Assembly (NCBI GenBank): GCA_000196815.1
Contig: FP929003.1
Location: 3,805,501-3,869,500 of the forward strand
DNA length: 64,000 nucleotides
DNA from: Nitrospira defluvii
Lineage (GTDB): Bacteria; Nitrospirota; Nitrospiria; Nitrospirales; Nitrospiraceae
Direction of reading: 5' to 3'
Below the pieces are notes generated by a model. That model searched no databases. It was not told the DNA's origin and was given only the letters and a program-made list of their open reading frames with translations. The position numbers and the translations under genes were made by a program. This document shows, piece by piece, positions 1-64,000 of this stretch. The first letter of the stretch is position 1. Every line of letters starts with the position of its first letter.

Positions 1-1794
1 ACGACAGCCGAACGCACACTCAGCGAACTGGGAACACAGGCCTTGGCAACAGCCATCGCAGCAGGCAAACCGGCCATTCTCCTTGCCGGTCACAGCTACA
101 ACGCCTTTACGCCGGAAGCCTCGCAGTCCGTGGGCAAGAAACTCTCCAGCATGGGCGTGCCGGTGATCCCCGCCGACTGTCTGTTACCGCTCGGCGAGGG
201 GCCCACCTCCTGGCACTTTGCGAACCAGATTTTGAATGCCGTGGCGATCGCCAAGCAGCATCCCAATCTGTTCCTGTTGAGCGTCAGCAACTTCAGTTGC
301 ACCATCGATGCCTTTACCCATGCCACCCTCGCCTCCGAAATGGGATCGAAACCCTATCTGATTCTGGAGATCGACGCGCACACCGCCGATGCCGGAGTCC
401 AGACCAGGCTTGAGGCGTTTCTCGACATCATCGGCAACTACCAAGACAAGCACCATCGCCCCGGCGAGTCGTTCACCGCCTGCCGACTCCTCTCAGAGGG
501 CCGAATTGTCCGATCCAACGGCAAACAGATCCACCTGACCGATCCTCAGGTCACGATTTATTTCCCGAATTTTTCGCCATACCACACCCAGGCCGTGACC
601 ATGGCCTCCCGTTGGCTGGGCTTGCATCCCGGCGTCGTCCTTCCGCTGACCCGCGCGCAGCTCGACCGGGGCCTCCAATACACATCCGGCCGCGAATGTC
701 TGCCGTTGCCGATCTGTATCGGGCAACTGCTTCAGGTCAGCGAGCAGCGACGGCCCGATGAGGTGGCGGGCTTCTACATGCTACGGGGCGGGGCCCCCTG
801 CGTGAGCGATTCCTATATGGGCTACTTAGAGCGGTTTATCACCGAGCAGCGATTGGCAGACCTGTTCTTGTTCGACCCTCGTGAGGAGAATGGCTACCTG
901 GGATTCGACAAGGAACGCCTGACGAAATCGTTCTCCCCCGCCATTGTGCTCGGGGATGTCCTGGTAGAAATTGATCAGGTGCTTCGGGTGGTGGGAGCCC
1001 CTGGGAGCATCGAGCGCCTGCATATCGAGTGGAACCAGTTCGTCGAGCGCACCCGAACGCTGGAGGACTTTCACACTAACTTGCCCGCATTCGTGGACAC
1101 CCTGGCCAAACTCCCACGTACCGAAGATCCACTGACCTGCCCCCGTGTCGTCGTGGCCGGCGATTTCTTTACCCGGTTCAGTTCCTTCTTCATGGACGGT
1201 GTCCGCGACCGCTATGCCGAGCGAGGCATCATCCTCAAGCCGGTCGATCTGAGCGATCTGTTTCTCTACTTTACCTATGACGAGATGGCCGCCACTGCGA
1301 AGCATTGGGGAGTGGAACCGGGCGGCTTCGCCATGGCCAAAGCCTGCACCAGAATCTTTGAACCGGAAGGGCGACAGTACCTGCAGCAATGGGCCGGCCA
1401 TCAGCTGTTACAGGGCGTGGAGGAACACTACCGCGGGCTGTTTCAGAAAACCGGCCTCTTGGTAGCCGGGCCGAACCCCGCCGCTACCGTCTTTCACAAG
1501 GGCGCCGAACATGTGTCCCGCGCGATCTGGGGCGAACTCCTGCCCACCATCGGCAAGGGACTCGATGCCGCTCGCGAAGGGTATGACGGACTGATCCTCA
1601 TCGGGCCGTTCAATTGTCTTCCTTTCCGAATTTCAGAGGCTATTCTCAAGCCGCTCAGCATCCAGGGTGGCATGCCCATTCTGACCTACGAAAGCGACGG
1701 GTATGCCGTCTCCCCTTCGGTACTCAGACAGGTGGATGTTCATATTCAGCAGGTGCTGGACCATGCGGCGAGATCACCGGTTACGCCGGCGTGA
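1..1794 (+). CDS. C-terminal part of a 2-hydroxyacyl-CoA dehydratase activase-like protein (partial)
   Basis: The frame is open to the first base of the window, so the start lies outside; 597 codons are visible. The sequence resembles the C-terminal region of the large BadF/BadG/HgdC-related proteins (DUF2229 type) that join activator ATPase domains to a dehydratase-like part. Recognisable stretches are SVSNFSC, GRECLPLPICIG and GPFNCLPFRISEAI, with conserved Cys that in relatives can hold an iron-sulfur cluster. Known members activate radical 2-hydroxyacyl-CoA dehydratases, but these very long versions are widespread and mostly uncharacterised, so the substrate is unknown. It lies 52 bp upstream of the MlaC-like gene on the same strand. 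Confidence 0.7.
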   Translation, partial: TTAERTLSELGTQALATAIAAGKPAILLAGHSYNAFTPEASQSVGKKLSSMGVPVIPADCLLPLGEGPTSWHFANQILNAVAIAKQHPNLFLLSVSNFSCTIDAFTHATLASEMGSKPYLILEIDAHTADAGVQTRLEAFLDIIGNYQDKHHRPGESFTACRLLSEGRIVRSNGKQIHLTDPQVTIYFPNFSPYHTQAVTMASRWLGLHPGVVLPLTRAQLDRGLQYTSGRECLPLPICIGQLLQVSEQRRPDEVAGFYMLRGGAPCVSDSYMGYLERFITEQRLADLFLFDPREENGYLGFDKERLTKSFSPAIVLGDVLVEIDQVLRVVGAPGSIERLHIEWNQFVERTRTLEDFHTNLPAFVDTLAKLPRTEDPLTCPRVVVAGDFFTRFSSFFMDGVRDRYAERGIILKPVDLSDLFLYFTYDEMAATAKHWGVEPGGFAMAKACTRIFEPEGRQYLQQWAGHQLLQGVEEHYRGLFQKTGLLVAGPNPAATVFHKGAEHVSRAIWGELLPTIGKGLDAAREGYDGLILIGPFNCLPFRISEAILKPLSIQGGMPILTYESDGYAVSPSVLRQVDVHIQQVLDHAARSPVTPA

Positions 1795-1846
1795 ACAGCC
1801 GACGCGCATCCGAACGCGAACCGTGCAACCCTGAGAGGCCCGGATC

Positions 1847-2473
1847 ATGCGCCGACCAAGCTTCGTTCATCTCCTCTTTGCAGGACCGGCCCTCGCACTG
1901 CTGCTCGTGGCGCTGGTCGGGGCGACACTCGAAGGCGCCCCACCGACCGCCGTCGTCCGCGCAACACTCGATACGGTGTTTCACATTCTCGACGACCAGC
2001 AGTTGAAAGCGCCCGGCCAACTGCCCCACCGGCGACACCTGTTGGAAGAAGTCATTGCGGAGCGGTTCGACTACGAAGAAATGTCGAAGCGGACGCTGGC
2101 CGCGCATTGGAAACCACTGACGCAATCAGAACGACAGGAGTTCGTCCAGCTCTTCAAAGCGTTTCTCTCGGACCAGTATGCGGCAAGAATCGAAGGGTAT
2201 GCGGGCGAACGGGTGGTCTATCTCTCCGAGCGCACGGTCGACGGGTACGCCGAAGTCCGAACCAGGCTGGTGTCCGACAAGCTGGACTTTCCGATGGATT
2301 ATCGACTGACGAATAAGGGCGGCACCTGGTTCGCCTATGACGTGATTGTCGATGGTGTGAGCCTGGTCATGAACTATCGCAGTCAGTTCACGAAAATCAT
2401 GGCGGAGTCGTCATTTCAAGAGCTCCTGCGTCGCCTACGGGAACGCCCTGCAAAAGACAAGGACAAGAGCTGA
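1847..2473 (+). CDS. mlaC: MlaC/Ttg2D-like periplasmic phospholipid-binding protein
   Basis: The protein has 208 residues and an N-terminal signal sequence (MRRPSF followed by a hydrophobic run). The body matches the toluene-tolerance Ttg2D/MlaC family: a helical start, ERFDYEEMSKRTL, the QSERQEFVQLFKAFL segment, then beta strands ending in DVIVDGVSLVMNYRSQF. Family members carry phospholipid between an MlaFEDB inner-membrane complex and the outer membrane. A GAGG ribosome site lies 8 bases before the ATG. The matching permease, ATPase and MCE genes lie at the other end of the window (61683-64000), so the system is split or there is more than one MlaC. Family confidence is high; partner assignment is inference. 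Confidence 0.85.
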   Translation: MRRPSFVHLLFAGPALALLLVALVGATLEGAPPTAVVRATLDTVFHILDDQQLKAPGQLPHRRHLLEEVIAERFDYEEMSKRTLAAHWKPLTQSERQEFVQLFKAFLSDQYAARIEGYAGERVVYLSERTVDGYAEVRTRLVSDKLDFPMDYRLTNKGGTWFAYDVIVDGVSLVMNYRSQFTKIMAESSFQELLRRLRERPAKDKDKS

Positions 2474-2564
2474 ACGGGGCACCTCCTGCTGACCATCCGG
2501 GGGTACTCTTCTTGAACAGTCCGACCAACGACAAAGCCCCCGGCGATGCCCTCAGAGCCTGCCG

Positions 2565-2954
2565 TCAGCTCAACCGGTGGAGATGCCGGGACACATCGTG
2601 ATAACGCGCCGGCGTCACAACGTAACAATAGTCGAACAGCCGATCCGCCGCCTCCGGAGCAATACCCTGCTCCCGAGCCTGCAGCATCTCCATGAACCGA
2701 TTCATGCTTCGGTACACCGCTTCGCCATCGTCCTTGCTCAAGTACCCTCGCACGGTCGCCAATTGCGCGACATAGGGGGCAAACCGATCTCCAGCCCCCT
2801 CCTCCTTTGCCTGCTCAGCCAATACCGCCTGCACCATCGCATCGAGCCACTCCTGCTCTCCGGCGCCGGCAACACGAACAACGCCGGGCATGACGAGACT
2901 CGCCAACAACAGGACCGATGCCGCCATCCACTTCGTGACTTGGATGATTCGCAT
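2565..2954 (-). CDS. Small exported protein, unnamed family, paralogue 1
   Basis: The protein has 129 residues. I chose the ATG at 2954 because GAGGAGG precedes it at good spacing and it gives a signal peptide (MRIIQVTKWMAASVLLLASL). The mature part is a helical module shared with the proteins at 5805-6227 and 3038-3472: WLDAM, FAPYV, a MNRFMEML segment, AAD-LFDYCY-VTP and YHDVSRH. One Cys and two His (FDYC, HDVxRH) are conserved in all three copies and could bind a metal or haem. No CXXCH is present. It is the last gene of a seven-gene minus-strand run with four cupredoxin-like proteins. I do not recognise the family. Confidence 0.75.
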   Translation of the reverse strand: MRIIQVTKWMAASVLLLASLVMPGVVRVAGAGEQEWLDAMVQAVLAEQAKEEGAGDRFAPYVAQLATVRGYLSKDDGEAVYRSMNRFMEMLQAREQGIAPEAADRLFDYCYVVTPARYHDVSRHLHRLS

Positions 2955-3037
2955 GATGTCCTCCTCGCGCACACCCGGAATTCCGCGGCTCGTCTCCACT
3001 GCACGATGATCATTCGGAAATCCGGCTCCGGCCAACC

Positions 3038-3472
3038 CTATTCCTCCCAGAAGAATTTCTCCCAGTTCACGGTTTTATCCCACCACTGCTTGTGCCGCTT
3101 GACGTCGTGCAGGGCCGGCGGGGTGACTTCATAACAGAAATCCCACATCGCATCGGCGGCCTTGGCGCTGATATCTCCGTCCCGGCTTTCCAGCATGTCC
3201 ATAAAACGGTTCATCGCCATATACGAACCTTTCCAGTCACCCCGGTCATAGAGGCTTCGCACCAGGGTGACTTGGCCGACATAAGGATCGAACGATCCGG
3301 GCTCGCCCTTGGCAGAAGCGATCCCTTCCTGCACGACGACGAACCCGGTCAATTGCTCCACCCAGCCTTCCGACCCCGCATACATCGCGATCGCCGCCAG
3401 CGGGACGAGCACCGCAAGCAACACGCAGAGGACGACACCCGTCGTCTTCCGTGAGATAGTCATCGGTGTCAT
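3038..3472 (-). CDS. Small exported protein, unnamed family, paralogue 2 (most divergent)
   Basis: The protein has 144 residues and starts at an ATG preceded by AAGGAGGGG. A hydrophobic N-terminal segment (VVLCVLLAVLVPLAAIAM) suggests export or a membrane anchor. It keeps the family pattern of its neighbours: DPYVGQVTLVR, YMAMNRFMDMLESRD, AADAMWDFCYEVTP and LHDVKRH. The C-terminus is extended and aromatic (KQWWDKTVNWEKFFWEE), unlike the other two copies. The Cys and the HDVxRH pair are kept. The divergence suggests a partner role rather than simple redundancy, which is inference. Function unknown. Confidence 0.75.
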   Translation of the reverse strand: MTPMTISRKTTGVVLCVLLAVLVPLAAIAMYAGSEGWVEQLTGFVVVQEGIASAKGEPGSFDPYVGQVTLVRSLYDRGDWKGSYMAMNRFMDMLESRDGDISAKAADAMWDFCYEVTPPALHDVKRHKQWWDKTVNWEKFFWEE

Positions 3473-3582
3473 GACTCCCCTCCTTACTTCTGACGTATCA
3501 GCTGTTTTTCAGATGGCCCTCGTTCCCTGACCATCACCGTCCCCATTGGATTCCCCCCCCAGCAAAATGCGCTCACGATCCT

Positions 3583-4110
3583 CTACTGGACCGTCCGGAT
3601 GGTCCCGCCGTGATGGACCATGCGGATCGTCCCGCCCGTATCAATGTCCCCTCTGTGCAACGGACAGAAAAAACGAAACTCCTCGACGCCTCCTCGTTCA
3701 CGGCTCCCTTCCCATGGCGCAGGACTCACCAGGGTTCTGACGCTGTCCTCAGGGGCCACCGTCACCCGCAACGGCTTGTTGATAACGTCACCCTGCTCAC
3801 CGGCTACTTGTTCGTAGAGCCCCTCGACCATGAAAACGTGTGTACGGACGGTGGGGTTCACGAGAAGGAAGATCAATCCGTCCCTGAGGTCCGTATCCGT
3901 ATGAATAACGACCTCACTGGGAAGCCAGGCTGCCGAGTGGTCCGGTAAATCCTCTACGACAAAACGGAACTCGCTGCCGCGAGCCACCTGGTTGGCCGAC
4001 AACATCCACGTCAGCCCCACGATAAGAACACTCACCAGCGACACACCCCGCCGCCATCGACACTTGGTAACGGCCACGAACCGACTCGCCTGGCTTCTCT
4101 GATTCCTCAT
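3583..4110 (-). CDS. Cupredoxin-like exported protein with Asp at the axial position
   Basis: The protein has 175 residues from the ATG at 4110, which follows GGGGA and gives a basic n-region plus a hydrophobic core (VSLVSVLIVGLTWML). A start at 4176 with GGGAGG upstream is also possible. The beta-rich body resembles a type 1 copper fold: His91 in VRTHVF, then Cys149 and His152 in FFCPLHRGDID. In plastocyanin-like proteins the axial Met follows the Cys by eight residues; here that place is Asp157. The last 17 residues contain a nine-residue repeat (GGTIRMVHH, GGTIRTVQ) from a 27-bp tandem duplication at the gene end. It is 63% similar by eye to its upstream neighbour in the core. Copper binding is inference. 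Confidence 0.7.
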   Translation of the reverse strand: MRNQRSQASRFVAVTKCRWRRGVSLVSVLIVGLTWMLSANQVARGSEFRFVVEDLPDHSAAWLPSEVVIHTDTDLRDGLIFLLVNPTVRTHVFMVEGLYEQVAGEQGDVINKPLRVTVAPEDSVRTLVSPAPWEGSRERGGVEEFRFFCPLHRGDIDTGGTIRMVHHGGTIRTVQ

Positions 4111-4162
4111 CGTGATTCCCCACAAAGACCCCTGCGAACCCTGTCCTCTATCCTGATCGCGG

Positions 4163-4624
4163 TTACGGCAAGACATGAATCGTTCCTCCCAGATGCGCGT
4201 CGCCTTTATGTAAGGGACAAAAAAACGGATAGGCTTCCTCCTCTGAACCGGCTTCCGCCTGTCCCCGTTCAAATTGGGCCGTGCTGATCTGCACCCGGAC
4301 CCTGTCTTCCGATGTCACGTTGACCCGTAACGGCTTTGTGCTGACTTCCCCACCCGCACCCATCACCTCTTCGAACAGTCCATAGGCGGCAAAGGCATGG
4401 GTGCGATCTGTCGGATTCTCCAGCACAAACACCAACCCATCCTGCATCTCCGTGCTGCGATGAATCAGCACTTCCTGCGGCACCCACACCGCCCGCTTCT
4501 CCCCGAGATCTTGCACCACAAAGTGAAACTCCGCCGCCCCAGCGGCGCTCCAGAAACCCAGAGCGCCGGCCAGGACAACGGTAGCCAGACCACTCACACA
4601 ATGGGATGGCTTTATGTGGCTCAT
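4163..4624 (-). CDS. Cupredoxin-like exported protein with His at the axial position
   Basis: The protein has 153 residues and a signal peptide (GLATVVLAGALGFWSAAGA) after the start, with GGAAGGACT upstream. Candidate copper ligands are His76 (DRTHAF) and Cys126/His129 (FFCPLHKGDAH). The residue eight after the Cys, where plastocyanin has Met, is His134. The core EFHFVVQDLGEKRAVWVPQ aligns with EFRFVVEDLPDHSAAWLPS in the next gene, so the two form one pair of paralogues. Family assignment rests on the spaced His and C-x2-H motif and the size; no search was possible. It may carry electrons in the periplasm. Confidence 0.7.
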   Translation of the reverse strand: MSHIKPSHCVSGLATVVLAGALGFWSAAGAAEFHFVVQDLGEKRAVWVPQEVLIHRSTEMQDGLVFVLENPTDRTHAFAAYGLFEEVMGAGGEVSTKPLRVNVTSEDRVRVQISTAQFERGQAEAGSEEEAYPFFCPLHKGDAHLGGTIHVLP

Positions 4625-4660
4625 GTTGCGAGTCCTTCCGGCTACAGGAGCCGGGTGCGA

Positions 4661-5155
4661 TCAGCCACCACCCACCTCACCCCTGGTTTCGATGACATAC
4701 ACCTCCCCTTTGACTTCCGGATGGATGTCGCACCAGAGGGCATGACGCATGCTCTCGGCGATGCCCGTGGCCGGATCGAACTTCGACGGCGCTGTCGCGA
4801 AATGAAGCGTCATCGTCTTCCCCGAATCCACGTGGTACGATTTGAAGTTCTTCCCGACCACCTCAACCCCGCCTTCCACACGAACCGGAATCCCCTTGAA
4901 TAGATTCGACGCGAACCCATGCGTGACGCTGTCCTTATTGTGGATCATGATCGTCGTGTCGTGCGACGGCATCGTCAGCCCCACGGTCTCGTATCCGTGC
5001 TGCCGATCTTTAATCGTGATCTCCACCTTCGACGGCGGTGCCCCCATGCCAGGGGCTTGCGCAAACGCCACCGTCCTGCCCATGCCGAGCAACGTCATGG
5101 CCGCCACGGCAAGGGGAACCGCCAGCACTGTGGTTGTATGTCCTCTGATCTTCAT
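4661..5155 (-). CDS. Cupredoxin-like exported protein without an obvious axial ligand (copy 1)
   Basis: The protein has 164 residues. The ATG at 5155 follows AAGGAGGT and gives a clear signal peptide ending near FAQA. Candidate ligands are His79 (SVTHGF) and Cys142/His145 in RHALWCDIHPEVKGEV. The loop after His145 is about two residues shorter than in plastocyanin and has no Met at the usual place. The block KTMTLHFA before it is typical of cupredoxin strands (a KTxTLxF pattern). It pairs with the 5283-5774 protein, which shares MRH, WCD and HPxVKGE. It sits mid-operon and its redox role is inferred. Confidence 0.7.
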   Translation of the reverse strand: MKIRGHTTTVLAVPLAVAAMTLLGMGRTVAFAQAPGMGAPPSKVEITIKDRQHGYETVGLTMPSHDTTIMIHNKDSVTHGFASNLFKGIPVRVEGGVEVVGKNFKSYHVDSGKTMTLHFATAPSKFDPATGIAESMRHALWCDIHPEVKGEVYVIETRGEVGGG

Positions 5156-5282
5156 GATGGACCTCCTTGGTTGAAACGTGAACGACTCACTGCTTCCTCC
5201 CGGAGAACCTCGCGCCACTGCGCGTCACTTCGCCACGATGATTCCACCCTGCCATCTTCTTTCTCCTGACTCAGTCTTCCGC

Positions 5283-5774
5283 TCACCCGCCTCGGCGTTC
5301 GATGATGAACAGTTCCCCCTTCACGTCCGGATGCATGTCGCACCAGATGACATGCCGCATAAGCGGGCTCATCATCGTGAGCGGGGCTTCCGCCGACCCC
5401 TTAGTAAAATGAAGCGTCATGGTCTTGCCTGGATCGACGCGGAAAGATGGGACATCTTTCCCCGCAACCTGGTACCCGTCGCCTTCCAGCCGAACCGGCG
5501 TGTCCTTAAACAGCGGGGAGTAGAATCCATGCGTCACGCCGTCTTCATTGCGGACCACGATGGCCGTGGGATTCCCCTCCCGGCCATAGCCGGTGACATG
5601 GAACTCCATTTTCTTGATGGTCACCTGGATCGTTACTTCTGGCGCTGCCTGTTCTGTCGTCGCAGCCGCGGCCACACCCGTTACGGCTCCCGACAACAGG
5701 CCCCACGCCAGCGCGATGGACACGAACGTAACGGACATCGACCCCGCCCTTGACTCCTCCCTTCTTGTTCTCAT
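5283..5774 (-). CDS. Cupredoxin-like exported protein without an obvious axial ligand (copy 2)
   Basis: The protein has 163 residues with a twin-Arg-rich but not canonical Tat N-terminus and a hydrophobic core (VTFVSIALAWGLLSG). Candidate ligands are His82 (GVTHGF) and Cys145/His148 (WCDMHPDVKGE). His141 and Met139 in PLMRHVIW are shared with the neighbouring copy. The pattern GKTMTLHF fits a cupredoxin strand before the ligand loop. It is the second gene of the run, 30 bp downstream of a paralogue of the unnamed family. A start at 5738 is possible but has a poorer ribosome site. Copper binding and partner are inference. Confidence 0.7.
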   Translation of the reverse strand: MRTRREESRAGSMSVTFVSIALAWGLLSGAVTGVAAAATTEQAAPEVTIQVTIKKMEFHVTGYGREGNPTAIVVRNEDGVTHGFYSPLFKDTPVRLEGDGYQVAGKDVPSFRVDPGKTMTLHFTKGSAEAPLTMMSPLMRHVIWCDMHPDVKGELFIIERRGG

Positions 5775-5804
5775 GGCGTCCGCCTTTCCCGCGCGTCATG
5801 GCGC

Positions 5805-6227
5805 TCACCCGCCGCTGCCGCCGTACTGATCCTCAATAAACTTATCGATATGCCTGGACACGTCGTGATACTTCGCCGGGGTCACGAGATAGCAGTAATC
5901 GAACAGTCGGTCCGCGACTTCAGGAGACACCCCATAGTCGCGCGCTTCGAGCATGTCCATGAATCGGTTCATCGCCTGATACACCGCATCCCCCTCGCCG
6001 TTGATGATGTGCGCCCGCACCGTCGTCAGATGCGCGACATACGGGGCAAACGTCCCCCAAAACGGCCCTTCATTCGCTTGCTCGGCGAGCACGGCCTCCA
6101 TCATCGCGTCGAGCCAGTCGGGTTCGGGCAAGGGAGCCGGCAGGGGACCGCCCAGCGCCATCACCATCGCCCCCGTCAACACCAGCAGCGCCCCCGCCGT
6201 CCATCGAATATCCTTGATGACCCACAT
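5805..6227 (-). CDS. Small exported protein, unnamed family, paralogue 3
   Basis: The protein has 140 residues if the ATG at 6227 is used (AAGGA nine bases upstream); an ATG three codons earlier is possible. It has a signal peptide or anchor (GALLVLTGAMVMALGG), then the family module: WLDAMMEAVLAEQ, FAPYVAHLTTVR, MNRFMDMLEARD, VADRLFDYCYLVTP and YHDVSRH. It is nearly as long as, and very similar to, the last gene of the run (2565-2954). As the first gene it probably sets expression of the whole set from the promoter at 6266-6294. Function unknown. Confidence 0.75.
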   Translation of the reverse strand: MWVIKDIRWTAGALLVLTGAMVMALGGPLPAPLPEPDWLDAMMEAVLAEQANEGPFWGTFAPYVAHLTTVRAHIINGEGDAVYQAMNRFMDMLEARDYGVSPEVADRLFDYCYLVTPAKYHDVSRHIDKFIEDQYGGSGG

Positions 6228-6265
6228 GGCATCCATTCCTTCGGTTCACACGGCCTCATGTTCTT

Positions 6266-6294
6266 AGCGTACGTCCGGACGCACGTTCCGACAA
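6266..6294 (-). promoter_or_regulatory. Candidate promoter with palindrome for the cupredoxin-like operon
   Basis: On the minus strand, TTGTCG and TACGCT are separated by exactly 17 bases, a fair sigma-70 match, and the predicted start lies about 30 bases before the ATG at 6227. The spacer contains the perfect palindrome CGTCCGGACG (6272-6281), extended imperfectly to 16 bp, which could be a regulator site. The PAS-LuxR gene next door is an obvious candidate regulator, but this is inference. Confidence 0.4.
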
Positions 6295-6437
6295 TGAGAC
6301 GAATGCATCATTGTTGCGATGGGTTGGCCACACCAGACGCGCAGGCAACTCGATGAGGGTTTGAAAGGGATCGTGCGGGAGTTCGTCAACATCGGCTCAT
6401 ACGGCAAGTACCAACAACTGTGGCACAAACCGACACG

Positions 6438-7145
6438 TCACTTCTGAGCAGACACCCCGCCGGGTGGAAACGCAATGGCGAGCGCCTGGAGACGGCTGTG
6501 GGCGCCCAGCTTTTCAAGGATGTGTTGAATGTGGTTGCGCACGGTTACCGGGCTGATGCACAGCAGATCCGCGATGTCCTTGCCGCTCTTGCCGGCGGCG
6601 AGCCCGCGCAGAATTTCCCGTTCCCGTTCGCCAAGGGGAAGGAGAGCGGGAATCTCCGGCACCGTATCCGCCCGTCTCTCCGTCGCCCCTCGCGACAGCG
6701 GCTCTGACGAGGCATAATCCCGACCTCGTGGAGGCGCCACCGCGGCATACAGTTCCTCCGTCAATCCCAGGACCTTCTTGCGCGCCGTGATGTCGCGAAA
6801 GAGGTGTGCGGCCAGAAAGCGATCCGGCTTTCTGGAGGGCACCGGCAACGAACTCACATTGAGCCAGATCACTTTCCCCCCCTTGGTTCTGGTCTGAATG
6901 TCGAAATTGCGCACACCCCTTCCGCAACCCAACCGATGCCCGACCACACAGGAGGGCGAACAGAACGGGTGGCCGGCCAGCGTCTCGCCTCGGATCACCT
7001 CTTGACAGGGACGCCCGATCACGTCCTGAGCGCGAAACCCCAGCAACCGCTCGGCAGCCTTGTTCCACAGGATCACAATGCCCTCTTCATTCATCAGCAT
7101 GGCACCGTCGGCAGTGCGCTGCAGCATGGCCCAGACCTGTTTCAT
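6438..7145 (-). CDS. PAS domain LuxR-type transcriptional regulator
   Basis: The protein has 235 residues from the ATG at 7145 (AGGGAGA upstream). Residues 1-120 form a PAS domain (GAMLMNEEGIVILWNKAAE, ending in RDITARKK). It carries four Cys at 47, 62, 66 and 74 (GRPC, HPFCSPSC, LGCG), a spacing seen in other PAS-LuxR proteins and suited to a metal, haem or redox sensor. Residues 168-228 are a LuxR/NarL helix-turn-helix (LGEREREILRGLAAGKSGKD, VRNHIQHILEKLGAHSR). No receiver domain is present, so it probably senses its signal directly. It lies upstream of and on the same strand as the cupredoxin-like operon, which it may control. Confidence 0.85.
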   Translation of the reverse strand: MKQVWAMLQRTADGAMLMNEEGIVILWNKAAERLLGFRAQDVIGRPCQEVIRGETLAGHPFCSPSCVVGHRLGCGRGVRNFDIQTRTKGGKVIWLNVSSLPVPSRKPDRFLAAHLFRDITARKKVLGLTEELYAAVAPPRGRDYASSEPLSRGATERRADTVPEIPALLPLGEREREILRGLAAGKSGKDIADLLCISPVTVRNHIQHILEKLGAHSRLQALAIAFPPGGVSAQK

Positions 7146-7323
7146 GATGGCGATCTCCCTGGTGGGCAATCTGCCTGATACGGGACCTGCGCATTGAAGG
7201 ATCAGGGGACGTTCCTAAACGAAAATCGCTCACGGAAGGTTCTCAGGAGCAGGCCGACTCCGAAGAGGAGTTGATTCATCGGTCGGCAATGGATTCGGAG
7301 TTCCATGCTCGTCCCTCATCGAG

Positions 7324-7809
7324 CTAGAATTTGTACCCGAACCGACAGAGCAACGTCCGTCCGCCGGCGATATCCTGCTCCTCCCCAACTCCCTTCGGGC
7401 TGGAGCCATCCACCACACCCAGAAGCCCGCGTCCCCGTTCCATCTCCGCCATGATCACCTCCACATCATTCGCCGTCGCACAGAAAATCGTACAGACCTC
7501 CGGCACCTGCCGGATCATCGGCAGCACGTTGATTGGAAAACACTCTTTCAATAGCACGATAACACTATGGCCGGCGCCGATCGCCGAGGCATGTATCCTC
7601 ACCAGGGCGAAGGCCTCATCCGTCCCGCGCCACCGAACGAGGCAGGGGCCGGAGGCTTCACAAAACGCCAATCCAAACTGAATCCCCGGCACCTCCGTCA
7701 CCAGCGCTTCGTGAAGATCTTCAACCGTCTTGATGAAATGAGCCTGAACAAGGATCAGATTGACGGAGTCAGGCTTTTGAAGGACTACGGAACGCAGGGT
7801 CAACGCCAT
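7324..7809 (-). CDS. Adenosine-specific kinase family protein
   Basis: The protein has 161 residues, the usual length for this family (Pfam Adenosine_kin, earlier DUF355). The family's C-terminal signature is clear: LLGVVDGSSPKGVGEEQD followed by RTLLCRFGYKF. The middle contains the family's Cys- and Gly-rich strands (FGLAFCEASGPCLVR, FPINVLPMIRQVPEVCTIFC). GAAGAGG precedes the start. Archaeal members have been described as adenosine-binding; the true reaction in bacteria is not well settled. Nearest neighbours are a stress protein and a regulator, which gives no further hint. Confidence 0.85.
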   Translation of the reverse strand: MALTLRSVVLQKPDSVNLILVQAHFIKTVEDLHEALVTEVPGIQFGLAFCEASGPCLVRWRGTDEAFALVRIHASAIGAGHSVIVLLKECFPINVLPMIRQVPEVCTIFCATANDVEVIMAEMERGRGLLGVVDGSSPKGVGEEQDIAGGRTLLCRFGYKF

Positions 7810-7856
7810 TGCAGCCTCTTCGTTGGTTGTTCGTGAACAGACGGGGCACCCCCTTG

Positions 7857-8741
7857 CTATGGTTTCACGATCAACACAGGACAGGTCGCTAACTGGGCCA
7901 CGGCGCGCGACACACTCCCGAGCGCCACCGCTTTCACTCCCGTAAACCCACGTGCGCCGATGACCAACAAATCCGCCTCATCTCGCCGGGCTGCGCGAAC
8001 GATGGCCTCGGCCTGATGGCCGGCCAGCACCACAGTACGGATGTTCCCCGGTACCCCCTTCAAGACCTCCACGGTATCGGCAATGGCCTTCCGCGCCACC
8101 GCCCGCCTGCTGCGCAACAAATCGACTCGCATAGTACGGCTTTCGTCGTGCTGGAACCGGTCGAGCACCGCTTGCGCCGCCCCGAGCGGACGCACGACGC
8201 AGACCACGACAATCTCACGCACACCCGTAAGATCCCTGACGAGGCCGGCAGCACGCAGGGCATCGGGCGACCCGTCGGTCGCGAGCAGCACCCGTAACCC
8301 GAGTCCCGGCGTCACCTTGCCGGGCACCAGCATCAGCGAACAGGGCGCATAGGCCAGCAGCCGTTGCGACACGCTGCCGAAGGCAAACCCCGCCGCCTGG
8401 TAGAACCCTCGCATACCTGACACCACCATATCCGGCCGATGCTCTTGAATGACATGCAAAATCTCCTGACTCGGCACTCCCTCGCGCAGGATCACGTCGA
8501 CCGTCTCAAAAGACTGCGCCAACAGCGCCCGGGCCCGATCCAGCAACGCCTCTACCATCGCTCCCTGTTGCTGACGCACAAGTTGTTGTCCTTTGGCGCC
8601 CGCCGTTTCCGGCACCGCCAGAGGTTCGAGCACATGCAGCACGGTCACGACCGTGTCCTTCGGATGGGGAAATGTCCGCATCCATCCGATGAGGCGTTCC
8701 GAAAACTCGGATTCATCAAGAGCGATCAACCATCGCATCAT
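7857..8741 (-). CDS. Tandem universal stress protein (two UspA domains)
   Basis: The protein has 294 residues starting at the ATG at 8741, five bases after AGAGGGG. Two UspA folds follow each other, about residues 1-140 and 150-294. The second has the ATP-binding pattern GARGFTGVKAVALGSVSRAV (G-x2-G-x9-G-S). The first has a variant of the same pattern (SGMRGFYQAAGFAFGSVSQ), so nucleotide binding there is less sure. It is one of three double-domain Usp genes in this window (also 28606-29463 and 54579-55556). The role is probably stress adaptation. Confidence 0.9.
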   Translation of the reverse strand: MMRWLIALDESEFSERLIGWMRTFPHPKDTVVTVLHVLEPLAVPETAGAKGQQLVRQQQGAMVEALLDRARALLAQSFETVDVILREGVPSQEILHVIQEHRPDMVVSGMRGFYQAAGFAFGSVSQRLLAYAPCSLMLVPGKVTPGLGLRVLLATDGSPDALRAAGLVRDLTGVREIVVVCVVRPLGAAQAVLDRFQHDESRTMRVDLLRSRRAVARKAIADTVEVLKGVPGNIRTVVLAGHQAEAIVRAARRDEADLLVIGARGFTGVKAVALGSVSRAVAQLATCPVLIVKP

Positions 8742-9738
8742 CAGCACCCCTCTTGCACCGCTCGACCATGAACTGCCGCGATACTCCGCATTTGAAATAA
8801 GACAGCATAGGTTGTGCCAGGGTCGGGCCTGCCCACTGGCACCAACAGGTCACATCCGGGGATGAAGAACAGCGAGGAAACAAGGGGTTCGGGACCAGTG
8901 ATTGAATCGGACCTCCGGCCGTCTCCTCGCTGCTGCCCTATTCCGCTACAGCGCGCGGAATTGCATCTGTGGCCTGGCCCTCGGCGAAGCGAACAACTTG
9001 ACTGCCGGCGGATCGACGTTACCTATGAATTGAGCGGAGGCTTCGGTGAGAGGAACAGAGACGGATACCGAGGTCGAGTGCAGAGGTGGTGAGCAGGCCC
9101 GCAGGTGCCAAGCGGGAAGCCTGAAACCTCTCCAAGATCTCCACTGTTGCTGACAAGCTCTCTGACCCTGCCTCCGCCCTGCTTTTTTGCCTTTCTCAGG
9201 CTCTCAACCCCTTTAGCCCCTTAGAAGAAAATTAGAAGGCGTGGTGCTCTTGAGATCCGTCATGAATTTTCATGAAATGGCGGGACAGCGCTGAGCAAAG
9301 AATGATTGATAGAGTGGAGGAATCCAGCAGGTGAAATAAAAAAACGGCCCGCCCTTGTGTGGAGCACCGGAGCTGCCGACTGGCCGAGAAGAGTTCGACA
9401 ATCCTTCAGTGGCTGTACTAGCTGATCATCCCGCGCATCGACCTTTACAAGGACCGCATCGACGGCCGTGCCTACTGGCACCGAGAAACAATGCGCGTAC
9501 CGTGAACCCTCTCCCGCAACCGAGGCAGAAGCGATGCCCTACGCACGCTGGCTGCACAAGGGCGAGTCACACTCACACGAGGCTGCCGACCTCAAGAAGC
9601 TGTGCGCCTCCTTTCCCTTATTTATTACGTAAGCACGGAAACGCAGGAATCAACTGTATTGCTTCAGCTCGACCCGGCAGTCAGTGCAAGCTATCGACTA
9701 AAAGCAGAAGTCCACGGCCGACCGCCACCGTAAGGAGG
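8742..9738. other. Long stretch without a convincing gene
   Basis: About 1 kb between the Usp gene and the first cassette-type repeat. Short frames exist but none has a ribosome site with recognisable protein sequence. The part from about 9380 to 9640 translates in pieces that look like decayed coding sequence (for example PRIDLYKDRIDGRAYWH, and MPYARWLHKGESHSHEA near 9535), broken by stops. I read it as the eroded edge of the accessory island. TCATGAATTTTCATGA at 9261-9276 is a near-perfect palindrome. Confidence 0.5.
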
Positions 9739-9749
9739 GGTGTTATGCG

Positions 9750-9917
9750 GAGTGTTATGCCGATCCTCATAAGCACCCATGAGAAATGGTCCCACCGTCG
9801 CAACTCATTGAAACGACAACGGGCATGGCATATTCTTCACGAACAGTATTGGCATGTTATACGGACAGAACTGGCCAATCCGGCTCTTATGCGGATCCGC
9901 CTAAACATTGTTGGCCC
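9750..9917 (+). repeat. Small inverted-repeat element, copy 1
   Basis: About 165 bp, closely similar to 11522-11695. Near the left end is CCGATCCTCATAAGCACCC and near the right end GGCTCTTATGCGGATCCG, which are inverted copies of each other with a few mismatches. The right end runs into CTAAACATTGTTGGCC. It has no room for a transposase. It could be a MITE-like element or an attC of unusual length, since the end resembles GTTRRRY. Confidence 0.6.
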
Positions 9918-9933
9918 GCCCAAGGAGCGAGAG

Positions 9934-10533
9934 ATGATCGAGGAGTCGCCGACCCCGCAACACTGGAACTACTTTCTTGCGCTCGAATCGGATCTGTCCA
10001 CCCTCTCGCGATACCTCGAGCCCACGCAGGCGAACTTCGACGCCTATTCACTTGAGCTCGCGCGGCTGCTTTTCGCGGCAGCCTCGGAGGTTGACGTCGT
10101 CGCCAAGCAGCTATGTCGGCGGCTCAGCGCAGAGAGCAGCGCGGGCAGGATCAACGCCTATCGGGAGGAAATCACGCGTCACCATCCAGAGATCGCGAGC
10201 GCCCAAGTCTCGATCCCCAAGTTTGGCTTGTCTTTCATTCCGTGGGAGTGCTGGGCCAGGAACGAGAATCCCATCTGGTGGACCGCGTACAACAAGGTCA
10301 AGCACGAGCGGCACGACCACTTCTCGAAGGCCAGTCTGAAGAATGCGCTCAATGCTGTTGGAGGTCTGTTTACACTCCTCCTCTTCCATTACAGCCAAGA
10401 AGCACGAGCCGGAGAGCTCAGTCCAGATCCGGTGCTCTTCAGAGTGGGACACCCGTTCCAAGTCGACAGGCTCGCCTGGGGGGCGCAAACATTCGTTTAT
10501 CAGCTGCCTCCCAAGCCTGTCGCCGCGTCGTAG
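9934..10533 (+). CDS. Hypothetical cassette-encoded protein
   Basis: The protein has 199 residues from the ATG at 9934, six bases after AAGGAG; the frame stays open upstream but that part crosses a repeat and looks non-coding. It is soluble, with no signal or membrane segment. Visible features are helical repeats such as LESDLSTLSRYLEPTQ and ELARLLFAAASEVDVVAKQL, then PWECWARNENPIWWTAYNKVKHERHDHF, rich in Trp, His and charge. The pattern YNKVKHxRxxHF recalls HEPN-like helical proteins, but this is a weak hint. An attC-like site starts 6 bp after the stop. Function unknown. Confidence 0.65.
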   Translation: MIEESPTPQHWNYFLALESDLSTLSRYLEPTQANFDAYSLELARLLFAAASEVDVVAKQLCRRLSAESSAGRINAYREEITRHHPEIASAQVSIPKFGLSFIPWECWARNENPIWWTAYNKVKHERHDHFSKASLKNALNAVGGLFTLLLFHYSQEARAGELSPDPVLFRVGHPFQVDRLAWGAQTFVYQLPPKPVAAS

Positions 10534-10539
10534 AGCGCG

Positions 10540-10695
10540 GGCTAACAAGGCAATGGAGCTGACCGGCCGCAGTCGGCGGTCCACCATGGGCTCGATCCGC
10601 CGGCCGCCGATCAAGGTTGTTTGCACGGCAGCGGCCGGCGGACGAGACTTTGCTGCAACACGGGCGGCCGGCAGCTCATCGCCGAGCCGTTAGGC
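10540..10695 (+). repeat. attC: attC-like recombination site 1
   Basis: The left end is GGCTAACAAGGCAATGGAGC and the right end GGCAGCTCATCGCCGAGC followed by GTTAGGC. The reverse complement of the right arm matches the left arm with small gaps, giving the imperfect hairpin expected of an attC. The length of about 155 bp is at the long end for attC, with further GC-rich complementary stretches inside. It directly follows the hypothetical cassette gene. Confidence 0.7.
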
Positions 10696-10711
10696 GGTAG
10701 CAAACCATCGA

Positions 10712-10740
10712 TTGACACGCGTCACGTGACGAACTACACT
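10712..10740 (+). promoter_or_regulatory. Promoter of the HigBA cassette
   Basis: TTGACA at 10712-10717 and TACACT at 10735-10740 are exactly 17 bp apart, a strong sigma-70 match. The spacer holds the perfect palindrome GTCACGTGAC (10721-10730), a likely operator for the antitoxin. Transcription would begin near the toxin ATG at 10747, so the message would be nearly leaderless. A private promoter is usual for toxin-antitoxin cassettes. Confidence 0.65.
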
Positions 10741-10746
10741 TGACGC

Positions 10747-11028
10747 ATGATCAAGACATTTGCGGATCGACGCACCCAGGAACTGTACGCCACAGGCAAT
10801 GCCAAGCGGTTTCCGACGGATGTTGCCAAACGGGCTGCGCGCAAGTTGGAGTACGTCGACTTGGCTACGCGGCTGGATGATCTGAAAGTTCCGCCGGGCA
10901 ATCGCCTTCATGCACTGGAAGGCGACCGAAAGGGACAACATTCGATCTCGATCAATGACCAGTGGCGCATCTGCTTCCGGTTTGTGGCCGGCGATGCCTA
11001 TGATGTCGAAGTTTGTGATTACCACTGA
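10747..11028 (+). CDS. higB: HigB-like toxin (RelE/ParE superfamily)
   Basis: The protein has 93 residues and matches the HigB plasmid-maintenance killer family along its length: MIKTFADRRTQELY, AARKLEYVDLAT, LDDLKVPPGNRLHALEGDR and the C-terminal SISINDQWRICFRF-x-DVEVCDYH. Such toxins cut mRNA on the ribosome. No Shine-Dalgarno is visible, in keeping with a near-leaderless message from the promoter at 10712-10740. The antitoxin gene follows 14 bp after the stop (toxin first, as is typical for HigBA). Confidence 0.92.
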   Translation: MIKTFADRRTQELYATGNAKRFPTDVAKRAARKLEYVDLATRLDDLKVPPGNRLHALEGDRKGQHSISINDQWRICFRFVAGDAYDVEVCDYH

Positions 11029-11042
11029 ATGAGGTGAGAAAG

Positions 11043-11357
11043 ATGAGCATTCCGAACACAACCAAGAGCAAGCGACGGCCTACCCATCCGGGCGAGATGC
11101 TGCGTGAAGACTTTTTGCCGGATTATGGACTGACCGTTTCCGGTTTGGCTGAAGCCGTGGGTGTCTCGCGGCAGTCGATTAATGAGGTGCTGCGAGAGCG
11201 CCGGAGTGTCAGTCCGGAAATGGCTCTGCGGCTTGGACGCCTGTTTGGCAATTCTCCAGAATTCTGGCTGAACGCCCAACGGGCTGTGGATCTGTGGGAT
11301 GCCTCGGAGGCAATTAAGAAAGATATGGCGCGTATCAAGCCGCTCAATGCCGCATAA
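11043..11357 (+). CDS. higA: HigA-like antitoxin (XRE-type)
   Basis: The protein has 104 residues from the ATG at 11043 (GAGGTGA upstream; an in-frame GTG at 11034 is possible). It carries the HigA signature HPGEMLREDFLPDYGLT followed by a helix-turn-helix (LAEAVGVSRQSINEVLRERR) and the usual LRLGRLFGNSPEFWLNAQ. HigA neutralises HigB and represses the pair. The TAA stop lies inside the left end of attC-like site 2, so gene and recombination site overlap, a compact arrangement typical of cassettes. Confidence 0.93.
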   Translation: MSIPNTTKSKRRPTHPGEMLREDFLPDYGLTVSGLAEAVGVSRQSINEVLRERRSVSPEMALRLGRLFGNSPEFWLNAQRAVDLWDASEAIKKDMARIKPLNAA

Positions 11358-11412
11358 CAAGCCCATCCAGCCGACGCCAAAAGGCGGCGCGGCCGATGGG
11401 CAGCGTTAATGC
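11352..11412 (+). repeat. attC: attC-like recombination site 2 (61 bp)
   Basis: GCATAACAAGCCCATCC at the left and GGCCGATGGGC then GTTAATGC at the right are nearly complementary around a centre of GCCAAAAGGC. The 61-bp length is that of the classic '59-base element'. The end motifs deviate by one base from RYYYAAC and GTTRRRY. Confidence 0.75.
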
Positions 11413-11510
11413 GACATGGCTGAGGACCGCTTTATGGCGGTTCGATCTCGGCGCCGAACTTCCGCTCCTGGCCGATGGCAGTCCTCGACCCAAACCCGAA
11501 GTCCACGACC
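11413..11510 (+). repeat. Post-attC repeat block, copy 1
   Basis: About 90 bp beginning near ATGGCTGAGGACCGCTTTAT, again after attC-like site 3 at 12347-12440. Both copies follow GTTAATGC directly and share the segments GACCGCTTTATG, CTGAACTTCCGCTC or its variant, and GGCC. The following bases GAAGTCCACGACCGACCGC recur at about 9705-9725. No coding capacity is seen. Confidence 0.55.
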
Positions 11511-11521
11511 GACCGCTATCA

Positions 11522-11695
11522 GAAGAGGGGGCTTACACCGATCCGCATAAGAACCCGTTATAAATGGTCCCACCGTCGCAACTCGTTGAACAAGCGTAAA
11601 CTATGGCGTATTGTTCACGAACCGTAGTGGCGTCTTATACGGACAGAAAATGGCAGATCCGGCTCTTATGCGGATCGGTCTAAACATTGTTAGGC
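11522..11695 (+). repeat. Small inverted-repeat element, copy 2
   Basis: Second copy of the element at 9750-9917. ACCGATCCGCATAAGAACCC at the left matches the inverted GGCTCTTATGCGGATCGG at the right. The interior shares long identical stretches with copy 1 (ATGGTCCCACCGTCGCAACT, GGCTCTTATGCGGATC). It ends in CTAAACATTGTTAGGC, which has a canonical GTTRRRY end. The VOC gene starts 36 bp further on. Confidence 0.65.
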
Positions 11696-11730
11696 CGCTT
11701 CGGTACGCAAAGAAACCACAGGAGCCCAAC

Positions 11731-12231
11731 ATGACAAAGCCAGTGATTGCTCCAGCGTTCTGCCAAGTTGCCTGGGTCGTCCGAGACCTTGCGGCCGCCG
11801 AGAAGTTCTTCGTTGAAACGATGGGAATCAGCCGCTTCATGCACATGGACAACCTCGCCGCAAAGGACACCGAGGGCACGTATCTCGGGAAGCCCGGGAA
11901 CTGGGTCTGCAACCTTCACATCGCCTACGCAGGAGACACCCAGATCGAACTGATCCAGCCTGTCTCGGGGGCCAGCATGTACCAGGAGTCACTTGATCGA
12001 CATGGTGATGCCGTTCAGCACGTGGCGTACTGGCTGGATGATGCGGACTATGATGCTGCGGCCGCTCACCTGGAGTCCTCGGGCTATCCCCAGATTCAGA
12101 GCTTCCGGTTGCCCATCTTACGTGTCGGCTACTACGACACTCGGCGGGTTATTGGCGTCGTAACCGAGATTGTCGGTTCCACCGAAGCAGGCCATGAGCT
12201 CCGGCGCAATCTGAAGGCGGGTAAATTTTGA
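11731..12231 (+). CDS. VOC (glyoxalase/dioxygenase fold) family protein
   Basis: The protein has 166 residues from the ATG at 11731 (GGAG seven bases upstream); the open frame before it crosses the inverted-repeat element and is not used. It shows the paired beta-alpha-beta-beta-beta pattern of the vicinal oxygen chelate fold: FCQVAWVVRDLAAAEKFFVE with LHIAYAGDTQIELIQP, then VQHVAYWLDDADYDAAAAHL ending in GVVTEIV. His and Glu at strand ends (IELI, VQHVAYW, VTEIV) are candidate metal ligands. Substrate cannot be told. It is the gene of the third cassette. Confidence 0.8.
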   Translation: MTKPVIAPAFCQVAWVVRDLAAAEKFFVETMGISRFMHMDNLAAKDTEGTYLGKPGNWVCNLHIAYAGDTQIELIQPVSGASMYQESLDRHGDAVQHVAYWLDDADYDAAAAHLESSGYPQIQSFRLPILRVGYYDTRRVIGVVTEIVGSTEAGHELRRNLKAGKF

Positions 12232-12249
12232 GGAGGGTGTCGGACAGCG

Positions 12250-12346
12250 GTCTAACAAGCCGCTCCAGCCGACGAGCGGCGCGAGGTATAGCGGTTTTGT
12301 GAAGGTCGCGTTCGCCGCTCGCGGCTGAGCGGCAGGTCGTTAATGC
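12250..12346 (+). repeat. attC: attC-like recombination site 3
   Basis: GTCTAACAAGCCGCTCCAGC at the left (a full RYYYAAC match) pairs with GCGGCTGAGCGGCAGGTC then GTTAATGC at the right. Inner arms GACGAGCGGCGCGA and CGCCGCTCGC are complementary as well. Length 97 bp. It begins 18 bp after the VOC stop codon. Confidence 0.75.
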
Positions 12347-12440
12347 AACAGGGCTGAAGACCGCTTTATGTCGGTGCGACCTCGACGCTGAACTTCCGCT
12401 CTTGGCCGGGAGCGGTCTTTCGAGGCCCGAGTTCATCTGG
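12347..12440 (+). repeat. Post-attC repeat block, copy 2
   Basis: Resembles 11413-11510 base for base over most of its length (for example GACCGCTTTATG and GCTGAACTTCCGCTCTTGG). It marks the right end of the recognisable island; malic enzyme follows on the opposite strand. Confidence 0.55.
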
Positions 12441-12531
12441 CGTGGTCTGTCCGTTTAAGTACCGATGAATACCACTCAACCCTGCGCCTAGTCCTGCACG
12501 ACCATCGCGGTTCCCGCCTCCACCCCTCTTA

Positions 12532-13878
12532 TCACTCCCTTGCTGCCGGCGGCGCGACGATCAGCCCCTCCCGCAGCAACACACGCATCGCCTCATGGGA
12601 AGAACGGATCTTCGATTCCGCCAGAATGTGGACCTGATCGCGTGTCCTGGCCACCCTCGCCAGTCCCTGCTCCTGCGCCTTGGTCGCCGTCGCCACCGCC
12701 AGACACATCGGCACCTGCCATTCCTCCATCGTCGGCAGAATACTGTCCTCATGGATCCCGCGCTCCCGGGCGCACAGAGCCAGTTCATGGGCCGCTGCGA
12801 TCGCCATCTCATCGGTAATTGCCCGCGCCCGCACGTCGAGCACGCCTCGAAAAATGCCGGGGAACACGAGGGAGTTATTCACCTGATTGGGAAAGTCGCT
12901 ACGGCCTGTGGCGACGATCCGCGCGCCGGCCTCTTTCGCGTCCCAGGGCCAGATCTCCGGAACCGGATTGGCGCAGGCGAACACGATGGCATCCCTGGCC
13001 ATGCTCTTCACCCATTCCGGTTTTATGATCCCGCCGGCGGAAAAGGCCACACAGACATCCGCTCCCAGCAACGCTTCGGCAATGCCGCCGCGCAAACCGG
13101 CTGGATTGGTGCGTAGACACACGTTCCACTGTTCGCCGAACGCAGGATTCTGTTCGTACTCCCGCCGGTGAGTTCCGAGGATGCCTCCCGCATCGCAGGC
13201 CACAATCCGAGCAGGATCGGCCCCGCAGACGGTGAGAAATCGATACGCCGGCACGTTCGCCGCACCCATGCCGATCATGGCGATCCGAACCTGTCCCATC
13301 TGTTTCCCGACCACGTGGAGCGCATTGATCAGACCGGCCAGGAGCACCGTTCCGGTTCCTTGCTGATCGTCGTGCCAGACCGGGATCGGGCAGTCGTCCT
13401 GCAGTTCGCGGAGAATCCTGAAACACTTCGGCATCGCGATATCTTCCAGATTGATCGCGCCGAACGAGGGCGTCAGCAGCCGAACCGTTCGAATCAATTC
13501 GTCCGGATCTTTTGTGTTGAGGCACACCGGCACCGCGTCCACCCCGCCCATATATTTAAAGAGCAGCGCCTTCCCTTCCATCACGGGAAGTCCCGCTTCC
13601 GGCCCGATGTCGCCCAGCCCGAGCACTCTGGTGCCGTCCGACACGATGGCGATCGTGTTCCCCTTGTTCGTGTAGTCGTACACAAGTTCACGATCGGCCT
13701 GGATCGCTTTGCAGGGAGCCGCCACCCCCGGGGTATACCACACCGAAAAATCTTCCAGACTCCGGATCGCGCACTTCGGCAACGTCTGCATCTTTCCCTT
13801 GTAGTACGCATGCAGCCGCAAGGCCTCCTCCGCCGGTTTCGCGGCCTTTGCCAACAACTCGGCTTTCTCCGTCATCAT
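12532..13878 (-). CDS. maeB: NAD(P)-dependent malic enzyme
   Basis: The protein has 448 residues and follows the bacterial malic enzyme pattern: YTPGVAAPCKAI with the catalytic Tyr, DGTRVLGLGDIGPEAGLPVM, EDIAMPKCF, the WHDDQQGTGTV metal region, a Rossmann motif (IAMIGMGAANV) and ANPVPEIWP with ATGRSDFPNQVNN. It converts malate to pyruvate and CO2 with NAD(P). The length fits the short form, without a phosphotransacetylase-like tail. GGAGGG precedes the start. Making pyruvate and NADPH would feed the pyruvate dehydrogenase and POR enzymes encoded further along. Confidence 0.93.
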   Translation of the reverse strand: MMTEKAELLAKAAKPAEEALRLHAYYKGKMQTLPKCAIRSLEDFSVWYTPGVAAPCKAIQADRELVYDYTNKGNTIAIVSDGTRVLGLGDIGPEAGLPVMEGKALLFKYMGGVDAVPVCLNTKDPDELIRTVRLLTPSFGAINLEDIAMPKCFRILRELQDDCPIPVWHDDQQGTGTVLLAGLINALHVVGKQMGQVRIAMIGMGAANVPAYRFLTVCGADPARIVACDAGGILGTHRREYEQNPAFGEQWNVCLRTNPAGLRGGIAEALLGADVCVAFSAGGIIKPEWVKSMARDAIVFACANPVPEIWPWDAKEAGARIVATGRSDFPNQVNNSLVFPGIFRGVLDVRARAITDEMAIAAAHELALCARERGIHEDSILPTMEEWQVPMCLAVATATKAQEQGLARVARTRDQVHILAESKIRSSHEAMRVLLREGLIVAPPAARE

Positions 13879-13944
13879 GGCCCTCCCTCCGACATCGAAC
13901 GCATCACAGGATCGGCACCGGGTAACCCGTCTCCTATACCGGCA

Positions 13945-15675
13945 TCAAGCTTTCATGGTCGGCTTCAGCAGCTTCCTCAATTCCGCGTACGACCTCGTGT
14001 TCAGCACATCGGACTTTTCAAGCCATCCCCGCCTGGCCTGCCCGATGCCGAAGCGCGCATTCTCCAGATCCAGCATGCTGTGTGCATCCGTATTCACCGC
14101 CAGCAACACGCCTTCCTCTCTCGCCATCCGGCAATGAATGTCCGTCAGGTCCAGTCGTTCGGGGTGGGCGTTGACTTCAAGAAAGCACCGGCGCTCGCGC
14201 GCCTTCCGGATGATGCGAAGCATGTCCACATCATAGGGCTCGCGCCGGCCGATCAGGCGCCCGCTGGGGTGGGCCAGGATGGAGAAGTGAGGATGATCCA
14301 TCGCCTTCATGATGCGCTCTGTCTGCTTTTGCTTGGAGAGGGTGAACCGACTATGGACCGCGGCGACCACCAGATCCAGCCGACCGAGCACATTGTCCGG
14401 CAGATCCAGATTTCCATCCTCTAAAATATCGACCTCGATACCCTTGAGAATCGTGATCCCTGACAGGGTGGCATTCAGTCGATCGATGTCTTCCATCTGC
14501 TGCAGCAACCTGGTCGAGTCGAGACCCTTGGCCATCGTCAACCGGCGGGAATGGTCCGTGATGGCGAAATATTGCAATCCGCGCAACCGGGCGGCCTCTG
14601 CCATTTCCTGCAGACTGTGTCGGCCGTCGGTCGCCCTCGTGTGAGCATGGAGATCGCCCTTCAGATCGTGCAGGTCCACGAGGTGCGGCAGTCGCCCGGC
14701 CTTCGCCGCCTCGATCTCTCCCCGCCCCTCTCTCAATTCCGGTGGAATCCAGGGCAGGCCGAGGGCGGCGTAGACCGATTCCTCCGTCTCTCCGGCGACA
14801 CGCGTGTCTCCACGAAACAGGCCATATTCATTCAGCTTCAAGCCGCGCTGTTGAGCCAGTTGCCGGAGCACGACGTTATGCGATTTACTGCCGGTAAAAT
14901 AGAGGAGCGCCGCTCCGTAACTTTCTTGCGGCACGACTCTGAGATCCACCTGCAAACCGCTCTGAAGGCGGACACTGGCCTTCGTTTCGCCATGGGCCAG
15001 CACGTCGCGCACTTCCTGATAGGCCACAAACCGATCCGTGACGGGGCGGCCCGCAGGAGCCACAGCCAGAATATCCAGATCGCCGATGGTTTCCAGTCCA
15101 CGACGATAACTCCCTGCCGCCATGACACGGCCGACCCCTGACAATTGCTCCAGGTAGGCCACCAGAGCCTCGGCATAGGGAATCGCCACGGCCCGCTTCA
15201 CCCGTGGGGCTTCCGCAAGACGCGCTGCCAATGCCGCGAGAATGTGCTGCTCGGTTTTCTCCCCGAATCCCGCTAAGGTCCGGACCCGGCCCTCCTGCGC
15301 CGCCTTCTGCAATTCGGACGGGCTACGGATCTTCAACTCCTGCGTGAGCGTCTTCACTCGCTTGGGCCCGAGCCCTGGGATGCGGAGCAACTCCGTCACC
15401 GTCGCCGGCACCCGCTTGCGCTGTGCCTCTATGGCGGCCGCGGTTCCTGTTGAGAGAATTTCTTTGATCTTTCCCGCCAGATCGTCGCCGATCCCCGGAA
15501 GGCCGGTCAGATCTTCGCCCTTCGCCACCATCTCCCCCACCTCGGCAGGAAGATCGCGAAGCGTTCTGGCGGCGAAACGATAGGCTCGGACCCGGAAAGG
15601 ATTGGCGCCTTCGATCTCCAGCAGGTCCGCCATTTCCTCGAAGGCTGTCGCGACCTCGGCGTTACGCACTGTCAT
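13945..15675 (-). CDS. polX: DNA polymerase X with PHP domain
   Basis: The protein has 576 residues from the ATG at 15675; longer open frame upstream is ignored because the PolX N-terminus (MTVRNAEVATAFEEMADLLE) begins there. Order: helix-hairpin-helix 8-kDa region with LPGIGDDLAGKI and IPGLGPKRV; nucleotidyltransferase palm with GSYRRGLETIGDLDILAVAP carrying the two catalytic Asp; then a PHP domain from about residue 335 (GDLHAHTRATDGRHS, ITDHS, LVVAAVHS, NTDAHS) with the metal-binding His. Bacterial PolX fills gaps in base excision repair and has a PHP exonuclease. Confidence 0.93.
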   Translation of the reverse strand: MTVRNAEVATAFEEMADLLEIEGANPFRVRAYRFAARTLRDLPAEVGEMVAKGEDLTGLPGIGDDLAGKIKEILSTGTAAAIEAQRKRVPATVTELLRIPGLGPKRVKTLTQELKIRSPSELQKAAQEGRVRTLAGFGEKTEQHILAALAARLAEAPRVKRAVAIPYAEALVAYLEQLSGVGRVMAAGSYRRGLETIGDLDILAVAPAGRPVTDRFVAYQEVRDVLAHGETKASVRLQSGLQVDLRVVPQESYGAALLYFTGSKSHNVVLRQLAQQRGLKLNEYGLFRGDTRVAGETEESVYAALGLPWIPPELREGRGEIEAAKAGRLPHLVDLHDLKGDLHAHTRATDGRHSLQEMAEAARLRGLQYFAITDHSRRLTMAKGLDSTRLLQQMEDIDRLNATLSGITILKGIEVDILEDGNLDLPDNVLGRLDLVVAAVHSRFTLSKQKQTERIMKAMDHPHFSILAHPSGRLIGRREPYDVDMLRIIRKARERRCFLEVNAHPERLDLTDIHCRMAREEGVLLAVNTDAHSMLDLENARFGIGQARRGWLEKSDVLNTRSYAELRKLLKPTMKA

Positions 15676-16285
15676 GATCGCTCCGCTGCTCGTACAAGAT
15701 TCCCCGCTCCCCTGGCCGCCGACCTGCGACCCGCTGCTTCCGGCCTTCGCCGTAACCACCGGGGTTTCAAGCAATGAGTGGGCCACCCACCGTCGGCACA
15801 CAGGAGTGCGAGCCTCGCTAGCCCGCATTGTTCATGACGGTTCGTCGCGAAAGTGCGGAGTCGCGAAGCGAGACGGGCGCGCGGAGCCGTGAGGAAGGAA
15901 GGCCTCCTTGAGCAGGATGTCGACCGACCGAGCGGCGAGCCCGCCCGCCGACAGGCTGGTCCCAGCTGCGAATCCGCGATTGGGCAGAAGTGCTCATGAA
16001 TAATGCAGGCCAGAGCATCGTCGCATTCTTCCCCAATCGCAGAATCGGCGCTGGCGCAGAACGCCTCCACGGGGTTGTCTCTCCCGGACACCCCACGAGC
16101 GAAACCGTCGCCCCGCCGCCTGCCCTCACACGCGTGAAATCCCTGTAGCGTCGTTCATGAAACGTATCTCGCAGGTTTTAGCCGGGAAACGAGCGGCGCG
16201 AGACGAACGACGAATGCGCGGCACCAGGCTTGCTGATCACAGGAGAGGGTATCGTGAAACGCTGGACCAATGGAGGCAAGGCAGG
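15676..16285. repeat. Gene-free stretch with a long inverted repeat
   Basis: About 600 bp between polX and the protease gene. GCCCGCATTGTTCATGA (15821-15837) and TCATGAATAATGCAGGC (15994-16010) are inverted copies around about 155 bp of GC-rich sequence, which suggests a small mobile or palindromic element. A second inverted pair (GCGATTGGG near 15978, CCCAATCGC near 16033) lies just to the right. ATGAAACGTATCTCG at 16157 resembles the intergenic heptamer-type repeats elsewhere in the window. Confidence 0.5.
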
Positions 16286-17176
16286 ATGGCTGGATGGATC
16301 GATCGCTGGCGGGCGGCGACGGTGGCAATCGGGGCGATTCAAGAAGCCGACATACGGTCCCGCACGGGCCGGGTTTCAACCAAGAAATTTTTCGCCGTGG
16401 TCGGCACCGGGGTACTCTTCTCGTTGCATGGACCCCGCAGGCAGGATTGCTGGCTGGTCACGGCCAGGCATGTGTTTCTCGACCCGACCGAAAACTGGAC
16501 ACCCTCCACGCTGGGAATCGTATTCCCGCATACTCATCGCCGGAGCATGAAACAGGCCCTGGAGATTCCCATTCACCTCACCAAAGCCGGTCGTCGCTGC
16601 TGGTACCCCCATCCGGACAAAGCCGTGGATCTCGCCTGCCTTCCGTTACCCTTAACGATGCGACACCCGAAACCGGGCGGCCCCTCCTCCGTCGCCTGGA
16701 TGGACATTGCCACGACAGCGGACCTCTATGAGGGCGTCCCCATCATGGTGCTCGGCTATCCGGCGGCGTTCGATATTCCTGATTCACCGCGCGCAATTGT
16801 CCGACAGGGCATCGTCTCCTGGGTCTCGCCCGCCCGCCCCGGCTCAGAGGTCTTTCTTATCGATAGCCACGTGTTTCCCGGCAACAGCGGGGGACCGGTC
16901 TTCCGGCTTCCCACCGCCATGGATCGGGAAGGGCATCTCACTGCGGGAGGGGCGGTCACCCTGCTCGGCATCGTCACCCAGGCCAGGATTCAGAGCTTGC
17001 CTCTGCTGGCCGGAGGGAAACAGGTCGACTTATACGTCGAAGGCAAGAAAACCTCCGAACCCCTGCTCACGCCCAGCTTTCTCGGCCTCGGGCTGGTTGA
17101 ACCGGCCTATCGCATCAAGCAACTCCTGGTCTCTGCGACTCGCCGCCATCACCGGCGGAAGCGGCCGGCCTCATAA
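16286..17176 (+). CDS. Trypsin-like serine protease without signal peptide
   Basis: The protein has 296 residues if the ATG at 16286 is used (GGAGGCAAGG upstream); a start at 16157 would add 43 residues that lie partly on repeat-like DNA. The chymotrypsin fold is visible: VVGTGVLFSL, the catalytic His in LVTARHVF, Asp in KAVDLACLPL and Ser in FPGNSGGPVF. No signal peptide is seen, so it may act in the cytoplasm or be membrane associated. The C-terminus is basic (RRHHRRKRPAS). It is not of the HtrA type since no PDZ domain follows. Target unknown. It converges with the zinc-ribbon gene 13 bp away. Confidence 0.8.
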   Translation: MAGWIDRWRAATVAIGAIQEADIRSRTGRVSTKKFFAVVGTGVLFSLHGPRRQDCWLVTARHVFLDPTENWTPSTLGIVFPHTHRRSMKQALEIPIHLTKAGRRCWYPHPDKAVDLACLPLPLTMRHPKPGGPSSVAWMDIATTADLYEGVPIMVLGYPAAFDIPDSPRAIVRQGIVSWVSPARPGSEVFLIDSHVFPGNSGGPVFRLPTAMDREGHLTAGGAVTLLGIVTQARIQSLPLLAGGKQVDLYVEGKKTSEPLLTPSFLGLGLVEPAYRIKQLLVSATRRHHRRKRPAS

Positions 17177-17189
17177 CGGTGCAGATCGA

Positions 17190-17408
17190 CTAGTTCATCC
17201 CGGCTTTTTCGCTCTTGGCTAAGAGCTGCCGAACTCCTTCAGGGGTACGCATCTTCCGGCGATGTTCGAGGATAAGCGGATCGATGTGTTCCCCGCACAT
17301 GACGCAACGCAAACCGACCTGGTTCACTTCACGAATCTCCTCCCGAACCATCAAGCCTCCGCAGCGATGGCATCGATCCTGAGCAATATGTGTCGGGTGC
17401 GTCACCAT
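17190..17408 (-). CDS. Small zinc-ribbon protein
   Basis: The protein has 72 residues with two CxxC knuckles: DRCHRCGGLM and LRCVMCGEHID, spaced by about 20 residues as in a zinc ribbon. GGAGAG precedes the ATG. A basic C-terminal helix (HRRKMRTPEGVRQLLAKSEK) could bind nucleic acid. Similar tiny proteins are common in Nitrospirae and have no known role. It lies just downstream of the cyclic 2,3-diphosphoglycerate synthetase gene. Confidence 0.75.
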   Translation of the reverse strand: MVTHPTHIAQDRCHRCGGLMVREEIREVNQVGLRCVMCGEHIDPLILEHRRKMRTPEGVRQLLAKSEKAGMN

Positions 17409-17488
17409 ATATCTCTCCTTCTCGTTTGTTCGTTGAAGCGGCCTTCCATGTCCTGCTGCTTATTGGAGTATGACGCCGCGAAAAGGAT

Positions 17489-18835
17489 TCATGATTGTTT
17501 CGCCTTGTCGATGACGCCTTGCATCACGTCCGTCAACGTCGGTCGCCCCCGGTCCTCCACGTCATACCGCACCCGCACCGTCGGCTTCGTCATCCGAATG
17601 ACTCGCCGTAAATCCATCGGCGTGGCGATGACCACGAGGTCGCACTCCACCCGTTCGATCGTGTCCTCCAATTCGCGAACCTGCTCAGGCCCGTACCCCA
17701 TCGCAGGAAGAAGCGGCCCCAAATGCGGATACTGCCGGAAGGTGCGATTGAGACTCCCCGCCGCATAGGGCCTCGGGTCCACCAGGCAACCGGCCTCATA
17801 CCGCCGGGCCACCAGAACACCGGCGCCGAACGTCATGCCGCCGTGCGTCAATGTGGGGCCGTCTTCGACGACGAGCACACGCCTGCCGGTAATCCTGTCC
17901 GGATGATCGACTGTGGGCGGCATGGCAGTCTCCACGAGCGCCGCCCGGGGATTCACGGTTTCAATGCATCGACGCACCGCATCCACCTGCTCGGGCGTCG
18001 CGGTATCCATCTTGGTCAGCACCACCACATCCGCTCGCATGAGATTGACTTCCCCCGGAAAATACGGCGGCTCCCCGGCCCGATGCGGATCGACAAGCAC
18101 GAGCTCGATGTCCGGCGTAAAAAACGACCAGTCGTTGTTGCCCCCGTCCCACACAATGACATCGGCCTGGTCTTCGACTTCCCGGAGAATCCGCTCGTAG
18201 TCCACTCCGGCATAAACCGTCCCACCCTGCTCGAGATGCGGTTCGTACTCTTCCCGCTCTTCAATGGTGCAGGACGCCGCGTCCAAGTCCTCCAGGGCAG
18301 CAAACCGCTGGACCGCCTGTCGCTCAAGATTGCCGTAGGGCATCGGATGTCGCACCGTGGCAACCCGCAGCCCTTCACCTTTTAGAATCGAGACGACCCG
18401 GCGAGCCACAGGACTCTTGCCGGCCCCCGTACGCGTCGCGCAGATCGATACCACCGGCTTCCTGGCCGGGAGCATCGTGGACTGCGGGCCCGCCAGCCAG
18501 AAGTCCGCGCCTGCCGCCATCACACGGGAGGCTTGGTGCATGAGCGCTTCATGGGAGACATCACTGTACGAAAAGACGACCCGCTCAACATGCTGGGTCC
18601 TGATCAAGCGATCGAGATCCTGTTCCGCATGGATCGGAATCCCGGAAGGATACAAGGCGCCGGCCAACGCCGGGGGATAGAGACGGTCGTCAATATTTGG
18701 AATCTGCGCAGCGGTGAACCCCACGACCCGATAATCAGGATTGTCGCGAAACAGCACGTTGAAGTTATGGAAATCCCGCCCGGCGGCTCCCATGATCAAG
18801 ACCCTGGTCTCATGTGGCTTGGCGCGATTATCCAC
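17489..18835 (-). CDS. Cyclic 2,3-diphosphoglycerate synthetase-like P-loop protein
   Basis: The protein has 448 residues from a GTG at 18835, chosen because GAGGAGG lies just upstream; the frame continues open to 18910. Residues 10-130 form a Rossmann-like domain (VLIMGAAGRDFHNFNVLFRD). A P-loop follows (SICATRTGAGKSPVARRV), then VIVWDGGNNDWSFFTPD, a signature of the archaeal cyclic 2,3-diphosphoglycerate synthetase, and VVVLTKMDTATPEQVD. In methanogens the enzyme makes a thermoprotectant from 2,3-bisphosphoglycerate. Bacterial homologues are unproven and could have another substrate. No operon partner is clear. Confidence 0.8.
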   Translation of the reverse strand: MDNRAKPHETRVLIMGAAGRDFHNFNVLFRDNPDYRVVGFTAAQIPNIDDRLYPPALAGALYPSGIPIHAEQDLDRLIRTQHVERVVFSYSDVSHEALMHQASRVMAAGADFWLAGPQSTMLPARKPVVSICATRTGAGKSPVARRVVSILKGEGLRVATVRHPMPYGNLERQAVQRFAALEDLDAASCTIEEREEYEPHLEQGGTVYAGVDYERILREVEDQADVIVWDGGNNDWSFFTPDIELVLVDPHRAGEPPYFPGEVNLMRADVVVLTKMDTATPEQVDAVRRCIETVNPRAALVETAMPPTVDHPDRITGRRVLVVEDGPTLTHGGMTFGAGVLVARRYEAGCLVDPRPYAAGSLNRTFRQYPHLGPLLPAMGYGPEQVRELEDTIERVECDLVVIATPMDLRRVIRMTKPTVRVRYDVEDRGRPTLTDVMQGVIDKAKQS

Positions 18836-18983
18836 GACCCTCCTCTCCCCACTGGTGAATAATGCTACAGGTGGACCATCGGCTGTCCCCTCCTGCGGCT
18901 CACTAACCACCGTGATTTCCCTCGCTTTCCGCTCCGGCCTTCACGAGCGTCGATGGTCTATGCCTTGCAGAACGCATGCTACG

Positions 18984-19140
18984 AGTCTGTCTGAGTAATG
19001 CCATTCTGCTGCGGCACACGAGCTGTTGGCATCTGCGTCGTTCTCGGCCCGAAGAAATCCTCAACGTATTCCAGTGAATACGCCCCCGGTTTTTTCGCGC
19101 CTGCAGCCTCGCAACGAAGGATTACTCGGACAGACTCCTA
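18984..19140. repeat. MITE-like element with 17-bp terminal inverted repeats
   Basis: GAGTCTGTCTGAGTAAT at the left and ATTACTCGGACAGACTC at the right are inverted copies with one mismatch, around about 120 bp that cannot code a transposase. A truncated copy of its left 60 bp occurs in reverse at 56236-56290. It fills most of the gap between two divergent genes, and AGGAG at its right border precedes the acyl-CoA synthetase start. Confidence 0.65.
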
Positions 19141-19157
19141 GGAGTGTGAACCGCACA

Positions 19158-20918
<1,761 letters not shown>

Positions 20919-21019
20919 GCGGAGAGCGGTCAGCCGACAGCAGTCAGCAGCGGAGAGCGCAATTCGTCTCACGCTGAACGCTGATTGCCGATAACGCGCA
21001 GGGGGAAACGAGAGACGAC

Positions 21020-21994
21020 ATGACACCTGCCTTCACACGCGAGCAGGGCCTTGAGCTATTACGGCACATGCTCCGTATCCGCCGCTTCGAGGAACGGACC
21101 GCGGAACTGTATCAGCTCGGAAAGATCCACGGCTTTCTCCATCTGTACATCGGCGAAGAGGCCGTGGCTGCCGGCTCCATCCCGTCGTTCACGAACGAGG
21201 ACGCGATCGTCGCCACCTATCGGGAGCATGGCCATGCGCTGGTCCGCGGCACATCGATGAAGCAGCTGATGGCAGAGCTGTATGGCAAAGCCGCCGGTTG
21301 CGCGCGCGGGCGAGGAGGCTCGATGCATTTCTTCGATGCCTCCCGGCGGTTTTACGGGGGGCTGGCCATCGTGGCCGGCGGATTACCCGTGGCCGTCGGC
21401 CTGGCGCTCGCCGACAAGATGCAAGGTCGAACCCGTGTCACCGGCTGCTACTTCGGCGACGGCGCAGTGGCGGAGGGCGAGTTTCACGAATCTCTCAACC
21501 TGGCCGCCTTGTGGAAACTCCCGGTGCTGTTTCTCTGTGAAAATAACCTCTACGCGATGGGCACCGCCCTGGCCCGCCATCAATCGCAGCCCGACATTGC
21601 GGCGAAGGCCCGGGCCTATAACCTTCCCGCCGAAACGGTGGACGGCATGGATGTATGCGCAGTCCAAACGGCGACTCACCAGGCCATCGGCTCCGTGCGA
21701 CGCGGCGACGGACCTTATCTTCTGGAATACCGCACGTACCGTTTCCGCGCCCATTCGATGTATGACGCTGAGCTGTATCGCGCGAAAGAAGAGGTCACCG
21801 AGTGGAAACGTCGTGACCCGATCTCGACCTTCGCGCAAGCCCTTCGCACCGCGGGGATGCTGGCCGACAGCGACCTACAGAGGATAGAAGCCGAGATTGC
21901 GACCGAAATCGAGGAAGCCGTCACCTTTGCGGAGACAAGCCCCTGGGAACCGGTCGAGGATCTAACAAAAGATGTGTACACCGGCAAGGCGTGA
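21020..21994 (+). CDS. pdhA: Pyruvate dehydrogenase E1 component, alpha subunit
   Basis: The protein has 324 residues, normal for the alpha subunit of a heterotetrameric 2-oxoacid dehydrogenase E1. The thiamin diphosphate motif is [13 protein letters not shown] to NN, and the phosphorylation-loop region reads [10 protein letters not shown]. The start ([15 protein letters not shown]) and [17 protein letters not shown] are typical of PdhA. Acetoin or branched-chain dehydrogenases are close relatives; the choice of pyruvate is from the neighbouring genes and lack of others. GGGGGAAACG lies upstream. The beta gene follows after 48 bp. Confidence 0.92.
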
Positions 21995-22042
21995 AGCGTA
22001 TTTCGTGAAGTGCTCCGGGCGAACCACGAGCGGCTTGTTGCC

Positions 22043-23017
22043 ATGACCACGATCACCTACAGAGAAGCCGTGCGGTCTGGATTACGGGAAGCGCTCAAGC
22101 GCGACCCTCGCGTCTTCCTCATGGGGGAGGATGTCGGGAAATACGGCGGCACCTATGCGTGCAGCAAAGGGTTGCTCGACGAGTTCGGCCCGGAACGCAT
22201 TCGTGACACGCCGCTATCGGAAAGCACCTTCGTCGGCGCCGGTATCGGCGCGGCCCTGGGCGGCATGCGTCCGATTGTGGAAGTGATGACGGTGAATTTC
22301 AGCCTGCTGGCACTCGATCAAATTCTGAATAACGCAGCGACGCTCCGGCACATGTCCGGCGGTCAGTTCAACGTTCCCCTGGTCGTTCGAATGGCCACCG
22401 GCGCCGGCCGCCAGGTGGCCGCGCAACATTCGCACAGCCTGGAAGGCTGGTATGCGCACATTCCCGGCATCACGGTCCTGACGCCTGCCACTGTGACAGA
22501 TGCGCAGGGCATGCTGCTCGCCGCGCTCCAGGAGCCGGACCCGGTGTTTATTTTTGAGCATGCGTATCTCTATTCCATGGAAGGCGAATTGGAGGGAAGC
22601 CGGCCCGCAGTCGATATCTCTCGCGCTGCGGTGCGCCGACCCGGAAACGACCTGAGCCTCATCACATTCGGGGGTAGCCTGTGGAAGGCGTTGGCCGCTG
22701 CCACACAACTGGCACAAGAGGGCATCGAGGCCGAAGTTCTGGATCTGCGCGTCCTACGCCCCCTCGATACCGGTACCATCCTCACCTCCGTTCGAAAGAC
22801 CCACCGGGCGGTGGTTATCGACGAGGCCTGGCGCACGGGAAGTTTCGCCGCCGAAATCGCCGCGCAGATCATGGAGGGTGCGTTTTACGATTTGGATGCC
22901 CCGGTCGCGCGGGTCTGCAGCGAAGAAGTTCCGATTCCCTATCCGAAACATCTGGAAGAGGCGGCGCTGCCGCAGCCGGACAAGATCGTGAAGGCGGTTC
23001 GCAGGTTGTTGGGATAA
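22043..23017 (+). CDS. pdhB: Pyruvate dehydrogenase E1 component, beta subunit
   Basis: The protein has 324 residues from the ATG at 22043; an in-frame upstream start is less likely as it precedes the family start [14 protein letters not shown]. Typical sequence: [35 protein letters not shown], and [16 protein letters not shown]. It forms the alpha2beta2 E1 that decarboxylates pyruvate on thiamin diphosphate. No good Shine-Dalgarno is visible, so translation may be coupled to pdhA. An 88-bp gap with a CTTCACG-type repeat separates it from E2. Confidence 0.93.
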
Positions 23018-23105
23018 CCGATGGCTCGGCTGTTTCTCTGTCACTTATTGCCCGTTCCATTTTACGCTTCACCGTTCTCGATTCACGCTTCACGGAGTCT
23101 CCATC

Positions 23106-24278
23106 ATGGCTGAATTCCTGATGCCGACCCTCGGCGCCGACATGACCGACGGCACCTTGGTGCAATGGAAAAAGAAAGAAGGTGACCGCATCGCCAAAGG
23201 CGAGACCATCGCGGAGGTCGATACGGAGAAGGCCGCCATCGACGTCGAGTCCCATACCACAGGCATCATCGAGCGACTCATCACCAGACCGGGCGACAAG
23301 GTTCCGGTCGGCACGGTCATGGCGATCATTCGCGAAGAGGGAGGCCCGACAACCAGTGTCGCTTCTCCCCGGGCGGTCGCCACTCCACCGTCCCCCCCTC
23401 CGCCCTCCCCTCGAACGGAGCGCGCAGCCGTTGCGCCATCTCAGGTCGGGCGATTGCGGATTTCACCGGCGGCGAAAAAACTGGCCGCCGAGCGAGGCAT
23501 CGAGGCAAGCACGTTGCAGGGAACCGGCCCGGAAGGAGCCATCACCCTCGACGATATTGATCGCGCCACCACGGCAACGACGGACATCGCCAAACCGGTC
23601 GGTACCGCCGACCGCCAGGCACGCATGCGGCAAACCATCGCCGCAGCCATGGCCCGATCCAAACGCGAAATCCCCCACTATTACCTCAGCACCACCATCG
23701 ACATGGGCCGGGCAATCACCTGGCTGAAGGACTCGAACGAGCAGCGTCCCGTCACGGAGCGTCTTCTCTACGGTGTCTTGCTGATCAAAGCGGTCGCCCT
23801 CGCGCTCCGCCGGGTTCCCGAGCTCAATGCGCTGTGGAAGGACGGCGAGGCCCACCGGAGCGAACGGATTCATATCGGCACCGCCATTTCCCTCCGTCAG
23901 GGTGGACTGGTCGCGCCGGCGTTGCACGACGCCGATCGGCTGAGCCTCAGCGAGTTGATGCAGAACTTTCAGGACCTGGTGAAGCGCGCCCGGGCCGGTT
24001 CGTTACGGAGCTCGGAACTGTCCGACCCGACCATCACCGTCACGAGTCTCGGGGAACAGGGAGTGGAAACTGTGTTCGGAGTCATTTATCCTCCACAAGT
24101 CGCGCTGGTCGGATTCGGCAAAGTCGTCGAACGCCCCTGGGTCGCCGATGGCCTGGTTGTGCCGAGGCCGGTGCTCATGGCGTCGCTCTCCGCCGACCAC
24201 CGCGTCACGGACGGCCACCGCGGAGGATTGTTCCTGGCTGAGATCGATCGCCTGTTACAGGAGCCCCAGTCGTTATGA
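23106..24278 (+). CDS. pdhC: Pyruvate dehydrogenase E2, dihydrolipoamide acyltransferase
   Basis: The protein has 390 residues. Residues 1-78 are one lipoyl domain with the lipoylated Lys42 in VDTEKAAI. A Pro-rich linker ([13 protein letters not shown]) leads to an E1/E3-binding domain ([18 protein letters not shown]). The catalytic domain follows, with the active-site pattern SADHRVTDG. It passes the acetyl group to CoA. No E3 gene is present here, so a lipoamide dehydrogenase elsewhere must serve. The stop overlaps the ACP start (ATGA). Confidence 0.93.
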
Positions 24279-24532
24279 ACACGCCCCTATCGAAAGACGA
24301 CACGCGGAGACAGGTCCTTCGTATTCTCGGTGAGATCGCGCCGGAAGCGGATACAACCTCCCTGCGCCCGGACGTCAGCTTCCGCGATCAACTCGACCTC
24401 GACTCGATGGACTTCCTCAACTTCGTGGTGGCGCTTCACAAGGAGTTCCATATTGAGATTCCTGAAGCCGACTACCCCAAGTACATGACCTTGAACGGCT
24501 GTCTTACCCAGCTCTCCGCCGCGCGATCATGA
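24275..24532 (+). CDS. Acyl carrier protein
   Basis: The protein has 85 residues with the 4'-phosphopantetheine site in [12 protein letters not shown] (Ser44) and an acidic helical make-up. Its start overlaps the E2 stop and its end overlaps the next gene, both as ATGA, so it is translationally coupled to pyruvate dehydrogenase. It is unlike the housekeeping AcpP in sequence (DSMDF rather than DSLDT). Why an ACP should sit in this operon is unknown; it might carry an acyl group for a side pathway. Confidence 0.88.
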
Positions 24533-25209
24533 AAGACGCAGCTACGTCGTCGATCGATGCCTGCATTTTGAAAGTGGTGGTCGGCTCGCATGCGCACGGC
24601 CTGGCCGGTCCTGACAGCGACAAGGACTACCGCAGCGTCTTCGTTCTCCCCACAGCCGAACTCTTTCGTGTCGGGTTTAAGTATCAGGGCACGAGGATGA
24701 TGAAAGAGGAAGAGGACGAGACGTCCTGGGAGATCGGTCACTTTCTCCAATTGGCCCTGCAGGGTCATCCACTGGTGCTCGAAACACTGGTGGCGCCTGT
24801 GGTGACGATGGATGATTGGGGTGCGGAGCTACGCCAACTCTTTCCGCGTCTCTGGTCGGCGCAGGCGGCCTATGAGTCGTTCCTCAACTACTGCGACAAC
24901 CAGCGCAAAAAGATGTTGGAGAAGAAGGACGGGCGGCCCGCCAAGTACGCGGCGGCTTATGTGCGAGTGCTCTTCAACCTGTGCGAATTGTTGGAGCGGG
25001 GAACGTTCAGTATCAGAATTTCCGAAACGCCTGTGGGTGAAGCCGTGGCCAGGATCAAAGCCGGGCATTTTCGTCCCGGCGAGGTCATCGACATGGGAGA
25101 ACATTGGACCGCAGAAGCGGCGCGGCGACTCCGCACCTGCTCCCAACAGGCCCGCCCGGAACTAGCCGACGCCTTCCTCCTCAGGGTTCGAAAGGCATTT
25201 CTCCGCTAG
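24529..25209 (+). CDS. RlaP-type nucleotidyltransferase
   Basis: The protein has 226 residues. The N-terminal motif VGSHAHGLAGPDSDKDYRSV is that of the predicted nucleotidyltransferases of the DUF2204/RlaP type, with G-S and catalytic Asp31/Asp33. The rest is helical, with YCDNQRKKMLEKKDGRPAKYAAAYVRVLFN, the usual follow-on helix. RlaP is linked to RNA repair in other bacteria by genome context. Here the start overlaps the ACP stop (ATGA), which is an unexpected partner. Substrate unknown. Confidence 0.8.
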   Translation: MKDAATSSIDACILKVVVGSHAHGLAGPDSDKDYRSVFVLPTAELFRVGFKYQGTRMMKEEEDETSWEIGHFLQLALQGHPLVLETLVAPVVTMDDWGAELRQLFPRLWSAQAAYESFLNYCDNQRKKMLEKKDGRPAKYAAAYVRVLFNLCELLERGTFSIRISETPVGEAVARIKAGHFRPGEVIDMGEHWTAEAARRLRTCSQQARPELADAFLLRVRKAFLR

Positions 25210-25795
25210 CCCGACCTGCGGCTCCTCCTCCGCGCAACGACCATAAAAAACCCGCTCCCGTGTGGAGATCAGACCTGCCCACTGAGCGGAATCCCTCCGG
25301 ACACCCCGGCGAGTCACACAGCCTGAATGTCCCGCGCTTCCCATTCATCGGGCTCCTGATGCGAGCCGTGCCTCCTACTGGCACCGAGATGGAAGCGCGT
25401 CCCTTCGGACCGGACCCCGAAATTGCGACAGGCGCAACCCCCGAACCCACTCACGCGGCACGGAAGCGGGGATTTCGTCCTTATCCTGGCTCCACCTCCC
25501 TTCATGTATCGGGGTAACCATGGTCGGATTGAAATCAATGAGGTAATTGGCACCATTGCGGCCCCCGCCCGCTGTCCCGTAACGCCCCACCCGGCAGAAT
25601 GGGCGGCACAGGAAGCTGCCTGCCATGCTCCTAAGCAAGTGAACTTCCGCACCTCTCCTGTGAATGCCCACCACATGTTCCGCTGGCATCGAGTCTGCAA
25701 CAGTGCCAATGCAGAATGACGGTGCCGGAACACCATCTCGAACGCCATGACAAGACACCGGTTCACGCTGAACTTTTTCATTCCGTAAAGGAGGC
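25210..25795. other. Gene-free stretch of 586 bp
   Basis: Open frames occur on both strands but lack ribosome sites, recognisable motifs or sensible protein composition; those reaching into 25802-26275 are antisense to the Hsp20 gene. No tRNA-like or strong palindrome was found. It probably holds the hsp20 promoter near its right end. Confidence 0.5.
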
Positions 25796-25801
25796 ATGAC
25801 C

Positions 25802-26275
25802 ATGAGCGGACTCACTCGTTGGGAACCATTTCGGAGACAGTTGAATCCATGGCGGGAACTTGAGGACATGGAACAGCGTTTGTCCGCCCTCTGGGGTCGG
25901 ACACCGACCAAAGCGGAAGGCCAGAAGGAGTCGATATCGGTCGCAGAATGGTCACCTTTAGTCGACATCACCGAAGACGACAAGGAATACCTGATCAAAG
26001 CGGAACTGCCCGAGATCAAGAAAGAAGACGTGAAACTCACGGTGCAGGACAATGTGCTCGCGATCTCCGGCGAGCGCAAATACGAGAAGGAAGAAAAGGA
26101 CAAGAAGTATCATCGCGTGGAACGCGCGTACGGCAGTTTCTTGCGCAGCTTCACCCTGCCGGAGGATGCCGACGGCAGCAAGGTCGCGGCGGAATACAAA
26201 GACGGCATCCTCAAAGTGCATCTCCCGAAATCGGAGAAAGCCAAGCCGAAATCGATTGACGTGAAGGTGTCCTAA
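25802..26275 (+). CDS. Hsp20/alpha-crystallin small heat shock protein
   Basis: The protein has 157 residues. I use the second ATG (25802), seven bases after AAAGGAGG; the first (25796) is too close. The alpha-crystallin domain runs from about residue 46: WSPLVDITEDDKEYLIKAELP, VLAISGERKYEKEEKD, RAYGSFLRSFTLPEDAD and AEYKDGILKVHLPK. The C-terminus (KPKSIDVKVS) has the flexible tail. It holds unfolded proteins under stress. Downstream come a tiny membrane protein and a PRTase, probably in one operon. Confidence 0.95.
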   Translation: MSGLTRWEPFRRQLNPWRELEDMEQRLSALWGRTPTKAEGQKESISVAEWSPLVDITEDDKEYLIKAELPEIKKEDVKLTVQDNVLAISGERKYEKEEKDKKYHRVERAYGSFLRSFTLPEDADGSKVAAEYKDGILKVHLPKSEKAKPKSIDVKVS

Positions 26276-26291
26276 CCGAAGGGAGCCTGCC

Positions 26292-26441
26292 ATGTTCCGA
26301 CATCCTCGATACCTGGACATCCCATGGGAAATCCATTGGCACCCCGAGGGTGGATCTCACCATCACCGGTGGCTGATGGTGCTCCTGATCGTCGCGGCAC
26401 TGTTCCTGATCGGCGTGGGGGTCACGAGCGGACTGTGGTAG
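26292..26441 (+). CDS. 49-residue single-span membrane protein
   Basis: ATG at 26292 follows AGGGAG at seven bases. The peptide starts MFRHPRYLDIPWEIHWHPE, has a His-rich turn (GGSHHHRW) and ends with one transmembrane helix (LMVLLIVAALFLIGVGVTSG). It lies 16 bp after hsp20 and 51 bp before the PRTase gene, so it is likely co-transcribed. The ribosome site, position and clean helix argue that it is real. Function unknown. Confidence 0.6.
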   Translation: MFRHPRYLDIPWEIHWHPEGGSHHHRWLMVLLIVAALFLIGVGVTSGLW

Positions 26442-26492
26442 CCCCGGACAGGCCACAGCATGCAGGGCACACAGCAGGGGGAGTGGAGAGTC

Positions 26493-27146
26493 ATGTTCAA
26501 GAACCGTGAAGAAGCCGGCGAGTTCCTCGCACAGGAGCTGATCCCGTTTCGCGACGACCCGAAGGCGATCCTGCTCGCGCTGCCGCGCGGTGGGGTGGTG
26601 GTGGCTTATCAGTTGAGTCTGGCCCTGCATCTGCCGCTCGATGTGCTCATCACGAGAAAAATCGGCGCACCGGACAATCCTGAATATGCGCTGGGTGCCG
26701 TCAGTGAGACAGGCGCCGTTTACTGGAATCGTGAGGCACTATACGGCTTGTCGCTCACAGAACAGCAGCTCTCGGCCGCCGTGCAGGTGCAGCAAAAGGA
26801 AGTCAGCAGGCGCGTGGCGCTGTACCGGCAGGGACGCCCGTTCCCCGACCTGAAGGACCGGACCGTGATTCTCGTCGATGACGGTCTCGCTACAGGCGCG
26901 ACCTTCTTCGCCTCCGTCACGACCGCGCGCCAAGGGAACCCGCGTCGCCTGATCGGGGCCATTCCGGTGGGCCCGCGCTCGACCGTAGAGGAGGCGCGAA
27001 AACTGGTCGACCAATTGATCGTGCTGCGGGTACCGGATCCGTTTTATGCCGTGGGGAACTTCTACCGGGACTTCGAACAGGTCGAAGACCGCGAGGTGCT
27101 GCAATATCTCAATCTGGCGGAAGAAGCGTCTATCAACCGATCGTAA
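26493..27146 (+). CDS. Phosphoribosyltransferase family protein
   Basis: The protein has 217 residues from the ATG at 26493 (GGAGAG upstream). The PRPP-binding loop is TVILVDDGLATGATFFAS, preceded by the flexible-loop region LDVLITRKIGAPDNPEYALGAV. This is the stand-alone type I PRTase often placed next to stress genes, with an N-terminal FKNREEAGEFLAQEL. It is not clearly a purine or pyrimidine salvage enzyme, so substrate is unknown. Confidence 0.88.
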   Translation: MFKNREEAGEFLAQELIPFRDDPKAILLALPRGGVVVAYQLSLALHLPLDVLITRKIGAPDNPEYALGAVSETGAVYWNREALYGLSLTEQQLSAAVQVQQKEVSRRVALYRQGRPFPDLKDRTVILVDDGLATGATFFASVTTARQGNPRRLIGAIPVGPRSTVEEARKLVDQLIVLRVPDPFYAVGNFYRDFEQVEDREVLQYLNLAEEASINRS

Positions 27147-27201
27147 CATCACAGCGCGGGCCACAGTGGGGATGACCCGGCACAGAAAAGGAATCGCACC
27201 G

Positions 27202-27696
27202 ATGACCAAACAAACCGAAGGCGGCCACGCCGCGCGCCGCGATCGATTCGTACAGGAAGGGCAACACGACACCTACAAGATGCCGGGGAAATTGAAGGAG
27301 CCCACGGTCTGCAAGACTTGCGGGGCGCTGTTCCATAAGGGACGCTGGACCTGGGGAACCAAACCGACGGGAGCCGATGAGATCGTCTGTCCGGCTTGTC
27401 TGCGCATCGAGGACAAAAACCCGAAAGGGTTCGTCACGCTCAAGGGAACCTACAAAGACCAACACCGGGACCAGGTCATGGGCCTGATCCACAACGCCGA
27501 GGCGCAGGAGAAAAAAGAATACCCGCTGGCCCGCATCATGACGATCGAGAACCGGGCAGAGGGGCTTGTCGTCCTCACCACCGATACCCACTTGCCCCGG
27601 CGCATCGGCGAAGCGCTGAAACACGCGCACCACGGCGAATTGGAACTGCAATACGACAAAGATGAAGATTTTATCCGCGTCACATGGATCGGATAA
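27202..27696 (+). CDS. BCAM0308-type zinc-binding protein
   Basis: The protein has 164 residues from the ATG at 27202. It has a zinc-ribbon pair (VCKTCGALFHKGRW, VCPACLRIEDK) and a C-terminal beta-rich part (ARIMTIENRAEGLVVLTTDT, HLPRRIGEALKHAHHGELEL). The combination is that of the BCAM0308 family, found near stress genes in proteobacteria and Nitrospirae. The role is unknown; the fold of the C-terminal part recalls NMD3-like ribosomal export proteins, but this is only a hint. Confidence 0.8.
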   Translation: MTKQTEGGHAARRDRFVQEGQHDTYKMPGKLKEPTVCKTCGALFHKGRWTWGTKPTGADEIVCPACLRIEDKNPKGFVTLKGTYKDQHRDQVMGLIHNAEAQEKKEYPLARIMTIENRAEGLVVLTTDTHLPRRIGEALKHAHHGELELQYDKDEDFIRVTWIG

Positions 27697-27727
27697 GCAA
27701 CCTCATCCTCGACAAGAAGGAGTGGTC

Positions 27728-28279
27728 ATGGGCGGAGGGGAACGGACGTGGGATCGATGGGGCAGGTTTCTAGTCGGGGGACTTCTGATGGTCACCCTGA
27801 CAGGGTCTCCGGCAACAGCCGAAATGCAGCTGCTTCCGGGGGCGGCGGCAGACCTCGATCAAGCCACCGTCGATGAAGTGTTGGCGACATTCCGGCAGGC
27901 CGAACAGGCGCTTCGTGCCGGCAACGTGGATGGCATCATGGCCCTGTATTCGGAGCAGTACAATTACCACGGACTGAAGAAGGCCGACATGCGGAAGGTC
28001 TGGACCAACCTGTTCGACGAATTCCGGGAACTGTCCGACACCCATCATTTTTCCCGGATGATCAGGGTTGGGTCCGGATCCAAAACCATCATCGAGGTCA
28101 CCTGTACAGGCAGTTTGTCGGGCCTGTCGAAAACCGGCGGGTTACGTGTGCCGATCGACAGTTGGTATGAAGAAGTGCACTACATGACGTTCGATGACGG
28201 GCAGTGGCGCATTCGCGGCAACGTCGGCGATTCCCCGCGGTTCATGCCATTCGGCACGTCACCGCACCCGTTGTTCTAG
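27728..28279 (+). CDS. Exported NTF2-like protein
   Basis: The protein has 183 residues from the ATG at 27728, preceded by AAGGAGTGG. It has a signal peptide (FLVGGLLMVTLTGSPATA). The mature part (VDEVLATFRQAEQALRAGNVDG to MALYSEQYNYHG, and DGQWRIRGN at the end) fits the cone-shaped NTF2/SnoaL fold. A ligand or enzyme role cannot be inferred. It starts 31 bp after the BCAM0308 gene and may share its transcript. Confidence 0.65.
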   Translation: MGGGERTWDRWGRFLVGGLLMVTLTGSPATAEMQLLPGAAADLDQATVDEVLATFRQAEQALRAGNVDGIMALYSEQYNYHGLKKADMRKVWTNLFDEFRELSDTHHFSRMIRVGSGSKTIIEVTCTGSLSGLSKTGGLRVPIDSWYEEVHYMTFDDGQWRIRGNVGDSPRFMPFGTSPHPLF

Positions 28280-28605
28280 GAGACTGCGGAACAGCTATGC
28301 GTAGATCCTGCGTGATCCAAGAGCACGGCGTACGGGAAGAGAGGGGAATCTCTTCGCAGGGGGATCAAGCATTCCGCCATCTTCGTCCGTCGTTCGTGAA
28401 ACGTCGTGCGTCTCTCGTCCGCGGAAAAGAGCGTATGGCTTCAGCTCAGAGCCTATGGACGGAAATCGGGAGTAGGCGTCGCGACTCTCAGTGATACGCC
28501 ACGAGCCATAGGCGCTGACCTCTGACAAGAGACGCTTCACGCCTCACGAGCGAGGGAAGCGATGCTGGAGGACGGTTTCAGCACCCTGCCGGCGAAAGGA
28601 GTCTT
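28280..28605. repeat. Intergenic stretch with repeat motifs
   Basis: 326 bp before the Usp gene. It contains CGTTCGTGAAACGTCGTGCG and TCTCTCGTCCGC, variants of motifs found at 38215-38290, 43575-43605 and 54045-54075, and AGCGTATGGCTTCAG with GAGCCATAGGCGC forming an inverted pair. No gene is seen. Confidence 0.55.
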
Positions 28606-29463
28606 ATGCGTGCCCTTATCGCACTCGACTGGTCGGAACAGGCGTTCGCAGCCGTTCGTGAAGTTTCCTATCTGTACGATCTAAACGAAGTCATCCTGGT
28701 GCACGGTATCGACTTGGGCATGTTTCAGTATCCGATCGTTGCAGAAGTGAGCAGCATGCAGGGGTACGACGAATTCCGGAAGGCCATGGAGAAAGCAGGA
28801 GAACAATTGCTCGATCACACATCCACCCTGCTGCCTTCCCAGGGCCTCTCCGTCACACGGGTGTGCGAATTCGGCAAACCGGCCTCGCTGATTCTGGACA
28901 AGGCCAGGGAGACGCATGCAGACCTGATCGTGATCGGTGCGCGCGGGCGGGGACGCGTCGGCGAATTCGTCCTCGGCAGCGTCTCCCATCGCGTCGCGCT
29001 CCATGCAGACTGCACGACCTTGATCGTGAAAGAGCGTGAGGGGCCGGTCAAGCGCGTGACGGTCGCCGTCGAAGGACATGAGGATGGCGCCCGGATCAAG
29101 GCCTGGCTCCTCAGCCATCCGTTCAAGAATCCGGTCGATCTCACCATCGTGAGCGTCGTACGCCAGATTCCGTCCACCGATCCGTTCAGCCTGTTTCCGT
29201 TGCAGGATTGGACCGGGATCGCCGTACGTTCGGCCGAAGACCTGGTGAAGAACCTGGCCGCCTCGGTCATGAATCACCGCTATACGGTCGGCACCCAGGT
29301 GACCGTCGGTGATCCGACCGACATCCTGACGGAGCGCGCCAAGTCAGCGGATCTTCTGGTCATCGGTTCCCATGGACGCAAGGGGCTGGAGCGATTTCTC
29401 CTGGGAAGCATCTCCCACGCCCTCCTGCACCACGTGCCCTGTCCGGTTTTGATCGTCCGATGA
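28606..29463 (+). CDS. Tandem universal stress protein
   Basis: The protein has 285 residues after GAAAGGAG. Two UspA domains follow each other. Both carry the ATP-binding pattern: GARGRGRVGEFVLGSVSHRV in the first and GSHGRKGLERFLLGSISHAL in the second. Unlike the 7857-8741 copy both halves look nucleotide binding. It precedes a small cytochrome c gene by 49 bp. Confidence 0.92.
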   Translation: MRALIALDWSEQAFAAVREVSYLYDLNEVILVHGIDLGMFQYPIVAEVSSMQGYDEFRKAMEKAGEQLLDHTSTLLPSQGLSVTRVCEFGKPASLILDKARETHADLIVIGARGRGRVGEFVLGSVSHRVALHADCTTLIVKEREGPVKRVTVAVEGHEDGARIKAWLLSHPFKNPVDLTIVSVVRQIPSTDPFSLFPLQDWTGIAVRSAEDLVKNLAASVMNHRYTVGTQVTVGDPTDILTERAKSADLLVIGSHGRKGLERFLLGSISHALLHHVPCPVLIVR

Positions 29464-29512
29464 GTTTGTGACCAATCCGGCGCACCACGCCGAACCATAA
29501 AGGAGCCTGCGC

Positions 29513-29875
29513 ATGAAAACGTTCAGTATTCTTTCTGCCGTTTGCCTCGTCATCCTGGGCAGCACATGGGCCACCGCACAAACCAACCGGGGCAATCCGC
29601 GGGACGGACAGGCCATCTATGAAAAACAATGTCTGCGTTGCCACGGAGAAAAACTGGACGGGGCCGGGCCCGACGGCCAATATCTGATTGTGAGGCCCGC
29701 GAACTTTCAATCCCTCAACTCACGCGCCAAAACCGATTGGGAACTGCTGATCACCATCGCGAACGGAGCGCTCTTCAGCCCCATGCATGGGTATCGAGGC
29801 AAACTGACCGACCAACAGATGCTGGACGTCTTGTCCTATATCCGATCGGTCGCAACCGCGGACTTCGTCAGTTAG
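29513..29875 (+). CDS. Monohaem cytochrome c
   Basis: The protein has 120 residues, AAAGGAG upstream, and a signal peptide ending near ATA-QT. One haem site, Cys40-x2-Cys43-His44 (QCLRCHGE), and a likely axial Met in LFSPMHGYRG. Size and motif order fit class I cytochrome c, acting in the periplasm. The next gene is a glutaredoxin/DsbD-like fusion, which suggests a link with thiol redox or cytochrome maturation. Confidence 0.9.
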   Translation: MKTFSILSAVCLVILGSTWATAQTNRGNPRDGQAIYEKQCLRCHGEKLDGAGPDGQYLIVRPANFQSLNSRAKTDWELLITIANGALFSPMHGYRGKLTDQQMLDVLSYIRSVATADFVS

Positions 29876-29899
29876 CCGACAGGCGCCACAGGCACAGCG

Positions 29900-31102
29900 A
29901 TGCGTCGGCGGAGGATTTTTTACGCAGGCCTCGTGTTCGTCTGCCTGTGGCTCCTCGGTTCAGAGGTGTCCGTTCACGCCTCCGAACCGACTGCGGACGT
30001 GGAAGTCTTCGTCCGCGCCGGCTGTCCGCATTGCGAAGCCGCCAAAGCATTTCTGCTCGAGCTTCGGCAACGTCGCCCCGCCCTGCACATTCTGGTTCGG
30101 GATGTCGGTCAGGATCAGACCGCGCTCACCCGCTTGGAAACGTTGGCAAGACGGCAGGCGGTGACGCTGATCGGCGTTCCCGCCTTTTATCTGCAGGGCG
30201 AATTGATCATCGGCTATCAAGACGCCGGGACCACCGGCGCCAGCTTGCTTGCACTCCTTGATCGGGCGGCCCCTTCCCTCGACTCCGAACCGTTGTCCGC
30301 CTGCCGCCCGACACAACCGGCCTGCAGCACACCCGCAGTTCACACCTCCGCCGGAGAGGAGAGCATCCTGCTCCCCTGGTTCGGCCGCCTCAGTTATCCG
30401 GATATCGGACTTCCCCTCTTCACGCTCGCCATCGGGCTGCTCGACGGCTTCAACCCCTGCGCGATGTGGGTGCTGTTGTTTCTCCTGTCGCTCCTGGTGT
30501 CGTTACAGGACCGCGTCAAGATGTCGCTCGTGGCCGGCACCTTCGTCCTGATGAGCGGGGTGCTGTATTTTGCCTTCATGGCCGCCTGGCTGAACGTATT
30601 TCTCATCGTGGGCCTCTCCCGCACGGTCCAACTCACGCTGGGCGGCGTGGCGCTCCTGATCGGCGCGGTCAACGTGAAAGATTTCTTCGCCTTCCGGCAG
30701 GGGTTGTCGTTGAGTATTCCGGCCGCGGCCAAACCGGGGCTCTATGCGCGGCTGCGCCGGATCGTTCAGGCGGAGAATCTCACCGGCGCTCTGATCGGAA
30801 TCGTGATCCTTGCCGGGCTGGTGAACGTCGTCGAGCTACTGTGCACGGCCGGATTTCCCGCGCTCTACACGCACATCCTCAGCACGCAGGCGCTCGCTAC
30901 CTGGCAATATTATGGCTACCTTGCCCTCTACAACGCGGCCTACATGCTCGATGACGCGCTGATGGTGACGATCGCGGTGATCACCCTGGGCCGTCACAAG
31001 CTGGAGGAACGCGAAGGACGATGGTTGAAACTGATCAGCGGGGCGGTCATGATCGGACTCGGCCTGCTGCTGCTCGTGAAACCGGACCTGCTCTCGGGGT
31101 AA
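29900..31102 (+). CDS. Glutaredoxin-like domain fused to DsbD/CcdA-type membrane domain
   Basis: The protein has 400 residues. After a signal peptide (residues 1-28) comes a thioredoxin-fold domain with the active site CPHC (Cys42, Cys45) in FVRAGCPHCEAAKAF and the cis-Pro in IGVPAFYL. A linker with Cys leads to a membrane domain of about six helices that holds the paired Cys of the DsbD/CcdA family: GFNPCAMWVL and LLCTAGFPALY. Such proteins carry reducing power across the membrane for disulfide reduction or cytochrome c assembly. The fusion order, redox domain first, is the reverse of many DsbD. Confidence 0.82.
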   Translation: MRRRRIFYAGLVFVCLWLLGSEVSVHASEPTADVEVFVRAGCPHCEAAKAFLLELRQRRPALHILVRDVGQDQTALTRLETLARRQAVTLIGVPAFYLQGELIIGYQDAGTTGASLLALLDRAAPSLDSEPLSACRPTQPACSTPAVHTSAGEESILLPWFGRLSYPDIGLPLFTLAIGLLDGFNPCAMWVLLFLLSLLVSLQDRVKMSLVAGTFVLMSGVLYFAFMAAWLNVFLIVGLSRTVQLTLGGVALLIGAVNVKDFFAFRQGLSLSIPAAAKPGLYARLRRIVQAENLTGALIGIVILAGLVNVVELLCTAGFPALYTHILSTQALATWQYYGYLALYNAAYMLDDALMVTIAVITLGRHKLEEREGRWLKLISGAVMIGLGLLLLVKPDLLSG

Positions 31103-31105
31103 TTC

Positions 31106-33841
31106 ATGCAACGTATCCGCCCACTTCACCTGCCACCCTCCCGTGACGAGGGTCCTGACTCCGGTCAGGTCGTCTTAAGCGACGGCTCGACGGCCCTCCT
31201 GCGCATCGCGCAGCCGTCCGACGCGGATGAACTGCAGCGCTTCGTCGAACGCCTTTCGCCGGAAGCCAGACGCCACCGGTTTTTCTCCGAAACTACACCG
31301 CCCGCCGAGGTGATCCGTACACTCTGCGACCCATCCGACCCGCGGCGCAGCCTCACCGTGATTGCCCTTCGCAGGCAGGACGGCACCCTCCGTGTCATCG
31401 CCTCCGGTTCCTATCATGCGCGAGACCCGCACCAAGCCGAAGTAGCCATGGCCGTGGACGATCGGCTCCACGGGCATGGCTTGGGCACGCTGCTCCTGGA
31501 ACGACTGGCGCTGCTGGCGGTCCGCCACGGCTTCACGAAACTCTGGGCCATCACCCACGCCGACAATGTGGCGATGCGCGAAGTGTTCGCCTCCTCCGGG
31601 CTGCCCATGGAAGAACACGTCGAAGGCGGCGACATGGAGGTCGAGCTCTCGCTGACACCGACCGACCACAGCGTACGCCAATCCGAGTGGCGTGAACGGA
31701 TCGCCACCGCGGCTTCGCTCCGCCCCCTCTTCCATCCTCAGGCCGTCGCCGTGATCGGCGCCTCGCGCGCGCCCCAGAGTATCGGCTACCGGTTGCTCGA
31801 CGCGCTGAGCAGCAATGGCTTTTGCGGCCGCTGTTACGCAATCAATCCGCATGCCGCCACCATCGCCGGCATCCACACCTATCCGTCGCTTCGAGCATTG
31901 CCGGAGCCGGTCGATCTGGCCGTCATCGCCGTCCCCAAAGACGCCGTGCTCTCTGTCGTGGACGACTGTGCGGCGACCGGTGTCCGCGCGCTGGTGGTCA
32001 TCACCGCCGGGTTCGCCGAAGTCGGAGCAGAGGGACGCCGTCTACAAGGCCAGCTCCTCGAAAAGGTTCGGCAACAGGGCCTGCGCATGGTCGGCCCCAA
32101 TTGCTTCGGTATCTTGAACACCGATCCGGCCGTGCGACTCAACGCCACGTTTACCTCCACGTTTCCCCTCGCCGGCTCCATTGCCATGTCGTCGCAAAGC
32201 GGCGCCCTGGGGTTGGCCCTGCTCGCCGCCTCCGAACGATTACAGCTCGGTCTTTCCACCTTCGTCAGCGTCGGCAACAAGGCGGATGTGTCGGTGAACG
32301 ACCTCTTGCAATACTGGGAGAACGATCCCGCGACGAACGTCATCCTGCTGTATGTGGAATCGTTCGGCAATCCGAGACGGTTTGCGCAGATCGCCCGCCG
32401 GGTCAGCCGCAACAAACCGATCGTCGTCCTGAAAGCAGGCCGTACCTCGTCGGGCAAACGCGCTGCGGGATCCCACACAGCCGCGCTGGCCGCCAATGAT
32501 GTGGCAGTGGAAGCCCTGTTTCAGCAGACCGGGATCCTGCGCGCCGAGACCCTCGAAGACATGTTCGCACTGGCGGCAGGCCTCTCGGATCAACCGCTGC
32601 CGAAGGGCAACCGCGTCGGGATCATTACGAACGCCGGCGGGCCGGCCATCCTCTGCGCCGATGCCTGCGAGGCATGCGGCCTGGATGTTCCTGAATTGTC
32701 GCAAGCGACCGTCACGCACCTGGCCTCGTTTCTGCCGCCCGCTGCGGCCTTGCGCAACCCGGTGGACCTGATCGCCTCGGCCGACCCCGAACAATACGCC
32801 CAAGCCATTGCCACGCTCTTGAAATCCGACGATATCGATGCCCTCATCGTTCTCTACATCGCCGTCACGGCCACCGATGTGGCCCCGATCGCCGACGGCA
32901 TCAAGAAGGGCATTCTCGAAGCGCGAGCCACGGCATCCGTGAAGAAGCCGATCTACATCGGGTGGATGGTGGAAACGGATCGCGAACGGAGATTTTCCTT
33001 CGTGAACGAAACCATCCCCACCTTTGCTTTGCCGGAACTCCCCGCGCGAACTCTGGGGAAAATAGCCGGATACCTGCAGTGGCGCGAACGCCCGGCCGGC
33101 ATGGTGCCCGACTTCGACGATCTGGACCTCTCGACCGTGACCCGCATCTGCCATGACGCCCTGACCGCACGTGGAGACGGCTGGCTGACGACAGCCGAAA
33201 CCAGGGCCCTGTTGAACGCGATGTCGATCCCGCTTCCGCCCGGCGGTGTCGCGACCAGCGCCGAGGAAGCTGCCCTGCTTGCCGAGCAGATCGGGTTTCC
33301 GGTCGTCGTGAAGCTGGCGTCCCATACACTCGTCCATAAAACGGAGATCGGTGGTGTGCATCTGAACCTCAACACGAAGGCTGAGGTTCGGCACGCGTTT
33401 GAACAGATCGCCGCACGGCTTGCGCAGGATCAGAGCCTTGAAGCCATGGAAGGGGTACTGGTCCAACCCATGGTGGCCGGCGGCGTCGAGGTGATGGCGG
33501 GCATGGTCCAGGATCCCTCGTTCGGTCCCTTGGTCGGCTTTGGACTGGGAGGGATTCACGTCGAGATTCTGGGAGACGTGCGCTTCCGCATCACGCCGTT
33601 GACGGAGCTGGATGCCGCCGATCTGATCCGCAGCATCAAAGGCTATCGTCTGCTGCAAGGGTATCGCGGCCATCCACCGGGCGATGTCGATGCGATTCAA
33701 GAACTCTTGCTCAGGCTGTCACGGCTGGTCGAAGAGGTGCCGGAGATCGTGGAACTGGATCTGAATCCGATCTTCGCCATGCCGCCAGGCCAGGGTTGCC
33801 GCATCGTGGATGCGAGGATCAGGGTGGCGGGAACGGCATAG
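31106..33841 (+). CDS. GNAT domain fused to ADP-forming acyl-CoA synthetase
   Basis: The protein has 911 residues. Residues 1-180 are a GNAT acetyltransferase (HGHGLGTLLLERLALLA, the acetyl-CoA loop). From about 205 follows a CoA-binding and ligase region (VAVIGASRAPQSIGYRLLDA, MSSQSGALGLALL, the phospho-His in GSHTAALAAND), then an ATP-grasp domain from about 680 (FPVVVKLASHTLVHKTEIGGV). The layout is that of Pat-like acetyltransferases and ADP-forming acetate-CoA ligases. In Pat proteins the ligase half is only regulatory, but here His is kept, so catalysis is possible. It may acetylate the acyl-CoA synthetase at 19158; this is inference. It starts 3 bp after the previous stop. Confidence 0.88.
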   Translation: MQRIRPLHLPPSRDEGPDSGQVVLSDGSTALLRIAQPSDADELQRFVERLSPEARRHRFFSETTPPAEVIRTLCDPSDPRRSLTVIALRRQDGTLRVIASGSYHARDPHQAEVAMAVDDRLHGHGLGTLLLERLALLAVRHGFTKLWAITHADNVAMREVFASSGLPMEEHVEGGDMEVELSLTPTDHSVRQSEWRERIATAASLRPLFHPQAVAVIGASRAPQSIGYRLLDALSSNGFCGRCYAINPHAATIAGIHTYPSLRALPEPVDLAVIAVPKDAVLSVVDDCAATGVRALVVITAGFAEVGAEGRRLQGQLLEKVRQQGLRMVGPNCFGILNTDPAVRLNATFTSTFPLAGSIAMSSQSGALGLALLAASERLQLGLSTFVSVGNKADVSVNDLLQYWENDPATNVILLYVESFGNPRRFAQIARRVSRNKPIVVLKAGRTSSGKRAAGSHTAALAANDVAVEALFQQTGILRAETLEDMFALAAGLSDQPLPKGNRVGIITNAGGPAILCADACEACGLDVPELSQATVTHLASFLPPAAALRNPVDLIASADPEQYAQAIATLLKSDDIDALIVLYIAVTATDVAPIADGIKKGILEARATASVKKPIYIGWMVETDRERRFSFVNETIPTFALPELPARTLGKIAGYLQWRERPAGMVPDFDDLDLSTVTRICHDALTARGDGWLTTAETRALLNAMSIPLPPGGVATSAEEAALLAEQIGFPVVVKLASHTLVHKTEIGGVHLNLNTKAEVRHAFEQIAARLAQDQSLEAMEGVLVQPMVAGGVEVMAGMVQDPSFGPLVGFGLGGIHVEILGDVRFRITPLTELDAADLIRSIKGYRLLQGYRGHPPGDVDAIQELLLRLSRLVEEVPEIVELDLNPIFAMPPGQGCRIVDARIRVAGTA

Positions 33842-33922
33842 CACACTGTGCACGGCATCGCTATACTCGACTAATCCCTCGCCCTCATTGTCGGCACTGC
33901 CGCTCGTGGCCGTGAGCGATCT

Positions 33923-34462
33923 CTACTGATTACTTCCCTCTGCACCCGCACGGCCTTCACAACCACCGGTGGAAGACTGCGGTTGGCGCTCCTCTTCATC
34001 CCAGACCCGCCGTCTTGCGCCGACATGCGTGAGCAGACATTCCGCCGTCGCAAGAAGATCTTGCACCTGGCGAGCCGAACTGTCGGCATAATGCGCCAGG
34101 TCGAAGATCGGGATCTGGAGACAGACTTCGGCGCGATTCTTTCGTTCTGGTGAAAACACGATGCGATGCGCGGGAGGCTGCGGATGCTCGCAGGGCTTCA
34201 GGAGATCCAGCGTCTGGAAGAACACCCGGCAGAGCCGCTGCAGATCACTCAGAATCTCACGATGCTCGGCATCATCATTGAGCGGCAGCTGGGTGGGATC
34301 GTGAAACGCCGCGTAGAGGTTCAACTGGAACCCGATCTGGACCACATCACCAGCGCCCGTCTTCACATAAAACGGGTCGTGATCGAAACAGACTTTCCTC
34401 GTCACGATCATGTCGCGGAGGGCTTGCTCGGTGTGAAATGCTTGTTCGAGATGTAACTGCAT
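33923..34462 (-). CDS. Hypothetical soluble protein
   Basis: The protein has 179 residues from the ATG at 34462 (GAGGAGT nine bases upstream). No signal or membrane segment. Visible features are MQLHLEQAFHTEQALRDMI, FQLNLYAAFHDPTQLP, and a Gln/Ser/Gly-rich, probably disordered C-terminus. It lies 23 bp after the multihaem cytochrome gene and is the last gene of the POR operon. No family recognised. Confidence 0.65.
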   Translation of the reverse strand: MQLHLEQAFHTEQALRDMIVTRKVCFDHDPFYVKTGAGDVVQIGFQLNLYAAFHDPTQLPLNDDAEHREILSDLQRLCRVFFQTLDLLKPCEHPQPPAHRIVFSPERKNRAEVCLQIPIFDLAHYADSSARQVQDLLATAECLLTHVGARRRVWDEEERQPQSSTGGCEGRAGAEGSNQ

Positions 34463-34485
34463 AGTCTTGATACTCCTCGCTCTAC

Positions 34486-35238
34486 CTACCCGCCGCTGTG
34501 ACAGGACAGGCACCCGGCTATGCGACCAGGCCGATGCGCCCCACGCCCCTGCTCATACAATCGCCGCACGATCGGCTCATCCCTGAGCGTCGGCCTGATC
34601 GCGACCCTCGCGCCGAACTCGTGACAGGCGGTGCAGGAACTCGTGCCGGTTGCACGGAACACAAATTCACCGTGGGGGTTGGTCCTCGCTTGCTCGGTGA
34701 TTTGAGCGAGCGCGCCGCGATGCTCCATGTGGCAGGCCGTGCAGGCCGTTCGTTGCATCGCCAGTTCGCGATGCCAGGTCGTCACGGCGGGCGTCGGCCT
34801 GATCGCGACCCTCGCGCCGAACTCGTGACAGGCGGTGCAGGAACTCGTGCCGGTTGCACGGAACACAAATTCACCGTGGGGGTTGGTCCTCGCTTGCTCG
34901 GTGATTTGAGCGAGCGCGCCGCGATGCTCCATGTGGCAGGCCGTGCAGGCCGTTCGTTGCATCGCCAGTTCGCGATGCCAGGTCGTCACGGCGGGCGTCG
35001 CCCGATCCGCAAAATACCGCTCCGAATGGCAGCTCACACAGCGAGCCGCACTGGGGCCACGGAATGGTTCGTGGCAGTGGGTACACCCGGCTTGATCGAC
35101 GTGGTATCGGCTCAAATCTCCCGGCGCCCAGAACGAAGCGGGACTTCTCACCGATCCCCAGCCGATCCAGACAACCAGCACAAGCGTCACCAGGGCCACC
35201 ACCGGCACCGCAGTTCTTGGCAGCGGATGGTATCGCAT
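34486..35238 (-). CDS. Multihaem cytochrome c with internal duplication (seven CXXCH)
   Basis: The protein has 250 residues. An N-terminal helix (VPVVALVTLVLVVWIGW) is a signal or anchor. Seven haem sites: CTHCH, CVSCH, then CTACH twice in each of two identical 68-residue units, and CLSCH near the end. Each unit contains TACTACHMEHRG and SSCTACHEFG. The duplication comes from a perfect 204-bp tandem repeat of the DNA, so the ancestral protein had five haems. It starts 3 bp after the cytochrome b stop. It probably carries electrons between the membrane b-type cytochrome and a periplasmic partner (inference). Confidence 0.88.
   Translation of the reverse strand: MRYHPLPRTAVPVVALVTLVLVVWIGWGSVRSPASFWAPGDLSRYHVDQAGCTHCHEPFRGPSAARCVSCHSERYFADRATPAVTTWHRELAMQRTACTACHMEHRGALAQITEQARTNPHGEFVFRATGTSSCTACHEFGARVAIRPTPAVTTWHRELAMQRTACTACHMEHRGALAQITEQARTNPHGEFVFRATGTSSCTACHEFGARVAIRPTLRDEPIVRRLYEQGRGAHRPGRIAGCLSCHSGG
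34587..35000 (-). repeat. Perfect 204-bp in-frame tandem duplication
   Basis: 34587-34796 equals 34791-35000 base for base (204-bp period, 68 codons). No silent differences are visible, so it is recent or an assembly join error. The unit encodes two haem c sites. Confidence 0.95.
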
Positions 35239-35241
35239 CCG

Positions 35242-35829
35242 TCACGAGATTCCCGCGAAGAACAACGCCCCCACCACATGCAACAGCGTGAACACGAGAA
35301 ACATCAGTGTCATCGGCGCGTGGATCGCCTGCCACATGCGGAACGCTTCCTCTTGAGACGCCATGCCATGCAACTGCGCGTCGATATCGCCATCGGATGC
35401 TCCCTCGTGCTGAAGTCGGCGGCGTTGATCGTTGAGCGCTCTCAGGCTGAATGCATGCACCGCCTGCCCGATGATTCCGCTGACGACCACGATCACCATG
35501 GACAGCATCGCCAGGATCGGAACCAACGCGTGATAATGTGCCCCGGAGTGCAGAAAAATCAGCAGCGGGCCCACCACCCCCGCCACCATATGAACTCGAA
35601 ACCAGCCTCGTGGCCAGCGGCGGGCCGGGCTGATTCGCTTGCGCAGCGGATACACAAACACCAGCAGGGTCACGGCGAGGCCGACCCAGCCGGCTGCATG
35701 GCCATACCGCGTATGCCCGAAGGGGGTGGTCTCGCCGAGGCTGAGCAAGGCCTCGAACAGCAGGGCGCCCGCCACTGCCGCGATCACGACGGCACTCACG
35801 ACAAGGACACGCTGCTGCACAGAGGGCAT
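35242..35829 (-). CDS. Membrane b-type cytochrome-like protein (four helices)
   Basis: The protein has 195 residues and four hydrophobic helices. His in pairs near helix ends (RVHMVAGVVGPLLIFLHSG, HYHALVP, WQAIHAPMTLMFLVFTLLH) suit binding of one or two haem b. The soluble loop between helices 3 and 4 is polar (RALNDQRRRLQHEGASDGD). It looks like a quinone- or cytochrome-linked membrane anchor for the haem c proteins on either side. No NrfD or NapC type is recognised. AGGTATGCC at its start gives no clear ribosome site. Confidence 0.75.
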   Translation of the reverse strand: MPSVQQRVLVVSAVVIAAVAGALLFEALLSLGETTPFGHTRYGHAAGWVGLAVTLLVFVYPLRKRISPARRWPRGWFRVHMVAGVVGPLLIFLHSGAHYHALVPILAMLSMVIVVVSGIIGQAVHAFSLRALNDQRRRLQHEGASDGDIDAQLHGMASQEEAFRMWQAIHAPMTLMFLVFTLLHVVGALFFAGIS

Positions 35830-35922
35830 ACCTCGCTCGCTCAGACCAAGAAGAGAGCTGATAGCGTATGGGTCATAGTCACTGACTCAACGCAAGACCG
35901 CATCGACCATGAGCCCTCTGAA

Positions 35923-36309
35923 TTACTTCCGGTACTTTTCCACGCCCTTATCGCCCCCGGCATGGCACCGCAGGCAATCCGCGAATCGTCCGGGGCCATG
36001 AACCCCCTTGGCCTTAGCTCTCAGTTCTTGGACCAATGCATTGTCCTGGACTTGCGGACTCACCGTCCCCTCTTTGCCCGCTCGATGACAATCCAGGCAG
36101 GTGGCAGCGCCGGTCGCTCGAAAAATCAAATCACTGTGCGGATTGGCCACCATGCCGCCGCCGTCGGCTATCGTCCAGGCAATCGACGGCCTCTCCGCCT
36201 CCGACGCAATCACAGCACCGTACGGCACCCCATGGGTCCATCGCGGCACGGACGCTATGACCAACACTCCCAGGATGCACAGCCCGGCGCCCAGGCCCGG
36301 GCGACTCAT
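35923..36309 (-). CDS. Dihaem cytochrome c
   Basis: The protein has 128 residues from the ATG at 36309, which overlaps the hemerythrin stop (ATGA). Signal peptide: LGAGLCILGVLVIAS. Two haem sites, ATCLDCHRAG and ADCLRCHAGG. The stretch ANPHSDLIFRATGAATC parallels NPHGEFVFRATGTSSC of the multihaem neighbour, so the two are related and may come from one ancestor. Confidence 0.88.
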   Translation of the reverse strand: MSRPGLGAGLCILGVLVIASVPRWTHGVPYGAVIASEAERPSIAWTIADGGGMVANPHSDLIFRATGAATCLDCHRAGKEGTVSPQVQDNALVQELRAKAKGVHGPGRFADCLRCHAGGDKGVEKYRK

Positions 36310-36788
36310 GAGTGCCCGCTCCCGCAACAGGTCCGATATCGCTCTTCAGGGATGTCTTTCATCGCCTGGTATAACTCTGCGCGTTCCTGATCGCTGATCA
36401 CCTGATCGATCGACGGATAGAGAATCCGTTCTTCCTTCATGTTGTGCGATTTCAGAATATCCAACAGACGCTGCTCGTCCCGATCGCTCTCAGGATCCTG
36501 TGCCTGGACCTTGTGGTGAATCGCCTCCAGGCAATCGCCGATCATCCGATGCTCGGTTCGCATGACCTGCGTCGGACCGCCTTCCGCCATGCCGGAGTTC
36601 TCCTCCCACTTGGGAAACAACACGTCTTCTTCCCAGACGATGTGGCGTTGCAGACCGAACTTGAACGCGACGAACGCCTCTTTGGCCTTGGCGAAATCCT
36701 TTCGTTTCTGCTCCTGAAACGTCGTGAACAGGGCATCGAGACGGTCGTGGTCCTGCTCGAACGTGACACTGATCTTTCCTTCGGACAT
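36306..36788 (-). CDS. Hemerythrin-domain protein
   Basis: The protein has 160 residues. Diiron ligands fit His14 (QDHDRL), His49 and Glu53 (RHIVWEEDVLFP), His80 (RTEHRMI), His115 and Glu120 (SHNMKEERILYP). The C-terminus holds CC and HS (RTCCGSGHS). It is soluble and cytoplasmic. Hemerythrins bind or sense oxygen, or take part in iron and nitric oxide handling. Position next to the oxygen-sensitive POR suggests oxygen buffering (inference). It lies 14 bp after the cytochrome c'-like lipoprotein gene. Confidence 0.92.
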   Translation of the reverse strand: MSEGKISVTFEQDHDRLDALFTTFQEQKRKDFAKAKEAFVAFKFGLQRHIVWEEDVLFPKWEENSGMAEGGPTQVMRTEHRMIGDCLEAIHHKVQAQDPESDRDEQRLLDILKSHNMKEERILYPSIDQVISDQERAELYQAMKDIPEERYRTCCGSGHS

Positions 36789-36802
36789 GCAGCTCTCCTT
36801 GG

Positions 36803-37279
36803 TTATGAACTACGTAGTTTGTACTCCAGGTGACAGGCCACACAGGCTTTCAGCACTTTGTTGAACTCGGGCAGGATCTGCTTCAGATCCCGCGACGGCA
36901 TCGCATCGGCCAGCTTTTCCGCGGCTTCATGATGCGCCATCGCCAGGTCATGGTACGCCGGCGGAAAATTCTCCGGTTGCTGGCGGGCCATCGCGTGCCG
37001 ATGCATGAAAAACCCCAAGTGCGTTTCGGTCAAGCCTTGAGCAAGCCTGTAATCCTCGTCGGCCAGCGCGGCAACGATCGCTTGAACCGTCTCCAAATGT
37101 TGGAGCATGACGGCGCGATGTTCCTGACGGGCATCGGCATCGAGCTGGACCGGCGTGCGCACATCCGGCAGGTGAACAGGCGTCACACCATTGATACCGG
37201 ATGCAGTCTTCGGCTCCGCGCAGCCGCTCGCGAGGAGCGCCGAGAAGAACAGCAGCGGAACAGCGGCTTGTCGAATCAT
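36803..37279 (-). CDS. Cytochrome c'-like lipoprotein
   Basis: The protein has 158 residues from the ATG at 37279 (AGGGAGGG upstream), overlapping the porB stop (ATGA). Lipobox LLASGC near residue 20. The rest is helical with the haem site at the very C-terminus (KACVACHLEYKL), the order of cytochrome c'. Such proteins bind nitric oxide or carbon monoxide and carry electrons. The closest relative in this window is 52243-52713. Confidence 0.82.
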   Translation of the reverse strand: MIRQAAVPLLFFSALLASGCAEPKTASGINGVTPVHLPDVRTPVQLDADARQEHRAVMLQHLETVQAIVAALADEDYRLAQGLTETHLGFFMHRHAMARQQPENFPPAYHDLAMAHHEAAEKLADAMPSRDLKQILPEFNKVLKACVACHLEYKLRSS

Positions 37280-38214
37280 GATCCCTCCCTGGTTGCCCGC
37301 TCCCAATAGGCGTCCACCCGCGCTTGAATGTGCTGAATCGCCTCCGTCTGCACGATCGGCTCAAAGAGGTGCCGGAACCGTCCCTGCAACTTGAGATAGG
37401 CCTCGACCGGCTTGCGCTTCGGGACGTAGGTGTGGGTGACCACCCCGTCGATCGCCTCTTTCAACGGCCAGAGCCCGGTCTCAACCGCCAGCTTGGCGAC
37501 TTCCGGCGTTTCCCCCGGATCGTAGAGCCAGCCGGTCGGACAGGCGGCCAAGGCGAGAAACATCTTCGGCCCCGTGAAAGCAGCCGCCCGCGCGAATTTT
37601 TCTTCCAGATCGAGCGGATACCGAGGCGCGACAGTCGCGATGTACGGCGGTTTGTGCGCGCGCCAGATTTCAAAAATGTCTTTCTTCTCTTGAGCTGCCC
37701 CGCTCGGATGCTGCAGGCTGCATGGCGAGGTGGCTGTCCGCGCCCCATAGGGTGTGGCCGGAGACAGTTGCATCCCGGTATTGCCGTAGGCCTCGTTGTC
37801 GTAACAGAAATAATAAAAATCGAGGCCGCGATGCATGGCGCCTGAGGTGGACGACAGGGCCATATCGTAGGTCGAGCCGTCGCCTCCCAGCACCACGACT
37901 TTCAGATTGTCGCTTTTCGGTAACCGTCCTTTGGCGATCAATACGTCCAACGCATCACGCACGCCCTGCGCTCCGGCAGGCGCGGAGCCCATCGTCGTAT
38001 AGAGCCATGAGCCCTTGAATGACGTATAGGGATAGGCCGCCAACATGGTGAAACAACCGGCCGCGTTGACATACACGACCTCGTCGCCGAGCACCTTCGT
38101 GGCGAGTCGCAACGACTCCAACCCGCCGCACCCGGCGCAGAGCGCGCTTCCCGGAAGCACATGCTCCTCACCCGGAACCTGCTTGATCTTCTTAAACGTC
38201 TCTCGTTGCCACAT
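37276..38214 (-). CDS. porB: Pyruvate:ferredoxin oxidoreductase, beta subunit
   Basis: The protein has 312 residues. Typical beta-subunit sequence: GSALCAGCGGLESLRLA, VVYVNAAGCFTMLAAYPYTSF, VVLGGDGSTYDMA with the thiamin diphosphate motif, and YDNEAYGNTGMQLSPATPYGA. Cys in CAGCG and in the middle can hold the inner [4Fe-4S]. It catalyses pyruvate + CoA + oxidised ferredoxin to acetyl-CoA and CO2, or the reverse in carbon fixation. A 98-bp gap with TTTCACG repeats lies before porA. No strong ribosome site. Confidence 0.94.
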   Translation of the reverse strand: MWQRETFKKIKQVPGEEHVLPGSALCAGCGGLESLRLATKVLGDEVVYVNAAGCFTMLAAYPYTSFKGSWLYTTMGSAPAGAQGVRDALDVLIAKGRLPKSDNLKVVVLGGDGSTYDMALSSTSGAMHRGLDFYYFCYDNEAYGNTGMQLSPATPYGARTATSPCSLQHPSGAAQEKKDIFEIWRAHKPPYIATVAPRYPLDLEEKFARAAAFTGPKMFLALAACPTGWLYDPGETPEVAKLAVETGLWPLKEAIDGVVTHTYVPKRKPVEAYLKLQGRFRHLFEPIVQTEAIQHIQARVDAYWERATREGS

Positions 38215-38290
38215 GCTGTCTCTCGTATCTCGTGAAGCGTCTCTCGTTGTTCGTATCTCGCCGCCTCCGAAAGGTCAGCAGGATTTCTTC

Positions 38291-38332
38291 TTCACGTTTC
38301 ACGTTTCACGTTTCACGTTTCACGTTTCACGC
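38291..38332. repeat. Six tandem copies of a 7-bp unit (TTCACGT)
   Basis: Six units in a row, the last TTCACGC, with partial copies beside them. Single copies of TTTCACG/CGTGAAA occur in other gaps of the window (for example 23070-23095, 54100-54120). The repeat overlaps the end of porA and supplies its stop codon. Confidence 0.95.
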
Positions 38333-39551
38333 TTCCTGCCGCCACCATCTGGAGCTGAGTCATCTCCCGATGTTCGGCTTGCGTGTAGAGAAGGACAGGA
38401 CCGATGCCTTTTCCGCTGACTCCGGCTTTCGCCGTTTGCTCGAAGATCGCGTGAAACGCCCCCACCGACAGATTCTGTCCCCCGAGCCCTCCGATGAAGG
38501 AACAGAGTGCCCGCGGCCGCTCGACTTCGTGATACAGAGAGGCGGCCATCTCCTGAAACAGAATGCCACCCTGCCCCGGCGCGAGATTCTGATCCAACAC
38601 GGCCACGGCCCGACGCCCCCGCAATGCGTCACGGATGGCATCCGCCGGCCAGGGTCGAATCATCCGAAGCCGCAACAGGCCCACCCGTTTACCCTCTGCC
38701 CTGGCTACATCGACCGCCGCCTTGCCCGTGCTCGAACAGGCATTTGTCATCACGAGCACATCCTCCGCATCGTCCAGCCGATACCCCTCAACCACATCGT
38801 ACCGCCGACCAAACAACTGTTCGAAGGACGCAGCGGCTTCACGGTGCACCTCCAGGGCATTGATCGAGGCCAGATGCATTTGATGCCGGAAATAGGCGTA
38901 TGGCGTCCCGCCGATCACCGCCACCCCTAACGAATGGGGCGCAGATGCTCTGAACCCTAGGTGAGCGGGACGGAACGGAGGCAGAAACTTCCGCACCTGC
39001 TCCGGGTCCGGGAGGCTCACTGGTTCACGCGTGAACGACAGCGAAAAGCCGTCCAGATTCACGATAACCGGCAACATCACCCGCTCATCTTCTGCAATCC
39101 GATAGGCCATCAGAATCGAATCCAGCACCTCCTGGCAGGTTTCGGCGTGGATCTGCAAAAAACCCGAATCGCGTGCGGCCAACACATCGTTATGATCGGA
39201 CTCCAACGTAATGGGCGCAGCCAGTGCCCGCGATACGTTGACGAGCACCAGCGGCGCGCGCCAGCCCGAGATCGAATAGAGCACTTCGAAGGCGTAGAGC
39301 AACCCCTGGCTGGATGTGGCGGTGAAGACCCGGGCCCCCGTGGCCTCCGCCGCGCCCGCCGCCGTCATCATCGAATGCTCAGAGTCCATCGTGACGAACC
39401 GCGCCGCCAGCTCACCGCCTTCGCACCATTTGGCCAGCGCTTCCACAATTTCCGTTTGCGGCGTGATGGGAAACGCAGGGATGTAATCCACGTCGGCCAG
39501 CCTCGCTCCCCAGGCCGCCGCCAGGTTGCCGGTCATCATCTGGCTGTCCAT
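38313..39551 (-). CDS. porA: Pyruvate:ferredoxin oxidoreductase, alpha subunit
   Basis: The protein has 412 residues from the ATG at 39551. Pattern of alpha subunits: MTGNLAAAWGARLADVDYIPAFPITPQTEIVE, RFVTMDSEHSMMTAAGAAEAT, SSQGLLYAFEVLYSISGWR and FGRRYDVVEGYRLDDAEDVLV. It holds part of the thiamin diphosphate and CoA sites. The last residues (SVKRET, stop) are read from the TTCACGT repeat array, an odd gene end. The start overlaps the end of porGD by 16 bp. Confidence 0.94.
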   Translation of the reverse strand: MDSQMMTGNLAAAWGARLADVDYIPAFPITPQTEIVEALAKWCEGGELAARFVTMDSEHSMMTAAGAAEATGARVFTATSSQGLLYAFEVLYSISGWRAPLVLVNVSRALAAPITLESDHNDVLAARDSGFLQIHAETCQEVLDSILMAYRIAEDERVMLPVIVNLDGFSLSFTREPVSLPDPEQVRKFLPPFRPAHLGFRASAPHSLGVAVIGGTPYAYFRHQMHLASINALEVHREAAASFEQLFGRRYDVVEGYRLDDAEDVLVMTNACSSTGKAAVDVARAEGKRVGLLRLRMIRPWPADAIRDALRGRRAVAVLDQNLAPGQGGILFQEMAASLYHEVERPRALCSFIGGLGGQNLSVGAFHAIFEQTAKAGVSGKGIGPVLLYTQAEHREMTQLQMVAAGSVKRET

Positions 39552-40453
39552 GCCACCCCGCCTTCCTGTTCCCGTTCCGCAACGAGGGCATGCGTCGGGC
39601 ACTCGTGCACACAGATCTGACAGCCCTTACAGTGATCGTAATCGATCACCGGCCGGTCATCTGTGTTCATCGAAATCACACCGTCGGGGCAATAGACGAA
39701 ACAGAGCCAGCACCCGTTGCACTTGTCAGCGACCAGCACGGGCCGGAATGTTCGCCACCCGCCGGTTTCACGCAGCACCGAATTCCCCGTGGCGCTGATC
39801 CTGGCCGTGCCCCTGCTTGGCGATTCATAAACCGGGGTGTGGAAAGTCGTCGCGATAGTCGCCGGCAATGCCACAGACTCACGCGCCATCACTTGTACCG
39901 ACTCATAACACATGAGTGCCACGGTTTGATTCCGCTCAATGATCGGCGGGGCTACGCCGAGATCTCCCAACTCACGCGCAATGGCCTGCCGGAGCGGTTC
40001 CTGTTGCAAGCCGGCCAACCGGGCGGCGACGGCACCGAGCAATGCGCTGATCGCCTCCCGCTGGCCGAAATGCTGCAGGGCAATCTCCGTCACCCCCAAC
40101 GTCGTGATGCGACCGGGTAACGCGCTCTGCGCGCGAATCTGCTCTGCGTGCAGCGGCGAATTGACGAACAGGATGGTCTGCTCGGTGATGCCGTCCGACA
40201 GACGGGCCGCAGGATCTTCCAGCAGCGAGGCATCGGCCACCACCACCAGATCAGGATGAGCCATACCCCCTCGCTCGCGGATCGGCTCCCGGCCGAACCG
40301 CGTGAACGCCGAAACCGGCGCCCCGCGGCGCTCGGCCCCGTAGATCGGGGAATCCTGGGCTTGATATCCGCTCAGGAACGCCGCCGTGCCGAGAATCCGG
40401 CTCGCCGTCTTGGCCCCCTGTCCTCCGCGCCCGTGAAATCGCACGGCATACAT
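39536..40453 (-). CDS. porG: Pyruvate:ferredoxin oxidoreductase, fused gamma-delta subunit
   Basis: The protein has 305 residues. Residues 1-185 are the gamma subunit (MYAVRFHGRGGQGAKTASRILG, AFLSGYQAQDSPIYGAERRG). Residues 235-295 are the delta-type ferredoxin with two CxxCxxCxxxC sets (Cys245/248/251/255 and 275/278/281/285). They bind two [4Fe-4S] and pass electrons to ferredoxin. Gamma and delta are separate in many archaea; here they are one protein. The YtxH stop is 1 bp upstream. Confidence 0.93.
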   Translation of the reverse strand: MYAVRFHGRGGQGAKTASRILGTAAFLSGYQAQDSPIYGAERRGAPVSAFTRFGREPIRERGGMAHPDLVVVADASLLEDPAARLSDGITEQTILFVNSPLHAEQIRAQSALPGRITTLGVTEIALQHFGQREAISALLGAVAARLAGLQQEPLRQAIARELGDLGVAPPIIERNQTVALMCYESVQVMARESVALPATIATTFHTPVYESPSRGTARISATGNSVLRETGGWRTFRPVLVADKCNGCWLCFVYCPDGVISMNTDDRPVIDYDHCKGCQICVHECPTHALVAEREQEGGVAWTAR

Positions 40454-40454
40454 G

Positions 40455-40763
40455 TCAGGCCCGTTCCGTCTTTTCTTTCTTGAACGCTTCCTTTCCCGCC
40501 GCCAAAGCCGCGGCAATCGTCGCCTCGGTCTCTTTCAGATACCGCTTGGCCTCATCTACGGTGTGGGAAAGGTCCGCACGGATCTCTTTGGCCTTTTCCA
40601 AAACCTCGTCCTCCGTCCGACGCGCATAGCCCTTGATCGCCCGACGGGTTTCCTCGCCGGAACTGGGCGCATATAGAATCGCCGCCATCGCACCAAGCAT
40701 CGCCCCGCTCAAAAACGCGATCGACACCCCCAGTCCCGAACAGCTGTCATGATGGTCCGCCAT
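40455..40763 (-). CDS. YtxH domain protein
   Basis: The protein has 102 residues from the ATG at 40763 (GGGAGG upstream). One N-terminal membrane helix (GLGVSIAFLSGAMLGAMAAILYAP) with SGEETRR next is the YtxH signature, followed by a long amphipathic helix. YtxH proteins are stress related with unclear role. It is placed first in the POR operon. Confidence 0.85.
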   Translation of the reverse strand: MADHHDSCSGLGVSIAFLSGAMLGAMAAILYAPSSGEETRRAIKGYARRTEDEVLEKAKEIRADLSHTVDEAKRYLKETEATIAAALAAGKEAFKKEKTERA

Positions 40764-41084
40764 GATGATGTTTCCTCCCTGCTCTATTGATTGCTCCGGC
40801 TTCAGCCTATCCCCTCGATACCCCTCTCGGGAGAAAGCAGAGGACGTGCCAGGCAAGGATGCCGGCGCCGCAACGAAATACCCGCTTTGGCAAGGGTTTT
40901 CAGGGAACAGCGAACCGCAACGACGGAGGGGGATTTCAATTGGGGAATTCCAGAACCGGCCCGGACTCGGCACTGGCGCAAAACGCGCCAGCGATCAGGG
41001 TCTCTTAGAATCCGGAGGGCTGAAGAACGCACTGAGGGAAAGGAGAACGGATACGAACGAAGCGCGGACGCAAGAGAAGACCGG
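40764..41084. other. Gap of 321 bp
   Basis: No gene is seen on either strand. As a gap ahead of the first gene of the POR operon on the minus strand, it must hold that operon's promoter. No clear -35/-10 pair or operator was picked out. Confidence 0.4.
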
Positions 41085-41519
41085 TCAGATCTTGCTGCGA
41101 ACCCACCGCACAATATCTTGAAGCCCCAGCGCCCCCGGCTGACGGGCGAGTTCGCGCCCTCCTCGCAACAACACCAGCGTGGGGATGCTGGAGATGCCGA
41201 ACCTCGCGGCCAGGGCCTGTTCCTCCTCCGTATTCACTTTCGCCAGGCGAACCTGAGGTTCCAGCATCTGCGCCGCCTGCTCATAGGCCGGGGCCATCAT
41301 GCGGCAGGGCCCGCACCAGGAGGCCCAGAAATCCACCACCAGAGGAATCTCCGCTCGCTGCGCATGCAGATCGAAATCCGCAGCCGTCAACGCGATCGGG
41401 TGACCGGTAAACAAGGGCGCATGGCACTGACCGCAATTGGGCTGCCCCGCCAGACGGGCCGCCGGAACGCGATTGATACTCCGGCAATGCGGACAGACCA
41501 GATGGAGCGTCTCCGTCAC
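41085..41519 (-). CDS. trxC: Thioredoxin 2-type protein with zinc ribbon
   Basis: The protein has 144 residues, the usual TrxC length. N-terminal zinc ribbon: LVCPHCRSINRVP and NCGQCHAPLF. Thioredoxin domain with active site FWASWCGPCRMMAP and the cis-Pro in ISSIPTLVLLRGG. It reduces protein disulfides in the cytoplasm and is often tied to oxidative stress. It is the last gene of a group with PPK2, DsrE and a cytochrome. Confidence 0.94.
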   Translation of the reverse strand: MTETLHLVCPHCRSINRVPAARLAGQPNCGQCHAPLFTGHPIALTAADFDLHAQRAEIPLVVDFWASWCGPCRMMAPAYEQAAQMLEPQVRLAKVNTEEEQALAARFGISSIPTLVLLRGGRELARQPGALGLQDIVRWVRSKI

Positions 41520-41552
41520 CGCTTTACCTGCTCCATGCGCAATCCCATACCA

Positions 41553-42113
41553 TTACCGGTCGCAATGTTCTCCTTCACAGCCCCCGCTTCCGCCCCCTCG
41601 ATGCCCCATGCCGCCCATCCCTTCGCGCGACCCCCTATGCCCCATCCCTCCAGGAGGCCCCATGCCTCGCCCGTGACCATGGCCTTCAGCGAAGGTGCGT
41701 TCATACTGGATCACGGCCCATATTTCTTCGTCCGTCAGCTGCCCCGCAAATCCGACCATGCTGGTTCCAGGCGACCCGTTCTTAATCACCCAGAAAATTT
41801 CGCCCTCCGTGCGATGGCGCCAAAATCCAGGGTGCTGAAAATTGCGGGGGGATGGATTCAGCTGCGATGCCACAGGGCCATCGCCCGCCCCCTCCGGTCC
41901 ATGACAGTTGGCGCACGTCCCTTTCCCGTGATAGAGGGCCTTGCCCTTTTCGACCACATCAGGCGAATCAGGCAATGGACTCTTGAGCGCACGCGCTTCC
42001 TCAAGGTGCTCGATCGGGACGCGGGGCGGCTGCATGTGTTGGGCACTTGCAGGGCCAACCGTCACCACGGCCGCCGCCACGATCGCCAATGTGACACTCG
42101 GGAGCTTCTGCAT
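41553..42113 (-). CDS. Monohaem cytochrome c with Gly/His/Met-rich tail
   Basis: The protein has 186 residues with a signal peptide (LAIVAAAVVTVGPASAQ). One haem site: GTCANCHGPEGAGDGP, and an axial Met probable in SPGTSMVGFAG. After residue 140 comes a low-complexity tail, GHGHGRGMGPPGGMGHRGS and so on, ending in CEGEHCDR. Such Gly/His/Met runs could bind copper or nickel. The FWVIKNGSPGT and FAGQLTDEEIW strings are shared with the tetrahaem protein at 43715. The start touches the PPK2 stop (1-bp overlap). Confidence 0.88.
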   Translation of the reverse strand: MQKLPSVTLAIVAAAVVTVGPASAQHMQPPRVPIEHLEEARALKSPLPDSPDVVEKGKALYHGKGTCANCHGPEGAGDGPVASQLNPSPRNFQHPGFWRHRTEGEIFWVIKNGSPGTSMVGFAGQLTDEEIWAVIQYERTFAEGHGHGRGMGPPGGMGHRGSREGMGGMGHRGGGSGGCEGEHCDR

Positions 42114-43174
42114 TAGAAATCCAATTCCACCATCTTGCGATGGAACCGAGTGATGACGTTGGGGTCCGGTGTCAGACGGATCTGCGCCTCATCCTTCCCC
42201 TTGTACGCCAGGAGATTAAGCACGTGGCGCAAACTTTCCAGTCGCGCGGCCTGCTTGTCGTTCGCCTTGACGATGATCCAGGGGCTGAAGGTCGTATGGG
42301 TCTTGCTGAACATTTCTTCTTTGTATCGCGTGTACGAATCCCACAGCTCCTGCGCCTTTTCATCGACGGGGCTCAGCTTCCACTGCTTGAGGGGATTCTG
42401 CCGGCGCGCTTCGAATCGACTGGCCTGTTCTTCTTTGGAAATCGAGAACCAGAACTTGATGATCGTCACGCCGTCCTCGTAGAGCATGTGCTCGAATTCC
42501 GTCACCTGCTGCAAGAACCGCTGGTGCTCCTTCTTGCTGCAGAACCCCATCACCGGCTCGACGACTGCGCGGTTGTACCAACTGCGATCGAAAAACACGA
42601 TCTCACCCTTGTTGGGCAGTTGCCGGATATAGCGCTGGAAATACCACTGGCCCCGTTCATCGTCCGTCGGCTTCGGTAAGGCCACGACCCGCATGGCGCG
42701 CGGATTCAAATGCTCGGTAAACCGCCGGATCGTTCCGCCCTTTCCGGCTGCATCCCGTCCTTCGACAAGAATCGCAATACGCTGCCCATCGGCCTGTACC
42801 CAGCGTTGAAGGCGGACCAGCTCGACCTGCAGCTGTTGTAATTCCTGCTCATACAACAACGTCTTCCGCACGTCTTCCAAATCGATATTCTTGCTCTTGA
42901 TCAATTGCAGCAGCCCGCGCCGCGTGTTCACGCGCCGCAGATCGTCTTCGGTCAGGGTTCGACCCACTTCACCGATTAATCCGGCCGTCACCTCCCCGGT
43001 GGCTTGAGCAGGAGCCTGGTACCCGTCTCCCTCCCTCGGCACGGCCGTCGGAATGATCTCCAGGTCATCCGTCTCAAGTCGCCCGTTGCTCTGCACGACC
43101 GAGCCCGTCCCTGCTGCGCCTATGTGATCTTTCCGGCTTTTTACTTTTCCTGCCGGTTGTCCGTCGGCCGCCAT
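42113..43174 (-). CDS. ppk2: Polyphosphate kinase 2
   Basis: The protein has 353 residues. Walker A: VEGRDAAGKGGTIRRF; Walker B: IVFFDRSWYNRAVVEPV; and the lid EEQASRFEARRQNPLKQWKLSP. These are the PPK2 class I motifs, using polyphosphate to make GTP or ATP, or the reverse. An extra N-terminal 80 residues are disordered and not conserved in the family. It follows a DsrE gene by 27 bp. Confidence 0.94.
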   Translation of the reverse strand: MAADGQPAGKVKSRKDHIGAAGTGSVVQSNGRLETDDLEIIPTAVPREGDGYQAPAQATGEVTAGLIGEVGRTLTEDDLRRVNTRRGLLQLIKSKNIDLEDVRKTLLYEQELQQLQVELVRLQRWVQADGQRIAILVEGRDAAGKGGTIRRFTEHLNPRAMRVVALPKPTDDERGQWYFQRYIRQLPNKGEIVFFDRSWYNRAVVEPVMGFCSKKEHQRFLQQVTEFEHMLYEDGVTIIKFWFSISKEEQASRFEARRQNPLKQWKLSPVDEKAQELWDSYTRYKEEMFSKTHTTFSPWIIVKANDKQAARLESLRHVLNLLAYKGKDEAQIRLTPDPNVITRFHRKMVELDF

Positions 43175-43201
43175 GCGAATACCCGTCCCCTTCCGGCTGA
43201 A

Positions 43202-43561
43202 TTAGAACGCCACGGTCCGGTCGCGCTCAGCCACTGCCTTGATGTAATCCGGCATCCCTTTGATGACGGCTCCTGCGACAAGATCACCCTGGCCAATCTG
43301 TCTGGCCACGGCACAGGCCCCGCAGACCCAGATGGGAATGTTGGCGGCCTGGACGGCCGCCAACAGGTCTTTCAGCGGGGTCAAATTCACGCCGACGACG
43401 TGATCCGCCGAGCCCTTACGCGCTGAAGTCACCGCCTCGTTCCACAACCACAACACCACGTCGTGGCCCTGCTCTTTGGCGGTCTTGGCCGCCATGAAGG
43501 GAAGGGTCGCCATGGTCGGATCGTCTGTCCCCCGACTGCCGGAAATGATAAACGTCGCCAT
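43202..43561 (-). CDS. DsrE/F-like small protein
   Basis: The protein has 119 residues with the DsrE fold pattern: MATFIISGSRGTDDPTMATLPFMAAKTAKE, VVLWLWNEAVTSARKG, and IPIWVCGACAVARQIG, with Cys in the loop (VCGAC). In sulfur oxidisers DsrE carries sulfane sulfur on a Cys. Many family members outside those have no proven role. First gene of the ppk2 group. Confidence 0.85.
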   Translation of the reverse strand: MATFIISGSRGTDDPTMATLPFMAAKTAKEQGHDVVLWLWNEAVTSARKGSADHVVGVNLTPLKDLLAAVQAANIPIWVCGACAVARQIGQGDLVAGAVIKGMPDYIKAVAERDRTVAF

Positions 43562-43632
43562 TGATCAGTCTCCCGTGAATCGTCGTTCGTGAAGCGTCTC
43601 TCGTCCGTGACAAAAGGAGCTGACGGCAGATA

Positions 43633-43686
43633 GCGTATGGCCGATGGCAAGGAGACCGTGGGAGATCTCTTGCTCGTGCCATACGC
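43633..43686. repeat. Intergenic hairpin repeat
   Basis: GCGTATGGC (43633-43641) and GCCATACGC (43678-43686) pair, with inner GCAAGGAGA and TCTCTTGC pairing. The motif AGCGTATGG recurs in other gaps (about 28430 and 35870). It lies between the tetrahaem cytochrome and DsrE genes and may end transcription or be a dispersed element. Confidence 0.6.
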
Positions 43687-43714
43687 GTCGGCCATCTGCA
43701 CATACTCATTCAAT

Positions 43715-45127
43715 TCATTTTGCCAGGCTTCTGATATAGGCGATCAATTGCCACACCTGGTCATCAGGCAGTCCGGCGAACGACATCATGCCGGTGCCCG
43801 GCGACCCGTTTTTGATAATCCAGAACAGTTGCCCGTCCGGAAGATCTTTCATCATCGAGCCGCAGGTAAAGTTTCGGGGCGGCGGGATCAGCGCCGCACC
43901 CATGAAGCCCTGTCCGTTGCCCTTCTCCCCGTGACACATCGCACAAGCCACCGGCTGGGCCGTCTGGAGAAACAACGTTTTCCCCGCCTGAACTGTCGCA
44001 TCCGAGTGCGGCAGCGGATTGGTTTTGGACAGGAACTCAGCCGGCGCCTTCGCCGTTTTCCTGGGTTGCGGGCACACGCCGGTCGGGCCCTCTCCGGTTC
44101 CCGCCGCCTGCGCCACTTCTGCTCCGCCCTTGAAGGTCACTTTTAAATAGGCCATCACGTCCGCGACCCCCTGCTGACCGATGGTCAGACCCCAATAGGG
44201 CATGTTCGGCGACTTCCCCATTGCCGCGCCGCCATGGTTGATCACATTGTAGAGATAGTCGGTCGGCACCTTGTCGAAGGGGATGTTGGCATGGATTGCC
44301 GGTTTCGGCTCCAGCCCGGATGCAGCCGGACCGTCGCCCTTACCGGTGAATCCGTGGCACTGAGCGCAATATTCTTTGTACAGCACCTTCCCGCGATCAG
44401 CACTCGCCAGGCCGAACTCAGGCGCCGTCCAAGGTTCGTAATATTTGAAGTCCTTGACCCCTTGCACCATGAGGAACCCGATCACCGCGCGAAGCTGCGG
44501 CTCCGTCGCGTCGGCCAGGAACTCCCCGGTGTGGGTGATAAAATCCTGGGGATTTTGGCCGAAGCGGAAGAGCCAATCCTTGTCGTACCGTTGACCTGCC
44601 GCCACCAGCGAGGCACTCTGGGGTCCGCCGATGAGTTTGCCGTTCTCTTCAATCAGGTGACAGCCGAGACAGGCGTGGGCCTTGTAAGCCATGCCGCCGA
44701 ACGTCGCGTCGAACTTGCTGACCTTCGAGAGATCGAAGGCCCCGACTTTTACCCGCGGGTCCTTGTTGTGCTGCTCGAAATACTCCGCAATACCCTGAGC
44801 TTCATCCTCAGTGACGACCGGGTGCCGCGTCGGCCCTTCAGACAAATCCCAGCGATATCCCTTTGGATACAGCGGGGCCTCTTTCCCCGTCAGGTAGCGA
44901 AGCAACCAGGAGCGCTGATATTTGCTCCCGGCCCAGATCAGATCAGGCGCCTTCAAATTGAAACGCGAATCCGCTTTTCCTTCCAGGCGGTGACACCCGG
45001 CACAGTTGTTCTGAATCATCTCCTTGACGCGAGTCTGATCACTGCCTAACAGCAAGCGAGGGAAGGAGAACAACCCCACCAACATGACCAACGCGCATCC
45101 GATCAGCACCGTCCGTCTTCCACCCAT
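43715..45127 (-). CDS. Tetrahaem cytochrome c with several cytochrome domains
   Basis: The protein has 470 residues from the ATG at 45127 (AAAGGGG upstream) and a signal segment (VLIGCALVMLVGLFSFP). Four haem sites in order: NCAGCHRLEG, ACLGCHLIEE, YCAQCHGFTG and ACAMCHGEKG, each in its own class I domain. The last domain shares FWIIKNGSPGT and FAGLPDDQVWQLI with the 41553 protein. It could pass electrons among periplasmic partners or serve as one subunit of a larger oxidoreductase. No catalytic domain is seen. Confidence 0.9.
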   Translation of the reverse strand: MGGRRTVLIGCALVMLVGLFSFPRLLLGSDQTRVKEMIQNNCAGCHRLEGKADSRFNLKAPDLIWAGSKYQRSWLLRYLTGKEAPLYPKGYRWDLSEGPTRHPVVTEDEAQGIAEYFEQHNKDPRVKVGAFDLSKVSKFDATFGGMAYKAHACLGCHLIEENGKLIGGPQSASLVAAGQRYDKDWLFRFGQNPQDFITHTGEFLADATEPQLRAVIGFLMVQGVKDFKYYEPWTAPEFGLASADRGKVLYKEYCAQCHGFTGKGDGPAASGLEPKPAIHANIPFDKVPTDYLYNVINHGGAAMGKSPNMPYWGLTIGQQGVADVMAYLKVTFKGGAEVAQAAGTGEGPTGVCPQPRKTAKAPAEFLSKTNPLPHSDATVQAGKTLFLQTAQPVACAMCHGEKGNGQGFMGAALIPPPRNFTCGSMMKDLPDGQLFWIIKNGSPGTGMMSFAGLPDDQVWQLIAYIRSLAK

Positions 45128-45164
45128 GAAACACCCCTTTCTTTCGCTCCCACTGCTGTTCCGG

Positions 45165-45800
45165 TCAGCGAGTCGCCAACCAGGCATGAATATCCGCGAT
45201 CTCCTGATGACTCAATACCGCACCCCAGGCCGGCATCGGCCCCCGCCCATGGAGCACCGTTTCCCAAAAGGCACCGTCATTTTTCAAAATCGTATTACGC
45301 GCGAGTTTCGGTCCGGCACCACCGGCCGCTCCTTCACCATGGCAGGCCTGGCAATTGTGCGCGTAGAGCCCCGCGCCTCTCGATGCCACTCCGGTCACCG
45401 GCCCCTCAGACCCCTGACGCGGGCCTCCCGCAGGCGCGATCATGGCCAACTCTTCTTCAATCGACGGCAGATGGTCCGGCGCACCGGGATGATACCGTGC
45501 CGTCACGAATTGCAAGACCGCCGCCGCCTCGTCCTTGGACAGATCCGCTCCCCAATGCATCATCTTTTCAACCGTCACTGTCCATCGGTCCGCCGGCAAT
45601 CGTTGCTGCACGATCAGATCGGTCGTGTGGCAGACGGCGCAACGGGCATGAATCAATGTCAGGGCTTGACGAGCTTGGGCCGGCTGAATCGTTCCACGAT
45701 CATCCTCCTGAGCCGCCGTGATCACGACCCAGCCAAGCAGGGTACAGAGCCATGCAGCGAGCACGAAACCGGAGGTCTTCTTCGCCGTTCTCAGGGTCAT
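45165..45800 (-). CDS. Dihaem cytochrome c, likely partner of the sulfite-oxidase-like enzyme
   Basis: The protein has 211 residues from the ATG at 45800, overlapping the molybdoenzyme stop (ATGA). It has a signal peptide (SGFVLAAWLCTLLGWVVITA). Two haem sites: ARCAVCHTTD and NCQACHGEGA, with the middle part KMMHWGADLSKDEAAAVLQFV. The ATGA overlap implies a linked product, as in SorAB, where the cytochrome takes electrons from the molybdenum subunit. SorB is normally monohaem, so this would be a variant. Confidence 0.88.
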   Translation of the reverse strand: MTLRTAKKTSGFVLAAWLCTLLGWVVITAAQEDDRGTIQPAQARQALTLIHARCAVCHTTDLIVQQRLPADRWTVTVEKMMHWGADLSKDEAAAVLQFVTARYHPGAPDHLPSIEEELAMIAPAGGPRQGSEGPVTGVASRGAGLYAHNCQACHGEGAAGGAGPKLARNTILKNDGAFWETVLHGRGPMPAWGAVLSHQEIADIHAWLATR

Positions 45801-46978
45801 GCCGCCACCGTGACAGACAGGCGATCCCATCCGTTCCATAAAAATCCTCCGGGATTCCAGGGGCTCGTCGCCGGTTGTTCTTGCCCCTGCGCATCGGTGG
45901 CGCGGCAGAGAATCGCAGTGGGCCCTGGCGTGCGGGCGTTCCACACGAACTGCCATTGTCGCCAGGCATAGGGTTGCCCCTCTCCCAATAACCGGGCCTG
46001 CTCCCAGGTCTTTCCGTCGTCGCAGGACACTTCGACCTTCACCACCGGCGCCTCGCCGGCCCAGGCGACACCTTGAATCGTGACCGGCCCGATCCGCACC
46101 GTGTCGCCCTCAGCTGGAGCGGCGATGAGCGACTTGACCGGCATTTGCTCGACCGGGACCATCGCGCTTCCCGGCAACCCGGATGACAGGCGAACGGCCG
46201 TTTCCGGAATGCGATAGGCCTGCTGCATGTAATAGCCGGGCGTTTCATCCACTCGCACTGTAATCTCGGTCAGCCACTTCATGCAGGACTCCGCCATCCA
46301 GCCGGGAGTAATCACCCGCAGCGGCGCGCCATGCAGGAGGGGCAGCGGACGGCCATTCATTTCATAGGCCAGGAGGGTATCGGGATGGAGGGCCTTTGCG
46401 AGGGGGATACTTCGCGTGAACAGCGGCACGGTCGCCAACGCCGGCCGGTCCGCCCCTTGAAACTGTACGTGGACACCCTGCGGTTTCACGCCGGCTTGCT
46501 GCAGCACATCGCGAAGCCTCACGCCGGTCCATTGCGCATTGCCGACCGCCCCGCGCTCCCACTGCACCCCGGGCACTTTGGGACGATGGTGCGCGCGTCC
46601 GTTTCCACTGCATTGCAGGACGGCGGTCAGGGTGACAGCTTCGAGTTGCTGTAAGTCTTTGAGGTTAAGCGTCAGCTCTTCTTTGACCAGCCCTTTGACC
46701 GTCAGTCGCCAGGCGTCCGGCTTCACCGAGTCGGCCGGGGGAGGGCCGAAGTGACTGCGCGTGAAAAAACGCTCATTGGGTGTGAGCCAGGAGGCAAATT
46801 CCCGGACCGGTGTTTCTGCGTCGAACGGCCTGGTCACTCGCACGGTCAAAGGCCCGGTTCCCTGCCCCGCCTCACTCGCCTGCGCGGAGGCGATCGAGGG
46901 AATCCCTGGCCCGACCACCATCCCGATGCCGATTCCTTGCAGGACCGTTCGCAACCATTCACGTCGGAACACTGTCAT
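45797..46978 (-). CDS. Sulfite-oxidase-like molybdopterin enzyme
   Basis: The protein has 393 residues from the ATG at 46978 (GGAGG upstream). Tat-type signal: FRREWLRTVLQG. The Mo-ligand Cys123 is in AVLQCSGNGRAHH; further family strings are LLAYEMNGRPLPLLHGAPLR and GWMAESCMKWL, and a C-terminal dimerisation domain (VRIGPVTIQGVAWAG, WQFVWNARTPG). It is likely periplasmic and may oxidise sulfite or a related substrate, passing electrons to the dihaem cytochrome. YedY-type reductases have a similar fold but lack the dimer domain seen here. Confidence 0.9.
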   Translation of the reverse strand: MTVFRREWLRTVLQGIGIGMVVGPGIPSIASAQASEAGQGTGPLTVRVTRPFDAETPVREFASWLTPNERFFTRSHFGPPPADSVKPDAWRLTVKGLVKEELTLNLKDLQQLEAVTLTAVLQCSGNGRAHHRPKVPGVQWERGAVGNAQWTGVRLRDVLQQAGVKPQGVHVQFQGADRPALATVPLFTRSIPLAKALHPDTLLAYEMNGRPLPLLHGAPLRVITPGWMAESCMKWLTEITVRVDETPGYYMQQAYRIPETAVRLSSGLPGSAMVPVEQMPVKSLIAAPAEGDTVRIGPVTIQGVAWAGEAPVVKVEVSCDDGKTWEQARLLGEGQPYAWRQWQFVWNARTPGPTAILCRATDAQGQEQPATSPWNPGGFLWNGWDRLSVTVAA

Positions 46979-47412
46979 CACTTTTCCTCCGTAAGATCAG
47001 ATCCCGCCGCCGGATGGCCGTGCGGATTCAGCTCGATCGCGATCCCGGCGGGCACGACGATCGATTGATGTACCGTACAACCGTGCGCCACTTTCAGCAG
47101 CCGTTCTCTCAACTCGGGTGTCACGCGATGGGGAAGGCGAATCGCGAGTTGGATCTGCCCGACTCGATGCGGTGCTTCGGCTATCGTCCACTCCGCGTCT
47201 ACTTTCAGTCCCTCACGTGAGATATCGTGTCGCGCGCAGAACTGGCCGACAAAGTACCCCACGCAGCTCGCCACCGAACCGACGAACAGTTCCACCGGAC
47301 TCATACCGGCGTCGGCCCCTCCGTCTTCAACCGGCTGATCCGTCACGATCCGGTGCCGGTCGCTCAGGATGTCGTACCGCGCTCCCCCCTGATACGCCAC
47401 GCTGAGTTTCAT
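46978..47412 (-). CDS. OsmC/Ohr family protein
   Basis: The protein has 144 residues after GGAGGAGGACG. The two redox Cys are in VASCVGYFVG and AHGCTVHQS, the OsmC/YhfA-type spacing. It probably reduces organic peroxides or binds thiol compounds. The stop overlaps the start of the molybdoenzyme (TGATG), so it heads that group. Confidence 0.9.
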   Translation of the reverse strand: MKLSVAYQGGARYDILSDRHRIVTDQPVEDGGADAGMSPVELFVGSVASCVGYFVGQFCARHDISREGLKVDAEWTIAEAPHRVGQIQLAIRLPHRVTPELRERLLKVAHGCTVHQSIVVPAGIAIELNPHGHPAAGSDLTEEK

Positions 47413-47511
47413 TTCGTCCTCCTCCGCTCGCCTCTCGTACGTCGTGTCTCGTTGTTTCTTCCCAAGAGGGAAGAGTCATGAGATACGCGTCACGCAGAGC
47501 GTTTTACGCAT

Positions 47512-48357
47512 TCAATAGGGTGCATCCGCCGGTTTTCCTCCCTTCGGCCAGTCATTGCCTTTGTCGGGAAAATCCGGGCGTGGCTGGGAGTTGATATACG
47601 CCGCGACGTCATAGGCATCCTGATCAGACAGGGCCCATCCTCTGGTTCGAGGCATGTTCGATTTGATGAAGGCAGCGGCCACCGGAATGCGCGCCATCTC
47701 CGCGCCGATGTTGTAAGACTGAGGCCCCCACACAGCGGGAGCCGCCATCGTGCCCTGCCCGTCCGCTCCGTGGCAAAACGCGCAACGGGACGTGAACACC
47801 TTAGCGCCGTTTGTGGTATCCGGCGGCTTGGGCGCTTGAATCCGCGGGATGCCGCGCCAGGCCATCCGGCTTCCCGCCGGAACATCCTTCGAGAGCCATT
47901 CGATATAGTCCACGATGGCCCGGAGCTTGTGGCTGTCCGACGGAATCGGCTTGCCGTTCAAGCTGCGTTCAAAACATTCATTGATGCGGTCCGCCAATGT
48001 CACGACACGCCCGGTCCGCGCACGATATTCGGGATAGGCCCGCGAGAGGCCGACAAAGGAAGACGAATTGGGGTCGAGCCCCGCGTCCAAATGACAATTG
48101 GCGCAAGTGAGTCGATTTCCTACGTAGGGCGCGGCGAATTCCTGCGTATGGACGACGAGCTGATATCCCAACCGGATCTGCTCCCCACGCTGCCCGCCGG
48201 GAATGGAATCGGGCGAGGGATGGCTGAACAGGGCATCCAGCCTGTCGGGCTCGGCTTGACTCATGACAGACTGTGCGCCGCTTCGTGTTTCCTGCGAATC
48301 GACGCACCCTGCCATGAAGGCGACGATCACGATGGCACTGAAGAATATGTGTTTCAT
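47512..48357 (-). CDS. tsdA: TsdA-like dihaem cytochrome c (thiosulfate dehydrogenase family)
   Basis: The protein has 281 residues from the ATG at 48357 and a lipobox-like VAFMAGC. Two haem sites, LTCANCHLDAG and SRCAFCHGADG. The segment RINECFERSLNGKPIPSDS carries the conserved Cys that is an axial haem ligand in TsdA. Family enzymes join two thiosulfates into tetrathionate or run the reverse. Motif agreement is good, but substrate is not proven here. Confidence 0.88.
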   Translation of the reverse strand: MKHIFFSAIVIVAFMAGCVDSQETRSGAQSVMSQAEPDRLDALFSHPSPDSIPGGQRGEQIRLGYQLVVHTQEFAAPYVGNRLTCANCHLDAGLDPNSSSFVGLSRAYPEYRARTGRVVTLADRINECFERSLNGKPIPSDSHKLRAIVDYIEWLSKDVPAGSRMAWRGIPRIQAPKPPDTTNGAKVFTSRCAFCHGADGQGTMAAPAVWGPQSYNIGAEMARIPVAAAFIKSNMPRTRGWALSDQDAYDVAAYINSQPRPDFPDKGNDWPKGGKPADAPY

Positions 48358-48674
48358 ACGTAGATAGTCTCGCAAACTACATACCACGTCGACAGGAGCT
48401 CGCCTACGAGAATTAGCTTTCGACATGCCCTAATGGGCATGTGTACCTGCATACTTGGCGACAAAAGCCACAGTCCCCCCCCTCCCGCCTGCGGCATCAC
48501 GCCACAGCCACATCTGCCGGCAAACGACCCGAGAACTGTGCAGTTAGGGCCAGATCGGGAGGAAAGGATTCAGAATGTTGAGTGTATGGTTCTGAGGCGC
48601 CGCGTTGCCCAGAAGATTGCGGTGGGCCCGGGCAACCGAGGTCGGCGTCGCGCGACCGGCGCACCACCCTCCGG
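48358..48674. other. Gap of 317 bp
   Basis: No convincing gene or clear element was found between the Tll0287-like and TsdA-like genes. It is long enough to hold a tsdA promoter. A stretch of C (CCCCCCCCTCCCGCC near 48475) is the only odd feature. Confidence 0.4.
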
Positions 48675-49259
48675 TCACTCCGGCATCGGAATTGAGATCA
48701 TGACCGCGCCGAGGACATCACGAAGTTTATAATCCCGCTTTGGACTGCGGGGATCGGCGTTGTGACAACTCACGCAAACAGACGAGACCGCCAAATCCGC
48801 ATACACGGCCTGGAAGTATCGCGCGCCTCCCTCCGTGACCTGGCCCTTATACGGCTGCTCGGGATGTGCCATGACCGCCTCCAGCGCCTTGCGCTCGAAG
48901 TCGTTGCGAGGCCCGCTTTGTTTGTTGATCGGATTCAGACTGATCAAGCGATAGCGCACGGAGCTTCCCGTTAAGGATGCCAGGCTCGACGCCTCTTGAA
49001 AAAATTGAGCCGGAAGCGGCAGAGCACTGGCCTCACGCCATTTTTCCGACGATTCAATCACACCTCGCCGCTGCATCCGCTCCACGACGTGGACCGTATA
49101 AAACGTCCGGTCTGCCTCCAGCACCGAATGAAGATAGTCCACGACTGATTCCAGCGGGACGCTGCCCGCCGATGGGGTGTCGGCAAAACCGGTTCCCCAC
49201 ACTCCGAACACAGAGAACGCAACAGCCAATCCTCCGGCAAGTCTCAATGTGATCGACAT
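48675..49259 (-). CDS. Tll0287-like haem c protein (DUF3365)
   Basis: The protein has 194 residues from the ATG at 49259 (AAGGAGGG upstream) with a signal peptide (LAGGLAVAFSVFGVWGTGFA). The family pattern is VSSVCVSCHNADPRSPKRDYKLRD near the C-terminus and IESSEKWREASALPLPAQFF earlier. One haem site, a PAS-like fold in the crystal structure of Tll0287. Likely a periplasmic redox or sensing protein. It follows the bc complex genes. Confidence 0.85.
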   Translation of the reverse strand: MSITLRLAGGLAVAFSVFGVWGTGFADTPSAGSVPLESVVDYLHSVLEADRTFYTVHVVERMQRRGVIESSEKWREASALPLPAQFFQEASSLASLTGSSVRYRLISLNPINKQSGPRNDFERKALEAVMAHPEQPYKGQVTEGGARYFQAVYADLAVSSVCVSCHNADPRSPKRDYKLRDVLGAVMISIPMPE

Positions 49260-49447
49260 GATAGCCCTCCTTCGAGACGGCCCCTCCGACCAGGAGGCCT
49301 GCACAGGATGAAATCTGCCGAATTCCCTCCGTTCATTCTTCCGAAACAGCGTAAGCTCCTTCCTGAAGATAGCATTCAAGGCTCGCGAGACACCCCTTCA
49401 AGCCACCGGCGGCTGCCGATCTCCGACAGAATTCCCCTCATCGCCCC

Positions 49448-49798
49448 TCACGATGTGAGCGACCGGATATAGGCAATCAAGTCGGCCAGTTGAGCCTCTT
49501 CGAACGCACCCTCATACCCGGTCATGGCGGTACCGGGCCTCCCCTCCAGGATGACCTTGCGCAGCTGCACATCGGTCTTCGCTTGCGTCGCCTTGGCGGT
49601 GAGGTTGGCCGGCGGGGGGGTCAGATACGCCGCCATGTCGCTGTCTCCCTTGCCCGTCGGGCCGTGGCAGTTCTGACAACTCTCGCGATACAACTTCTGA
49701 CCGGCCTCGGGATTCCCCTTTCCGGAGGCGGCCAGACTGATCGGAATCATTCCCAGCGCACACAGCAGCGTGAGGCTCAGATTGACTGTTATTCGCAT
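49448..49798 (-). CDS. Monohaem cytochrome c
   Basis: The protein has 116 residues with a signal peptide (LSLTLLCALGMIPISLAAS). One haem site: SCQNCHGPTGKGDSD, and axial Met likely in PGTAMTGYEG. It is third in line after Rieske and cytochrome b, 50 bp downstream, so it may be the electron acceptor of the bc complex. Confidence 0.9.
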   Translation of the reverse strand: MRITVNLSLTLLCALGMIPISLAASGKGNPEAGQKLYRESCQNCHGPTGKGDSDMAAYLTPPPANLTAKATQAKTDVQLRKVILEGRPGTAMTGYEGAFEEAQLADLIAYIRSLTS

Positions 49799-49848
49799 GA
49801 CGATTCTCTCTCAAAAGGTTTCCAGGAACAGACTCATCTGCTCGCATC

Positions 49849-51174
49849 TTACGTCGCGCGCTTCAAACTCAACATATAACTCGTCAGGTCATTCAGCTGC
49901 TGATCGGTGAGCGGGAACTTCGGCATGAACGATCCCGGCGACACGGACTGCGGATCGCGAAAATGCTTCAGGTGCCAGGCCCGATCCGGCCTTGTGTATC
50001 CGATTGTGGATAGGTCCGGCGCAACGGCGCCTCCTTCACCATGAATGCGATGACAGCCGGCACATCCCAGCTGCGCATAGATCGCCCGCCCTTGGGCGAC
50101 GGCCGGATCGGTTCTCGGCACGGCGTACAGATTCTTGAGCGAGATGCCTAAGAGACCGAACACGACGAACAGAAAGAGCAGACCGCTGCCCAGAGCCGCC
50201 GGACGCCGAATGGGGTTGCGAACCGGATTGCGATCGATGAACGGCCAGAACAGCATGATCAGGATCACGCAGAGCGGCAACACCCACGTGGCCAGAGGCT
50301 CTAACGGGCCGTGCACGTATTTGAGCAGTTCATAGTAGAACAGAAAGTACCATTCGGGCACCGGCACGAAGCTCGTATCGGACGGGTTGGCCTTATCCGT
50401 CAGAGGAAGGGGAATGCTGAACGCCAGGGTGGCGACCACAAGAAACACCGCGGCGATGACCACGGCATCCATGTACACCTGCCGGGGAGCGAAGGTCTCG
50501 CTAGCCAGCGACGCCCGATCGTCTGTCCAGGGCCCGGCCGGCCCTACGCGCCGCAACACGAACAGATGCAGGGCAATCCCGCCGATCAGAATCGCCGGCA
50601 GGAATAACACATGAATCGCAAAGAACCGTGAGAGCGTCAATGCCCCGAGGATTTCTCCTCCTCGCAAGACCCGGGAGAAGAAATCACCGATGAGCGGAAC
50701 CGTGCCCACCATGTTGATGCCGATCTGAGTCGCCCAATAGGCAGTCTGGTCCCAGGGCAGCAGATAGCCGGTAAACGCAAACGTCATCACGACGAGGAAC
50801 AGCACCACCCCGACCATCCACATCACTTCCCGAGGTTTTTTGTAGGCGCCATAGAGAAACGTCTGGAGCATGTGGAGGCCGATCGCCACGACCATCGACG
50901 AGGCGCCCCAGTGGTGAAGCCCGCGCACGAACCAGCCAAACGTGATTTCGGTTTCAATGAATCTGACGCTGTCGTAGGCGTGGTCCGGCGTCGGCGCGTA
51001 ATAGAGCGCGAGGAACATACCGGTGGCGGCTTGGAGGACGAACAAGAACAATGTCACGGAGCCAAAGACGTAGATCCAGCTGGCTCCGCCTGGAATCGGC
51101 TCATCAAGCAGGGTCCGCTGCACCGGCTTCAAATTCAACCGGCGGTCGAGCCAATCGTACAGGCGTGAAGACAT
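49849..51174 (-). CDS. Cytochrome b of a bc complex with fused cytochrome c domain
   Basis: The protein has 441 residues. The b-type haem His pairs are in GLHHWGASSMVVAIGLHMLQTF and RFFAIHVLFLP to IALHLF. The quinol-site motif is PVPEWYFLF. After the last helix comes a haem c domain (LGCAGCHRIHGEGGAVAPDL). Full-length cytochrome b plus subunit-IV-like helices and a fused cytochrome c fits bc complexes in Nitrospirae, where no separate cytochrome c1 is needed. It lies 54 bp after the Rieske gene. Confidence 0.93.
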   Translation of the reverse strand: MSSRLYDWLDRRLNLKPVQRTLLDEPIPGGASWIYVFGSVTLFLFVLQAATGMFLALYYAPTPDHAYDSVRFIETEITFGWFVRGLHHWGASSMVVAIGLHMLQTFLYGAYKKPREVMWMVGVVLFLVVMTFAFTGYLLPWDQTAYWATQIGINMVGTVPLIGDFFSRVLRGGEILGALTLSRFFAIHVLFLPAILIGGIALHLFVLRRVGPAGPWTDDRASLASETFAPRQVYMDAVVIAAVFLVVATLAFSIPLPLTDKANPSDTSFVPVPEWYFLFYYELLKYVHGPLEPLATWVLPLCVILIMLFWPFIDRNPVRNPIRRPAALGSGLLFLFVVFGLLGISLKNLYAVPRTDPAVAQGRAIYAQLGCAGCHRIHGEGGAVAPDLSTIGYTRPDRAWHLKHFRDPQSVSPGSFMPKFPLTDQQLNDLTSYMLSLKRAT

Positions 51175-51228
51175 TCTGTTCCTAGTTGTGAATTGTGAGT
51201 GATGAGTGACAACAAAGAGGACCGCGAC

Positions 51229-51780
51229 TCACAACTCGACACTGTCCCGAAGACCGGATTTGAAGTCCTTGTACATGACGAGCAGCCGCCCTCCCTCGAC
51301 CTTGGCAGGAAGCCTGTCTAACGGGCGCGGAGCGGGACCACCCAACACATCCCCCTTCACATCGAATGAACTGCCATGACAGGGGCACAGAAACTTCTTT
51401 TCTGCGTCGTCCCAGCGATACCCGCATCCCAAATGGGTACAGATCGGCGAAAACACCGTCACATCGCCTTGCGGTTGCTTCACGGCCCACACCGCTTTGT
51501 GCGATGTGGCTTCCTGCCAGCCGTCGCGTACGGTCGTGACATGGTCCAATTGTGTCGGGCGACCGGCGGGCAATTCATCGACCGGACCGACATCCACCCA
51601 CGCCCGTCGGCGGCGCATGAAAGCCGGGGAGATCAGCGAGCCGAGCAGCGGAACAGCCAGCCCTACCCCGACCACAGCGGCTGCGGCAACCGTCACCCAG
51701 TGAAAAAATGTTCGCCTCGACCCGACCGGAGTGGAAAACCCTCCCTCCGGCCGGTGATCAGGCTCTTCTTGATGGCTCAC
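51229..51780 (-). CDS. Rieske iron-sulfur protein
   Basis: The protein has 183 residues starting at GTG, with AGGA upstream. A Tat-type signal and anchor (SRRTFFHWVTVAAAAVVGVG) then the Rieske cluster ligands in CTHLGCGYR and CPCHGSSFD. It transfers electrons from quinol to the cytochrome c part of the bc complex. It heads this operon. Confidence 0.94.
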   Translation of the reverse strand: MSHQEEPDHRPEGGFSTPVGSRRTFFHWVTVAAAAVVGVGLAVPLLGSLISPAFMRRRRAWVDVGPVDELPAGRPTQLDHVTTVRDGWQEATSHKAVWAVKQPQGDVTVFSPICTHLGCGYRWDDAEKKFLCPCHGSSFDVKGDVLGGPAPRPLDRLPAKVEGGRLLVMYKDFKSGLRDSVEL

Positions 51781-51816
51781 AACTCATTCCTGTCTGCCGC
51801 TCGATCGCCTCACTGC

Positions 51817-52035
51817 CTACGACTTTTTCCCCGCATTGATCGGACAAGTATTAATCCCCAAGAGCGTCCATACCGGACAGAACCCCAGAGCACCGGTAAC
51901 TAACGCAATCGTTCCCATTGCCAGCGCAATCCCCGTACCCACCGGCGGAAGTCCGGCAAAGGCACCGATGCCGACCAACAACACTCCGAGCACAATACGA
52001 ACCGGCCGCTCAATCCCACCTACATTGCATGACAT
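51817..52035 (-). CDS. DUF2892 small membrane protein
   Basis: The protein has 72 residues with two membrane helices (PVRIVLGVLLVGIGAFAGL and TGIALAMGTIALVTGALGF) and the typical start MSCNVGGIER and end CPVWTLLGINTC. Family YgaP-like transmembrane domain. AAGGGAG precedes the ATG. Often next to rhodanese or sulfur genes in others. Its role is unknown. Confidence 0.9.
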   Translation of the reverse strand: MSCNVGGIERPVRIVLGVLLVGIGAFAGLPPVGTGIALAMGTIALVTGALGFCPVWTLLGINTCPINAGKKS

Positions 52036-52205
52036 GGCAAGACTCCCTTCGTTGGGCTCAAGTTATCAGCGTCGAGCTTTCAGCCATCAGCGTTTCGGAT
52101 TCAAAGACTGTCGGCTCATCGCTATCTTGATGGGTATGAGTCATCGCACAGGAAATGGATTCAGTTTTTTCAGCGCTCATCCCCTAGGACTTGCCGGTGA
52201 CCTTT

Positions 52206-52223
52206 AGCCGTCAGCTGACGGCT
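52206..52223. terminator. Palindrome after the cytochrome c'-like gene
   Basis: AGCCGTCAGCTGACGGCT is an 18-bp perfect palindrome, 20 bp downstream of the stop of the minus-strand gene at 52243. It has no clear T run, so a terminator role is uncertain; similar TCAGC motifs are repeated nearby. Confidence 0.35.
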
Positions 52224-52242
52224 GATCGCCGGCAGCCGACCG

Positions 52243-52713
52243 CTACTTCGTTGTCGCAAACCGATACATGTCGTGGCAGGTGGTGCAGCGCGACGTCATG
52301 CTCGACAGACGATTGAGAATTTGCACGGAAGATTCTCCCTGCGCAATGCCGTCAGCCAGATGATCCATATCCTTGTGGATCGACATGCCCATTTGCTTAA
52401 ACGGCAGGGGGAGCTTCAGCATGACGGCGGGATTGACGTCTGCCGCCATCGCCATGCCCGCCGAGCGGGCTGCGGCTTCTGCGGCCTTGAGGTGTTGGTC
52501 CGGGCTCCCCAATACCGTCACTACCCCATGCACCGACTTGAGCAATTGCCGCATCTCTGCCAGGATCAGGTCCCGCTCCGCCGGAGCCAGAAGAATTTCC
52601 GTGCGCCCGTCGGCCCCCGGCCTGGTATGTCCCTGCACGAACAACGCGACAATCACGCCCACCGTGACCATCCAGAGCACCGCCGTTCCCAACCCAAGTA
52701 CACGCCAGTTCAT
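52243..52713 (-). CDS. Cytochrome c'-like protein
   Basis: The protein has 156 residues, an N-terminal helix (VLGLGTAVLWMVTVGVIVALF) and a helical body with the haem site near the C-terminus (SRCTTCHDMYRF), as in cytochrome c'. It is the second such protein in the window (also 36803). It may bind nitric oxide or carry electrons in the periplasm. The upstream monohaem cytochrome gene is 21 bp away. Confidence 0.8.
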   Translation of the reverse strand: MNWRVLGLGTAVLWMVTVGVIVALFVQGHTRPGADGRTEILLAPAERDLILAEMRQLLKSVHGVVTVLGSPDQHLKAAEAAARSAGMAMAADVNPAVMLKLPLPFKQMGMSIHKDMDHLADGIAQGESSVQILNRLSSMTSRCTTCHDMYRFATTK

Positions 52714-52734
52714 CAGGCAATCCCTTCCATTCGG

Positions 52735-53100
52735 CTACGGCAGCTTGCGATTGGTGTGACTCCCGAGCACTCGTACGTAGGTCGTCACGTCACGGATCTC
52801 CTCGTCGGAGAGGACAAATTTCCAGGCTCCCATGGCGCTATCTTTCCGGCCATCGTGAATGGCTTTCATGAGGGCCCCATCCAGCTTGCTCTGCACGGCC
52901 GGAGCGCTGAGATCGGCGACCGGGGGATTAAACTTCATATAGGCGTCGCCCTTCCCATCGACTCCATGGCAGCGGAGACAGAGGTTGGTGTAGAGAACCT
53001 TGCCTTGTGCAACATTCCCCCCGGCCGCATACGAACCGCTGCCCACCGCCGCAACGAAGAACGTCGACAGGAGAACCGCACCGGTGACTCTGGCGTTCAT
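52735..53100 (-). CDS. Monohaem cytochrome c
   Basis: The protein has 121 residues from the ATG at 53100 (AAAGGAG upstream) with a signal peptide. One haem site: LCLRCHGVDGKGD, and MGAWKFVLSDEEIRD with a possible Met ligand. It resembles the proteins at 29513 and 49448 in length and layout. Confidence 0.9.
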   Translation of the reverse strand: MNARVTGAVLLSTFFVAAVGSGSYAAGGNVAQGKVLYTNLCLRCHGVDGKGDAYMKFNPPVADLSAPAVQSKLDGALMKAIHDGRKDSAMGAWKFVLSDEEIRDVTTYVRVLGSHTNRKLP

Positions 53101-53404
53101 TATCTTCTCCTTTGCAAGGAGCTGCCGCACACCCGTGACACCCCACATACGATGATGAGAATGCGATCCTCGTGCCAGTCGGACAGGAAGGGACAACCAA
53201 GTGAAATGAGAGAAACACGGTGAGAGTAACCGATCTGCCGAAAAACTCGACGCCTAATCGGGACGGCCATGGAGAGAATCACCCCACCACCCGATCCTGG
53301 CTGGCGCAAGATGCCCCACACTAGCCGATTCTGACGCCAACAGGCACCTGAGACGGCGCGAGCTCTTGTGCAAACACCGAGTGTTTCCGCAGCCTGCTAG
53401 CGCG
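53101..53404. other. Gap of 304 bp ending in a repeat fragment
   Basis: No gene is seen. The end (53382-53399, TTTCCGCAGCCTGCTAGC) matches the outer end of the dispersed repeat at 54006, in inverse direction, so the OsmC gene is flanked by inverted repeat ends. Confidence 0.45.
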
Positions 53405-53839
53405 TTAGGTGATGGTAGGTTCAAGGGTGATGCGAGTTTTCATCGAGTTCGAGATCAGGCAGTTGGCTTCCGCCTTCTCGATGAGCTCCTTGGCTTTCGC
53501 CGCATCGCTGCCAGACTGAAGGGCAATCTGCGGACGCAACGTAATCACGGTGACCTGAAACTTTCCCTCTACGAGTTCCAACCGTCCTTCCGCCTCACAG
53601 TGGTAAGACGTGAAGGCCAATCCGGCCCGTTCGGCGACCGCCAGAAATGTCGTCATCAGGCAGATGTTGGCCGCCGCCACATACAAGTCTTCCGGCGACC
53701 AGATCCCCTCATGTCCTTTGAACTCCGGAGGCGTCGCCACCTGGATATCCGGTTTTCCTTCGCAAGTAATCGTGCCCTTTTTCTGTTCCGTCCATCTCAC
53801 TGCCGTTCGATACGTATAGACCTTACTGCGAACTTCCAT
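53405..53839 (-). CDS. OsmC family protein
   Basis: The protein has 144 residues with the OsmC fold pattern: IWSPEDLYVAAANICLMTTFLAVAERAG, and a second Cys in EKAEANCLISNSMKTRI. The Cys spacing is that of OsmC/YhfA-type redox proteins. It stands alone between repeat ends and could be a transferred gene. Ribosome site GGAGGGAACG. Confidence 0.88.
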   Translation of the reverse strand: MEVRSKVYTYRTAVRWTEQKKGTITCEGKPDIQVATPPEFKGHEGIWSPEDLYVAAANICLMTTFLAVAERAGLAFTSYHCEAEGRLELVEGKFQVTVITLRPQIALQSGSDAAKAKELIEKAEANCLISNSMKTRITLEPTIT

Positions 53840-54005
53840 CGTTCCCTCCGGTATGGTTCATGATGTGTGGACCACAGCCTACCATGGCATCACCGTACCT
53901 GCGATCGATCGGACGGCCAGATATTCGGAGCGCACCCGACCGGGCGATCGTTGATCGCCGGCCTTCTCACCCACCCCTCATTAGGATACCTTCATGACCG
54001 CCGGC

Positions 54006-54171
54006 CCTAGCAGGCTGCGCCAAAGGCCATGTCCTCATCCGTGGTTCGTGAAACGTCGTTCGTCTCTCGTTGCAAAATCGGTTTCGACATGTTCGCAAGA
54101 TACGTTTCACGATTCACGCCTCACGGGTGTCGAGAACGCCGCCGGCGGACTTTTTGCGCAGCTTGCTAGAG
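54006..54171. repeat. Dispersed repeat with CTAGCAGG ends (copy 1)
   Basis: Begins CTAGCAGGCTGCGCC and ends GGCGGACTTTTTGCGCAGCT then TGCTAGAG, the same ends as the unit at 56288-56498. The middle differs and contains CGTGAAACGTCGTTCG and TTCACGATTCACGCC, variants of the intergenic heptamer motifs. Confidence 0.6.
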
Positions 54172-54582
54172 GTGATAATGCCCTGCGGCTTCCGGTTGGT
54201 ACAAGACTTCCTTGATGCGCACGGTTCGCACCCCCGCCGGCACGGACCAATCCACCGTCTCACCCGCGCGGGCCCCCAACAGAGCGGTCCCGATCGGTGC
54301 AAGGATCGACAGCTTCTTCTCCTGGATACCGGCATCGGAAGGAAATACCAGCGTATAGACATTTTCCGCGCCGGTCTCGACGTCTTCGATCCGGACTTGG
54401 GAATTCATCGTGACCACATCATGCGGAACGGCGGATGGGTCGACGACATGGGCGCGATCGAGCTCGTTCTCCAAGCTCTCCAAATGATCCCGGTCTCGCG
54501 CCCCGACGCTGGTACGTGCCCGCAGGACATCTCTCAATCGGGCTAAATCGAATTCGGTGATATAGATTTCGCGCTGATTCAT
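54166..54582 (-). CDS. rnk: Rnk-type GreA/GreB-family regulator
   Basis: The protein has 138 residues: an N-terminal coiled region (REIYITEFDLARLRDVLRA) and a GreA/GreB C-terminal domain (VTMNSQVRIEDVETGAENVYTLVFPSDA, IGTALLGARAGETVDWSVP). Rnk binds RNA polymerase or regulates nucleoside diphosphate kinase. The start overlaps the Usp stop (ATGA). The last codons lie at the edge of the dispersed repeat. Confidence 0.88.
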   Translation of the reverse strand: MNQREIYITEFDLARLRDVLRARTSVGARDRDHLESLENELDRAHVVDPSAVPHDVVTMNSQVRIEDVETGAENVYTLVFPSDAGIQEKKLSILAPIGTALLGARAGETVDWSVPAGVRTVRIKEVLYQPEAAGHYHL

Positions 54583-55556
54583 GGCTCTACTCCCTTAATG
54601 TCCGCCTCACTCATCGCTTGCGGCACGATCCGACGGTGGCCCGCGGCGAATTTCGGCGTCTTGACCGTTAAGACCGGACAGGTCGCCCGGCGCAACACCG
54701 CCTCCGCCACGCTTCCGAACCGTTCCGCAGAGACGCCGCGGCGGCCATGGGTCCCCATCACGATCAGATCGGAGCGGGAGCGCAACGCAGAGGCGAGAAT
54801 CGCATCGGAAGCAATACCTCCTGAAATCTCGACGTCGGCGGCCAATCCGAACGAGGTCACGAGGGTCTGGAGTTCCGCCAGTTGCCTGTTCCAATGGTCT
54901 CGCTTTCCCGCCTCCTGTTCGACTACGCCCAGGCCGCAATCCAAGTCGTAGCAGACCGGTTCCAACACATGCATCAACGTCACGGTGGCACCGAGGCCAT
55001 TGGCAAGTTGAATGGCATATTCGACGGCATCCAGCGAGGGGCTCGAAAAATCCAGCGGCGCCAGGATGTGCCGGATCGACGGCGCTCCTCTTGCCGCAGA
55101 GGGCTTGCCTGCTTCCTCATGGAGCCCTGGTACCGCGAGCACCGGACAGGGCCCTTCTGTGACCACCCGTTCCGCTGTGCTGCCGATCAGCCCATACAGC
55201 ACGTTGGTTCGTCCCCGGACACCCAGCACGACAAGCTCCGCACCCTGGCTCTTCGCAGCCAAACTAATGTGCTCTGCCGGGTTCCCCAGAACCAGCCGCA
55301 CCTTGGCGGAAACGTCACGCCGCGCCAGATCGTCACGCACCTGCTCCAACTGCCGGGCAGCCTCAGCCCGCGCCTGCATAACCGCGACAAAGGATTCCGT
55401 CTCGGTACTAGGCCGGTGGGGGGCCTCGATCACATGCAGGATCTCCAACGTGGCTTCCCAGTGGGAAGCGAGAGAGACGGCATAGTCCTGCGCACAGGCT
55501 GCGCCATCAGAAAAATCGGTCGCCAGAAGGATCCGTGTCATCAGTGCCTTGGTCAT
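54579..55556 (-). CDS. Tandem universal stress protein
   Basis: The protein has 325 residues from the ATG at 55556 (AGGAGAG upstream); the longer open frame lacks coding sense. Two UspA domains: the first with GVRGRTNVLYGLIGSTAERV, the second with GTHGRRGVSAERFGSVAEAV, both ATP-binding patterns. Coupled to rnk. Confidence 0.9.
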   Translation of the reverse strand: MTKALMTRILLATDFSDGAACAQDYAVSLASHWEATLEILHVIEAPHRPSTETESFVAVMQARAEAARQLEQVRDDLARRDVSAKVRLVLGNPAEHISLAAKSQGAELVVLGVRGRTNVLYGLIGSTAERVVTEGPCPVLAVPGLHEEAGKPSAARGAPSIRHILAPLDFSSPSLDAVEYAIQLANGLGATVTLMHVLEPVCYDLDCGLGVVEQEAGKRDHWNRQLAELQTLVTSFGLAADVEISGGIASDAILASALRSRSDLIVMGTHGRRGVSAERFGSVAEAVLRRATCPVLTVKTPKFAAGHRRIVPQAMSEADIKGVEP

Positions 55557-55922
55557 GGTAGCTCTCCTGAAACGGTTGGGCGACTGTTCCCGTGGAGGCG
55601 ACCGGTCTCCGGCAAGCGGCGACGGCAGGTCGATCAAGGAGCGGCGCGCGTGAGTGGTGGCAGTCTGGACGCCGACGATCAATGGCTGATAACGCCCTTC
55701 ACGAGCAAGACAAGTGCCAGCGACGCTCCCGTTTGTGCGCTTGGTCTCTCGCTTATTTTCTGGGCAGGTATAAGACAGAGGGCCACGATTCCAATGCTCC
55801 ACTGTTGCCATTTGCAGCAGAGGCCCTTCGCGCCATGAGGCAATACACCCCGCCACGACGAGGTCGCCTCACCTGATCGCACTGTGCCGGTGCATGCGAT
55901 TCCGATCTACACGACATGCGCT
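55557..55922. other. Gap of 366 bp
   Basis: No gene or strong repeat was recognised. It lies before the usp-rnk operon on the minus strand and so should hold its promoter. Confidence 0.4.
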
Positions 55923-56105
55923 TCATTCTCTTCCTCGCGATATGTCTGTCGGCCGATACTCAGCCTCCCCCGTCTCGAACAGCGTCTTGCTGCGCTTCAC
56001 GGGCCTCCTCAGTAATCCGACCTGCTTTTCGTCGAGGAAGGACAGCCACAGCATTGTCCCCCACACAACACAGGTAATCCCTCCCACTGCCAACAACACA
56101 AGCAT
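55923..56105 (-). CDS. 60-residue membrane protein
   Basis: AAGGGG precedes the ATG. One membrane helix (MLVLLAVGGITCVVWGTMLW) and a polar C-terminal tail (RSKTLFETGEAEYRPTDISR). It may be an accessory subunit of a membrane complex. No family is recognised. Confidence 0.5.
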   Translation of the reverse strand: MLVLLAVGGITCVVWGTMLWLSFLDEKQVGLLRRPVKRSKTLFETGEAEYRPTDISRGRE

Positions 56106-56235
56106 GTCGTCACCCCTTCTCGCTCGGCCGCTCGATGCAGGCCACGCGAGCCCCTTACTAGCCAGGACTCGTCATAAATGCCGTCGCGAGGCGATTGAGA
56201 CCGAGGGGCTGCCGGGGTTTCTCGCAAGTGAGGCC

Positions 56236-56290
56236 GACGCAGGTGCCGGCAGCTCGTGTGCCGCAGCAGAATGGTTACTCTGACAGACTC
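56236..56290. repeat. Truncated copy of the MITE-like element at 18984
   Basis: Reverse complement matches 18984-19045 closely (for example ATTCTGCTGCGGCACACG is identical), and it ends in TGACAGACTC, the terminal repeat. The other end of the element is missing here. Confidence 0.65.
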
Positions 56291-56498
56291 CTAGCAGGCT
56301 GCGAAAAAACTCGACGATTGCGTCATACGTCGCATTTCGCACACGGGCTGTCTCGCGCCAGAATCGCCCGCAGGATGCGCAAAAAGGCCGTCCAGCAAGG
56401 CCGCAGCGAACGAAGAGGCGAATCGTACTCGTGCCGTACGGTGAGCCTCTGAGCGATGCGAGAACGCCGCTGGCGGACTTTTTCCGCATCCTGCTAGG
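56288..56498. repeat. Dispersed palindromic repeat (copy 2)
   Basis: CTAGCAGGCTGCGAAAAAA at the left pairs with TTTTTCCGCATCCTGCTAGG at the right. A second unit starts at about 56373 (GCAGGATGCGCAAAAAGG). The centre GTACTCGTGCCGTAC is a small hairpin. The unit resembles 63515-63634. Confidence 0.7.
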
Positions 56499-56601
56499 AT
56501 GGATCCAGCAGAGACAAGCCCCAGAAGACCATGAGTCCTATTGCGCCAATGACCAACAACAGCAGCAGCGTGACCGGCACGATGGTGTTCAGTTTGTTCA
56601 T
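56494..56601 (-). CDS. 35-residue membrane protein
   Basis: ATG at 56601 follows AAAGGTG. The peptide, MNKLNTIVPVTLLLLLVIG with AIGLMVFWGLSLLDPS, is one membrane helix. The TAG stop lies in the terminal bases of the dispersed repeat. Tiny hydrophobic proteins of this kind can be subunits of oxidases; here it is unassigned. Confidence 0.5.
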   Translation of the reverse strand: MNKLNTIVPVTLLLLLVIGAIGLMVFWGLSLLDPS

Positions 56602-56709
56602 CTCGTTCACCTTTCATGATCTGCGAGACGGGCCCTCCTCACCCCGCCCCGTCACGATGTCACTGTAGCCGCAGAACATGAATCAATGATGAACAGAGCA
56701 TGAAGAGTT

Positions 56710-56735
56710 CCTCCATGAATATTTCTTCATGGAGG
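56710..56735. terminator. Strong hairpin downstream of the glucan operon
   Basis: CCTCCATGAA and TTCATGGAGG form a perfect 10-bp stem with a 6-base loop. It follows the end of the minus-strand operon (56898) by about 160 bp. No T run was found, so it could instead be an operator or a repeat. Confidence 0.4.
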
Positions 56736-56897
56736 TTCCATCCGCATTTCAGATTCGTCTGGCATCACGCGCCGGAAGACGAGTCGATTGGAAGGGGTGC
56801 TACAACAGGCGGTAATGGTCGTTGTTGCCGGTGCCGCGCTCTATCCGTACGGCTGGCGCTCAGGGTGATGCAGAGACCATCAAACAGACAGGGCCTG

Positions 56898-57437
56898 TCA
56901 TCCCCACGACAACGCGCTCGCGCGCAGGACCTGGGTCAGTCCCCAGAGCAGAAAGAGCCCATAGACCGTACCGAAGAACCAGGGGAAGCTGATCGCGCGA
57001 TGCGCCCACCATTGACGATGTTGCCGGAACGCCCAGGAGGGCTCGAAGGAGCGCGGCTCATTAGTGTCCTCGACGATCGTCTCACGATGTTCGCGGAGCC
57101 GATAGAGACTGCTCACCGGCTTTCGTTCCCGCCACTCAGGCATGGACTCGATACCCCGCAGCTGCCACTCCCAGAGCGCATTTTGCCCGGAGAACCGCCC
57201 GAGCACGATCGCCATCTGCACACTCATGAGGATTCCGATGACGCTGAACAAGACAATGATGAGGGTAAAGGGAAGCGCCAGCGATTCTCGCGACACCAGC
57301 AACCCGATCACCGCGACAAAAATCGAATTGGCGGTGAGATAATCCGACAGCATCGTGTGATAGTCCCGCACGCCGGACGTCCACAACGTCAGCAGATGCG
57401 CATAGTCGGATCGCAACCCATCTTGCTCCTGGGCCAT
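56898..57437 (-). CDS. RipA-like or DUF-type membrane protein
   Basis: The protein has 179 residues from the ATG at 57437 (GGAGCG seven bases before, inside the end of the phosphorylase gene). Two hydrophobic pairs of helices (LTANSIFVAVIGLLVSRE and PFTLIIVLFSVIGILMSVQMAIV, later ISFPWFFGTVYGLFLLWGL). The pattern SDYLTANSIFVAV is that of the small membrane proteins called RipA-type. It is coupled to the storage genes but its role is unknown. Confidence 0.65.
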   Translation of the reverse strand: MAQEQDGLRSDYAHLLTLWTSGVRDYHTMLSDYLTANSIFVAVIGLLVSRESLALPFTLIIVLFSVIGILMSVQMAIVLGRFSGQNALWEWQLRGIESMPEWRERKPVSSLYRLREHRETIVEDTNEPRSFEPSWAFRQHRQWWAHRAISFPWFFGTVYGLFLLWGLTQVLRASALSWG

Positions 57438-57441
57438 CACC

Positions 57442-59163
57442 TTACGCTCCATTGACGTCTTGTCCGACCAGCCGATACGCATTGCGTAGATACTGCCCCA
57501 CCATGCGCTGCGTGTTGAAGAACGCCCCGTTCACGGCAATCGCATGCTTCATGATCTCGATGAACCCCTCACGGTCCTTGTAAAAACAGGGCATGACCCG
57601 CTGCTCGAGCTTGTCGTACAGAGCCCGGGCATGGCAAGCCTCCATGTCCTCCGCGGGCGAACCGCAGGCCTCGATCTTCTCACCGATCGACCAGCCCGTG
57701 ACCCCTTCGATATGCCCCTCGACCCACCAGCCGTCCAGCACGCTCACACTCGGAACTCCGTTCATCGCCGCCTTCATGCCGCTCGTGCCGGAGGCTTCCA
57801 TCGGCGGGAGCGGCGTATTCAACCACACATCCACGCCGGCGCAGAGGAGACGTGCCAGCATCATGTCGTAGTTGGCGAGATAGGCCACCGACAGCTGCCC
57901 GCGCATGCTGTGAATGCGATGGATCATGTCTTTGCCCGCCTGATCCTGCGGGTGCGCCTTTCCCGCAAAGACGAATTGAATCGGGCCCGCCTCTTTCAGC
58001 AGCCGCCGCAACCGTTCGACATCGTGAAACACCAGGGTCCCCCGCTTATACGCAGTCGCACGGCGGGCAAAGCCGATGGTGAGGACATCGCGATCGAATC
58101 CCGCGTTGGTCTGACGGTTCACTTCGTCCACCAAGGCTAACTTGGCGTCCTGATGAGCTCTCCAGATTTCAGCGCCGGGAATACTGATGGCGTAACGAAG
58201 CGACAGTTGATCGTAGCGCCAGTCGGGCAAATGGCGGTCATAGAGGTTTTGAAACGAAGGCGCGGCCCAGGTCACGGCATGCACGCCGTTGGTAATGGAA
58301 TGGATCGGATAGCCGGGGTACAACGAATGGGAGACCTCGCCGTGCCGCATGGCGACCCCGTTGACGAACCGGGATCCCCGCAAGGCCAGCAAGGTCATGT
58401 TCAACGCGCCCTGGTGCTGGCAGGCCTGCACGAGCTCGCATCGCCGACTCCCCAACACCCGATGCGCGAGTTCCACCGGAAACTGGTCGTGACCCGCCGG
58501 CACCGGAGTGTGCGTGGTGAACACGCACTGTTCCCGCACCTGCTCGATCACCTCCGGCGGCACCTCTCCGTTCCGCGGTTCCGTCCCGATGGCCGCCTCG
58601 ATCAACGCCAGGACCAGCAGCGCCGCATGCCCTTCGTTGAGGTGGTAGCGAAAGATATTTCCGTACCCTAACGCGCGCAAGAGGGCGAACCCCCCGAACC
58701 CCAGGATCATTTCCTGGCACAAGCGGTAATGCGAGTCCCCGCCGTAGAGCGTATCCGTAATGGTCCGATCCCACGGACTGTTTTCGGGCAGATCGGTATC
58801 GAGCAGATACACCGGGACGGTATGGCCCGACATGCCGGTGACGTGATGCCGCCAGGCACGCACGTGCACGGCACGGCCCTCGATTTCGACGGAGACTCGC
58901 GGCTCCATCGGTTCGGCGAAATCGTTGACCGCCCAGGCTACCGGCTCCTCGGACTGCCATCCCTTCTGATCGAGTCGCTGATAAAAATAGCCGCGCCGGT
59001 GGAGCAGCGTGACACCGACCATCGGCACGCCCAGGTCGGCCGCGGACCGGATCGTGTCGCCGGCCAGAACCCCCAGTCCTCCCGAGTAGGTCGGCATCAA
59101 CGGATTCAGGCCGATCTCCATGGAAAAGTACGCCACGAGGGCGTGGCTGTTCTGCTGGGTCAT
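57442..59163 (-). CDS. glgP: Short alpha-glucan phosphorylase (GT35)
   Basis: The protein has 573 residues, shorter than the 800-residue GlgP but usual for the bacterial-type short phosphorylases. Key strings: SGGLGVLAGDTIRSAADLG, IFRYHLNEGHAALL, VFTTHTPVPAGHDQF, KAHPQDQAGK, NTPLPPMEASGTSGMKAAMNG (PLP Lys in the SGMKA part). It releases glucose-1-phosphate from glycogen or dextrins. It overlaps the TreT stop (ATGA). Confidence 0.93.
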   Translation of the reverse strand: MTQQNSHALVAYFSMEIGLNPLMPTYSGGLGVLAGDTIRSAADLGVPMVGVTLLHRRGYFYQRLDQKGWQSEEPVAWAVNDFAEPMEPRVSVEIEGRAVHVRAWRHHVTGMSGHTVPVYLLDTDLPENSPWDRTITDTLYGGDSHYRLCQEMILGFGGFALLRALGYGNIFRYHLNEGHAALLVLALIEAAIGTEPRNGEVPPEVIEQVREQCVFTTHTPVPAGHDQFPVELAHRVLGSRRCELVQACQHQGALNMTLLALRGSRFVNGVAMRHGEVSHSLYPGYPIHSITNGVHAVTWAAPSFQNLYDRHLPDWRYDQLSLRYAISIPGAEIWRAHQDAKLALVDEVNRQTNAGFDRDVLTIGFARRATAYKRGTLVFHDVERLRRLLKEAGPIQFVFAGKAHPQDQAGKDMIHRIHSMRGQLSVAYLANYDMMLARLLCAGVDVWLNTPLPPMEASGTSGMKAAMNGVPSVSVLDGWWVEGHIEGVTGWSIGEKIEACGSPAEDMEACHARALYDKLEQRVMPCFYKDREGFIEIMKHAIAVNGAFFNTQRMVGQYLRNAYRLVGQDVNGA

Positions 59164-60434
59164 GACGCCTCCAGCACCTGCTTGATCAGCCGAAGCTCAT
59201 CGCGCACCAGCCGCGGCATGAGAAAATGCCGGCGCACATGTTCACGCCCGGCCCGGCCGAACTCTCCACGTTCGCCCGGTCGCTGCAGCAGATGGAGCAG
59301 CCGCTCCGCGCAGGCTTCCACACTGTCCACCAGATTCTTCTGAAAGGGCTCGGGAAATTGCATGGGAATGCCTCCGGTGTTCCCGGCCACCACCGGCTTC
59401 TCCTTCCATAACGCTTCGGACACGACCAACCCGAATCCCTCCCGCAAGGACTTCTGGATCACCACATCGCAGCCACGCTGGAACGCATTGACCTCCATAC
59501 TCCCCACCCCGGCGAGATTCGTAAACACAAACAGGTCCGGATCCTTCGCAGCTTCTTCTTCGACTCGATCCAGAATCTCCCACCCCTCCGGATCGTCGCC
59601 CGCCATCGCGCCGATGAGTACCAGTTGAACGGTTGGAATGGCCTCTTTCACCAGACGATAGGCCCGGACGACCCCGAGCGGATCTTTCCAGGGATCGAAC
59701 CGCGAAACCTGCAACAGCAACGGCCTCGTCGGATCCACCCCGGAATCCGCGATCGCGCGCCGACACAAGTCTTCAGGCAAGTCCATATTCTTCGTGGCGA
59801 GGGGATCGATCGCCGGAGCGATGAAGGCCACCCGCTTTGCCGCCAATTGGGGCAGCACGAACTGGCTCATGGTGAAGACGACCGCCTCATACTCTTCGAG
59901 CAACGGGCGCAAAAACTGACTGACCTCCTTATCAGGCGCCGAGCTATCGATATGGCACCGCCAGATCCATTTGGCATCACGGGGCCCGGCAAAATGTCGA
60001 ATAGCCGCCGGCTGCGGGTCGTGCACGATATACACATCGTAGTCATTGCCGAGCGCCTTGGCGCTGCGTTCATTGACCGTGAGGTACAGGTCCTGCGCCG
60101 CTTTCCCCAAGCCGTAATGCCCGCCTTGCAGTGCGTTATGGAACGCCTTGGTGATGGCAAAAAAATCCGGTTCGCCATGGATCAAGCGCCAGTCCGCCTG
60201 CACACCGAGCGCCTGCAGCATCGGCACATACCTCGCCAACAGTTCCGCCACGCCCCCGCCGGCCGCCGTCGAGTTCACATGACAGACTTTGACGCCCTCA
60301 AGTTCTTTCGCGAGCGTTCTCAGCTCCTCATAGGCCTCCTCGCTCATCAATTTTCGGTACCCATCCAGATTGGCTTGTATCGCTCCGCATCGTCGTCCGA
60401 TGCCGACTTTCGGCAACTGCGTCTTCAATTCCAT
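59160..60434 (-). CDS. treT: Trehalose glycosyltransferring synthase (TreT type, GT4)
   Basis: The protein has 424 residues. GT4 pattern with HVNSTAAGGGVAELLARYVPML at the start, VYIVHDPQPAAI, VSRFDPWKDPLGVV, and QKSLREGFGLVVSEALWKEKPVVAGNTGG. The start HVNSTAAGGGVAELL is typical of TreT and trehalose phosphorylases, which join glucose to a sugar nucleotide or phosphate. Together with glgP it turns glycogen products to trehalose. Confidence 0.88.
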   Translation of the reverse strand: MELKTQLPKVGIGRRCGAIQANLDGYRKLMSEEAYEELRTLAKELEGVKVCHVNSTAAGGGVAELLARYVPMLQALGVQADWRLIHGEPDFFAITKAFHNALQGGHYGLGKAAQDLYLTVNERSAKALGNDYDVYIVHDPQPAAIRHFAGPRDAKWIWRCHIDSSAPDKEVSQFLRPLLEEYEAVVFTMSQFVLPQLAAKRVAFIAPAIDPLATKNMDLPEDLCRRAIADSGVDPTRPLLLQVSRFDPWKDPLGVVRAYRLVKEAIPTVQLVLIGAMAGDDPEGWEILDRVEEEAAKDPDLFVFTNLAGVGSMEVNAFQRGCDVVIQKSLREGFGLVVSEALWKEKPVVAGNTGGIPMQFPEPFQKNLVDSVEACAERLLHLLQRPGERGEFGRAGREHVRRHFLMPRLVRDELRLIKQVLEAS

Positions 60435-60486
60435 TGTCCCTGAATCTCCCTCATGAATCCGTATCCTGACTTCTATCGCTACGCTG

Positions 60487-60963
60487 CTACCCGAACGTCA
60501 CACGAACCCAATCTCCAAGATAGTGCGTGATCGCGACCACACAGAGTCCGATCACGACATGCTCCCCGATCACTTTCCAGGGCGGAACCCGTTGCGCGCG
60601 CGCCAGCGCATAACTGAGCACCGCCAACAGCGACAACCCCCAGACGAGGCTGGCCACCACCGCCAGATCCAACGGCATGAACAACACCGGAACCGCAAAG
60701 GTCGCGGCGATCACGAATTTCGCCGCGAAGGTCGCCAGGGTCGATTCCCAAATCTCATTCGTGTTCCCATGGTTCTTGGATTCTTCCGCGATGTGAATGC
60801 CCAACGCATCGGACATGGCATCGGCGACCGCAATAGTGAGCAGCCCGCCCAGAACCACGGACTTCGAATGGGTGCCCGCATGCAGGCCCACCATCAACCC
60901 CAGCGTGGTAATCACACCGGACGTAAGCCCGAAGCTGAACCCGATCTTCAACGCGGTGCGCAT
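60487..60963 (-). CDS. VIT1/CCC1-like small membrane protein
   Basis: The protein has 158 residues from the ATG at 60963 (AGGTAGGGGG upstream). Five hydrophobic helices; FGLTSGVITTLGLMVGLHAGT and AVADAMSDALGIHIAEESKN resemble the first part of the VIT1/CCC1 iron-manganese transporters. It is shorter than that family (about 230), so it may be a relative rather than a working exporter. It lies 52 bp before treT. Confidence 0.7.
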   Translation of the reverse strand: MRTALKIGFSFGLTSGVITTLGLMVGLHAGTHSKSVVLGGLLTIAVADAMSDALGIHIAEESKNHGNTNEIWESTLATFAAKFVIAATFAVPVLFMPLDLAVVASLVWGLSLLAVLSYALARAQRVPPWKVIGEHVVIGLCVVAITHYLGDWVRVTFG

Positions 60964-61024
60964 ACCCCCTACCTTGTCATCGCGCCAGGCTGTCTGGCAC
61001 AGCACAACACGTCAGAGCGGAGGA

Positions 61025-61672
61025 TCAACAGGCCTCCTTCCCCGCTGCTCGCAGACAAGACGCAATCCAGTCGTTCAGCGCCTCAAGCACCCGGGTCACT
61101 GCGCGATTGGCCGCCTGGACGCCTCCATACGCATCATCGCTCGAAGCCGGTTCGAGAACCTCAAAACTCCGGACTCCCAGCACTCGTTGATCTTTCATCT
61201 CCAGCAGTTGCGCGCGCAAATGCAATCGGGTCCGGCTCGGTTGCTGAAGGAACTCTTGCTGCAATACCAGCCCCGAGGTGTCCAGCCGGTAATCGCCCCG
61301 GACCACCGTGGGCATGGACACCACCACACGCCAGAGCCCCGTGGCTTCCAGCGACCGAACCAGCAAAGGTGCCAACATACGGGCCGGGGCATCGACCCAT
61401 ACATTGGTTGCGTAGTAGCTCACTTCATAGGGCCGTTGCAGGTACGCCATCCGCGGCTGCTCAAATCCGGCTTCCGCCTGCGGCAACCCGACGACCAGCA
61501 CACCGTGGACTTCCGGCTGCCCAGCGCGAGCGCCCGCCCTCCAGGCGGACTCATCGATGGTCAGCAGAAACGTATGGACCGGATTTTCTGCGGATCGAGG
61601 CAACACGCAAGCGGCGAGTGCGCATGACATCATGACCGCTCCGACCCATGGTATTGCGCGTCGGCTTACCAC
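61025..61672 (-). CDS. PqiC/ABC-type transport auxiliary lipoprotein
   Basis: The protein has 215 residues from a GTG at 61672 (GAGAGG upstream), with a lipobox CALAAC. The body, RPYEVSYYATNVWVDAPARMLAPLLVRSLEA, GDYRLDTSGLVLQQEF and VLGVRSFEV, matches the outer-membrane auxiliary lipoproteins next to MCE genes. It probably helps lipid transfer to the outer membrane. It follows mlaD by 10 bp. Confidence 0.88.
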   Translation of the reverse strand: MVSRRAIPWVGAVMMSCALAACVLPRSAENPVHTFLLTIDESAWRAGARAGQPEVHGVLVVGLPQAEAGFEQPRMAYLQRPYEVSYYATNVWVDAPARMLAPLLVRSLEATGLWRVVVSMPTVVRGDYRLDTSGLVLQQEFLQQPSRTRLHLRAQLLEMKDQRVLGVRSFEVLEPASSDDAYGGVQAANRAVTRVLEALNDWIASCLRAAGKEAC

Positions 61673-61682
61673 CAGGCGCCTC

Positions 61683-62645
61683 TCATTCCCCCGGGCCTTT
61701 CGGCTGGGCGGATCGGCCCAGGACCAGCACATTCGGTTGCCGTTCGACCTGCTGCGCCACACGATTCAAGGTGGCGGTCAGTTGCCGGAGCTCCGTGACG
61801 AGTAACCCCGTATCGGCCAGCGTCTGCCGCGAAAACTGTTCGATGCCGGGCCGACTGGCGCCGATCATCTCTCCGACCGAGCGGCTTGTCCGCGATAAGT
61901 CTTCCGTCATCTGCTGCAATCCTGCCGCGCTCCTGCTCAGACGCTCCACCAACGCGGGGAGCTGTTTGCTGAGTTGTTCCGTTACACGCGCCGACTGATC
62001 GGCCGCCTGGACCGCCTGCTGAACTCCGCGGTCCATCTGGCCGCTGCGTTCCGCCAGCACCTTTGTGACCGCCGACACATCTTTCAGGATCTGCCTCAAG
62101 ACCGTACGATTGTCTTCATCCAGCGCAGAAGCAGCATTTTGGGCCAGCCCGTTCAGATTGGCCACGAGGGTCGACAGGCCTTGATCCGACAACAGTTTCG
62201 CCAGCGTCCCGTCCAGACGACCGAATAACGAGGGCACGCTCTTGATAACCGGATAGTCTTGCCCGGCAATCGGCGTCAGGAAAGGCGCCTCCCGGGAACC
62301 ACCGGTCAAATTGAGCGTGACTAATCCCGTGAGCCCTTGCGTGACCAGCACAGCCTGCGTATCGGTCTTGACGGGTGTCCCGCCGACGATGTCCAGAGTC
62401 ACCCGCACCTCTTCGGTATTCTCAGGGTTGAGAATGACTTGTTTCACCCGCCCGACATCCACCCCGCGATACTTCACGGTCGAATCGACGCTGAGTCCGG
62501 CGACGGATTCGCGCGTATAGACATAATACCGATCGTAGATCCCGCGATAATCGGTTTTGCCCAACCAGAAAATCGCACCGAGGATCGTGGCGCCCAGCAG
62601 GACGACGAACGCGCCGACCAGGATATAGTTCACCTTCGGTTCCAT
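61683..62645 (-). CDS. mlaD: MlaD-like MCE protein
   Basis: The protein has 320 residues. An N-terminal helix (YILVGAFVVLLGATILGAIFW) anchors it; an MCE domain follows (SVAGLSVDSTVKYRGVDVGRV, LVTQGLTGLVTLNLTGG). The rest is a long helical stretch rich in Gln and Leu, unlike the short MlaD of E. coli. It binds lipid at the inner membrane. GAGAGG before ATG. Confidence 0.93.
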   Translation of the reverse strand: MEPKVNYILVGAFVVLLGATILGAIFWLGKTDYRGIYDRYYVYTRESVAGLSVDSTVKYRGVDVGRVKQVILNPENTEEVRVTLDIVGGTPVKTDTQAVLVTQGLTGLVTLNLTGGSREAPFLTPIAGQDYPVIKSVPSLFGRLDGTLAKLLSDQGLSTLVANLNGLAQNAASALDEDNRTVLRQILKDVSAVTKVLAERSGQMDRGVQQAVQAADQSARVTEQLSKQLPALVERLSRSAAGLQQMTEDLSRTSRSVGEMIGASRPGIEQFSRQTLADTGLLVTELRQLTATLNRVAQQVERQPNVLVLGRSAQPKGPGE

Positions 62646-62655
62646 CGGCCACCTC

Positions 62656-63483
62656 TCAATCCCGCTGTAGTCCCATTCCGGAATGATTCAGATGGGCCGC
62701 ACGCCCGCGGGGACCGTGAAAATAGCTCCGGATAACGGGATCGTCCGAACGGGCCAACGCGTCCATCGTTCCCAACCCGAGCACCTGCCCTTCACCCAGC
62801 ACCGCGACCCGATCCGCAATGCGCCACAATGAATCCAAATCGTGCGTGACCATCACGATAGTCAGCCCTAACAACCGTTTCAATTCCAGGACCAGATCGT
62901 CGAATCCGGCGGCAATCATCGGGTCGAGTCCAGCCGTCGGTTCGTCGAGAAACAGCAGCTCCGGATCCATGACGATCGCACGGGCCAGCGCCGCGCGTCT
63001 CCTCATCCCGCCGCTGAGCTCACTCGGAAATTTGATCGCGCTATCCGGAGGCAATCCGACCAGGGCGATCTTGAGTGCCACGATATCCCGAATCGCTTCG
63101 GCGCTCAACGGCGTGTGCTCACGAAGCGGCACCGCCACGTTTTCCGCCAGAGTCATGGAACTGAACAGGGCGCCATGCTGGAACATCACACCGAACCGCC
63201 GCTGTAGCGGGCTTCCGTTCGACTGTGTCAATTGACGGCTGTCTGTGCCCAGCAGGCGAATCGTCCCCGTCGTCGGAGCCAGCAATCCGATGATTTCGCG
63301 CAACAAAGTCGATTTTCCGCACCCGTTGCCGCCCGCAATGGCGAACACCTCCCCACGCACGACCGTCAGACTCACATCCCGATGCACGACCGCCGTGCCG
63401 AACCGCGTCGAGACATGGCTGACCTCGATCACGGGGACGCCAACCTGCGCTACTGCTGCGAGCGTGGGAGGCAACTCGTGCAT
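62656..63483 (-). CDS. mlaF: MlaF-like ABC transporter ATPase
   Basis: The protein has 275 residues from the ATG at 63483 (GAGG upstream). Walker A: AGGNGCGKSTLL; signature LSGGMRRRAALARAI; Walker B LLFLDEPTAGLDP; H-loop VMVTHDLDSL. It powers lipid transport with MlaE and MlaD. A dispersed repeat sits between it and mlaE. Confidence 0.94.
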   Translation of the reverse strand: MHELPPTLAAVAQVGVPVIEVSHVSTRFGTAVVHRDVSLTVVRGEVFAIAGGNGCGKSTLLREIIGLLAPTTGTIRLLGTDSRQLTQSNGSPLQRRFGVMFQHGALFSSMTLAENVAVPLREHTPLSAEAIRDIVALKIALVGLPPDSAIKFPSELSGGMRRRAALARAIVMDPELLFLDEPTAGLDPMIAAGFDDLVLELKRLLGLTIVMVTHDLDSLWRIADRVAVLGEGQVLGLGTMDALARSDDPVIRSYFHGPRGRAAHLNHSGMGLQRD

Positions 63484-63514
63484 ACGCGTCCTCACACCTT
63501 CAGCGCCACGGGAT

Positions 63515-63634
63515 GTTCAAAATGGTTTCCTGCGAGGCCGCAGCAAGCAAAGAGCCGAGGCGTACCCTTGCGGTACGTTGAGGCTCGGCGCGACGCGAGA
63601 ACGAAGCTGGGAGCCATTTTCAACATCCTGTAGC
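63515..63634. repeat. Dispersed palindromic repeat (copy 3)
   Basis: TTCAAAATGGTTTCCTGCGA and GGGAGCCATTTTCAACATCC pair at the ends; the centre GGCGTACCCTTGCGGTACG is a small hairpin. GAGGCCGCAGCAAGCAAAGA, GACGCGAGAACG and CATCCTG are shared with 56288-56498. It lies inside the mla operon between mlaE and mlaF. Confidence 0.75.
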
Positions 63635-64000
63635 TACAGGTTCCACCAGTTCAGCAAAATACTGCAAATCGCGTCGAAGATAATGACGAGAAAAATACTT
63701 TGCACCACACTAATCGTCGTATGTCGTCCCACATCATCCACCCCGCCGCGAATCTGGAACCCCTGATAACAGCCGACCAGCGCGATGATGACGGCGAAGA
63801 ACGGCGCCTTGCCGAGACCGATGAGCATATGCCGCAACGCCACGGCCTCTTCGAAGCGCGAGAGAAAGGCGGTAAAACTCACGTTGAGCTGATTCGACGC
63901 GATCAACATGCCGCCGAAGACACCCAGCACATCGGCATAGGCGGTCAGGAGCGGCAGCGCCACGACCAACGCCAGGACGCGCGGCAACACCAACAGCTCG
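63634..64000 (-). CDS. mlaE: MlaE-like permease (partial)
   Basis: Only the C-terminal 121 codons are visible; the gene runs off the right edge. Sequence typical of MlaE: LPRVLALVVALPLLTAYADVLG, GGMLIASNQL, FFAVIIALVGCYQGFQIRGGVDDVGRHTTISVVQS. It is the membrane part of the lipid transporter. It is first in a run with mlaF, mlaD and the lipoprotein. Confidence 0.92.
   Translation of the reverse strand, partial: ELLVLPRVLALVVALPLLTAYADVLGVFGGMLIASNQLNVSFTAFLSRFEEAVALRHMLIGLGKAPFFAVIIALVGCYQGFQIRGGVDDVGRHTTISVVQSIFLVIIFDAICSILLNWWNL

Follow-up and report, generated by a model that had tools for sequence, protein, structure and literature searches.

Among described proteins, the closest to those considered here are nitrosocyanin of Nitrosomonas (1iby/1ibz), the Pfam family Cupredoxin_1 (PF13473; for example, 4hcg of Bacillus anthracis) and AcoP of Acidithiobacillus ferrooxidans. 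Nitrosocyanin has the ligand set Glu60/Cys95/His98/His103 and a C-x2-H-x4-H-L-x-G-T loop, which we confirmed in the 1iby sequence. AcoP is a small exported cupredoxin that partners a c-type cytochrome and an oxidase (PMC4059628). Sulfite dehydrogenase has been noted in both comammox and nitrite-oxidising Nitrospira (PMC7078480). The locus described here is an operon of seven small genes in a 64,000-nucleotide stretch of DNA (the window) from Nitrospira defluvii, whose genome is a single contig of 4,317,083 bp. Its products fall into families that we call CA, CB and H. AcoP resembles CB in fold (Z 10) but has C-x6-H spacing and a Met ligand, and we claim no family-level homology between it and CA or CB. 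We know of no H proteins or PAS-LuxR regulator beside AcoP.

Gene layout and protein families

The seven operon ORFs (129–175 aa) occupy positions 2565–6236 of the minus strand and are transcribed in the order H1, CA1, CA2, CB1, CB2, H2, H3 (Table 1); better start codons were assigned to H3 (2954), CB2 (4110 or 4044) and CA2 (5155). A crude scan detected an N-terminal hydrophobic segment in all seven proteins. Clean cleavage sites are unclear in the H proteins, which may be anchored in the membrane instead of being released. Within the operon, no promoter or strong terminator rose above shuffled controls. CA1 and CA2 are 45% identical, and the H proteins share 34–53% identity in pairwise comparisons. 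Pfam and NCBIfam searches placed none of the seven proteins above cut-off, and searches of PDB sequences with CA, CB and H profiles recovered no relatives. In a paper library whose coverage leaves out most subscription papers, neither the locus tags nor searches on Nitrospira cupredoxins or nitrosocyanin led to an account of the operon.

Table 1. Coordinates of the operon, its upstream region and the cytochrome/sulfur-compound cluster in the window.
Feature	Position	Strand	Description
H3	2565..2954	-	predicted helical protein, C-x8-H-x4-H
H2	3038..3472	-	predicted helical protein, C-x8-H-x4-H
CB2	3583..4110 (start 4110 or 4044)	-	CB1 paralogue; Asp at fourth ligand position
CB1	4163..4624	-	member of the predicted second cupredoxin family; nitrosocyanin-like loop C-x2-H-x4-H, His replaces Glu60
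CA2	4661..5155	-	putative Cupredoxin_1-type cupredoxin; clusters with cytochrome-linked CA of presumed comammox lineages
CA1	5283..5774	-	putative Cupredoxin_1-type cupredoxin; Val at usual axial Met position; separate clade (100/100)
H1	5805..6236	-	small, predicted helical exported or anchored protein, C-x8-H-x4-H
Operator-promoter	6266..6313	-	inverted repeat CAATGATGCATTCGTCTCATTG at 6292-6313, 21-nt spacer, -10-like TACGCT at 6266-6271 (counted off from the motif)
GC palindrome	6268..6285	.	CGTGCGTCCGGACGTACG
PAS-LuxR regulator	6438..7145	-	Pfam GerE 2e-17, PAS_9 3.7e-14
6S-like RNA	about 9033-9185		probable candidate, beside universal stress gene
Cytochrome/sulfur-compound cluster	41553..48357	-	equivalent cluster holds CA-CB in presumed comammox lineages
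cyt c	41553-42113	-	cluster member
PPK2	42113-43096	-	cluster member
DsrE	43202-43561	-	cluster member
tetrahaem c	43715-45109	-	cluster member
SorB-like dihaem c	45165-45839	-	cluster member
SorA-like	45797-46978	-	cluster member
OsmC	46978-47412	-	cluster member
TsdA/SoxA-type dihaem c	47512-48357	-	cluster member

Profile analysis related CA to Cupredoxin_1, with which it has the fold and the H...C-x2-H ligands in common: PF13473 matched 28 of the 39 CA family members at E <= 0.1 (best 1e-9). CA differs from that family in that the window copies score under the gathering cut-off, in its pairing with CB and in the axial position, where the usual Met is mostly replaced (Val in 34, Met in 3 and Ala in 2 of 39). 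Because cupredoxins without an axial Met are known, this replacement is compatible with membership of CA in the cupredoxin family. The ligands H79, C142 and H145 are present in all 39 aligned members, and the CA loop is presumably of amicyanin length. These observations support CA as a type 1-like cupredoxin with putative copper binding.

CB matched none of the Pfam cupredoxin families. Its AlphaFold model (42 aligned sequences, pLDDT 81) adopts a cupredoxin fold, and a profile–profile comparison linked it to CA (probability 95%, E 3e-8). Foldseek with this model ranked two-domain laccases best (3e-5), and VIA returned nitrosocyanin (Z 11.4; rmsd 2.1 over 94 residues), Bacillus Cupredoxin_1 (11.1), FtrB (11.0) and AcoP (10.0); the first three scores are tied, so that the fold alone cannot choose the closest relative of CB. 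H76 is present in 42 of 42 sequences, and C136 and H139 in 41 each. The residue five past the second His is His in 17, Asp in 15 and Ala in 7 of the 42, and because it is His in CB1, this protein carries the complete nitrosocyanin loop. CB1 therefore has the Cys and both His ligands of nitrosocyanin, with His at the equivalent of Glu60, as deduced by combining two hhalign alignments; CB2 also lacks the last His, for which CB2 and comammox CB proteins have Asp or Ala. No full-length sequence relationship to nitrosocyanin was found, and hhalign gave a probability of 45% over 25 columns only. Together, the model and its ligands support CB as a second cupredoxin family that is invisible to Pfam. 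In a scan of one genome per species, using peptide patterns that can miss distant relatives, all 47 CB loci except two were labelled Nitrospira or Nitrospirae; L120 (‘Gaiellales’) and L155 (‘Nitrosospira’) were treated as Nitrospira contigs with a wrong label or bin, since the tree places their genes within Nitrospira.

AlphaFold models H1 (49 sequences, pLDDT 83) as a small bundle of helices, whose top PDB hit (7nsn residues 1321-1409, Z 8.9) is within the noise for folds of this kind. C112, H121 and H126 are all present in 42 of the 49 members and all absent from the other 7, and since they are kept or lost together, they behave as one site. Relatives without the motif are mostly found in other gene contexts. 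At E <= 0.1, FIMAH (PF22888) gave sub-threshold matches to 16 of the 49 members, with a best value of 9.4e-5; the best window copy scored 17.9 bits against a gathering cut-off of 24.8, and no H copy in the whole genome exceeded it. H was consequently rejected as a proven FIMAH domain: it resembles FIMAH in this profile match, and may do so in its predicted helical bundle, but is a stand-alone protein with an additional C-x8-H-x4-H motif. H3 is apparently the member left at the operon site where relatives lost the cupredoxins.

An earlier note on this DNA had described seven short same-strand genes with export signals and no known counterpart, and its account agrees with the layout above, the cleavage sites of H aside. 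The three proteins that it credited with a common Cys/His-bearing helical module are H1, H2 and H3. Its four cupredoxin-like proteins do carry the His and C-x2-H pattern, an assignment now backed for CA by the profile and for CB by the modelled fold, but they are not one family, as CA and CB share only 19% identity. Nor do two families alternate along the operon, which runs H-CA-CA-CB-CB-H-H.

Upstream regulator and operator-promoter

The PAS-LuxR gene that the earlier note had reported upstream of the operon encodes a protein in which C47, C62, C66 and H114 are invariant (24 of 24 relatives in the alignment). In exact k-mer counts over 25 upstream regions, some sequences recurred in 18–20 of the regions, compared with shuffled maxima of 8 (7-mers) and 5 (8-mers). 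In the conserved element, 21 nt separate a TANNNT -10 box from the preceding 20-bp inverted repeat, AATGA-N10-TCATT. Twenty-three loci have this repeat ahead of the operon, 20 of them with exactly 21-nt spacing to TANNNT, and it occurs in 5 of 1153 other upstream regions. Among these five, the cases in L123 and in L036/L116 were judged to be the same site read off the opposite strand, and that in L106/L130 resembles such a site. The perfect site AATGA-N10-TCATTG is present once in the N. defluvii genome, at 6292-6313. With a stricter operator-promoter pattern, 17 of the 127 family genomes had exactly one site each, and a reversed-pattern control identified none. Fifteen of the 17 sites directly precede H, CA or CB genes; a PAS-LuxR gene is present in the fetched stretch at 14 of the 15, and at the remaining one the contig breaks off. 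Initial gene calling overlooked some genes; one of them is the PAS-LuxR gene of L036, which L180 shows to be intact.

Class II LuxR-type promoters have a -10 box and an inverted repeat of about 20 bp whose centre is near -42. If transcription starts 7 nt past the -10 box, the centre of the repeat falls at about -43. Its distance to the -10 box thus puts the repeat at roughly the place of a class II LuxR box, and the element has, as far as can be read from sequence, the geometry of such a promoter, from which PAS-LuxR would activate the operon. The GC palindrome overlapping the -10 region, presumably the one that the earlier note had placed in the promoter, is present, but it was ruled out as the operator because it is absent as a conserved feature in relatives; the conserved repeat lies just upstream of it.

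A probable 6S-like RNA lies beside the universal stress protein gene. In an alignment of 14 copies, the RNA folds with 38 pairs, of which nine show a compensatory change. The Rfam 6S model matched the copies in L170 and L172 below the gathering score and gave no match to the window copy at E 0.01. In L170 and L172, the AATGA-N10-TCATT operator-promoter precedes this RNA and not the operon genes.

Distribution in relatives and the cytochrome cluster

The gene set recurs in conserved order across many Nitrospira genomes, almost always with a Cys-rich PAS-LuxR gene ahead of it, and this recurrence argues that it is more than chance; several Nitrospira lack the operon. Two arrangements dominate. 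One is the full operon behind PAS-LuxR (N. defluvii-type), and the other, found in many other family members, is a single CA-CB pair without H behind a tetrahaem cytochrome c gene, inside a cytochrome/sulfur-compound cluster. Judging by their names, we take the lineages with the second arrangement to include comammox bacteria. The partners of CA-CB in these clusters are a TsdA/SoxA-type cytochrome, OsmC, DsrE, PPK2 and, in some, a TsuA/YeeE-type transporter. CA-CB is a recurrent unit, linked and not scattered in relatives, with 60 of 73 distinct CA genes located within 1 kb of CB. The tetrahaem cytochrome is near 27 of the 73, and where it and CA are immediate neighbours, their spacing is operon-like (39-47 bp in 14 of 23). 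Hybrid loci in L108 and L043 carry both arrangements, the operon abutting TsdA-OsmC-SorAB-cytochrome. In midpoint-rooted trees, the cytochrome-linked CA proteins form one clade (100/96) on the CA2 side and the cytochrome-linked CB proteins one clade (96/97) on the CB2 side, which suggests that the cytochrome-linked pair moved out of the larger set.

The window itself contains an equivalent cluster, 39 kb from the operon and without CA-CB, in which a 153-bp gap (43562-43714) forms an empty slot. Here a putative SorAB sulfite dehydrogenase adjoins the same tetrahaem cytochrome where other lineages place CA-CB; SorAB is a molybdenum enzyme plus cytochrome and not a copper protein. The sulfur role of the cluster rests on SorA, SorB and SoxA profile matches below NCBIfam cut-offs. 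Distinct tetrahaem clusters had CA without SorA in 26 cases, SorA without CA in 13, neither in 7 and both in 2, a pattern that is a description and no test because the clusters were picked around CA, CB or the cytochrome, partly for having or lacking CA, and because lineage confounds it. In the seven clusters without either, the cupredoxins are thus dispensable.

Proposed function of the operon

We propose, with a probability of about one half, that the operon is a module for electron transfer in the periplasm, coupled to c-type cytochromes and with its own activator in N. defluvii-type genomes. It would produce periplasmic type 1-like copper electron carriers (CA and CB) together with helical partners (H), which may serve in docking or metal binding. 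CA and CB would exchange electrons with the tetrahaem c-type cytochrome, itself a putative member of a chain for reduced sulfur compounds or sulfite (TsdA/SoxA-type cytochrome, SorAB, DsrE). Lineages including comammox bacteria would encode one CA-CB pair within this chain, and N. defluvii-type genomes would carry the duplicated set CA1, CA2, CB1 and CB2 together with H in an operon of its own, activated from the class II LuxR promoter by the adjacent Cys-bearing PAS-LuxR. Electron transfer is favoured because exported proteins with a complete copper ligand set repeatedly adjoin a tetrahaem cytochrome. Counting against it are the 39 kb between operon and cytochrome cluster in N. defluvii, the seven clusters with neither CA nor SorA, the Nitrospira that lack the operon and the copper-efflux-type genes beside the hybrid loci. 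The initial guess had been copper redox or copper delivery; the cytochrome c context in relatives favours the former, and delivery has little specific support.

Periplasmic copper buffering or delivery is possible but rather unlikely. CA and CB would then hold copper that H passes to an enzyme, for example the bd-like haem-copper oxidase, and the Cys-rich PAS-LuxR would sense copper or redox state. Replacement of the axial Met in CA, mostly by Val, is compatible with copper storage, and the unitary retention or loss of the H motif (42 vs 7 of 49) and the three invariant Cys residues in the PAS domain fit copper handling as well. L043 has a gene for a CPC-type P-ATPase with HMA domains, and L108 has a CusB-like one; however, copper-efflux-type genes adjoin just these two hybrid loci, and no copper gene was recognised around the operon in the window. 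Electron transfer is the better fit for the complete Cys/His/His set and the tetrahaem cytochrome link, and CA-CB dispenses with H in cytochrome clusters.

We consider it doubtful that the operon is a stress or stationary-phase envelope set, whose products would guard envelope redox enzymes during starvation under a regulator answering redox or NO stress. A universal stress protein gene recurrently adjoins PAS-LuxR, and the 6S-like RNA candidate lies alongside, preceded in two genomes by the operator-promoter, but these associations may reflect local synteny only, and the CA-CB pair inside cytochrome clusters would be left unexplained.

That CB is a functional counterpart of nitrosocyanin in Nitrospira, acting on NO or another small ligand, is improbable: nitrosocyanin is the top VIA match and CB1 has its loop, and comammox Nitrospira are reported to lack ncyA and to have no enzyme assigned to the NO-oxidising step (PMC6478695), but the fold match is tied, Glu60 is replaced by His, the fourth position is Asp in comammox CB, the hhalign match is confined to a short stretch, and CB also occurs in N. 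defluvii-type nitrite oxidisers. It is likewise a long shot that CB, as a Nitrospira-specific nitrosocyanin-like copper protein (His3Cys or His2Cys-Asp), performs with CA and the tetrahaem cytochrome an unassigned step of nitrifier electron flow, such as oxidation of NO or a sulfur intermediate, under a Cys-sensing PAS-LuxR.

The proposed electron-transfer module bears on how electrons flow in Nitrospira between periplasmic enzymes and the unusual bd-like oxidase. The locus yields two putative cupredoxin families, a third family of predicted helical partners and a dedicated regulator whose operator sequence is defined, all of which can be tested in cultured strains. It also ties the cupredoxin/H set to a cytochrome/sulfur cluster common to nitrite oxidisers and comammox bacteria.

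6S-like RNA candidate beside a universal stress protein gene

Adjoining the universal stress protein gene of the window lies a probable 6S-like RNA, with a sigma70-like promoter and a T-rich end. Two distant copies matched Rfam 6S under the gathering score, and in L170 and L172 the candidate is preceded by the operator-promoter known from the cupredoxin operon.

Coordinates of the features in the window and in related loci
Feature	Locus	Position
6S-like RNA candidate	window	9033-9185 (+)
6S-like RNA candidate	L170	1552-1703
6S-like RNA candidate	L172	about 1552-1707
310-aa membrane protein	L045	7429-8361
310-aa membrane protein	L046	5435-6358
310-aa membrane protein	L119	
310-aa membrane protein	L129	
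Motif-less H operon	L049, L053, L054, L055	
Motif-less H operon	window genome	about 1.084 Mb
Cytochrome	window	41553-42113
Tetrahaem cytochrome c	window	43715-45109

Protein families around the H genes and in the cytochrome cluster

Among the genes of H, the small helical family, four loci encode a 310-aa membrane protein family downstream of the regulator PAS-LuxR; its C-terminus is conserved and Cys/His-rich, and the family has no Pfam match. H paralogues lacking the Cys/His motif share a conserved operon with two other genes, one for a Tll0287-like and one for a trypsin-like/FGE-like protein, in some cases adjoined by a two-component system.

Cytochrome 579 is known from iron oxidation in Leptospirillum; the window cytochrome at 41553-42113 and the C-terminus of the tetrahaem protein showed relatedness to it below the cut-off.

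Probably misbinned or mislabelled contigs and lone H genes

Contigs L120 (Gaiellales SURF_19) and L155 (Nitrosospira CMX) are labelled as other phyla, yet their operon genes cluster within Nitrospira, and they are therefore probably misbinned or mislabelled. L037, L040, L041 and L042 are genomes with a single H gene, not adjacent to cupredoxin genes; the usual flanking genes accompany it in L041 and L042. These lone H genes are likely operon remnants.
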